A DNA stretch of 39,234 nucleotides from positions 1-39,234 of the forward strand of contig JWZX01002561.1 in assembly GCA_001275005.1 (NCBI GenBank), written 5' to 3'. Shown piece by piece: positions 1-39,234 of the stretch. Numbering within the stretch: position 1 is the stretch's first letter; each line of letters opens with the position of its first letter. Under the pieces are notes generated by a model, which saw only the letters and a program-made list of their open reading frames with translations, was not told the origin of the DNA and did no database searches. The DNA is from Chrysochromulina tobinii (lineage: Eukaryota > Haptophyta > Prymnesiales > Chrysochromulinaceae). The translations under genes were made by a program, and so were the position numbers.

Positions 1-309
1 GCGATCAGGATCGAACACAAGCGTCGCATTCAATCTGAAGACTGGCTGGCTGGCGATAGGCGGACGCGCGGGCGGCTTCGTGCGGCCCTCGCTGCCTCCA
101 TGGGTCTGTGTCCCATGGAGTGCAAGCTGCAGCTTAGCAAGAGCTATGCATCAGCAGCAGCAGTGGTTCGATCCTCGGAGCGGTGGTGACTGTGCCCATG
201 GGTGGCCAGCACGTGCTGCTGGCGATCAGGATCGAACACAAGTGTCGCATTCAATCTGAAGACTGGCTGGCTGGCGATAGGCGGACGCGCGGGCGGCTTC
301 GTGCGGCCC
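1..309. repeat. ~221-bp duplicated segment at the left edge
   Basis: Positions 1-88 recur at 222-309 with about one difference (GCGTCGC against GTGTCGC), giving a period of 221 bp. The sequence between and after the copies differs. The first copy starts at the window edge, so more copies may lie to the left. No convincing coding frame or family motif is visible here; the short open frames on both strands look like chance frames in GC-rich DNA. Confidence 0.75.
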
Positions 310-928
310 ATGGAGCCAAGAGGCGGGTCTGTGGAAAAGGGCCTTGCCGATGTGTCCATAGATTGCTTTCGCCATCAATGAACTCGGGGCGCCGCCCCGA
401 GTCGATTGCCGCATAGATGGGTCTATGGACACATTCCTATACCCCCCTATTAGAAAACGCGCCGTACCGAGCGCATCTGCCCTCCGTTCGTACACTTATT
501 CGGATTTCACCTCCTTCGTAGTTCGTAGCAGCAACCAGCACAAATGCAATCGACACGGAAACACTATTAACACGGCTGCAGCTCACGTGCTCGCAGCGTT
601 GGACAAGCTGAACCAAAGCGCCGGGTGTCCCCATCTCTTGGCCTTGAAGCATGCCTTGAAAGCGGGCTCCGCGTCCCAATTGCCGCGTCCGTTTCGTTTC
701 AATGCGATCATGCGATCAAATGCCGGCATGTCGGTGTCCCCTCCCCCTCCCCGGCTGTGCCCTGCCCCGAGCGGCATCCCCCCCCCGCGCGTGCAGCAAT
801 GGACTTCGTCCGGCGACCACCGACCTCCGCTCTCTCGCCACCGCTCTATCGCGACGTCAGGCAGCCGTGCGACACTCGCCACACGACAGCCTCAGCCAGC
901 GAGTTCACGCCTCCACCTTGTGGCAAGT
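310..928. other. No gene seen
   Basis: This stretch follows the duplicated segment and includes the 3' flank of the minus-strand oxidoreductase. It holds only overlapping short open frames with Arg/Pro/Ser-rich translations and no domain motif. I see no RNA gene or repeat. Confidence 0.5.
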
Positions 929-1876
929 TCACTCCTCGAGCGAGTTTACCAGCGCCTCCGTCTCCTTCCACATACGCGCTGCCAGCTCGTCGTCCTGGCC
1001 GTGCGGACTCGGCGTCGACACGTTGCACGAGGCCCAGTACTTGCCCGTGATGCCCTTTGCGTCTGGGTGCACTGCCAGGTAAGTCTGCGTCGCGGCACAA
1101 GCGCCGACACTCTTGAGCGCAATCATCGGGCCAAGCGTGCCGAAGATGAACTTCGCAATCGGGCCCTGGTCCATGTTCCGCGAGAGCTCCGTCGCAGCGA
1201 CGCCTGGGTGCACCGAGTTGCAGACCTGGCCCTCGGGCAGCCGCTTGCTCAGCTCACGAGCAAACAGAAGATTGGCGAGCTTGGACTGCCCATACGCGCC
1301 CCACGGGCTGTACTCCTTCTCGCCCGTCATGTCATCAAAGTTGATCCCGTGCTTCTTGTACGCCATGCTCTCCGCCATGGATGAGAGAATAACCACGCGA
1401 CCATCGGGCTTCAGCTGCTTCACGATGCCGTTCACGAGGATGAAATGACCGACGTGATTGGTGAGGTACTGCAGCTCGACACCGTGCTTCGTCTCTCGCT
1501 TGGGCAGTGCCATGATAGCAGCATTCGCAATGATGGCGTCGAGCGGGCCCGCGCGGCATGCAACCACCTCACGCACTGCCATCCGCACGACAGACGGCTC
1601 GCTAAGCTCACAGGCGATCGGGTAAAACTTGCCCTCCGGAACACCCGCTTTAGCTGCAGCCTGCGTCGCCTTCTCGACGGTGCGCGCCAGCCCGACTATC
1701 GTCGCGCCCTTCGACGCGAGCACCCTCATGGTTTCGTATCCAAGACCGGCGTTGACACCTGTGATGAGGTAGGTCTTTCCTGTGAGGTCCAGTCCGTTCG
1801 CGACCTGCTCGGCGGTGGAGTTGTATCCGAATCCCGAGGGCCCGTTGCGCATGAAGTAGCCGATCAGCGGCGCCAT
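929..1876 (-). CDS. Short-chain dehydrogenase/reductase (retinol dehydrogenase/POR-like)
   Basis: This 315-aa NAD(P)-dependent oxidoreductase has a classical SDR fold. After an N-terminal stretch including STAEQVANGLDL come the Rossmann glycine motif TGVNAGLG, the NAA motif (IIANAAIM), a catalytic Asn in TNHVGHF, a catalytic Ser in VVILSS, and the active-site Tyr/Lys in YGQSK, followed by VHPGVAATEL. Length and motif order fit the extended retinol dehydrogenase/WWOX/protochlorophyllide reductase-like branch; the substrate cannot be read. I chose the ATG at 1876 (MAPLIGYF) because the 84 codons upstream are low-quality and begin without ATG. This start leaves a 257-bp divergent promoter shared with the PH-domain gene. 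No intron and no clear targeting peptide are seen. Confidence 0.88.
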   Translation of the reverse strand: MAPLIGYFMRNGPSGFGYNSTAEQVANGLDLTGKTYLITGVNAGLGYETMRVLASKGATIVGLARTVEKATQAAAKAGVPEGKFYPIACELSEPSVVRMAVREVVACRAGPLDAIIANAAIMALPKRETKHGVELQYLTNHVGHFILVNGIVKQLKPDGRVVILSSMAESMAYKKHGINFDDMTGEKEYSPWGAYGQSKLANLLFARELSKRLPEGQVCNSVHPGVAATELSRNMDQGPIAKFIFGTLGPMIALKSVGACAATQTYLAVHPDAKGITGKYWASCNVSTPSPHGQDDELAARMWKETEALVNSLEE

Positions 1877-2133
1877 TGTGGGACAAGTGCTCGAGAAGGA
1901 AGAGAGTCTTTCCAAGGAAGGAATCCTTGTCTCGTTAGTTGAATCGACGGGACGCCGTTTCGAAACTCGCTGGGCTTTCCTCGGAAACAGCAAATTCAAG
2001 AGAGAAAAGGAATCCAGGCTCGAACCTTCCAGCACGACCGTCGAAGTGTTCACGGTCACGTTAAAGGCCTTTAAGTTGCCATTTCGGCAAGACGCACGAC
2101 CACCGTTCCCGTGGAGACGCACGACCACCGGCC
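1877..2133. promoter_or_regulatory. Bidirectional promoter region
   Basis: These 257 bp separate the start codons of the divergent oxidoreductase and PH-domain genes, so they should hold both promoters and 5' UTRs. The 10-mer TTTCGAAACT at 1958-1967 recurs in the divergent promoter at 26373-26382. No TATA box is obvious. This is an inference from gene arrangement. Confidence 0.4.
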
Positions 2134-5100
2134 ATGATTTCCGACACCGCGCGTGCAGGCCTGGAGCTGCTCAAGGGCGGTGCCGTCGCCCTCAAGCACG
2201 GGAGAGCAGGGCAGCCGAAAGAGACCATCTTCACGCTCTCCGCCGACGAGAAAAGGCTCACTTGGGCGCCGATGCAGAAAAAGTCCATGCTCAAAAGCAT
2301 GGGCAGCTATGCGATCGGCAGCAGTAAGTCGGATGAGGATCGTCAAATGCGCCTGGCGGATGTCGTCGAGCTGCTCGTCGGTCGCGAGACGCCAATCTTC
2401 CAGCGAGCGGGCAATGACGCCGGCGGCAGCGAGCACCTCTCGCTCAGCCTCGTGCTCAGTGCCGCACAACGAAGTGCCGGGCGCGAGTCGCTCGACGTGT
2501 CGTTTGGCGAGGGCGGCGAAGAGACCTTTGGGCTGTGGGTGGCCGCGCTACGCCACTTGTTGAACAAGGGGAAACCCACTCAGTTGATCAGGGGCTCTTC
2601 GATGGCTTCCATGGAGCGGGTTGAGCCGCGGCCCGTTCCTGCCGAGGAGCCCCTGTTTACGCTGTCGCCGCAGCCGGTGGCTGTGTCGGCGCCGGCGAGC
2701 CCGGTCCCGGCACGCCCCAGCGAGTCTGCGCGGCCTGCCGATCCATTTCGCGGCCCTGGAGGTCTGATGGAAGACTTGATGCCCGGCGGCCCCATGGGTC
2801 TGCTCGGGACGACGCTGCTCGACAGCATGGTGCCTGACGGGTCAGGCCTGGGAGAGCTCCTCGACATGGCTGCGGGCGATGCGCTCATGTCCTCCGCGCG
2901 CGCGGCGGCGGCGATGGCGGGCACCTTATGTGCCATCGAGCAGATGCTCGCGGCCACGCACGCGGACCAGCTGCGCGCCGCCCTGAGCGAGGCACAGTCG
3001 ACGCCGGGGGTGCCCACCGAGGCACTCTCCCTCGCATCACGTCGGTTACTCGTGATGCAAGCGCCCGACGGCGGGCGGGAGGAGATGCAGGTGAGATGAG
3101 CTCGGATTGAGCCTCGGAATGCCTCTGACCACCCTCCGACGCGAGCGGGTGATTGCCTCTAATTGCCTCTAATTGCCTCGGATGGCTTCTGATTGCCTCT
3201 GACCACCCTCCGACGCGAGCGGGTCGAGGTGCAGATCCAGATCCAGATGGATATGAGCTCTAATTGCGCCTCGGATGGCTTATGATTGCCTCCAAATTGC
3301 CTCTGATTGCCTCTAATTGCCTCTGATTGCCTGGTGTGAGATGCAGATCCAGATGGCACTGCAGCAGATCATGTTCGAGACTAAGGGCAAGCTTGAGATG
3401 ATGGCGGCGCTGCAGGCGAAGCTCGAAGCGCTGCAAGGGGCGCAGGCGAGCATGGCTACTGATGGCTACTGATGTCTATTGATGGCCACTGACGTCTTTT
3501 GATGGCTACTGGTGGCTATTGATGGCTACTGATGTCTATTGATGGCTACTGATGGCTATTGATGGCTACTGATGACCACTTGATGGCCACTGATGGCTCC
3601 TGAGTGCCCCCTCGTCTATCAGGCACGCATGGCCTCTAATTGCCCCCTAATGGATTGCCTCTAATTGCCTCTAATTGCCTCGTTCATCAGGAACGCATGG
3701 CCGCTGAGAATGCGCAGCTGCGCGCGGCGGCGGCGGCGGGCGGCGGCCCACGCCGACCACGCCGAGCGAGCGCGAGTAAAGCGACCGGCCAGGAGGAGGA
3801 GGAGGAGGAGGAGGAGGAGGACGAGCAGGAGATATTTGATCGGGAGGCGCGCTTGGGTTATAAGAAGGCCAAGGGGACGATCATGCAAGCTATCCTCGAT
3901 GGGCGCGTGGGCACGGCGGAGGAGTACCTTGAGCGTGATGTGCATCTGTTCAGGCTGGCCGATGCCGACTTGCAGCGCGAGTACAATTGGTATACGACCG
4001 TGTATCTCGGCGACGACACGCCGCCGCCGGTGTGTTCGATGGCCGAGAGGACCCTCATCAAGCGGATTGCTCCTGATTGCTCCTGATTGCTCGGTGTGTC
4101 CGATGGCCGAGAGGACCCTCATCAAGCTGATCGCTCCTAATTGCTGCTGATTGCCATGTTTGGCAGGTGCGTGGGATGGCCGAGATGACCCTCATCAAGC
4201 TGGGTGAGGTCGTCGATAAGCCGCAGCGGATCCGCATCCGGTAGTGACGACCACTGATTGCGTCTGATTGCGTCTGATTGCGTCTGATTGCGTTCGATTG
4301 CGTCTGATTGCGTCTGATTGCGTCTGATTGCGTCTGATCCGTCGCGGCTCTCTCGTGTGAACAGTCTGATCGAGAGGCAAGCTGAAGAAGCCAAGGCCGC
4401 TAGGGAGGCTCGTGAGCGCGAGAATGCCAAGAATGCGCAGGAGCGCGAGCTGCGCCACAAGCAGAACCGGATGAACCAGGCGGCGTATGACGAGTGCCGC
4501 GCGCGATGGCTGCCGCTGCTCGCGCACATGGAGGAGGACGCCCTGATGGCCGTCCTAAGTGACGCCGAGCGAACGCTTGCACGCCGCGTGAGCCATCGAG
4601 CCGAGCTTAAGCTTGTGGTCATCACCTTGGACGAGGTGCGCAAGATGCCGCCGGGCCGATTCACCGCGATGGGCACCTCGGGCCTCAAGCCGACGGAGAT
4701 GCGCGCGGTGCTCTACGCGATCCACCAGGCCAGCCCCCCCAGCGCGAGCGCGATGCAATTCGGCGCGATGCTCGGAGTCAAGGTGGCGCAATTAGCCGAC
4801 TTTGAGCCGGCGCCCGAGACGGCGCCCGAGACGGCGCCCGAGACGACGCCCGAGACGGCGCCGGTACCGCAGGCCATGCCCGCAGAGGAGCAGGCGCCCG
4901 GCACAGCGCCTCCAGCGCCAGCCCGGCCTCCCCGCCCGCCACCCTGCCCGCCGCCCATGCCGCCACCCATGCCGCCCCCCAAGCCAGCGACCCCCAAGCC
5001 GCAGTCGCCATCGGCGGTGGGAAGCGACAGTCGCACCGCTCTGCTCGACGCAATCAAGGCAGGCGCGGGAGGTCTCAAGAAGGCAGCGGACCGCACCGCA

Positions 5101-5396
5101 GCGGACCGCACCGCACCGGACCGCACCGCACCGGACCGCACCGCACCGCCAGCGCCGCCGCCGCCAGCGCCGCCGCCGCCGCCGCCGGCAGCATTCGCGC
5201 CGCCGGCAGCGCTCAATGCAGCGCTCAACGGCATGCCGTCCTCGCCGCAGGGCGGGGCGCCGTCTCTGGGCGAGGCGCCGTCTTGGGCGCCGTCTTCACC
5301 GAGTGGAGCCGATTCGTCAGGCGGGCGGACGGATATGCTCGAGGAGCTGGTGCGCAAGGCGAACGCGCGCGCGGCGACGGCGCAGAAAGCCCAAGA

Positions 5397-5443
<47 letters not shown>

Positions 5444-5505
5444 TTCGATCCGAAGAGGCACGCGCTGCCGCGGAGGCGGAGGCACGAGCTGCGGATATGG
5501 ACTGA
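2134..5505 (+). CDS. PH-domain / coiled-coil / proline-rich / WH2 protein (likely actin regulator), five exons
   Basis: Proposed exons 2134-3090, 3347-3445, 3691-4029, 4167-4240 and 4365-5505 join in frame to 869 aa. Residues ~10-145 look like a PLC-type PH domain ending in FGLWVAALRHLL, suggesting lipid binding. Exons 2-3 form a coiled coil (LEMMAALQAKLEALQ, then ERMAAENAQLR) followed by an acidic Glu run. Exon 5 begins with a charged helix, then ETAP repeats, polyproline (~665-700), a WH2-like actin-binding motif at ~712-730 (ALLDAIKAGAGGLKKA), DRTAP repeats, more proline, a possible amphipathic helix (TDMLEELVRKANARA) and a 16-Ala run. This order resembles WASP/WAVE-like nucleation promoters without matching one. 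Intron 2 seems to use a GC donor (CAG|GCGAGC). Splice sites are inferred. Introns carry copies of exon ends or starts. The WH2 call is motif-level only. Confidence 0.72.
3091..3346 (+). repeat. Intron 1: GATTGC-type array ending in a copy of the exon 1 end
   Basis: The donor follows GAGATGCAG at 3082-3090, and the same 9-mer forms the acceptor at 3338-3346. The interior is an array of CTAATTGC/CTGATTGC/CGGATGGC units. The phrase ACCACCCTCCGACGCGAGCGGGT occurs twice, and a degenerate copy of the exon 2 start (GTGCAGATCCAGATCC) lies at about 3231. Confidence 0.65.
3446..3690 (+). repeat. Intron 2: GATGGCTACT array, GC-AG type, with a duplicated acceptor
   Basis: The interior is built of GATGGCTACT/GATGTCTATT units. 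The acceptor plus the exon 3 start (TCATCAG|GAACGCATGGCC, exon at 3691) has an upstream degenerate copy (CTATCAG|GCACGCATGGCC, cut at 3622/3623). The donor is CAG|GCGAGC, a GC-AG pattern, chosen because it keeps the coiled coil in frame. Confidence 0.55.
4030..4200 (+). repeat. Three copies of the exon 4 start across intron 3
   Basis: A ~34-bp sequence starting GTGYGT and containing GATGGCCGAGA, then GACCCTCATCAAGC, occurs at 4030, 4094 and 4167. The third copy is exon 4. The first two lie in the intron (4030-4166), each followed by GCTCCTGATTGC-type sequence. Splicing from the first GT restores an open frame; the first two copies run into stop codons. Confidence 0.75.
4241..4364 (+). repeat. 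Intron 4: GATTGCGTCT array
   Basis: The donor is ATCCG|GTAGTG and the acceptor GTGAACAG|TCTGATCG. At least eight near-perfect GATTGCGTCT units fill 4256-4340. The junction rebuilds an Arg codon and keeps exon 5 in frame. Confidence 0.65.
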
Positions 5506-5775
5506 TTCAAACCCAGACTTTTAGTTCGATGGATGATGCAGCCATAGCCGGCCGGGTCGGCCGCGGGCTCCAGCGTGCGCGCCCATCTCCGTCGCAGCGG
5601 TAATAAAACGAGCCGTGTAGTGTGTAGGATAGCGTTGGCCGTTGCGTTCAGTGACACAAAGATGGCTCTCCAATTAAGGCCACGCGCTGTATGGAATAAT
5701 CATGCTTATGAAAGGCTAATAACAAAACCTAAAGTGCGGTGTGCGCGAGATTTCAGAGTTTGCGGAACGAGCTTG

Positions 5776-6843
5776 TCATCGCGAGGTATCCTTTTCGCTC
5801 CGGAGGAGGCCCTGGGACTCCTCCTCAACGGCCGCGGCATCGGGGGCGGGGGGAGGCGGGCGCACGGGCGCCACAGGGCGCGCGGGCGCCACGGGGCGCG
5901 CGTACAGCGCCACGCCAGCCGCGACCAGCAGTGCCGCGACGAGGCCGGTCGCGTTCAGTTCGGTGCCGAAGAGAGCTGCGGAGGCAAGCATGGTGAGGAC
6001 GACCTCCGTGGCGGCGGCGATGTTCTTGAGGACGGAGTCGAGATGCTTGAGGAAGTAGCCGGTCACCAGTCCAACCGACGACATGATCGCCATGATCGCG
6101 AGAATTGTAGGCGTGCAGATCGCGGCGAGGTTCTCTGGGGCGACTGCCTCGCCCAGCCGACCCTGAGCCATCAGAAAGGCGCCATTCCACACGATGGAGT
6201 GCAGGTACATGTACGCATTCTGCAGGTTGGTGGTGACGCCGCGCGCGAGCCCTCCGTCGCCGCCCTTGAGCAGCAGCTCGGTGTACACGCCCGCGAACAC
6301 CGACGCCAGCAGCTGCGCCAGCAGCAGCAGCCACGCACGCGCGCTCGCGCTCAGGCTCGTGCTCGAGGTGAGCTTGTCCGCCTCCTTGCACATGCAGCCG
6401 AGAGTGATGAGCACGATGCCCAGCCACTGGTTGCGGCTCAGCCGCTTCGTGAAGAGCACCTGGTACAGCACGCCCGTCATCACGATGCGCGCCTGCATGA
6501 GCACGTTGTACGTGCCCGGGTCAAAGGTCGACAGGTTGATGTACACGAGGTTGTTGTACACGCAGTAGAGAAGCGCGGGCACGGCATACTTGAGCAGCAG
6601 CGGCACCGAGTCGCGCGTCGCCTGCACCATCTGCGCCAGGCTGCCGTCGTATGTCACGTAAAAGGACGTCGCCATGATGAGCTTGATGAGCTCGGTGAGC
6701 AGCACGACCGAGGTGGCGTTGAAATCGGGCGCGCCCGCGCGCTTGCTGGCATAGATCAGCAGGTGCGAGCTTACCCAGAGCAACACGTACCCAACGAAGA
6801 TGCCCCGCTTCAGCGGGGTGTCGAGGCCTAGGACCGACGACAT
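5776..6843 (-). CDS. Nucleotide-sugar transporter, SLC35A-like
   Basis: This 355-aa, ~10-helix membrane protein probably exchanges a nucleotide sugar for the nucleoside monophosphate across the Golgi membrane. Family signatures include YNNLVYINLSTFDPGTYNV, then QARIVMTGVLYQVLFTKRL, the NLQNAYMYLHS segment, and GYFLKHLDSVLKNIAAATEV close to the end of the transport core. These match the SLC35A (CMP-sialic acid/UDP-Gal/UDP-GlcNAc) family; SLC35A4 is a possible relative. Sugar specificity cannot be assigned. The cytosolic tail is Pro/Ala-rich and ends with an acidic dileucine-like EEESQGLL that could be a sorting signal. I chose ATG 6843 (MSSVLGLD); upstream codons lack another ATG. No intron is needed. 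Confidence 0.87.
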   Translation of the reverse strand: MSSVLGLDTPLKRGIFVGYVLLWVSSHLLIYASKRAGAPDFNATSVVLLTELIKLIMATSFYVTYDGSLAQMVQATRDSVPLLLKYAVPALLYCVYNNLVYINLSTFDPGTYNVLMQARIVMTGVLYQVLFTKRLSRNQWLGIVLITLGCMCKEADKLTSSTSLSASARAWLLLLAQLLASVFAGVYTELLLKGGDGGLARGVTTNLQNAYMYLHSIVWNGAFLMAQGRLGEAVAPENLAAICTPTILAIMAIMSSVGLVTGYFLKHLDSVLKNIAAATEVVLTMLASAALFGTELNATGLVAALLVAAGVALYARPVAPARPVAPVRPPPPAPDAAAVEEESQGLLRSEKDTSR

Positions 6844-7342
6844 GGCCCTCGGAAGGCCCGTGTGAAAACACGGCGAACATTGTAGGGTGTGTGGGGAAAC
6901 TGCGACTCCCCGACTGCGACTCCCCGACTCGCCAATTGGCGAGCATAGATTCACAGCTGTGTCAGCAGTCAGTTATGGGACAATTGTTGTGGGATCGCGG
7001 GCTCCCCCCGCGCTCATCACACTCCGTCTCAAAGGACGGCTCCGCTGCCCTCGGTCAACACAAGCATTAAGTACTCGCTCTCTCGGGCTCCTCAATGGTT
7101 GCTACATGAGGTCCGGTGCTCTCCCAGCGCACAGGCGTGATCCCTCACCCTGCGGCCTGGTCTGCCGCTCGCTGTGCCGTGCCCGTACACAGAGAGGTGG
7201 GACGTGTGGCAGTGTCGGACGTTCCGTTCAAGTCTCGCACGAGACGTGTGTGTGTGTGTGCCTCGCGCCCATGATTTCCTTCACCTAACGTAGTGAGTTC
7301 AAATACGAAATAGACCCAGGGGGCCGACCCTAGAGAGTCGTC
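6844..7342. other. Intergenic, no gene seen
   Basis: This is the upstream region of the minus-strand transporter and the 3' flank of the minus-strand gene ending at 7343. Just upstream of the transporter, CTGCGACTCCCCGA is repeated in tandem (~6899-6930), and a short (GT)n tract lies near 7248-7260. No coding or RNA gene is supported. Confidence 0.5.
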
Positions 7343-7801
7343 TTACCGCAAGAAACATGCTGAAAACGTACCTGTGTGCTGTGAGATGGTGCTATTTTGC
7401 CGGTGCCCAGATCGGGGAGGATACCACAGGCATGCCCTTGCGCTCATCGCCGAGTTGCAACGCCCTTTCAACATACTGTCACGGCAGGAATCGATCGCGT
7501 TTTCAGTGGTGGATAAGGTCATGGGTCGGAGGGAAGGCGACCCATTGCGCACCAGCTTGATTTCGTCTTTCTTCAGGTGCATATCCTTATTGATGGGCGT
7601 CACGCGAAATTGGTAGCGCGAGAGATACTCGGAGGTGACCGGGCCGGCCACCGGCGCATCCCCGCCCGTCCAGATGGCCGGCGCGAAGCCTCGTCGCGGC
7701 AGCATGAATCCCGGATTGATGTTGGTGTTGAGCGATCGTGGCAGGGCGTTCAGGCACGCCTGGAAGCGCCGCTTCTGGTATTCCTCCTTGCTCACGCTCA
7801 T
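7343..7801 (-). CDS. Small protein of unknown function
   Basis: This frame encodes 152 aa from ATG 7801 (MSVSKEEYQKRRFQ). An in-frame ATG at 7918 would give 191 aa with a Ser/Arg-rich extension. The conserved-looking centre includes INPGFMLPRRGFAPAIW, then SEYLSRYQFRV and INKDMHLKKDEIKLVRNG. I recognise no family, signal peptide or membrane segment. The tail (after about residue 105) is Ser/Arg/Cys-rich and could be read-through of an unspliced intron. The gene is divergent from the coiled-coil gene, 256 bp from start to start, matching other divergent pairs here. That spacing supports the shorter form but does not prove it. Confidence 0.45.
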   Translation of the reverse strand: MSVSKEEYQKRRFQACLNALPRSLNTNINPGFMLPRRGFAPAIWTGGDAPVAGPVTSEYLSRYQFRVTPINKDMHLKKDEIKLVRNGSPSLRPMTLSTTENAIDSCRDSMLKGRCNSAMSARACLWYPPRSGHRQNSTISQHTGTFSACFLR

Positions 7802-8057
7802 GACAGTCCGGAGCGAATCCGCACCACCCACGGTTTCTCGTTGCCTCACAAGCAGCCCCGACGAGCGGCTCGAGTGCCGAAACGACGGCGATACTTGGGC
7901 GCGTCCTGTTGGGCTCATCGATCTGCGTTGAACAAACAGTATGCAAGAAGAAGCTTCCCCAAAACTCTGCTTCACGCTTTGATTACTCTTTGATTCACAG
8001 AGCAACTCACAGAGCGCGCCGCAGACCGCGGCACCGTGCTCCTCCTACCGGCGGCCA

Positions 8058-9119
8058 ATGCTGCGCCGCGTCGAGTCCGATCTCTGGAACACAAAAGGGT
8101 CGGCCACCATGACGCTCGCCGTGGGGCAGATCCGTGCGCTCCTCGAGGAGAACGCCTTGGCCATGCAAGAGCTGCACACGACCCGTGTCTTTGCGACAGC
8201 GACAGAGGTTCCCCCAAGGCACACTGCCGCGGCCAGCGATAGCAGCAGCGACGGCGCCAGCAGCGCCGCTCCAAGATCCGAGGCGCTCACGAATCCCGAG
8301 GCTGCGGCACTGCGCCGGGAGGTGACGGCGCTGCAGGCCGAGGTGGCGCGCATGCGAGGTGAGCTTGAGGCGGCACACCAGCGCTCGGCGACGATCGCTG
8401 AGTGCCAGCGCAAGCAGAGCGAGATGCACGCGATGTTGCTGCGATCGGCGTACGACGAGGCCGTCGAGGCGCGCGACGAGGCGCGCGAGGACACCGCGCG
8501 CATGCGCGCGCAGCTCGAGCAGCGCACCTCGGAGCTGGCTGCTGCCCAGCAGCGGGCGTCGCTGCAATGGCAGACGATGGAGGCGGAGATGGGACTGCTC
8601 GCGGCGGAGGGCAGAACAGCGCGCGGCGAGCTCGTGGGGCACACGACGGCGCACACCTCGACGAGCGCCGCCGGCGTGCACCTCGGCCTTCTGCGCCACG
8701 AGCTGCGCCGAGCCGAAGACGAGGCGGCGAGGGCGGCGGCCGTGGCGGCGGCGGCAGCGGCGACGAGCGAGGTGCCAGGCACGCGCGGGGTGGCGGCACG
8801 GCCGCCGGCGCCGCTCGCGCCGCTTGACTTCGATGCGCTGCGCGAGCTGCGCCAGTGGTGCGAGCCCCTGGCCGGTGCGCCGAGTGCTGCGCCGAGTGCT
8901 GCGCCGAGTGCTGCTGAGCTCAAGCATCGACAGCTGATGCTCGCGCGGGTGGAGCGCCTTGAGGAGTACGCGGAGGCGGCCGCGGAGCGCTTCGCGGCGC
9001 TGCAGCAGGAGCACGAGGACCTGCGCAAGAAGCACAGCAAGCTGCTGCGCGCCACGCGACGAAGTCGGGCCGAGGAGCAAACCGCCCTGCCGTCCACCTC
9101 CATGATGCTCCCTGCCTGA
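8058..9119 (+). CDS. Coiled-coil protein of unknown function
   Basis: A 353-aa soluble protein starts at ATG 8058 (MLRRVESDLW). Two heptad-rich regions dominate: ~80-195 (ALRREVTALQAEVARMRGEL onward, rich in Glu, Ala, Arg, Gln) and ~300-335 (LEEYAEAAAERFAALQQEHE). The linker has an Ala run (AAAVAAAAAAT), a Pro/Ala stretch and a three-fold APSA repeat. The pattern fits a scaffold, tether or cytoskeletal protein. No catalytic motif or membrane segment is seen, and no named family is recognised. GC-rich third positions leave long open frames on the opposite strand (8007-9230), which I regard as shadows. No intron is required. Confidence 0.65.
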   Translation: MLRRVESDLWNTKGSATMTLAVGQIRALLEENALAMQELHTTRVFATATEVPPRHTAAASDSSSDGASSAAPRSEALTNPEAAALRREVTALQAEVARMRGELEAAHQRSATIAECQRKQSEMHAMLLRSAYDEAVEARDEAREDTARMRAQLEQRTSELAAAQQRASLQWQTMEAEMGLLAAEGRTARGELVGHTTAHTSTSAAGVHLGLLRHELRRAEDEAARAAAVAAAAAATSEVPGTRGVAARPPAPLAPLDFDALRELRQWCEPLAGAPSAAPSAAPSAAELKHRQLMLARVERLEEYAEAAAERFAALQQEHEDLRKKHSKLLRATRRSRAEEQTALPSTSMMLPA

Positions 9120-9487
9120 TTCGGTAGCTCGTGCGATGCGGCGGAGGCCGTGACAGCGCTGTACTGGGCGTCCCAGCTGGCCAGGAGCGGGGGCGCGCGG
9201 AGCTGGAGGCGCGCGGTGCTCATGCCTCATCGCAGAGACGGCAGCTCGGCCCTCGGCTGTGGGGCAGAGGCTGGGCAGCGAAGTCAGAGGAGTACATTGT
9301 AGAGAGGCAAGTAGAGACGTGCCTTACTTTCACTCTTTCACAGTGACGATCTCGGCGCGCGCGGATTCAAGAGTGTATTGCGAACGTTTCAAGATACTCG
9401 GTCCTTTCAGGTCGCCCGAAGCTCTTTCTGTCCTGCACACCCACACCTGTGCTTCGTCAAACATTTGTTTTGCAATCGAATCACAAA
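9120..9487. other. Intergenic, no gene seen
   Basis: The 3' flank of the coiled-coil gene and 5' flank of the next gene lie here. Base composition becomes more AT-rich from ~9330, as in several promoter-proximal stretches of this window. No defined motif was identified. Confidence 0.4.
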
Positions 9488-10603
9488 ATGGCGACGCTCG
9501 TTGTGTCGCTGCTACTCGTCCGTGTGTCGGACAAGGATGCGCCGCGGCTCGAAATGAGCAAGAACCCGCCCAAGTTCGACCTCACCAGGCTGCCCAAGTT
9601 TGAGGTGCCACGGCCCGCTGACTGGGCGCGCGCGATGCTTCACACGCTGGAGTCCATTCAGCCGCACCGGCCGGCTCGCCGGCACTGGTCCGACTCCATT
9701 CGCTTGCCAATGTTGATCATTTCCGTGGGCGCGCTGATCGCACGTCTCACGAAGCCCAAGGAGGCGAGCGGAGATTGGCTGCTGCGCTGGGCGTGCCGAA
9801 TCATCTACGCGTGCACCGTCATCAACCCGTTCTTCAGCGTACTCGCGGACGACTACACCTTCATGCACGACGCGGCCTCGTCGTACTTGATCGAGCGCAA
9901 GAGGAAGCACTCATCGTTCACGGTCAATCAGGAGGAAGCCTTTCGACGCACGCTCATCGGTTTCGGCAAGATTCGGCCTCGTCGCCTCTTTGCGTTGGGC
10001 GCGACGCTGCGTGGCATTCAGCTGCACTCGCCCCTCGTGCACATATGGGACCCCCCGTGCCAGTTCGGGACCGGCCTCAACATGCTGGCGCTCTTTGATG
10101 GGATCGCGTGGCCGGCGGTCGTCACGTTGGGCTGGGCCATCTCCGAAAAGTGGTGGCGGATCGGGCGGGGCGCCGTGGTGAGCGCATCGAACCCGAAGGG
10201 CGTGCGTGGCCGCACTACCGGCTGCGCCGCCCATGATGGCGCCGTCAGCACGAGCGCCACCACCGCCGCCACCGCCGCCACCGCCGCCGCCAACACCACC
10301 GCCGCCACCGCCGCCACCGCCGCCGCCTCCAAGCATCCCGGCCCCCCGTCACCACGCGCCAGCTCGCCAGCTCGATCCGCCCAAGACGACGCGTCGCACC
10401 GACCCTTCGAGATACGTCTGCCGAGCGCCATCCCGGGCGTGACGCGTCCCGGGCTGCACCTGCACTTCCACGTGCCGGCCGTGCACGTGAGCGCGATGGT
10501 GGCCACCCTGCTGCTCGCGACGCACCGCTGGCCGTGGGTGCTCACCGATGCTCTCCTGTGCAGTTCCATCCATTGGGTGCCACGTGTCGAGCCGCCCGAC
10601 TAG
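9488..10603 (+). CDS. Predicted multi-pass membrane protein, unknown function
   Basis: A 371-aa frame starts at ATG 9488 in a good context (acaaaATGgcg). Hydrophobic segments appear at about residues 75-90 (LPMLIISVGALIARL), 105-125 (IIYACTVINPFFSVL), 205-225 (ALFDGIAWPAVVTLGWAI) and near the C-terminus (VSAMVATLLLATHRWPWVL). Between them lie basic stretches (IERKRKHSS, IRPRRL). Residues ~250-280 are a Thr/Ala run coded by ACCGCC repeats, which makes a polyproline shadow in another frame. I recognise no family. The C-terminal 20 residues after the last hydrophobic segment are poor and may be read-through of an intron. Confidence 0.5.
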   Translation: MATLVVSLLLVRVSDKDAPRLEMSKNPPKFDLTRLPKFEVPRPADWARAMLHTLESIQPHRPARRHWSDSIRLPMLIISVGALIARLTKPKEASGDWLLRWACRIIYACTVINPFFSVLADDYTFMHDAASSYLIERKRKHSSFTVNQEEAFRRTLIGFGKIRPRRLFALGATLRGIQLHSPLVHIWDPPCQFGTGLNMLALFDGIAWPAVVTLGWAISEKWWRIGRGAVVSASNPKGVRGRTTGCAAHDGAVSTSATTAATAATAAANTTAATAATAAASKHPGPPSPRASSPARSAQDDASHRPFEIRLPSAIPGVTRPGLHLHFHVPAVHVSAMVATLLLATHRWPWVLTDALLCSSIHWVPRVEPPD

Positions 10604-11195
10604 TGACCGCGAGATCAATGGCGACTACCGACCGCGAGATTACAGCGAGATCCAAGCACGCTCTGTCTCGCATGCAGATCGCGCCATGTTGAGCGCATTC
10701 GTGTGCGCCATTTCGTGCGAGCGTCGTGACGAGCGCTATTCAACACGGACAAGGGAGGCGGCGCGACACGCGCTCAGGGCCGCCTTGCGCCGACCGGCAA
10801 CCACTGTGGCGTTGGAACCACCAGCGCAAACTCGAAATTGTTTAGTTTTTACACGCCTGCGGCAGCGCGTGCGCAGGCCGCAGCGGCTTCCGCCGGTAGC
10901 CCGGGCACTCGGGGCACATTTCGCGTCTCTAGTGTTGCAGGTGTACTTTAGGTCCTGTGAATTTAGGTAGCGACGTACAGAGTGTGTTTGGCAAGATCTC
11001 TCGTGCGGCGTGACATCCCCAGACCGTTCAATCCTCACGTAATCGTAAATCCAGGCGCGGACGCGGTCTATGCTCCGCGTCACCGGTGTCCGGTCTGGCC
11101 CGCGGCGGGCGCTGGGCTCAGGGCTGAGCCTCTCGTCGTCCGGACGTTAACGCGGACCCGGTGTCCCCGAGCGGACCGCGGCGGACTGAACGCGG
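10604..11195. other. Intergenic, no gene seen
   Basis: Downstream of the membrane-protein gene and beyond the 3' end of the Rab-like gene. No credible frame or RNA gene is seen. A short perfect hairpin GGCTCA/TGAGCC lies near 11113-11128. Downstream from 11196 the tandem repeat begins. Confidence 0.4.
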
Positions 11196-11320
11196 CCTGG
11201 TCATACCTTCAGTCTGGCCATACCTTCGGACTGTATAATACCTGACAACAAGTCATACCGCGTTCTCACATACCTTCAATCTGGTCATACCTTCGGCCTG
11301 GTCATACCTTCGGACTGTAA
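11196..11320. repeat. Tandem repeat CCTGGTCATACCTTCGGA at the 3' end of the Rab-like gene
   Basis: About five copies of a ~17-18-bp unit (TCATACCTTC followed by GGACTG, AGTCTGG, AATCTGG or GGCCTGG) occupy 11196-11234 and 11265-11320. On the minus strand the last codons (SPKV) and the stop of the Rab-like gene are formed by one repeat unit, so the C-terminus has been shaped by repeat expansion. Confidence 0.75.
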
Positions 11321-11354
11321 TCGAAGAGCGCGGCGCGGAATGACTTGTTGTCAG
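11242..11354. repeat. 21-bp inverted repeat spanning the Rab-like stop codon
   Basis: 11242-11262 and 11334-11354 are reverse complements with one mismatch. One arm lies in the coding sequence (ADNKSFRA region on the minus strand), the other in the 3' flank. A transcript could fold a 21-bp stem with a ~71-nt loop containing the stop codon. Confidence 0.75.
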
Positions 11355-11959
11355 CGAGCGCCTTGCCGATCTGGATGCGCTTGCGCAGCAGCAGGCTGGG
11401 CTCGGGCGGGTTGGGGATCTGCGCGACGACGCGCGCGATCAGCGACGAGAACGCCTCGGGCACCTGCTCGTTGCGGATGGCCGACGTCTCAAAGTACTTG
11501 CAGCCGTGCTTCTGCGCGAGCGCGACGGCCTCCTCGGCGGTCACCTGCGTCTCACCGTCAGACTTGTTGCCGACCAGCACGCGCGGCAGCTCTGGGCTCG
11601 ACGCCTCGACTGTGTCGAGCCAGAGCGACGCGCGCTCAAAGGTCGCTCGCCGCGTGAGGTCGAAGACGAGCAGCACGCCCCGCGGCGACCGAGGCGTATC
11701 GATCGGCGGTTTTCAGGTGGCGTGGCGCCCCCGGAACCTCCCACATGTGTATCTGGTAGCGCGCGCCGCGCGATTCGTACGTGTGTGTCTTGCACAGCAC
11801 GCCATGGTCCGCACCGAGCTCCGCCGTCTCCGACGCGGCCTCCTCGGGCAGCGTGCACGCGATGAGCTGCGACTTGCCCACGCGCTGGTCGCCGAGCACG
11901 ATCAGCGAGAAGCTAAAGTGGTAGTCCTGCGACGCCGGAGTCATGAGCGTCGCGACCAT
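11302..11959 (-). CDS. Rab-like small GTPase (IFT27/RABL4-like?), with an apparent frameshift
   Basis: The N-terminal part (from ATG 11959) has a P-loop, GDQRVGKSQ, and a switch II region with WEVPG where DTAGQ is usual. The C-terminal part, in another frame, has VLLVFDLTRR, the base-recognition motif VGNKSD, and YFETSAI. The frames meet at a run of four G (minus strand) at 11678-11681. Reading one G fewer would restore exactly the usual Rab spacing between the DxxG-equivalent and the VFDL strand, so an assembly or sequencing indel, or a recent mutation, is likely. No C-terminal prenylation Cys is present. Non-canonical switch II, ETSAI and lack of prenylation recall ciliary RABL/IFT27-type GTPases; that subfamily call is tentative. 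The end of the gene lies in tandem and inverted repeats. Confidence 0.7.
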
Positions 11960-12176
11960 TAGAGCCGCTTTGCTTGGACGGGCGAGCCTGTGCTTTGCGG
12001 ACCTCAACCGCGGCGTCGCACAGCCGTTCGCAGCGTTGCACCGAGCACTTCGTTCGGCGCGCGCACACCCCCAAGTTCCCTAGCGCTTAGTGTGGGCCTA
12101 CTGTTAGCAGTTCGCACGGCACTCTTTTGTATCTCTCCTCTCCCTCACGCGACGTCCTCTACAAATGTAGTATCCA

Positions 12177-14358
12177 TCACAAGTGTGTGAAACGCGGCCT
12201 GCCCGCGCCGGCCGCGCCGCCCCCATGGCCACCCCGTGGCCATGCGCCGCCCTTGGGAAGCAGGTTCCTGCCCTTGCCCTTGCCCTTGCCCTTGCCCTTG
12301 CCCTTGCCACCCCAACCCAGTTGCGACAGTTCCCGTCGGGCTAGTCCCGCCTCCGTGCCCTTGCCAGAGCCCTTGCCCTTGCCGCTGGCGCCACCGCTCT
12401 TATTGACACTCTTGCCCTTGCCGTCGCCCCAGCCACTCGTGACCGTCTTCGTCGACTGCAGCTGCAGCCAGCGGAGGCGTGCGGGCCGATCCGGCACGTG
12501 CGGGCCGGCCAGCGTCAGGTTCCACAGGCGCCTCACCATCTGCAAGAGCTCGATGCGAGTCGTATTGTGCGCGGGCAGGTAGGCGAGATTGTCTCCCTCA
12601 TTAGGGTCGGACTGAGGGTTCAAGAGGGATTCGTCGATCAGCCGACGAGGCACAATCAAGAGCAATCAAGGGCAATCAAGAGCAATCAAGGTCCATCACC
12701 TGATGGTCAAAGAGGGACTCGTCGATCAGCCGATGCGGCACGCGAAAGGGCATCTCCTTCTTGTTGGGCACCCCCGCCGGCTTCAGGTACGCTACGTACG
12801 CGTACCTGGGCGTGCGCACGTACAGCTGCCACCCATCGCCGACTAGGCGACGTGGCAATGCTCCGGGGAGGAGCTCGTCGGCAGCGCGATGAAGGACAGT
12901 CCATTCGCGGAGCTCCGATCGCGCTATGCGCGTGCGCCGGAGCGCCGTAGCGAGCGCCGTGGACGACGACGAGGACGGCACAGCAGGGCCTATTGCAGGC
13001 CTGTGCATGGCGGCGGCGGCAGTGGCGGCAGCCGTGGAGACGTACGGCAGCAGCGATTCACCTTCGATCAGCGTCGGCGCGCCACGTAGACGAAAGCGCG
13101 TCGGGGGAGCCGTACCCGCCGCCCGCGCCGCCGCCACCTCGTCCGCCGTCGGCGGCACACGAGGTACGCCCCAAAGGTCGAGGAGGGTCGACATGACATC
13201 AAGGCTCTCGACGATATCGGTGACGACGGCGGGCGGTTGGCCTGGTATGGAGAAGAGCAGAGGCACGCGAGTCGCGTCCTCATACAAATTGTACTTGGAC
13301 CAGCGCCCGTGACGTCCCAGCGAGAAGCCGTGGTCACCTTGCACCACGACCGCCGTACGCGCACGCAGCTCGAGCGCATCGAGCCCGTGCAGCAGCGCAC
13401 CGATCTGCTCGTCCACGTGCGTGGCGCACGCGTAGTACAGCCCGATCGCCTCCCGCGCCCACTTGGCGCCAACATCGAAGCGCGGCACGTCCCAGTTCGG
13501 CCACGTGACGAGGGGGGGGTCGCGCTCGGTCGCGCGCGGGGGGGGCAGCGCCACGTGCGGCGGCAGCTCGCGCCCGCCTACGGCCTCGGACGCGGCGGGC
13601 TTGCAGATGCGGGCGCCATGGACGTGGGTCGATGCAAGCCCAACAGCCAAAAAGAAGCGGGCGGTGCGCTGTGCCGCATGAAGCGCGAGCATCCGGAGCG
13701 CGACGGCGGTCTTGGACTGGTCGTGCGAGCGCGTCAACACCTTGCGTATGCCGCGGCCAACGTCACCATGCCCAACCGGCTGCCCACTCTCCCAGGAATC
13801 TGGCGCGTGCCACCAGGTAGCGTTGAGCGCTTCGCGCAGCGAGCGGCGCGCGACCGCGTTGGAGCTCGCGTCGATGGCGGTGCGCAGCCTCGCGTCGGCG
13901 AGATTCGAGGCGGATGCGTTCGCGTCCAGGTACGCCTCGCCGTTCGTGAAGCCATACGTCTCCTTGTCGCACGCGATGTGAAAGATCTTGCCGCGGCCGG
14001 CGCATGCGACCGCGGCGGCGCCGTCGGCCGTGCGCGGCCCGTCACGAAGAAAGTCGACGATCGTCGGCAGCCCCTGCGGGAACGCGTCGTCGTTCGTCCA
14101 CACGCGCGTGCTCGTTGGCCGGCGGCCGGTCAGGAACGAGGTGCGCGACGGATTGCAGATCGGCGCCTGGCAATAGGCGTTCTGGAAGACGACGCCGCGC
14201 GCGGCGAGGGAGGCGAGGTAAGGAGTGTGTCGCCGATTGGCGGCGGTCGCGTCGGCGGAGAAGACGGGCGACGCGAGCGTCGAGAAATCCTCGAGCACGA
14301 CGTAGAGGATGCTCGGCATCGGGGTCGTCGCCGCGGTGGCCGACGATGTTGCGCCCAT
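12177..14358 (-). CDS. Iduronate-2-sulfatase-like sulfatase, two exons
   Basis: Exons 14358-12700 and 12611-12177 (minus) join in frame to 697 aa. The sulfatase signature CNPSRTSFLTGRRP (CxPSR, with the Cys that is normally converted to formylglycine) lies near residue 65. GDHGFSLGRHGRWSKYN and EDATRVPLLF match the IDS/choline-sulfatase-like branch. Exon 2 continues with SDPNEGDNLAYL, the usual C-terminal IDS motif, which strongly supports the splice. Oddities: the first metal site reads LED where VDD is usual; no clear signal peptide is visible; and the C-terminal ~70 residues are a Lys-Gly repeat tail (GKGKGKGKGKGKG). It probably hydrolyses sulfate esters on a polysaccharide or small molecule; the substrate is unknown. 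The gene is divergent from the deubiquitinase, 184 bp apart. Confidence 0.85.
12612..12732 (-). repeat. Sulfatase intron (12612-12699) ending in a copy of the exon 1 end
   Basis: The last 33 bp of exon 1 (12700-12732) and the last 33 bp of the intron (12612-12644) match at 29 of 33 positions. Both end in CAG on the minus strand. The donor is CAG|GTGATGG, the middle contains TTGATTGCTC/TTGATTGCCC units, and the acceptor AG is that of the duplicated exon end. Confidence 0.85.
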
Positions 14359-14542
14359 ATGTTTTTTTGTGACGGAACTCAATGCCCGTTACACGCTTGA
14401 TCAATATCAAACGCCGACGCCACGGTGCGTCGCGACCTGGACTGTTCCATTTCACACCCCTTGTCACTCCTCGCGGGAGTCGGCGCACGGGACCCGCTGC
14501 CTTGTGCGAAGACCGCTGGTTGTAGCCGGCGTGAGGGCCGCC
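14359..14542. promoter_or_regulatory. Bidirectional promoter region
   Basis: Only 184 bp separate the start codons of the sulfatase (-) and deubiquitinase (+). Both promoters and 5' UTRs must overlap here. A T7 run lies at 14362-14368 and the stretch to ~14420 is relatively AT-rich. No named element is recognised. Confidence 0.4.
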
Positions 14543-15682
14543 ATGGCCGAGTCAATGCAGCCTCGCGGGATGGTGAACACGGGCGTGACGTGCTACCTCA
14601 ACTCGGCGATGCAGGCGCTCGCCAGCTGCTCGGCGCTCGCCGAGGTGCTGCACACGGCGAGCCCAGTGCTGGAGCTTCCCACGGCGCAGCACCAGACGAA
14701 GACGGACCTCGCGCGGCAGTTCGAGGACGTCTTCCAGGAGCTGCGCAATGGCGGGCAGCCGGGTGCGCGCCCGGTCCAGACCCATGACTTTGTGCTCGCA
14801 GTGCACGGCCTGACGCGTGCTCTGGAGGGCTTACACCAGCAGCAGGACACGCAGGAGTTTGTGTGCGCGCTGCTCGACACGCTGCACGAGCAGCTCAAGC
14901 GGCCGCTCTCGGAGCACGAGCTGGAAGAGATGCGCAACCGCCTCAAGCGCCGCTGGCGCGAGTGCACCGGCGAGGAGTGGCAAGACGAGGCGCAGCTCGC
15001 GTACGAGGAGCAACTCAAGAAGCGGCAAGAAGGCAAGGGCAAGCGGGACGATGGCATCGCGATGGCGGCGGGCCTCCCGCCGCCACCGCGCCCGCACATG
15101 TCGATCATCTCGCACCTCTTCGAGGGTGCGCAGCAGCGCGCCCCGCCGCCAACCGTCCACGCCGCCCGCCCACGCCTCCTCTACCCGCCTGTGCGGACCT
15201 TCCTCGCTGTGCGGACCTTCCTGATTTGGGCATGCACGCCCTCCCGCACGCACTTGCATGCACGCACTTGCTCACGCCGCGCTCGCTCCCCACGCCCCAC
15301 AGGCCAATTGCTCTCCCGGGTCACGTGCTGCGGCTGCTCCAGCCACTCTTGGACCGCGGACCCCTTCCTGTCTCTCTCACTGCCGCTGCCGAAGACCAAG
15401 CATCCGCCGCCGCCGCCGCCGCCGCCGTACGCCTACATGCCGATGGCCGACTACGCGACGACGAGTGCCCACGGCGGCGCGTCCGACGACTCGATGGATG
15501 TGGATGAGTCCACATTAGGAAGTACGAGCGGCAGTGCGAGGGGCTCAGGCGCGGCGGAGACGCCTCAGGCCAAGGCGCCGCGCAGCAGCTCGATTAGCTC
15601 ATGGCTCACTTCGTCCTTCCGCCTACCCTCCGCCTTGGGCCTCACTTCCAGCCGCGCCAGCGCCGGCGGTGTCAACGGCGAT

Positions 15683-15724
<42 letters not shown>

Positions 15725-17980
15725 TCCGACATGCGCGGCAGCTATCGAGGAGGCGAGAGCGGTTTCACACTGCATGACGCGCTGTGCGAGTTCTTCGCCG
15801 AGGAGACGATCGCGGGCGACGACTCGTACCGATGCGAAAAGTGCAAGGCGCTGCGAAAAGCGACCAAGGTCCTTCGCCTCTCTCCTCCGCCCCTCCCCTC
15901 CCCTCGTGCATGCAAGTGCTAACCACGGCGCCGCCACTTCCCCTCAGGTCCTTCGCATCCTCAACTCGCCTCCCCTCCTCTGCGTCCATCTCAAGCGCTT
16001 CTCGTTTGACAAGCGCGCGGGCAAGGCGGGCGGGCGCGTCGCCTTCCCACTCGAGGGCCTCTCGCTTGCTCAATTCGACGCTGCCGCCAAAGCAGCGCCC
16101 ACTACAGCGCCCACTACAGCGCCCACTCCCGCAACCTCCTCCCGCAGCGCCAAGGCCGAAGCGAGCGCTGTATCGGGCGCATCGTCCTCCCACGCGGACG
16201 CGCCCGCCAGCGCGAGCCGTTACCCGCCGAGCCGTTTCCCGCCGAGCCAACGCGGCGGGGGCACCCACTGCCTGTACGACCTGTGCGCAGTCATAGTCCA
16301 CCACGGACAGGTGAGGGCCTCTCTGTGCTGACTCCTCTGTGATGCCCTCTCTGATTGCGTCTCTGATTGCGTCTCTGATTGTGTCTCTGATTGCGTCTCT
16401 GATTGCGTCCCTCATCAGTCGCTGAGCCACGATTGCGTCTCTGATTGCGTCCCTCATCAGTCGCTGAGCCACGGGCACTACACGGCCTTCGTACGCCACC
16501 CGTCGGGGGAGTGGTATCACATCGATGACACGAACGTCACCCTGGTGGGGCCAGCCGAGGTCGCCGCCGCCGAGGCATACCTATTGTTCTACGAGCGCCG
16601 CCAAGACCCGCGCTGGAAGGAGCAGCGCCGTCAGGTACTGATTGCATGCTGATTGCCTCTCTCATCAGGAGGAGCTCGGATTGCATGCGGCTGATGGCCT
16701 CTCATCAGGAGGAGCTCGGATTGCTGATTACCTCTCTCATCAGGAGGAGCTCGGATTGCATGCGGCTGATGGCCTCTCTCATGGCATGCTCATTGCCTCC
16801 CCATGGTAGGTGATCGCCGAGGTCGAGGCGTTCACACTCGGCGTTCACACGTCCAAGTCCGGCGGCCGTGCTGATGGCTCGACGGTCCTCTTATCGAAAG
16901 CATGGTGGGCGCCCGTTATCAGGCCTCTGATGACCGTTGATGAGCTCTGATTGCCTCCCTCATCAGTCGAAAGCATGGTGGGGGGCCTTCATCAGGCCTC
17001 CCCACCACGGCGCATGCAAGTGCTCACCACGGCGCTCTCGCCTCCCCACAGGTGGGCTCGGTATAAGGCCTGCGACGACCCCGGGCCGGTGACGCACGCG
17101 GACGTGCTCTGTGCGCACAACTGCGTCGACACGCACCACAACCGTAGCGTCGAGGCCTCGCGCCGCTGCTTCATGGACTTGCCACGCCCCGTGTAATTGC
17201 ATGCTGATTGCCTCTCTCATTGCATGCTGATTGGATGCCTCGCGCCGCTGCTTCATGGACTGGCCACGCCCCGTGTAATTGCATGCTGATTGCCTCTCTC
17301 ATTGCATGCTGATTGCTGCTTCATGGACTGGCCACGCCCCGTGTACGCACGCCTCACCGAGCAGCTCCACTCGCCTCCCCTCGCGCATGCAAGTGCTCAC
17401 CACGGCGCCCTCCCCTCCTCCCCACAGGTACTTTCGCCTCACCGAGCAGTTCTGCTACGGCGACGGCCCGGCGTACCAACTGCCGGCTGCCCAGCTGATA
17501 GAATGTCCTAAGTGCAAGCAGACGCATAAGGCAGAGGCGCGCGCCCTGCAGGACGAGCGTGACGAAATCCGAAGGCTCGACTCGACGGAGATCTCGGAGG
17601 GTGGCATCTGGTACATCGTGGACGCGAACTGGCTCACTCGCCTCCCCCCCTCGCGCATGCAAGTGCTCATCACGGCGCCTTCGCCTCCTCACAGGTACAT
17701 CGTGGACGCGAACTGGCTCAAGCATTGGCGCGAGTACTGCTGGGATAGTATTCGACCTGACCCGCCCGGCCCCGTGAGTAACTGGCGGCTCCTCGCGCCG
17801 AGCAAGATGCCGCGCCAGCACCTGCAGCGCGCCACTGATTACCGAGGCGTTAACGAAAAGGTGTGGCAAGTCTTTGTGGAACGGTATGGGGGCGGCCCGC
17901 CCATTTGCCGCGCCAAGCTCGACATCTATGCCCCTCCCGTGCCGCCCCCCGACCTCTCCGCCCCGTCGCGCCGCCGATGA
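14543..17980 (+). CDS. Ubiquitin-specific protease with DUSP domains (USP48-like), eight exons
   Basis: Exons 14543-15125, 15303-15868, 15948-16310, 16461-16634, 16810-16904, 17052-17192, 17428-17610 and 17695-17980 join in frame to 796 aa. The cysteine protease core starts almost at the N-terminus: Cys box [13 protein letters not shown] (Cys17), QQQDTQEF, zinc-ribbon-like CCGC (203-206) and CEKC (372-375), [20 protein letters not shown], then the His box GHYTAFVR (H510) with [10 protein letters not shown] and AYLLFYERR. The core is interrupted by a polyPro and a 14-Ala insert. After it come DUSP-type modules: [24 protein letters not shown], then [15 protein letters not shown] and [16 protein letters not shown]. 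All catalytic boxes are present, so it should be an active deubiquitinase. Start ATG 14543 fits family length. Introns carry direct repeats of flanking exons; see the separate entries. Confidence 0.88.
15126..15302 (+). repeat. USP intron 1, possible divergent introner-like copy, stop-free
   Basis: Donor G|GTGCGC, acceptor CCCCACAG|GCC. It is 177 bp, divisible by three and without in-frame stops, so retention would add 59 residues. GTGCGGACCTTCCT occurs twice. Near the 3' end GCATGCACGCACTTGCTCAC recalls the 23-bp core of the other introns but is degenerate. Confidence 0.55.
15869..15956 (+). repeat. USP intron 2 (15869-15947), introner-like family A
   Basis: The intron starts GTCCTTCGC, the same 9 bp that start exon 3 at 15948. 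The shared core is at 15908-15930 and contains TGCTAAC, a match to the branch-site consensus, followed by a pyrimidine-rich tract and CCCCTCAG. Length 79 bp. Confidence 0.85.
16311..16473 (+). repeat. USP intron 3 (16311-16460), GATTGCGTCT array with duplicated acceptor
   Basis: The intron is mostly CTCTGATTGCGT units. A 42-bp unit comprising GATTGCGTCC, CTCATCAG and the exon 4 start TCGCTGAGCCACG occurs twice, with candidate acceptors before 16419 and before 16461. Only the second leads into the open His-box exon. Confidence 0.8.
16635..16809 (+). repeat. USP intron 4, three internal CATCAGGAGGAGCTCGGATTGC copies
   Basis: Three copies of an acceptor-like segment (TCATCAG followed by GAGGAGCTCGGATTGC) lie between donor CAG|GTACTG and acceptor GGTAG|GTGATC. 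The copies look like remnants of repeated junction duplication. The source exon is not recognisable. Confidence 0.65.
16905..17051 (+). repeat. USP intron 5: family A element plus a duplicated donor junction
   Basis: The exon 5 end CGAAAGCATG|GTGGG occurs at the real junction (cut at 16904/16905) and again in the intron (cut at 16977/16978). Exon 6 starts GTGGG at 17052. The core is at 17012-17034. Splicing from either donor gives the same mRNA, with introns of 147 or 74 bp. Confidence 0.8.
17193..17427 (+). repeat. USP intron 6: family A element plus triplicated exon 6 end
   Basis: The exon 6 end (GCTGCTTCATGGACT, then GCCACGCCCCGT|GTA) occurs three times: at the junction before 17193, before ~17275 and before 17343. 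The third copy leads into GTACGCACGCCTCACCGAGCAG, a copy of the exon 7 start at 17428. The core is at 17385-17407. Any donor gives an in-frame mRNA; copy 1 codes Leu where copies 2 and 3 code Trp. Confidence 0.85.
17611..17720 (+). repeat. USP intron 7 (17611-17694), family A with a perfect 26-bp direct repeat
   Basis: 17611-17636 and 17695-17720 are identical over 26 bp, starting GTACATCGTGGACGCG. The first copy is the start of the intron, the second the start of exon 8. The core is at 17655-17677 (TGCTCAT variant). The intron is 84 bp, divisible by three and free of stops. Confidence 0.9.
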
Positions 17981-18061
17981 GACCCGCAATCCGCCGCCGA
18001 TGAGACCCGCAATCCGCCGCCGATGAGACCCGCAATCCGCCGCCGATGAGGCTCGCAATCC
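17968..18061. repeat. 23-bp tandem repeat at the USP stop codon
   Basis: Four copies of a 23-bp unit (CGCCGCCGATGAGACCCG then CAATC) run from about 17968 to 18061; the last is slightly degenerate. The USP stop codon TGA lies within the first copy, so the repeat has expanded into the 3' UTR. Confidence 0.85.
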
Positions 18062-18563
18062 GGCCTGGCGCCATCGACGAGGCGCAGACACGGCGGGCTG
18101 CGGCTGGTTGCATCCCTACGGCGCCCAGGACGGCGCCTCAGATGGTACCTGTGGGGCTTCTCGGGCATGTGCCACTGTATTTCGAGGGAGTCGCACTGTC
18201 GGGTCTGTGGACGCGCCGCCGGAGCGGTGTCCGGTGACGATGCGGCCGTGAGTGTGCTGCGTGGCGTGGGCGTGCCGTCTCTTGCGTGCCGTGTAGTTAC
18301 ACCGCGCCCCCGCCGCAGAATCGAGACCATGTTCATTAAAGTGTCATGTGTGCCGCGGGTTTGTCATGTTTTTCGTCGTGTGTGGATTGTAGTACCATCA
18401 CCGGCGGAGCTCGAGCTTAAACACACTCCGTCAATGTAAAGCTCGACCTCGAGCTCCCGGCCACTCGTGCTCGGAAGGATAGAGGAGGCCCATGTTGATG
18501 TTCTTACTCCACTCGGAGCTGCGCCTGTCGTGGCTCCGTCGGCGCCCGGCATGGCGCCCGGCC
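18062..18563. other. Convergent intergenic region, no gene seen
   Basis: This lies between the convergent 3' ends of the deubiquitinase and the DUF1997-like gene. Nothing beyond short chance frames is seen. Confidence 0.5.
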
Positions 18564-19241
18564 TTATCCGGTCGGTGCCGCTATGTCCAAGTAGGCATCT
18601 CGCAGGTTCTCTAAATACGGCGTCAGGCGCGACTCGCACGTCTGGCGCACCACCCGCGAGCCCACGCTCTCAAACACGCGCCGCCCGCCCACAATCGGCA
18701 TGCTCGGCATCGTAAAGGTGAGCTCGAGCGTGCCCGAGAGCGTCCAGCCGCCATCGGCTGCACTGGTCCATGAGAGGACGGTCCGTCCTCGCGTCTGAGC
18801 GGCGGCCGCGAGGTTGCGCACGAGCAACAGGGGGCCGTTTGGCTTCTCGTCGCCAAGGTCGATCGAGGCGTCAATCACGTCGATGATGACCTCGGAGGTC
18901 GACGGATCCCGCACGATGCGCTCCCTGAAGGTTGTTACGACGCTGAGAGCGAAGAAGTTCACAGGCTGCTGCGCGCAACTGTAAAGGCCGGCACCATCTG
19001 GGTCTGGAATAGTCGCCGCGGGCGGTAGCTGCAGCAGCGGGCCGTCGCTTGCGCGGCTCAATAAGTACTCAGGGAAGCTGCGACCGCCTGTGGCTGGCAC
19101 AGCACATTGCGACCGAGCTCCGGCGGACAGAATGAGTGGAGGTGGCGACGTCGATGACGATGAGCCAGCCAGCGCGATGATGCGTCCAGCACGTGTAGCC
19201 AAAGCCACGACGTTGGCTAAGCACAGCAACAGCTCCAGCAT
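18564..19241 (-). CDS. DUF1997-like protein, possibly plastid-targeted
   Basis: A 225-aa protein starts at ATG 19241. The first ~25 residues (MLELLLCLANVVALATRAG) look like a signal peptide followed by a Ser/Ala-rich stretch, as in bipartite targeting to secondary plastids. The mature part has FPEYLLSRASDGPLLQLPP, a central FFALSVVTTFRERIV, then LSGTLELTFTMPSMPIVGG and a C-terminal SRVVRQTCESRLTPYLENL. This pattern resembles DUF1997 proteins of algae and cyanobacteria (lipid-binding-like fold, unknown role). The family call rests on overall pattern, not on a unique motif. The gene is convergent with USP and divergent from the next gene. Confidence 0.55.
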   Translation of the reverse strand: MLELLLCLANVVALATRAGRIIALAGSSSSTSPPPLILSAGARSQCAVPATGGRSFPEYLLSRASDGPLLQLPPAATIPDPDGAGLYSCAQQPVNFFALSVVTTFRERIVRDPSTSEVIIDVIDASIDLGDEKPNGPLLLVRNLAAAAQTRGRTVLSWTSAADGGWTLSGTLELTFTMPSMPIVGGRRVFESVGSRVVRQTCESRLTPYLENLRDAYLDIAAPTG

Positions 19242-19677
19242 GTCTCCAATTCTCGTGTGGCGCCGGCGTGAAATTTGATGTTTAGCTGTGAACGGGGACT
19301 CGGAGGTAAACCTCAAACATCCTGTGAGTCTCGTCTATGTGTGGCAGTTCTCGTCGATTTGTCTTTAATTTGAGCACAGGTTTATCGCTCTCCCTCCCTT
19401 AGTTTTTCCCTCCTCTCTTGCCTCCTATCTGTGTTTACTACGGTATCATGTTCTGGCCCCCACTGAGTTGTATAACTTACGTCCTTACAAAGGCCTGGTT
19501 TGGTTCAGTGATTTAACCCTACTATCATCTAATCATCGCCTAAACTTAATGTTCATGCCTTAGCATGCGAAGGGGAATCTCGATACGAAAAACGACAGAC
19601 GCTGAGGAACATTCCCTTTCTTTTGTCGCGAGCAAGCGCGAGCTCATACTCACACTATAACGAGTCGAAACTCCAGA
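19242..19677. promoter_or_regulatory. Divergent intergenic/promoter region, relatively AT-rich
   Basis: These 436 bp separate the start codons of two divergent genes. The stretch ~19360-19570 is clearly more AT- and pyrimidine-rich than the surroundings. No coding frame or defined motif was found; promoter function is inferred from position. Confidence 0.4.
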
Positions 19678-21954
19678 ATGCATTCCTTCCTTGCTTGCTT
19701 GCTCTCGACGAGCGTTCGAGCTGCCATGGTGGGTGTGCAAAATTTGACCTGCTACCACGACCATGCTGCTACCACCGAGGCTGTCTTCATACCTTTGCGG
19801 GCATCACCCACGGAATGCAACGTGCAGCGCCTGATCGCCCTGGCACGTTCTGCGCAACGCACTGTGGTTCTGTTGTTGCCGCAGCCAAATGCCAGCCTTG
19901 AACATCGGCTTAGGCAGGATTACAGTCTCGACAATCTGATCATTCAACCGAACCCAGAAGGTGTGGACGCGCCGTGGATGTCGTCATTTGCTCATGCTAC
20001 CATGCGTTCCGGCGTAAGCAAGGGCGCTTTCATCACTTGGCTGGCCTCCCAGAAGCGATTCACTCGCGCCTGGCACATTGAAGAGGACGTGCTTTTCACG
20101 GGACGCTGGCATGAGCTTTTCGATGCTTACGTGACCAGCCCAGCGGACCTCGTGGCGAACATTCAAAAAATTCACCCCGGCTGGGCGTACGAACACTCCT
20201 GCAAAGTTCGGGCCGATCTTCCTTGCTACCCTCACGGAGTGCAAACACCTGGTGTGGATGGTTTGGTTACGGCGTGGCCTGCGATGCGCCTATCTGCAGC
20301 GCTTGCGCACCAGCTTTGCTCCTCGCTGCAGCACGACGGTGCAACAGGGCACCACGAAGCGCTGCCAGGCCCGATCTGCCAGAGGCTCAAATGGTGCAAG
20401 CTGCAGCGGCTGTCAAAGGAACATGTAGCTGAAACATTCGCCTTGGGCGGCTCGAACAAGGCCCTCTCAACTACTACTTGGCAACAAACGGGGGTTGGAC
20501 GCATGTTTCGCAGAAGGGATGCAGATGGTGTGTTGAAATGGGGCGGCGTTGTCTTGAATCGCACGCTTTATCATCCGATCAAGTGTGGCGCCGACCTTCC
20601 ACTGAACTCTTCAACTTCATACCATGATCCATGCTTTCGGAGCTCGGCATGCATTCAGAGCCGCTTCGTGAATCAGCTAACACCTAAGGTCAGCAAATGC
20701 CCAGATTTCTACCTCCGCAGATACGAGCAGCCGTTGCCTTTGTCCTACGTAAACACGCATGACCACTGGTTGATAGAAAAGCCGCTGCTGGAATCTCGAA
20801 GAAACCACGATTGTATGGTGATCGAAAAGGGAGGCCAAACGCTCGTCAACATTCTCGGGCGCTGGGCACGCAGCGTTGAAACACTTGACCTAATCACCGG
20901 AGCTACTTCAATGGCGAACACGTCGAGCGAACTTGATCCCGCTGGTTACCCGCTCAACAACTTGAATCACGTCTACGCAGTGCCCGTCTCTTCGCAATTA
21001 GAAGGTGCAGAGGGCCACGTCGACGAGATCTGGCTGCCATGCGGCTTCCATGGCGACGAAGTGAACTCAGAGATCAGCAGCCATTATGCTCGAATCATCG
21101 ATCTAAGCACCCTTCGTGTCCGGCTCGGACCTCGCCTCTTGCGTGCAGGTGGCGCGTGCAGCGCACAACCTATCCGACTCGAGGGACCCGGCACACCGGC
21201 TCATGTATGCAGCTTCGGCGGGACGGAAGGCAGCCACGATAAGGGCAAGTTCTTAGACACAGTAGCGTGCTACGATCGCCGAGCCAACGTGTGGAACGAG
21301 CCCTTCGGCCGCTTACCCATTGGGTTAGATCATTCAAATGCAGCAATCATTCCTGCAGGTACTTGCTCTCCCAAAGACGACACGCGTGTGCTCCTGCTCA
21401 ACTTTCGAACTCGTGCGTACGGCGGACATCATCCAGAGGTGTGGGCACATGACATGCCCAAGCGTGGACTTGGCACCGTCAACAAGTCGGGCAGCGCAGG
21501 ATGGTACGTTTTTGCTAACCACTCGGACGGAACTTCTGCCAGCTTGCCGCGTGATGCGTCCGGTTTGGTTGTCGCCGAGGGTGGCCGCTGGCTGATCAAC
21601 TACGGCGGAATTACCTATGTGTACCCACCGGGGCAAGAGTACAACCAGACGCTGAAAAGGGGTGCCCCTTTCTCAGACGTGCGTATCTTCGACGTGTGTG
21701 GCAGTCGCAAGTGGCACTTGGCACCGAAGCAATCGCACCTCGGTCTCAGAACTTTTGCAATTCAGACCTGTGCGAGCAAAGAACTTGGTGTTGCATTCAC
21801 GTGTGGTGGTCAAGCTCCATATAAGTGGCACACGACCCATCCAGAGACGCATATCAACTTGCCCTTCTGCATTGCCAACCCGATCCCAAAGAGACTATCC
21901 CTCAAAGGACGACGATTGGAGGACCATACTGTGCGCGAGCGTGCCACTGAGTGA
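19678..21954 (+). CDS. Secreted or Golgi protein with glycosyltransferase-like N-half and Kelch/propeller-like C-half
   Basis: A 758-aa single-exon protein starts at ATG 19678 with a probable signal peptide (MHSFLACLLSTSVRA). Residues ~50-190 include TRAWHIEEDVLFTGRWHELF, an acidic aromatic-flanked motif like the metal/sugar-nucleotide site of GT-A-type glycosyltransferases. The second half has repeated beta-propeller-like strands: CYDRRANVWNEPFGRLPIG with HSNAAIIPAG, then GRWLINYGGITYV and VRIFDVCGSRKWHLA. Many Cys and several N-glycosylation sequons (NLT, NAS, NRT, NSS, NTS, NHS, NQT) suggest a lumenal or extracellular location. Codon use is less GC-extreme than its neighbours. No exact family is recognised; both half assignments are tentative. 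Confidence 0.6.
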   Translation: MHSFLACLLSTSVRAAMVGVQNLTCYHDHAATTEAVFIPLRASPTECNVQRLIALARSAQRTVVLLLPQPNASLEHRLRQDYSLDNLIIQPNPEGVDAPWMSSFAHATMRSGVSKGAFITWLASQKRFTRAWHIEEDVLFTGRWHELFDAYVTSPADLVANIQKIHPGWAYEHSCKVRADLPCYPHGVQTPGVDGLVTAWPAMRLSAALAHQLCSSLQHDGATGHHEALPGPICQRLKWCKLQRLSKEHVAETFALGGSNKALSTTTWQQTGVGRMFRRRDADGVLKWGGVVLNRTLYHPIKCGADLPLNSSTSYHDPCFRSSACIQSRFVNQLTPKVSKCPDFYLRRYEQPLPLSYVNTHDHWLIEKPLLESRRNHDCMVIEKGGQTLVNILGRWARSVETLDLITGATSMANTSSELDPAGYPLNNLNHVYAVPVSSQLEGAEGHVDEIWLPCGFHGDEVNSEISSHYARIIDLSTLRVRLGPRLLRAGGACSAQPIRLEGPGTPAHVCSFGGTEGSHDKGKFLDTVACYDRRANVWNEPFGRLPIGLDHSNAAIIPAGTCSPKDDTRVLLLNFRTRAYGGHHPEVWAHDMPKRGLGTVNKSGSAGWYVFANHSDGTSASLPRDASGLVVAEGGRWLINYGGITYVYPPGQEYNQTLKRGAPFSDVRIFDVCGSRKWHLAPKQSHLGLRTFAIQTCASKELGVAFTCGGQAPYKWHTTHPETHINLPFCIANPIPKRLSLKGRRLEDHTVRERATE

Positions 21955-22910
21955 GTCACTGAGACGGATCGGAGACGGGACCCCCGTGGCCAGCGTGCTG
22001 GGTCGCGGGTTGTCGGTGATTTCTGAAGCTGAGGCGTTATATCGTTATATCGTGGTTGTCTTCCTTCCGCCAGGCTGGGGCAGGCAGGCAATAATTAAGG
22101 CCCCGCGCTAGCTCCGGCACTGAGCGGCGCGCACACAGCGGGCTTACAGCGGGCGGGCAGAAAAGCATGAATGCATACGATAATAATGACGATATTCATT
22201 CTACATTCTTCATTCATTTGGTGAGGTCAATGCAGCAATGCCTTGCCATAGTCGGAATCATACTAACGAAACCACGTCCGTCCGTGCCGTCCGGACTCAA
22301 GTGTGAGGGTCGCGTTGCCCTTGTGTCGTGTGTCGGAGAGTGAGCTGATCGCCGCCGCACACTCTGATCGTGCCCCACCCTCCCGCACGCGTACCCTGTA
22401 CGCTGGTATAGCTTAGGGGACTTGGAGCCCGGCCGGGGCCGCGGCCCGTCACCGCGTCTGGCCGGCCGCCTCCTGTTCTGGCTGGTGCGTCCTGTGCGGC
22501 CGTGGCGAGTCTGAGTGTGCGGGTCTGTTAGTATTTCGCCGTTTGTTTTTGCGGTGTTGAAAGTTGAAACTTGAAAGTTCAACAACCTACGCGGACGAAT
22601 CAACATCCCTTGGTTCACAGATGCGCTGCACAGAGAAGCCACGCGTGTCGTCATATGGATCAGTCTTGTGCTGGATCCGAACACTCCTGGCGACACACGC
22701 GGTTCGCGGGCCGGACGCGCGGCGGGAGACCGAGATGGGAGTGTGGAGGGACGAACCCAACTCACGCAAACACGGGACGTCTGTCGGTGAAGCGTGAACA
22801 CTCGTCTGGAGCACGTTTCCCGAGTCCAGTACTCTCGACAAGATCATGAATGTTCTTGCGGAACTTAGAGTCCCCAAACTAAAAACGCTCAAAACGACGC
22901 TCTGTATCGC
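21955..22910. other. Intergenic, no gene seen
   Basis: No convincing frame or RNA gene is seen. Near 22425-22470 is a very GC-rich, partly self-complementary stretch (GCCCGGCCGGGGCCGCGGCCC). At 22556-22586 TTGAAA/TTCAAC elements form an imperfect palindrome starting with GTTGAAAGTTGAAACTTG, about 330 bp upstream of the fusion gene. Confidence 0.45.
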
Positions 22911-24986
22911 ATGGAGTTCGGCCTCAAGCTCCTCTGGTCGACGGCGTCGGCCATCGGGCTGCGCCGACTGATGAAAATGTTGCCGAAGGCGTACAAGGCA
23001 ACGACCTTCTTCTTTGACGGCGTGGCCTGCAAGGGACACGTCGGCCTCACCATCGACGACGGGCTGTGCCGCAATGGCCCAGGGCCAAGCATGGTAGCGG
23101 AGGTCGCCACGCTCCTAAAAGAGCACGACGCGCGCTGCACCTTTTTCGTGTGCTCCGAGTACCTCGTTGGTGTCGAGGCCGAGGCGGAGGCGCTCGTTCA
23201 CGAGGGACACGAGCTCGGCAATCACATGACGTCCGACAAGCAATTCTACTTCCACAAGCTGCCAGCAGGCGAGTTTGAGCAGCAGCTGCGCGGTACGACC
23301 CAGGCCATCGAGGCCGTGCCTGGCGTCGGCCGCGTGCGCTGGTTCCGCGCTCCGCAGGCCCTGTACACCCAGTCGATGGAGCGGACGGTCACCTCGCACG
23401 GCTTGCGGCACGCGCTGGGCGACTGCTACGCGGACGACTGGGCGATGGAACACAATGCGGACTTTGTGGCGAGGACGATCTTGAAGCAGGTACGGGATGG
23501 GTCCGTGATCGTGCTCCACCAGCCCGAGAGGGGCTTCCGCGAGCACACCTTCGCCATCCTGCGCCAAGTCCTCGAGGGACTGAGGGCGAAGGGCCTCAAG
23601 TGCCGCACTCTGTCGGAGATGGCGTCTTTGGAGGGAGCCGCTCGGAGATCGCACCTCGGAGATCGCGCTCTCTCCGAGATGGCGTCTTTGGAGGGAGCCG
23701 CTCGGAGATCGCATCTCGGAGATCGCACTCTCTCCGAGATGGCGTCTTTGGAGGGAGCCGCTCGGAGATCGCATCTCGGAGATCGCACTCTCTCCGAGGT
23801 GGCGTCTTTGGAGGGAGCGGATCCGATGGTGGCCGAGGCGGCGATGGAGACGGCGGCGGAGACGGCGGCGGTGGCGTGGGCGGCGGCGGATGCCAGCGCG
23901 GAGCATGACATGCTGGCTGCGCCGACGAGCACCGAGCCTCTACCGACTTCGATCCACAGTCGGCATCCTTCGATCGACTGCGCGTGCTACTACACCGAAA
24001 ACTTCTTCTTCGGCCCGCGCCACTTCTTCTTTGGTCCGCGCCACTTCACGTTCGAGGGCGAGGATGCCTTCCGACGGCAGAATGCAGACTTGCTGGCAAG
24101 TCTCTCACCCTCGGATGCGGAAGGACTGCTGAGCGGTTTGGAGGCGGAGGCATTGCGCAGGCGGCAGCAGCCCGCCCTCGCCGCGGCGCGCAAGGCGAAA
24201 ATCGAGGCCGAGTACACACGGCTGCACCCGAGCTTGTGGACGCTATGTGACGAATGGCTCCATGCGGACTTCATCGAGCTCGTTCATCGCGCGCGTCGTG
24301 CTGGGCGTGCCCACGACGGCGCCCACGAAGGCGCCCCAAAAGACGGTGGCGGCGCGGAGCCCTTCAAACCTCCACGCAAGGTGGCCGAGGGCGTGTTCGC
24401 GCTACCCGTCTTCTCGGAGCGCTTCTGTCAGCTACTTTGCGAGGAGCTCGATGCCTTCGGCCGGTCGGGCCTGCCATGCGGGCAGCCCAATAGCATGAAC
24501 CGACACGGCGCGCTGTTGGACGAGCTCGGCCTCTACCCCGGGCTTCTCGATCCTCTGGTACGCGAGTGGCTGGTGCCGCTCTGCAGCCAGATCCCTGCAT
24601 TCGCCGCGGTGGGTGGAGGGCATCTCAACAGTCACAAGAGCTTTGTGGTCACGTACAGAATTGGCGAAGACGAGCACCTGACGGAGCACTTTGACAATGC
24701 GGAGGTGACCCTCAACGCCAACCTGGGTTTGAGCTTTGAGGCGGGCGAGCTGTGCTTCTACGGCCACAAGGACGCCGCGAAGGACGCGCCGAGCGCCCAC
24801 CACGCATGGACGGCGGGCGTGGGCCACGCGGTACTGCACCTTGGCCAGCAAGTGCATGCTGCGCTGCCCATCACCGAGGGCGAGCGGCGCAACCTTGTCA
24901 TCTGGATGCGTTCGACGGCGTGGCGCCGAGAGAATGGATGCCCCATGTGCGGCAGCACTGATCGCTTGCTCGAGGGCTCCGCATAG
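22911..24986 (+). CDS. Polysaccharide deacetylase (CE4/NodB) fused to an OGFOD2-like 2OG-Fe(II) oxygenase
   Basis: One uninterrupted 691-aa frame starts at ATG 22911. N-half: NodB homology with motif 1 TIDDG (D49, D50), motif 2 GNHMTSD (H105), motif 3 RWFRAPQ (R146), motif 4 YADDW and motif 5 VIVLHQ (H203). This predicts metal-dependent removal of N- or O-acetyl groups from a glycan. Motif 2 reads HMTSD where HxxxH is usual, so one metal ligand may be replaced by Asp109. Residues ~234-305 are 20-aa tandem repeats. C-half: oxygenase with HFD (593-595), H649 in QQVHAALPI and R659 in GERRNLVIWMRS, then CPMC, as in OGFOD2. The expected Fe and 2-oxoglutarate ligands are all present. Two unrelated enzymes in one frame suggests a real fusion. 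No signal peptide is obvious. Confidence 0.85.
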   Translation: MEFGLKLLWSTASAIGLRRLMKMLPKAYKATTFFFDGVACKGHVGLTIDDGLCRNGPGPSMVAEVATLLKEHDARCTFFVCSEYLVGVEAEAEALVHEGHELGNHMTSDKQFYFHKLPAGEFEQQLRGTTQAIEAVPGVGRVRWFRAPQALYTQSMERTVTSHGLRHALGDCYADDWAMEHNADFVARTILKQVRDGSVIVLHQPERGFREHTFAILRQVLEGLRAKGLKCRTLSEMASLEGAARRSHLGDRALSEMASLEGAARRSHLGDRTLSEMASLEGAARRSHLGDRTLSEVASLEGADPMVAEAAMETAAETAAVAWAAADASAEHDMLAAPTSTEPLPTSIHSRHPSIDCACYYTENFFFGPRHFFFGPRHFTFEGEDAFRRQNADLLASLSPSDAEGLLSGLEAEALRRRQQPALAAARKAKIEAEYTRLHPSLWTLCDEWLHADFIELVHRARRAGRAHDGAHEGAPKDGGGAEPFKPPRKVAEGVFALPVFSERFCQLLCEELDAFGRSGLPCGQPNSMNRHGALLDELGLYPGLLDPLVREWLVPLCSQIPAFAAVGGGHLNSHKSFVVTYRIGEDEHLTEHFDNAEVTLNANLGLSFEAGELCFYGHKDAAKDAPSAHHAWTAGVGHAVLHLGQQVHAALPITEGERRNLVIWMRSTAWRRENGCPMCGSTDRLLEGSA
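23611..23819 (+). repeat. 60-bp in-frame tandem repeat in the linker of the fusion enzyme
   Basis: About 3.5 copies with exact 60-bp period encode a 20-residue unit (SEMASLEGAARRSHLGDRTL). Copies differ by only a few bases, indicating recent expansion. It falls between the deacetylase and oxygenase domains. Copy number is probably polymorphic. Confidence 0.9.
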
Positions 24987-25617
24987 GCGCCGTGATGGGC
25001 GCCTAGTAAGCGGTGCGCGGGTGGCAGCGAGCGCCCGGAGTCGCTGATCGTGCTGACTGCTGTTGAAACTTGAATCTTGCGTCTCCGGCTCTTGGAAACG
25101 AGGGCCAGGCATCACCGCGGGGTAGGTTTCTGGATTCACGGCCGCCCGGCCGCCCCGGCATGCATGTCTCGTCCGGTCTTACCGACCTACGCTAACCCCA
25201 CCATAGTTACCATGATAGTTACACTCTCGGGGTGCGCGACCGGTGTGCACTGTGCTGAGTGCCGTGCTGTATGCGTATGTATGCAGGGGTGCCCCCTGGG
25301 TGCACGCGCCGCAGCCGGCGAGACTCGCAGCTCGGTCCTCGGTGTTTCCTGATCCTGTGAATTTCCCGTAGACGGCGTGACCGTGTGACCGCGTGCGCGT
25401 CACCCGTCAGACGGCGCGGACCGTGAGCCTGCGTGACGGCTGAGACGTGAGAGCTCTGACGTGAGCAGAGCATGATAATAAAATATCACGTCATACTCTC
25501 GCATGCCTCAGCGCGACCCTTGAGATTGGCGCTCATTCTAACAGCGCCCACTCTCTCGACTATACCCGGGTCCTATATCGTCGCATCGTCACCATTGTGA
25601 CTGTCTCTGAGGCGCGC
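24987..25617. other. Convergent intergenic region, no gene seen
   Basis: Lies between the convergent 3' ends of the fusion enzyme and the ShKT protein. It contains CGTGACG/GTGACGT-rich sequence (25370-25470) and an AATAAAA at ~25477. No frame or RNA gene is supported. Confidence 0.45.
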
Positions 25618-26334
25618 TCAGCTCTCGTCGTGAGGCGAGGCCCCGGCAGCTGGATTGGCTTGCGCCTGGCCATACAGCCAGCACGAGCGCGCACACGACT
25701 TGGCCATGTAGACCTGGTTGCGCGTGCACTCGCCGGAGGCCGCCCAGGTAGGGCACTGCTTGCTCTCGTCGGCGAGGCGCAATGCCTGGTCGGTGGCTGC
25801 GCTCTGTGCACTCGCGGTCTCATTTGGCTCAGCGTCCGGCGGCTGGCAGAGGTTGCACGAGCGCGGGCACCGGCCCTCCATGTACGCGGCATTCTTTACG
25901 CACTCCCCCGCGCTGGCCCAGTCGGCGCAGCGGTCGTTTTTGTCCCTGCACGGCGTCGGCGCCGCCGGCGCCGCCGAAACAGCGCGCCCCGCTGGCGGGA
26001 TGGCCTCTGGGCTTTTGTGAGCGGCCGCGGCCTTGACGTCCGCCGGCTTCGCCTGCTGAACGATAGTGGCGGTGGCGACGTCCTCGCTGAGCTGGCGGGC
26101 CGCGATGCCGACGCTCTCAACAGATGCGGCGACTATGGGTTGCGAGTTGCGGAGGATGAGAGTGGAGGAGCCGACAATGGCGAGGAGAAAGAAGGTGACG
26201 ATGCCTACGATGGTGGCCGCGGAGGGGCATGGAGGTTGCTGCGAAGAGACCGTGATCGGCAGGATCGGCGACGGCGACGATCTGCTGCGGCGCGAGAGGG
26301 ATGCCTCCGACAGCGACCTCGAAAACGATGACAT
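25618..26334 (-). CDS. Single-pass membrane protein with two ShKT-type Cys domains
   Basis: A 238-aa type II membrane protein starts at ATG 26334 (MSSFSRSLSE); an in-frame ATG at 26436 would add 34 residues. A Ser/Arg-rich cytosolic tail is followed by a membrane segment at ~40-61 (TIVGIVTFFLLAIVG), an Ala/Pro-rich stalk and two ShKT domains. Domain 1 (129-163) has all six Cys, CRDKNDRC to CPRSCNLC. Domain 2 (~187-221) keeps Cys 2-5 (CPTW, GEC, KSC, RSC) but lacks Cys 1 and Cys 6. ShKT domains occur in extracellular proteins and near prolyl hydroxylases in algae; here there is no enzyme domain. I chose the shorter start because it gives the ~200-bp spacing of other divergent pairs here. The role is unknown. 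Confidence 0.72.
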   Translation of the reverse strand: MSSFSRSLSEASLSRRSRSSPSPILPITVSSQQPPCPSAATIVGIVTFFLLAIVGSSTLILRNSQPIVAASVESVGIAARQLSEDVATATIVQQAKPADVKAAAAHKSPEAIPPAGRAVSAAPAAPTPCRDKNDRCADWASAGECVKNAAYMEGRCPRSCNLCQPPDAEPNETASAQSAATDQALRLADESKQCPTWAASGECTRNQVYMAKSCARSCWLYGQAQANPAAGASPHDES

Positions 26335-26534
26335 GAGGAGCGTTTGATCGTTTTGGTGGCAGGGCAGTTCTCTTTCGAAACTGTCACGGTGAGAGAGAAC
26401 GGTTATTCGTCTTTGCAGAAGAGAATCTCCAAACATGTGACACTTTCTCCACGAGCTGCCCCTTTACTCATTTAACGTGCACAAATTTTACTAGTAATGA
26501 CTTGACTTGTCTTGGCTTGAAACTTTCGGCATCG
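26335..26534. promoter_or_regulatory. Bidirectional promoter region
   Basis: These 200 bp separate the ShKT gene (-) from HDAC (+). TTTCGAAACT at 26373-26382 is shared with the divergent promoter at 1958. If the ShKT start is at 26436 instead, this motif would be coding and the region only 98 bp. Confidence 0.35.
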
Positions 26535-28864
26535 ATGAGCGGCGACATCGGCGGAGCGGAAGAGGACTCCGAGGAGGACCCGGAGTTCTCGCCCGACCTG
26601 GGCTTTAGCAGCGTCGCAAAGCCGCTCTCGTATCAGCACCCGCACGCGCACGTGAAGACGGAGATAGGGGACGCGTGCTTTGGCGTGCCGTACGGCGACG
26701 AGGATGATGAGGACGACGAGGACGAAGATGAGGGCGATTCCGACGCGCTGAGCGACGAGATCCGCTTCAGCCACGAGCGCTACTTCTCGCCGCGCCTGCA
26801 CGAGCTGCTGCGCGGCTCGGTCAAGGGCGGTGACCCTGCGTCGCACACGGGGCTACTCACGGGCGTGCGGCCGATGCTGCTGCACCAGAGCGACTCGCCA
26901 CATCCAGAGCGCCCCGCACGCCTCGTCGCCATCTACAATGAGCTCATCGAACGCGGGCTCGACGCGCGCTCGCGCCTGGTACCGGCGCGAGAGGCAAGCA
27001 CAGCTGACCTCGAGCTCGTGCACACGCCCGAGCAGGTGGCTAAGTCGACAGGGCTGTACCCGAGCGACGGCGCGGCGAGCGCGACACTCGGCCTCGACAG
27101 CGACACCTACTTCGCCGCAAGCGCCTCCGGGTACGCGGCCCGCCTCGCGGCAGGCTCCGTCGTCGAGCTGGTCACGCGAGTGGTGCACGGCGAGCTGCGG
27201 AATGCGCTCGCAGTGGTGCGTCCTCCAGGGCACCATTGCGAAGCGACGCAGGCGATGGGCTTCTGCCTGCTCAACAATGTGTGCGTGGCCGTCGCCGTCG
27301 CGCGCCGCCGCCTCGGGGTCCCCCGAGTCCTCGTCGTCGATTGGGATGTTCATCATGGCAACGGCGTGCAGGTGCGTCGATGGGGACCGCTGATGACCTC
27401 CCTCATCATAATCATGACCTGCCTGAACGCCTCATTGAACGCCTCTCTGAGAGTTGCCCTACTGACGGCCTCGCGACTGCAGAACATCTTTCGCGACGAC
27501 CCGACCGTCCTCTACGTATCGCTGCACAGGTGCACGCGGATTGCGCGCGGAGTGCACGCTGATTTCACGCTGATTGCACGCTGATTGCACGCTGATTGCA
27601 CGATGATTGCAGGATGATTGCACGACGATTGCACCCTGATTGCACCCTGATTGCACGCTGATTGCAGGATGATTGCACGACGATTGCACGCTGATTACCT
27701 CTTCGTATCGCTGCACAGGTACAGTCACGGCGCTGATGGATCCGACCCGCCCGCGGCGCCGGCTCGCATGCCGTTGTGTTCTTTCCGCGTCTGTGAAGGC
27801 TGCTGACTGGGCGTTCGCGTCTGTGATTGCTGTTTGACTGGCCGCTGAGTGGCGTCTGATGGCCTCCTTCTTCAGGTACGACCAACTCGCCGGGTCGGCG
27901 TCTGATTGCGTATGATTGCGTATGATCGCGTCTGATGGCCTCCTTCATCAGGTTCGGGCGTGGCTTCTATCCGGGGACAGGCCACCCCAGGGACGTGGGT
28001 GACGACGCGGGCGAGGGCACCTCAGTCAACGTCGCTTGGGAGCGCGGTGAAGGCTATTCCGATGCGGAGTACCTTGCCGCCTTCGATCGTCTCATCATGC
28101 CCATTGCGCGCGAGTACGCGCCCGAGCTCGTGATCGTCTCGGCCGGATTCGACGCTGCACGCGGCGATCCGCTTGGGGGTATGGGCCCGGCGCCTCGATA
28201 TGGACTCGATGAGTGCTCCCGTCATCTCCCGATGATTAACTCCGTCATCACGGCGCCTCGATATGGACTCGATGAGTGCCCCTCGAATGGCGACAGCAAA
28301 TTGCTACACTCATTGCCTCCCTCCTCACTCTGATGACGTCGGATTGCGTCCTCGAGCCGGAGACGTAACGCCAGCCTGATGACGTCTGATTACCTCCCTC
28401 CTCACTCTGATGACGTCTGATTGCCCCCCTCCTCACTCTCATGACTTCTGATTGCCTCGCTCCTCACAGGAATGGACCTAACGCCGGCTGGCTACTTCCA
28501 CATGACCACTCTCCTCGGCACGCTAGCGGCCGGCCGTCTCGTCATCGCCCTCGAAGGCGGCTACAACCTGCGCTCGATTGCCGACTCGGCGGCCGCTGTC
28601 CATGCGAGCCTCCTCGGCGACCCACCGCCGCTCCTCATGCGCCGACCGCCGCGTCCGGAGGCTCTCGCCGACATCGAGGCCGCCGCGCGCGCGCTCGCGC
28701 CGTATTGGGCGTGCCTGCGCCCGCCGCCGCTCGCACGGCCAGCTCCAAAACGGGCGCGCGGTGCGCCCGCGGGCAACGCCCGGGACAGCGCCGGCGTGTA
28801 CAAGAAGAGCAAGGGAAGACGAGGTCGCCTGCACGGGCCGTGGTGGTATAGGTTCCTCTACTAG
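26535..28864 (+). CDS. Class II histone deacetylase (HDA1/HDAC6-like), four exons
   Basis: Exons 26535-27371, 27483-27529, 27952-28178 and 28470-28864 join in frame to 501 aa. After an acidic N-terminus (DEDDEDDEDEDEG, ~55-67) the deacetylase domain starts near 105: SPHPERPARL, RPPGHHCEATQAMGFCLLNN (charge-relay His 233-234), VVDWDVHHGNGVQ (zinc ligands D271, H273), then VLYVSLH|RFGRGFYPGTG across a splice, VSAGFDAARGDPL|GGMDLTPAGY across another, and ALEGGYN with the catalytic Tyr. All zinc and catalytic residues appear present, so it should be an active lysine deacetylase, on histones or tubulin-like substrates. The C-terminus is basic (PAPKRARG, YKKSKGRRGR) and may be a nuclear signal. The splices are strongly supported by motif continuity. 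Confidence 0.9.
27530..27951 (+). repeat. HDAC intron 2: GATTGCACG array with a copy of the exon 2 end
   Basis: The exon 2 end CGTATCGCTGCACAG|GT is repeated inside the intron at about 27704-27720. Between lies an array of ~12 GATTGCACGCT/GATTGCAGGAT units. Further on, TTCTTCAG|GTACGACC (~27880) precedes a short open stretch starting with Tyr-Asp, then the used acceptor TTCATCAG|GTTCGG (27952). Confidence 0.75.
28179..28469 (+). repeat. HDAC intron 3: tandem segments
   Basis: A ~28-bp segment, GGCGCCTCGATATGGACTCG then ATGAGTGC, occurs near 28188 and 28252. Further on, ~32-bp units with CTGATGACGTCTGATTGCC and TCCCTCCTCAC repeat to the acceptor CCTCACAG|GA. Confidence 0.7.
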
Positions 28865-29704
28865 GAGCCGTGCACAGTATGGGTACACCACCGATCGAAG
28901 GCGTACCACATGATGAGGCGACGACGGACGGTGTGAGCCGAGAACAAGAGCTGCGAAAAGCGGACGAGAGAACGGCTGGTTGATGGGGGCGTGCATGCGG
29001 AGAGACTGATTCGACATAATTCCGAACTCGTATACGGTCACGTCAGAACCGAAACCGACTCTAGGTCATGACTCTACGGTACGTTCTCTGAACAAACAGT
29101 ACACAGAAACGGTTGAGATCATTCATCTCAGATCATAAACAAACAGTTCGTGTCCCGCTCAACTGACACCGTATCATGGAAAAGTCGCTCCCGTGAGAAC
29201 AACTTCGTTCCGCTGGCGCGCTGGGGTGTGGCTGTGCGGGACCGGATTAACGGATTGTACCATGGGCATGGTGAACATGTACCGGGCCCGTGGCTACCAG
29301 ATGGCCACAAAAAACAGTGGCGATCGGGTAATCAGAACGTCGAAAAACTGAATTTCCTTAATCCGATCTACACTCGGATATGGTCGCACTTGACACTCTC
29401 TACGCCATGTGCCTTTCATGACGTCTCATGGTGCCTTTGTCGTGTGTGCCAACGCAAGGAAATCAAGAAACGATGGATTATCGTGGAGCTGAGCTTTAAC
29501 ATTTGCCACGCAGCCACGCTATGAATCCGAGAAGCTGCAATGAGAGGATGACGTGCGGATGATTTCACCTTTGCCAGTTGCATGCAGACGGGCGAGACGC
29601 ACCGTTACACAAAAATTGTGACGTGTCTGTGCGTGTCGAGGAGATAGGAATCCTACAAAAGACAAGACGTCACGCTCACCAGTTCGCCGGGTCCCAAGCG
29701 CAAC
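28865..29704. other. Intergenic, no gene seen
   Basis: Lower GC than neighbouring genes. A plus-strand frame at 29150-29524 could encode ~124 residues, but it has no initiating ATG in good context, no family motif and unusual composition, so I do not call it. The channel gene promoter should lie in the right part. Confidence 0.45.
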
Positions 29705-32320
29705 ATGCTAAGAGTAGTAAAGGACCCAGGCATCGACATGCCACGGGTACCCTCGGACGACAAGATATCCCCACACACCAAAAGTCGGCGCCACGCGGAG
29801 AAGCTGGACAAGTTCGTGAAACGCCACGGTGTCGAGGGCGCCGCAGCCCTTCAGGCAGAGACCGAGAGGATGGCAGCGATGATCAAGGCACATGAGCAGA
29901 GGACGAAAGTCACGAGCTGGGTGATGACGCCCGGCAAATCCGCATTTCTGGCCTTCTGGGACTTCCCGTCCTCAGTCGCCCTCTTGTACACGCTGAGCAT
30001 CAGCCCGTTTGAGGCGGGCTTCGTCGAGACGACCGTCGGCGCAGCCGCCTGGAGGGACCCGTACTTCATTGCGAATCGCGCCATCGATCTCGTCTTCTTG
30101 TTTGATATGATCCTGCAGTTCTTCATCGCCGTCGAGAACCAAAGCTTGGATATTGCCGGTGAGACTCTCTGGGTCACGTCCCCACGAAAGATTGCCAAAC
30201 GGTACTTGATGTCGTGGTTCCTGCTCGACGCCGCCACGCTCTTCGTGCCCGCGTACTTTGACATTGCGACCGCGACGGGCGAGATGGGAGACGATGCGCC
30301 TGACCCCTCGGCGCTTCGCGCCCTGCGCGTGGTTCGCTTGACCAAGCTCGTGCGCCTTGTGCGCGCCTCGCGTATATACAAGCGCTTGCTTTCCAAGATC
30401 ACCCTCTCCTCAGCCCAGTTGACGGTGCTCACCTGCGTGACGTTGCTCCTGGTCGGCGCCCACCTTTACGCGAGCATCCTCGGCATCTGTACGGCGATGC
30501 ACTCGAACAAGCAGGACACGTGGCTCGGCGATGCCAAATATGGCTACTGCAAGGACGATGCTTGCCAAGTGAGCACCCCTACTCTCTACCTTGCGTCGTT
30601 CATGTGGGCCGTCATGATCATCACGGGCACGGGCGGCACCGACTTCTACCCGAGCGAGTCTTCGGAAGCCGAGACGATGCTCGTGCTGGTCTTGATGCTT
30701 GTAGGAGCGTTGCTCTGGACGTACCTGCTTGCCCTCTTCTGCGACATGGCAACCAACGGTGAGCCGGGCATGACGCACTTCAAGCAGTTGCTCGACTCCC
30801 TCAACCGGCACGCGAACGCGCACCAGCTGCCCAAAGAGATGGCGCGCCGGATCCGCGAGTACATGTACCAGCAGCAGCCCTCACAGCTGTCCAAGTACAA
30901 CGAGGGTGTCATCTCGTGCTTGTCGGCCGGCCTCCAGTGCGAGATCCTTCTCTACGTGAACCGGCCTTGGCTCCAGAAGGTCTGGTTCTTCCAAAACCTC
31001 GAGCCCGCGTGCTTGGCGCGGCTGACGCGCGAGATGTCGGCGCTCACGTTCGCCCCGAGCGAGATCGCGCCGCTCCAAAACCTGTACGTGGTCTGTCGTG
31101 GGATGGTGCTTTACGGGAGCTTGATCTTGCGCAGCGGCGCAGTCTGGGGGGATGACGTCATCCTGACCGAGCCTCGTTACTTCTCGAAGCGACACGCGCG
31201 CGCGATCTCGTACGTGGACACGATGATGCTCAACCGTGACACGCTCACGCAGGTGATCGTCCTCTTCCCCGCCTCCAAGGCACGGCTGCGGCTGATGATG
31301 ATCAAGCTCGCGCTTCGTCGGCACATCGTTGAAGCCGCGCGCTGCCAATGCACGAACGCTGGCGACCTGTTCAGGCATGCCGCCCCGGGTGGCACCGATG
31401 GTATCTCATTCTTCAGCCGACTGGACAAGGATCGTGATATGGCCCAACGGTCAGATGCGATCATCGGCACCCCGAAGAGCAAACGCCAGCAGAAGCGATG
31501 GGACAAGCAGAAGGCGTGGCTCACGGAGAAGAAACGTGACGAGGAGGCATTCGATGGCACCCGCACGACGATCTTGATGGCGAACCAGATTCCACAGACG
31601 CAGTGGCGCGACGCTGGCGATGCGCCTCTCGAGGACGACAAGCACGCGTGCATCATGTTCGCGATGGACGAGCTCAGTCAGAAGCTGATCAGCATGCAGA
31701 AACAGCACAGTGCGGACATGCAGCGCCTGTATCGGCATGTGCAGGGCCTCGTCGGCGGTGCTGGTGCAGCAGCAGGGTCGCAAGCGCTTCCCACTGGCGC
31801 GGAGGCGCGCCGTACCCAGGCGCAGGGCGGCAGTCCTTACAACCCGTCGAAGAGCCCATCGGCGCAACGTTGGGTCTGCCCCGACGGCATGGACAAGCCA
31901 AGCCAAGTACTCTGGGACGACCGTCCTGCTCTGGGGCCGAGCAGCAAGTACTCTGGGACCGACAAGGATCGATTCCCCGACTCAGGCCCGCCGACGCCGC
32001 GGATGGGTTCCGGGCCTCCGCGGCGTGCGACCTCAGGCTTCGAGCACAAGCGGCTCGGGTCGCCTGACCTAAGCGGCAAGAGCAAGAGCGAATCTTTTGA
32101 TCGTCCCCTAGCTAAGCGCGTCCCCGTCGCCGCCATTGCCACCACCGGAACCGGGAGCAACGGAGGCGCCGTCGTGGCACCGTTGGGCCTATCGCAGTCT
32201 GTGGAGTCGACTGCATCCTTAGCGAATCATGTGCAGTCTGCACAGCGCGCCTGGCTGCAGCGCTTCGGAAGGCCCCCAGGGTCGCCGCGGAATGACATCG
32301 TCACAGATATGCGCATATGA
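29705..32320 (+). CDS. Voltage-gated cation channel, EAG/HCN/KAT-like, with C-linker and CNBD
   Basis: An 871-aa single-exon protein. S1 lies at ~80-105, S2 ~122-143, S3 ~170-187. S4 has basic residues at every third position from R205 to R223 (205, 208, 211, 214, 217, 220, 223), so it should sense voltage. S5 is ~238-262, the pore helix and filter ~294-315, and S6 ~324-348. A C-linker (LPKEMARRIREYMY) leads into a cyclic-nucleotide-binding fold (CEILLYVNRPWLQKV to ALRRHIVEAA) in which the usual phosphate-binding cassette is not recognisable, so nucleotide gating is doubtful. The filter reads TGTGGTD rather than TxGYGD. The tail has a coiled coil (MQKQHSADMQRLYRHVQ) and a Ser/Pro/Gly-rich end. 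A near-identical inverted copy ends at the right edge. Confidence 0.88.
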   Translation: MLRVVKDPGIDMPRVPSDDKISPHTKSRRHAEKLDKFVKRHGVEGAAALQAETERMAAMIKAHEQRTKVTSWVMTPGKSAFLAFWDFPSSVALLYTLSISPFEAGFVETTVGAAAWRDPYFIANRAIDLVFLFDMILQFFIAVENQSLDIAGETLWVTSPRKIAKRYLMSWFLLDAATLFVPAYFDIATATGEMGDDAPDPSALRALRVVRLTKLVRLVRASRIYKRLLSKITLSSAQLTVLTCVTLLLVGAHLYASILGICTAMHSNKQDTWLGDAKYGYCKDDACQVSTPTLYLASFMWAVMIITGTGGTDFYPSESSEAETMLVLVLMLVGALLWTYLLALFCDMATNGEPGMTHFKQLLDSLNRHANAHQLPKEMARRIREYMYQQQPSQLSKYNEGVISCLSAGLQCEILLYVNRPWLQKVWFFQNLEPACLARLTREMSALTFAPSEIAPLQNLYVVCRGMVLYGSLILRSGAVWGDDVILTEPRYFSKRHARAISYVDTMMLNRDTLTQVIVLFPASKARLRLMMIKLALRRHIVEAARCQCTNAGDLFRHAAPGGTDGISFFSRLDKDRDMAQRSDAIIGTPKSKRQQKRWDKQKAWLTEKKRDEEAFDGTRTTILMANQIPQTQWRDAGDAPLEDDKHACIMFAMDELSQKLISMQKQHSADMQRLYRHVQGLVGGAGAAAGSQALPTGAEARRTQAQGGSPYNPSKSPSAQRWVCPDGMDKPSQVLWDDRPALGPSSKYSGTDKDRFPDSGPPTPRMGSGPPRRATSGFEHKRLGSPDLSGKSKSESFDRPLAKRVPVAAIATTGTGSNGGAVVAPLGLSQSVESTASLANHVQSAQRAWLQRFGRPPGSPRNDIVTDMRI
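30218..31745 (+). repeat. Left arm of a large inverted duplication (channel gene)
   Basis: 30218-31745 matches the reverse complement of about 37690-39234. The first ~120 bp at the S3-S4 region are identical, including synonymous sites. Identity falls in the C-terminal tail. The right arm continues beyond the window, so the true length is unknown. Confidence 0.9.
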
Positions 32321-33373
32321 GACCTCGCGCGCAGCATGGTGTACGCTCTTCGCTGCGAGGCTGCTCTGGGACCCACTCGACTGAGCTGTAGCCGACTTGC
32401 CGCGGATTGCTGCTGGGGGCTTCTGGGGGCGACCGACCGTTGGGCGATAGACTGAACGAGCTGTGGTTACGAAAGGGGGCTACGGTGCTCCTTGCCCTCT
32501 GCAAGCGCGCGAGGTGATACAGCTGGCGATGCGGGCTACCATGTCTTGATGGAATTCCATTCGTGTGGGTCTACGGACAGAAGGTCTACGGATGAGTGTG
32601 CGAGCGACTGCGCCTCACTCCGAGCGGTTTCTGAGCGGTCGTGCGTCGAGCACAGGGCAGGTAGCCGGGCAGGCACACTGACACACGTGCACGCCCCTGT
32701 CGTGGACGCACGGATTCGTGTCAGTCATGATGTATGATGAGCAGATGAGCTCAACGTTCATGCGGGCGATCGAGAGCGAATTTTGTAGTTTATGTGGAGG
32801 TGTTGACCGTCGGGACATGCATGATCCGTGGCAGCGTGGTGTTCTTATGGCGCAAATGTGGTTTAAAGCTGTTCACAGGACACCGTTCACAGATCTTGAC
32901 ATGTCTTGATCGCTGAAACTGGTCGCCTCCGACACGCGCGGCGGATCGCGAATCGCACGCAACGCACGACGACCACGATGCCGCTGGCGGCAGCAGACCT
33001 GGAGAAGGTGCAGTCCCTCGCGCTTGCCCTACGGAGTCTATCAAGCATCGCACAAAGCTCCACACTCGCATACCCTCGTGTTCGGCCGGGCTGGCCCAGG
33101 GGTGCGGTGGGCACAGAATGGAAATGCCCATGGAATTTTGGCCACTCGCAGTGTGCCATGCTGTTCCTCGCACATGGCCTGCCCCTGTCTGCTGAGTCGG
33201 AGGCTGCCATACAATGGGCGATGCAGCTGAAGCAGAGGCTGAAGAGCGCAATCCTAAATTACAGCTTGGAACATTGGCCATCTGCATGTGCGCATGGGCG
33301 CTGGAGGGCCGAACCTGATTGAGAGCCCTTGCGCATGTGCACTCGCCCTTCCTGACTCGCGTCTGCTTGGGCC
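32321..33373. other. Region with no firm gene; may hold 5' exon(s) of the GH130-like gene
   Basis: The downstream gene lacks a convincing start after an in-frame stop at 33353-33355, so it probably has an upstream exon here. A frame from ATG 32978 to 33322 (MPLAAADLEKVQSLALALRS onward, about 114 residues) is a weak candidate. No family motif supports it and I cannot place a splice. TCTACGGA is repeated near 32570-32590. Confidence 0.35.
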
Positions 33374-34926
33374 GTGAGGAATCCAGGGCGGGCGTACAAC
33401 CCAGCTGGCATTGACGAGGACCACCTCCTCATGCGCGTGGACCCGCTGGATGACGGTTACGTGTTGCCAAGGTTTCACCACTTTGTGTGGTTCGAGCGTG
33501 GCCAGCTCGCCGGCTCCCACAGCGGCTGCGACGCGCGCGGGATCTGGCTGGACCAGTACACCCTCCTTGCCGTGTACAATGAGATGACGATCTTCCCACA
33601 TTACAAGCAGGGAGACCCCCTCTACCCTGGCTCCGGCAACAATCGGGTGCACATGTACGCGCTGAACCTGAGCGCCGGCAAGCACACCCGACCAATCCAG
33701 CTGAAGCTCGTGGGCCTACCGTCCCAAGTTTGGGAGAAGAACTGGGCTCCGTTCGTGCACAATGGCGAGCTGTTCATGAGCTACAAGCTCCGGCCGCAAC
33801 ACCTCGTCCTCCGCTGCAAGTTGAGTGCCGTAGTACCGGGCGCAGCGCCCCCCGAGGTACCGCAAGGCCCTGGGGATTGTCGCGTGGCGCATGCAAGTGC
33901 TCACCACGGCGCGTCCTCCCCTTTCCCCACAGGTGCCGCAAGGCCCTGGGGATTGTAGCGTGGCGTTCAACACGACGAGCCCCGACACGATGTGGGCGCA
34001 GGCCGTCGACCACATCGTGTCGAACGTGCGCTTGTCGACGCCGCCGATGCTCGTCGATGGACGTTTCATCGCGGTCATGCACTACGAGCCCATACTTGGC
34101 ATGTACGAACACTCTTGATTGCATCTGATTGCATCTGATTGCCTGCATCTTCAGCCTCGCGAGCTCGCACTCCGAGCCCATACTTGGCACTCACGAGCAC
34201 TCTTGATGGCCACACTGATGAGGTCTGATTGCCTCCATCATCAGGTACGAGCACGCCTTCTACGAGATGCAAGCCGAGCCGCCCTTCGCCATCCTTCGCA
34301 CCTCGAGACCGTTTCGGCTCTCGGACGCGGGCCTCGCCGTGCCCAAAGTTGCACGCCAGAACGGCGCGACCTTTGAACGTGATAAGGGCGTTCAGTACAT
34401 CGTCGGGCTCCACCTCGAGAGGAATTCGTCAAACGACGGCGCTCAGCACGGCGCGAGCGGCGGCCGTCACGATAGCCGACGCGTCACGATGACGTACGGC
34501 TTGATGAACCACTATAGTATGAAGACCTCCATCCAGCTGGGTACCATCTACCGTATGCTCGCCGACAGTGAGGCCGACCCCGCCCGGTACCGCTCCTGCT
34601 TGGTCTCGACGAGGGGCGATGGGCAGTGCCGTGAATCCAATTGCCGAAGCCCCGACACACCGTCCAAGTTTGTGAATCCGCATGCGCCGGAGCGCGGGGT
34701 GAGCCAGTTCGTGAGCCCGCACAGAGGGGGCCACCCGATCACACCCGAAGACGTCAAGCTGGCCATCTGCCCGAACCTGTGCACGAAGTACAATTACGAG
34801 TGCAATGATGTCAAGAGCATGCAGCGCGCTCTGAAGCTGGATCGGTCCGAGGGGGGCACCGAGGTGGCTTTCTACAGCCATGCCGCCACTCAGTTTGAGA
34901 GGTTGCTCGCGGGCGACCAGGGATGA
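33374..34926 (+). CDS. GH130-like five-bladed beta-propeller protein (putative glycoside hydrolase/phosphorylase), 5' end uncertain
   Basis: Segments 33374-33856, 33933-34102 and 34245-34926 join in frame to about 444 aa. Motifs include YNPAGIDEDHLLMRV, an LLAVYNEM strand, VWEKNWAPFVHNGELFMSY (an EKNW-type motif seen in GH130-related propellers and in eukaryotic relatives), then TPPMLVDGRFIAVMHYE and YIVGLHLE strands. This suggests cleavage or phosphorolysis of a beta-linked oligosaccharide, or glycan modification in the secretory path; catalytic residues were not assigned. A Cys-containing C-terminal region (ICPNLCTKYNYEC) may be a separate module. The start lies upstream in an unplaced exon; the first in-frame ATG here (33431) would cut the first blade. 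Both introns show exon-copy repeats. The next gene begins about 240 bp downstream. Confidence 0.6.
33857..33965 (+). repeat. Family A introner-like intron (33857-33932) with a 33-bp direct repeat
   Basis: The intron starts with a 33-bp sequence (GTACCGCAAGGCCCTGGGGA onward) that matches the exon start at 33933-33965 with two differences. The core is at 33889-33911, identical to USP copies in its central part. The intron is 76 bp and ends TTTCCCCACAG. Confidence 0.9.
34086..34260 (+). repeat. Intron 34103-34244 with duplicated exon end and GATTGC units
   Basis: The exon end plus donor (GAGCCCATACTTGGCATGTA, then CGAACACTCTTGAT) recurs inside the intron near 34170-34205 with a few changes. The intron begins GTACGAACAC, matching the next exon start GTACGAGCAC at 34245. 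GATTGCATCT and GATTGCCTCC units precede the acceptor CATCATCAG. Confidence 0.8.
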
Positions 34927-35164
34927 TAGTCTCTGCCATCGAGCAAGAGCGCGCGATGCAATTCGAGGGTTGGCGATGAGTGTGCTTGCGCGTGCGTCCG
35001 CGAGTCCTGGTGCCGGCCTGGACGTCCGTGTATGTGAACCGCGTGTGTCCCGAGGCGTTCATTCACATCTTCATACTTCTGCGCCGTGCTGTTCACAGCC
35101 AACAGCTCAGCTTGCGAGCTCCCGCGAGCTCCGCAGCCCTCCGACCTTCGCAGTGAAGCCGTGG

Positions 35165-36091
35165 ATGGGCGGCAAGAGTAAAAAGGGTGGCAAAAAGGAC
35201 GGGGCGTCGCCGGCGCTGGACGAGGACGCGCTGCTTGACGCGGCCATCGCCGAAAACCTAGCACTCAAAGCGAAGGCGGAATCGGAGGCGAAGCTCATGG
35301 AGGTCGTGAAGAAGGAGGTGAAGGAGGCGAAGAAGAAGAAGAGTCTGCGCGTGCTGCAGATGTCGGAGACCATGGCGAAGCTCGATCGCGTCATGGTCTT
35401 CCACATCACGCGGACGCTGCCCGACGGCAATAAGGACGTCGTCGTCGTCGAGAACACGCTCATCTTTTACGTGGACGCTGCGGATGTACAAGCTGACCTG
35501 GAGGAGCTCAAGGCAGCCGACCCGTCACTCCCGCTGAGCATCGAGCACGTGCCGCTGGGGAAGGCGTTTGCGCTCGTGCAGGGGCTCCAGGGCCTCACCG
35601 GCCCGCCCGGCGTCAAGCGACACCTGCAGTTCTCGCGCGCCGTCGTGAAAGCCGAGGGCGAGCGGGGCATCCCACCCGAGTTGCGCGAGCAGATGCGAAG
35701 TGGCGGGCCGATGCCCATGTTCTACAGCGAGAAGATCGAGCTGCCCGGTGTGACACCCATCTTCTTCACGCGCGACGACCTGCTCAAATTCTGGGAGGGC
35801 AGCCTGCTTGCGGGCGCACCGCACGCCGCCAAAGCGCCTCCGGTGACGGTCACTGACCTGCGCTACGTCGTGGCGCGCACCCTCCAGGAGGCCGGCGACT
35901 GGGAGGCGCTGTTCTTCGTGCCGCCGAGCCGCTCAGCCGAGCTCTCCACCGCCGTGCGCGACGCTGCTCTACGAGAGGCCGAAATGGCGCGCGGCTTCGA
36001 GAGCGGCGCACAACGGCTACAGGCCGTGATGCATGCCGAGCGTGTGGCGAGCGGCGAGGAGCCGCCGCCGCTCACGGCCGCCGCGAGCTGA
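35165..36091 (+). CDS. Tic22-like protein (plastid protein import), tentative
   Basis: A 308-aa frame from ATG 35165 (MGGKSKKGGKKDG). An in-frame ATG at 34976, 50 bp after the previous stop, would add 63 residues that could be a targeting sequence. After a Lys/Glu-rich helix (~25-65) come alternating hydrophobic strands: VMVFHITRTLPDG, ENTLIFYVDAADVQADLEEL, SIEHVPLGKAFALVQGL, then PMPMFYSEKI, TPIFFTRDDLLKFWEG. The order (V-F...G...L.F...DA...L, then P-V/M-F, then PIFF-DL) resembles Tic22 family proteins, which act in the intermembrane space of plastid import. It could also be an unrelated protein with a similar pattern. No intron is needed. The tail is Ala/Glu-rich. Confidence 0.5.
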   Translation: MGGKSKKGGKKDGASPALDEDALLDAAIAENLALKAKAESEAKLMEVVKKEVKEAKKKKSLRVLQMSETMAKLDRVMVFHITRTLPDGNKDVVVVENTLIFYVDAADVQADLEELKAADPSLPLSIEHVPLGKAFALVQGLQGLTGPPGVKRHLQFSRAVVKAEGERGIPPELREQMRSGGPMPMFYSEKIELPGVTPIFFTRDDLLKFWEGSLLAGAPHAAKAPPVTVTDLRYVVARTLQEAGDWEALFFVPPSRSAELSTAVRDAALREAEMARGFESGAQRLQAVMHAERVASGEEPPPLTAAAS

Positions 36092-37242
36092 GCAGCACGG
36101 GCGGCGATGGCGCGCGGAGGCGCAGCGGCGACTGGCCCTCGGTGTGAATCTTCTGACAGTCTCACGTTTTCGCGTCCGACACATCGCCACATCTGAGAGT
36201 TTGTTAGACTCTCCCTCTCGCCCCAGGACTCTCCCGACAGCAGCGGCCACGTTCCAGCTTCCACCTCGTGATCGTGTTTAAATGCACGTCACGTTACATA
36301 GTACGGTAGAGAATTTTCATTCTCGGAGCTTTCTAACAGCTCTTTACTCGTAAATTACGTTAGTATCCGCACACGACCGTTCGCACGAATTCAAATTTCA
36401 ATGGGAATCCTGCCACTTCTGTGTACGCGGTTATGGCTTATGCGCTTCCTTACTTTTACTGGAGGGGGCACTCGCCCATGCACTCGCCACGCATTATTGG
36501 AGAGGCTTCGTTGCCACCGACGTCCGGCACAGCACTTGAGTATGGACTATGGATATTGGAGGGGCTTGCCCCGTCGCACTAATGTATCAGTGGTATGGAG
36601 ACAGGCTTGCCACACGTCGCACTATGGATTGGCGAGGGGCTCCTTGCCACGTCGCACTACAGTACATGTATGGAGATTGGAGGGGCTTGCCACGTCGCAC
36701 TACAGGTCTACAGCCGGAGGAACGCTCCCTAATTAGGAACGCTCCCTGCCCTCCCCCCACCACCCAACCGGCCGTTACCGCTATGACCCTTCCAGTTGGC
36801 CAGATTCGAGGAGATTCATCCGAGGAGACCATTCCAGCTGTGACCCTTCCAGCTGGCCAGATTCGAGGAGATTCATTCGAGGAGAATCGAGGGGCCCTGA
36901 TGGTGGAGCTTGCACAGCTGTGCACAGCACCCCATCTTGAATTCTTAATCTCCTCCTTAGATTGGGTCAGCAGGGCACCGCGTCGGGCCCCTCGCATTAC
37001 GGCACCCACATCTTGTCTGCGCCCTGCGGCGTACCCACCGGGCAATGGCCGCAAAAGAAGTCCTACCCCTGCCGCGGCGGCGCGGCTTCGTCAAAATGTT
37101 TCTACGCCATTGGGGCGACTAGGCAGCAGCCACCTCAGCTGCCTCCGTTGCTGGGAGCGTTGCCATAGCGGCCGACGCCCTGGGCAGCGTCGTGTTGGGC
37201 AGCGGCGGTTTCGAGGGCAGCGGCGAAGGCAGCGGCGTGGGG
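36092..37242. other. Intergenic, no gene seen, two repeat clusters
   Basis: Lower GC to ~36400. From ~36540 to 36715 a degenerate unit (GGGGCTTGCC followed by ACGTCGCACTA) repeats about four times. At 36783-36890 a ~57-bp unit (GACCCTTCCAGTTGGCCAGA then TTCGAGGAGATTCAT) occurs twice. A 255-codon plus-strand frame here is low-complexity and discontinuous with any family. The region holds the 3' flank of the minus-strand channel. Confidence 0.45.
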
Positions 37243-39234
37243 TCACGCGCCCCCTCCCCCCGCTTCGGTCGCCTGCTCGCCGGCCGGACCCTCGGCTGCA
37301 TTCTCAGCATCGATGAACTCAGATAGATCGAACTCCGCGCTCGAGGAGATGTGCTCGGACTCTCGCGACTCCCCGATTCTTATGTTGGTCTCCGCTCCCT
37401 GCCCCCGTGCAGGGCGCGACTCCCCGCCAGTGACCCCGCCAGTGGCAGGTCGAGCTGGCAAAGGAGACAGCACATACAGAGTCTCCCTGCCAGTGACATG
37501 CGAGTCGACAGCAGGCGCCGCTCGCATGATCGACCCCACCCCCACCCCTACCTCACCAATCGCCCCCACCCCCGCAGGTATTCCAAACGCCACCTCGCCG
37601 TCGAGGGTTGAGCCGGCGCTGGGAAGAGCTGGCGACCCGGCGGTTGCACTAGCACCGCCGACGAGGCCGGTGCTCGATGTGCCCTGCAGATGCCGATACA
37701 GGCGCTCCATGTCCGCACTGTGCTGCTTCTGCATGCTGATAATGTCCGCACTGTGCTGCTTCTGCATCAGGATGAGCTTCTGGTTGAGTTCGTCCATCGC
37801 GTGCATCAACTGCGTGTGCTTGTCATCTTCGAGAGGGGCATCGCCAGTATCCTTCCACTGCGCCTGTGGCATCTGATTCGCCGTCAAGACCGTCCTCCGG
37901 CTCTCTTCGCCACGTTCCTCCTCCATCACCTTTTCCTTCTCCTTCTCCAGTCGCTTCAGCTCACGCTTGCTCTTCGGGGCGGCGTCGTCGCCGTCGCGTC
38001 TGATCGCAACTTGAATGTCGGCGCGATCCTTGTCCATACGTCCGAAGAACGACTTCGAAACTGTGGCCACGTTGGAGGCGTGGTTGAAAAGGTCGCCTGC
38101 GTGCGTGCACTGGCAGCGCGCGGCTTCAACGACGTGCCGACGAAGCGCGAGCTTGATCATCATCAGCCGCAGCCGTGCCTTGGAGGCGGGGAACAGACCG
38201 ATCACCTGCATGAGCGTGTCACGGTTGAGCGTCATCGTGTCCACGTACGAGATCGCGCGCGCGTGCTTCTTCGAGAAGTAACGAGGCTCGGACAGGATGA
38301 CGTCATCCCCCCAGACTGCGCCGCTGCGCAAGATCGCGCTCCCGTAAAGCACCATCCCACGGGCAACCACGTACAGGTTTTGGAGCGGCGCGATCTCGCT
38401 CGGGGCGAACGTGAGCACCGACGTCTCGCGCGCCAGCCGCGCCAAGCACGCGGGCTCGAGGTTTTGGAAGAACCAGACCTTCTGGAGCCAAGGCCGGTTC
38501 ACGTAGAGGAGGATCTCGCACTGGAGGCCGGCCGACAAGCACGAGATGACACCCTCGTTGTACTTGGACAGCTGTGAGGGCTGCTGCTGGTACATGTACT
38601 CGCGGATCCGGCGTGCCATCTCTTTGGGCAGCTGGTGCGCGTTCGCGTGCCGGTTGAGCGAGTCGAGCAACTGCTTGAAGTGCGTCATGCCCGGCTCACC
38701 GTTGGTTGCCATGTCGCAGAAGAGGGCAAGCAGGTACGTCCAGAGCAACGCCCCTAAAAGCATCAAGACTAGCACGAGCATCGTCTCGGCCTCCGAAGAC
38801 TCACTCGGGTAGAAGTCGGTGCCGCCCGTGCCCGTGATGATCATGACGGACCACATGAACGACGCAAGGTAGAGAACAGGGGTGCTCACATAGCAAGCAT
38901 CGTCCTTGCAGTAGCCATAATTGCCGAGCCACGTGTCCTGCTTGTTCGAGTGCATCGCCGTAGAGATGCCGAGGATGCTCGCGTATAGGTGGGCGCCGAC
39001 CAGGAGCAACGTCACGCAGGTGAGCACCGTCAACTGGGCTGAGGAGAGGGTGATCTTGGAAAGCAAGCGCTTGTATATACGCGAGGCGCGCACAAGGCGC
39101 ACGAGCTTGGTCAAGCGAACCACGCGCAGGGCGCGAAGCGCCGAGGGGTCAGGCGCATCGTCTCCCATCTCGCCCGTCGCGGTCGCAATGTCAAAGTACG
39201 CGGGCACGAAGAGCGTGGCGGCGTCGAGCAGGAA
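37243..39234 (-). CDS. Second voltage-gated channel, paralogue of the one at 29705, partial at the window edge
   Basis: The reading frame enters from the right edge within S3 (FLLDAATLFVPAYF) and runs to the stop at 37243, giving ~663 visible residues. S4, pore and CNBD match the first channel almost exactly, including the TGTGGTD filter. Differences include a two-residue deletion before the pore (LGNYGYC for LGDAKYGYC) and a divergent tail: a duplicated HSAD coiled-coil unit, a Gly/Val-rich GVGAIGEVGVGVG, and an acidic end. Only the 5' third is missing, by truncation at the window. It is convergent with its paralogue, with two unrelated genes between. Confidence 0.88.
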   Translation of the reverse strand, partial: FLLDAATLFVPAYFDIATATGEMGDDAPDPSALRALRVVRLTKLVRLVRASRIYKRLLSKITLSSAQLTVLTCVTLLLVGAHLYASILGISTAMHSNKQDTWLGNYGYCKDDACYVSTPVLYLASFMWSVMIITGTGGTDFYPSESSEAETMLVLVLMLLGALLWTYLLALFCDMATNGEPGMTHFKQLLDSLNRHANAHQLPKEMARRIREYMYQQQPSQLSKYNEGVISCLSAGLQCEILLYVNRPWLQKVWFFQNLEPACLARLARETSVLTFAPSEIAPLQNLYVVARGMVLYGSAILRSGAVWGDDVILSEPRYFSKKHARAISYVDTMTLNRDTLMQVIGLFPASKARLRLMMIKLALRRHVVEAARCQCTHAGDLFNHASNVATVSKSFFGRMDKDRADIQVAIRRDGDDAAPKSKRELKRLEKEKEKVMEEERGEESRRTVLTANQMPQAQWKDTGDAPLEDDKHTQLMHAMDELNQKLILMQKQHSADIISMQKQHSADMERLYRHLQGTSSTGLVGGASATAGSPALPSAGSTLDGEVAFGIPAGVGAIGEVGVGVGSIMRAAPAVDSHVTGRETLYVLSPLPARPATGGVTGGESRPARGQGAETNIRIGESRESEHISSSAEFDLSEFIDAENAAEGPAGEQATEAGGGGA
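37690..39234 (-). repeat. Right arm of the inverted channel duplication
   Basis: This is the reverse complement match of 30218-31745. Almost all of the membrane and CNBD region is nearly identical in nucleotides, and the arm is cut by the window end. Similarity is lost in the C-terminal tail at about 37690. Confidence 0.9.

Follow-up and report, generated by a model that had tools for sequence, protein, structure and literature searches.

A large family of Chrysochromulina tobinii introns shares a 23-bp branch-site core and appears to borrow donors from duplicated exon sequence

The origin of new introns in bulk is an old question. It is raised here by a ubiquitin-specific protease (USP) gene of the haptophyte Chrysochromulina tobinii, four of whose introns share a 23-bp core. 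The gene lies on contig JWZX01002561.1, of which we analysed a stretch of 39,234 nucleotides (the window; contig C1410 of the 2,253 contigs, 53.15 Mb in total, that make up the genome searched). The original prediction for this locus was that an element brings a branch site and an acceptor, while the donor is co-opted from a duplicated copy of the next exon's start. Here, we show that the core belongs to a real, large and unusual intron-generating system. The mechanism of insertion stays between a repair-like local copying process and a retroposon.

The predicted cores are present in USP introns 2, 5, 6 and 7 (that of intron 7 with one mismatch), and each is followed by a pyrimidine tract and CAG (Table 1). 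The next exon begins with GT in all four cases; elsewhere, GC donors also occur. The window holds five cores in total, the fifth being in another gene. Rfam families had no match in the window, and no tRNAs were found there. At intron 6, the exon end GCTGCTTCATGGACTKGCCACGCCCCGTGTA is present in three copies (window 17165-17345), two of them inside the intron, as if insertion had recurred at one site.

Table 1. Positions of the USP gene, its core-bearing introns and related features in the window.
Feature	Position	Strand	Remarks
USP gene	14543..17980	+	Start and stop codons by eye; Pfam UCH 5.9e-9 and DUSP 1.1e-17 on spliced models; P0213 match
Intron 2, 79 nt	15869..15947	+	Begins with 9-bp copy of next exon start 15948-15956
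Core in intron 2, GCATGCAAGTGCTAACCACGGCG	15908..15930	+	
First copy of 16-bp repeat TCGAAAGCATGGTGGG	16894..16909	+	Second copy 16967-16982; around the TGATTGC-type unit of intron 5; by eye
Intron 5, 147 nt, composite (TGATTGC-type unit plus core-type unit)	16905..17051	+	Spliced model versus P0213
Core in intron 5	17012..17034	+	
Intron 6, 235 nt, composite	17193..17427	+	Two further copies of the upstream exon end plus core-type unit; spliced model and P0213
22-bp copy (3 mismatches) of next exon start 17428-17449	17343..17364	+	Inside intron 6
Core in intron 6	17385..17407	+	
Intron 7, 84 nt	17611..17694	+	
Perfect 26-bp copy of next exon start 17695-17720	17611..17636	+	Supplies donor GT
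Core in intron 7	17655..17677	+	One mismatch
Predicted intron of another gene, 76 nt	33857..33932	+	32-bp repeat with 2 mismatches; second copy 33933-33964
Core in predicted intron of another gene	33889..33911	+	

The core recurs throughout the genome. We detected 503 copies with one position left free (251 forward and 252 reverse) and 2,333 copies with at most three mismatches (1,126 and 1,207 on the two strands), while a reversed-pattern control gave none at either stringency. For the 23-mer with at most three mismatches, the expectation from shuffles is 0.00. Cores occur in USP, EMP70, JmjC, SNF2 and DSPc genes (Pfam on spliced models); thus, similar introns are found in non-paralogous genes. 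This is one element of the definition of introners (Gozashti 2022); the part that the introns have in common is their 3′ portion only.

Intron-like copies of the core have a common anatomy. We ran an HMM of the core over the window and about 286 kb of loci that partly overlap, the sample being made up of first-listed contigs and places with an exact core, plus neighbours. This gave 147 unique core-like matches, 122 of them with at most five mismatches. A pyrimidine tract ending in AG and followed by G is present in 90 copies, or 83 when one is kept per exon start. The usual layout is an exonic repeat starting with GT, the core with its branch site, the pyrimidine tract, CCCCACAG, and then the exonic repeat again. 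Branch site, pyrimidine tract and AG all lie in the insert, as the prediction had it. The bases after the core are CC, CG or CT in 80 of the 83 copies, and the insert ends with TCCCCACAG in 64, with a variable tract in between. The 5′ edge of the insert is fairly sharp at GCATGC, the opposite edge less so. Microhomology at the 5′ junction is weak (mean 1.06 vs 0.52 nt in 16 copies).

Most of these copies are flanked by long direct repeats. The first 50 nt of each exon were compared with the 110 nt preceding the core, with 1,660 mispaired controls from different contigs as the null. Scores exceeded the 99th percentile of the controls in 59 of the 83 copies (observed median 23; control 99th percentile 16, maximum 26), and in 53 the repeat is anchored within the first three bases of the exon. 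The anchored repeats are 19-50 bp long, with a median of 32 and a mean identity of 0.93; here 50 bp is the length compared and hence a ceiling, and a short repeat like that of intron 2 (9 bp) falls below the threshold. One anchored copy, whose flank was too short, was dropped, leaving 52 of 83 with an anchored repeat and 31 without.

The donors of most copies are predicted from the repeat layout. Among the 52 anchored copies, the predicted intron is 63-93 nt long in 48 and 131-146 nt in four, and the predicted donor is GT in 42, GC in six and another dinucleotide in four. The proposed co-option of the donor from the duplication thus fits 48 of 52 copies, in which a GT or GC donor coincides with the start of the repeat; it fails for intron 6, as described below. 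A G precedes the predicted donor in 45 of 52 cases, compared with 35 of 159 other GTs. When a G at the exon start is not required, exons begin with GT in 68 cases, GC in eight and other bases in eight (GT or GC in 76 of 84). Intron lengths are not biased towards multiples of three (15 of 52 anchored). The length class 3n+2 is in excess (28 of 52 anchored introns, p 0.002), which perhaps reflects selection for a frameshift on retention.

The core-bearing segments appear to be removed by splicing. When USP exons 16810-16904, 17052-17192, 17428-17610 and 17695-17979 are joined, they match the public protein P0213 at 233 of 234 residues with no gaps. Introns 5-7 are absent from this protein, and the unspliced DNA across them has stops in all three frames. 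P0213 comes from a JGI contig of 1,113 nt with 13 member sequences that is not labelled as RNA; it seems less likely that this contig is a DNA copy missing three introns at once. The protein begins exactly at the exon after intron 4, so it is uninformative on introns 2 to 4.

P0213 also bears on which donors are used. It points directly to a borrowed donor for intron 7 and weakly to one for intron 5. At intron 6 it reads FMDLPRPV, which is encoded by the first of the three exon-end copies only. This places the start of intron 6 at 17193, the outer donor, and means that the repeated donor at 17343 is not the outer donor of this intron. Each of the four introns had been predicted to begin with a copy of 9 to 26 bp of the next exon's start. 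Such copies are present for intron 2 (9 bp, or 11 with a shared AG), intron 6 (22 bp, three mismatches) and intron 7 (26 bp, perfect), while intron 5 has only 6 bp (GTGGGC). Introns 2 and 7 do begin with their copy; that of intron 6, at 17343-17364, lies inside the intron.

Protein domains span predicted junctions in several genes. Ten spliced models were picked by eye from 52, and in seven of them a Pfam match above the cut-off crosses the junction (EMP70, CRAL_TRIO, DSPc, JmjC, UCH, SNF2 and Ion_trans), the Ion_trans match with only about 7 residues on one side. A DUSP match begins 2 residues before the junction. Two models are no test of their junctions, because the EF-hand match, which is below the cut-off, ends before the junction and the oxygenase fragment is cut there. 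For EMP70, 116 of 120 relatives (120 listed of 1,685 found) are gap-free across the junction. In the USP gene, the UCH stretch 96-230 spans the junction of intron 2 at residue 110, a junction that lies outside P0213. We hold the borrowed-donor splicing logic with high confidence, which is somewhat reduced because P0213 implies an outer donor for intron 6.

The perfect 26-bp repeat at intron 7 had been taken to suggest a recent insertion. P0214, P0217 and P0219, which in the alignment are 93%, 78% and 78% identical to P0213, respectively, likewise carry intron 7 together with its core and the two copies of the repeat. Thus, the repeat is no sign of recency, and intron 7 is probably older than the splits of these lineages. 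P0215 retains the end of intron 6 and is without intron 7; this is either an RNA that was spliced in part or an empty site. In P0093 the reading continues uninterrupted through the EMP70 intron, core included. The EMP70 gene of a relative, P0096, has no insert at our site, which suggests a gain here or a loss there, and carries a different, apparently unspliced insert about eight codons downstream. For one protein, the closest named relatives include Polarella glacialis (65%), Prymnesium parvum (65%) and Phaeocystis antarctica (64%).

Further collections, which may omit records of the same genome, gave little. The core had no match in the genome_contigs collection, and P0213 had none among phage records. 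In IMG/VR the core was found in one contig only, at its extreme end. The end of this contig (L081, 4230-4554) carries core, tract and AG, and the remainder looks phage- or bacterium-like by eye; it is probably a chimeric join with other DNA.

Not all cores sit in recognisable introns: 32 copies have no recognised acceptor. We defined an open-frame set by a same-strand frame that stays open for at least 267 codons, within an examined span of about 274, and a repeat score of at least 14, which gave 13 copies. Insert plus one repeat is a multiple of three in 11 of these 13 by the automatic call; reading the first member of each of two tandem pairs by core spacing (45 and 48) raises this to all 13. 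Among the other acceptor-less copies, the fraction is 5 of 17. The independent events number about eight, because several of the thirteen are tandem, and the open-frame criterion is weakened because both strands are often open in GC-rich DNA. In one of the thirteen (locus L075), the core is followed by a short CCACAG; this copy may be an intron. Another two, both in L054, lie in frames of this kind but were left out for weak repeats (periods 104 and 117).

None of the thirteen acceptor-less repeats starts with GT, and two start with GC. This suggests that the GT rule is a splicing filter and not an insertion preference. In three copies (L078 2166, L011 1261 and L073 2987), the repeat directly abuts the 23-bp core at either end, and the core by itself thus looks like the minimal unit. 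In core-only copies, the 3′ edge is close to the core end, and these copies look truncated on the CAG side.

Clusters and arrays of cores were also observed. Locus L078 (contig C343) holds about six separate acceptor-less core insertions at 2046-3370, on both strands, together with three diverged copies (two GCATGCAAGTGCTCGGCTTCTCG and one GCATGCAAGTGTTCGGCTCCTCG). On the minus strand of L001, at about 1824-1914, an 18-bp tandem array contains the second half of the core (GCTCACCACGGCG) and reads in one open frame as a repeated AHHGAD peptide. In L064 (3613-3854), four diverged cores 73 bp apart form a head-to-tail array with GT...AG units.

Similar repeats surround unrelated inserts. A second intron type, present at many loci, consists of tandem units of about 10 bp with TGATTGC or TGATGAC, often ending in CCTCATCAG; in the window it occurs at 3119-4338, 16312-16474, 16640-16809 and 27531-28467. 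In the analysed sequence, 37 cases of this type are flanked by direct repeats of 18-55 bp. We also scanned 210,912 non-redundant bases for direct repeats of at least 16 bp that lie at least 25 bp apart and share an exact seed. Such repeats surround 49 core spacers, 42 TGATTGC-type spacers and 59 other spacers, a class that includes ordinary tandem repeats, with median lengths of 23, 21.5 and 23 bp, respectively; one base-shuffled control had none. This speaks against the first proposal, in which the repeat is the target duplication of this one element, since repeats of similar length flank tandem-repeat and other insertions.

In the exact-seed scan, the second repeat copy starts at AG|GY in 24 of 49 core cases and in 6 of 42 TGAT-type cases; the first copy ends at this signal in 3 of 49 and 8 of 42, respectively. 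TGAT-type repeats have AG|GY at either edge in 14 of 42 cases and at neither edge in 28. Some TGATTGC-type introns use the borrowed-donor logic, and others its mirror image.

Neighbouring copies of the core resemble each other. A first test over whole contigs, on the pyrimidine tract only, was not significant (p 0.106). A distance-limited test on core variants plus tract gave p 0.0058, and on repeat 0.0048 (0-3 kb). Among pairs on one strand with different targets, core and tract are more alike than in permuted data for copies 150-3,000 bp apart (86 pairs, p 0.016) and at 150-1,500 bp (p 0.030), while copies 3-20 kb apart show no excess likeness (51 pairs, p 0.60). This evidence is to be held as moderate, because it comes from a second kind of test after the first had failed.

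As a whole, the data are best explained by the birth of spliceosomal introns through short duplicative insertion, an account, insertion step included, to which we give a modest measure of confidence. The 3′-end piece of an intron (core with branch site, variable pyrimidine tract and CCCCACAG) would be inserted into an exon, and about 20-40 bp of the target exon would be duplicated on both sides of it. With GT or GC at the start of this duplicated stretch, its left copy would become the donor; the insert would provide branch site and acceptor, and splicing would restore the mRNA. An insert without an acceptor would survive in coding DNA mainly when in frame.

The insertion step itself we infer, and a host repair-like process is the form of it that we tentatively favour. 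Fill-in of widely staggered breaks, or template switching, would copy short filler from nearby introns. We prefer such a process because unrelated fillers carry similar repeats and because copies within 3 kb are alike. Against it, near-identical cores in such number, above 2,000, resemble a mobile family more than random filler, and the fairly sharp GCATGC edge and the core-end edge of core-only copies suggest a defined unit. Also counting against the account as a whole are the 31 copies that have no anchored repeat, the donor outside the repeat that P0213 implies for intron 6, the limited share of repeats with AG|GY at an edge, the weak microhomology, the non-significant first test of locality and the ordinary tandem repeats among the other spacers. 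A broader and more speculative idea is that introns bud from their neighbours. General break repair or template switching, with staggers of about 20-40 bp, might copy nearby intron 3′ ends or tandem 10-mers into exons, after which splicing would select the flanks that start with GT or GC. The 23-bp core would then be a self-spreading intron seed without a transposase of its own, and possibly the smallest such seed known.

The main rival, which we regard as the less probable course, is a very short non-autonomous retroposon (SINE-like) that inserts by target-primed reverse transcription. The repeats would then be target-site duplications, and the reverse transcriptase and nuclease behind them would also mobilise the TGATTGC-type family. 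The repeats behave as LINE/SINE-type duplications in being variable in length, their similar lengths in the two families fit shared machinery, and the GCATGC edge is sharper than the other. The genome also has 26 RVT_1 matches, 22 of them over the cut-off. Nineteen lie in open frames of more than 1,000 aa; GC-rich DNA commonly has long frames. However, the local likeness of copies is not expected from a diffusing RNA, and no tail was seen. Target-site duplications of LINEs are usually 7-20 bp, shorter than the repeats here. Finally, no autonomous core-bearing element was found outside the RVT_1 loci.

A MITE-like DNA transposon, of the kind behind introners in Micromonas, Aureococcus and Symbiodinium, is improbable; the original prediction named the first two as having introners with this donor logic. 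The repeats are long and variable instead of short and of fixed length, no terminal inverted repeats were seen on inspection of the copies (GCATGCAAG... versus ...CCCCACAG), the middle is variable, and in most copies the insert measures about 23 to 50 bp. Nor do the introns share a 5′ end: similarity close to both splice sites is lacking, as the first part is target-derived and differs between copies.

Two further readings fare worse. Ordinary introns with a conserved branch-site context and chance repeats could be imagined, since the core contains a fair branch site (TGCTCAC) and the U2 snRNA of the genome matches Rfam well (134 bits), but such immobility is very hard to reconcile with repeats far above the mispaired controls, is contradicted for the 52 anchored copies, and leaves acceptor-less cores in open frames. 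An assembly or binning artefact, which the fragmented assembly might suggest, is scarcely credible, as core-bearing introns are also read in the public contigs P0214 (longest contig 51 kb), P0215, P0217, P0219 and P0093.

Published systems share parts of this pattern. The introners of Symbiodinium microadriaticum carry their 3′ splice site and recruit the 5′ splice site from the target-site duplication (Gozashti 2022, PMC9860276). They make introns in the same way and have many copies in unrelated genes; they have a 4-bp duplication and terminal inverted repeats, whereas the repeats here vary in length around a median of about 32 bp and no such inverted repeats were seen. Introner repeats in the same paper are 3-9 bp, far shorter than our 19-50 bp in the 53 anchored copies. 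Amoebophrya introners are likewise repeated introns with direct repeats at their boundaries in an aquatic protist (PMC7789003). Their direct repeats are 3-5 nt and their inverted repeats 8-20 nt long, and their splice sites are non-canonical, whereas here we find GT/GC-AG and see no inverted repeats.

Repair-like intron gain has also been described. New introns of Daphnia pulex are attributed to repair of staggered double-strand breaks, with repeats of 4-12 bp in 33 cases (PMC4202315). The repeats here are outside that range and much longer, and one filler is reused more than 2,000 times. The RdRp gene of potato gained an intron by tandem exon duplication (PMC4974935). There, as here, duplicated exon sequence joins the intron, but in our copies a foreign branch site and acceptor stand between the two duplicates. 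For fungal (stw)introns, intron copying via break repair, as filler, has likewise been proposed; the account in PMC8469720 has no flanking short tandem duplications, in contrast to the long ones here. In human and mouse cells, small tandem duplications arise from breaks whose 3′ overhangs are complementary (PMC8355091), and for intron borders in general a 2025 survey reports nearby direct repeats that are 4-30 bp long, with a mean of 11.4 (PMC11782384). Among open-licence PMC papers, we found no title or abstract reporting introner-like introns with repeats this long.

Earlier scans may have had this system within reach. This genome, or one like it, may be among the metagenome-assembled genomes already scanned. 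The scan of Gozashti 2022 demands similarity near both intron ends (PMC9860276). Such a filter would probably not group the introns described here, because their 5′ ends share nothing between copies. Introns with a target-derived 5′ part are thus probably a blind spot of scans of that design. In C. tobinii, thousands of insertions are present within a single genome, and their donor, insert and duplicated target are often legible. Those that keep the frame of an open reading frame may reveal the insertion step free of the splicing filter, so that insertion preference could be separated from selection.
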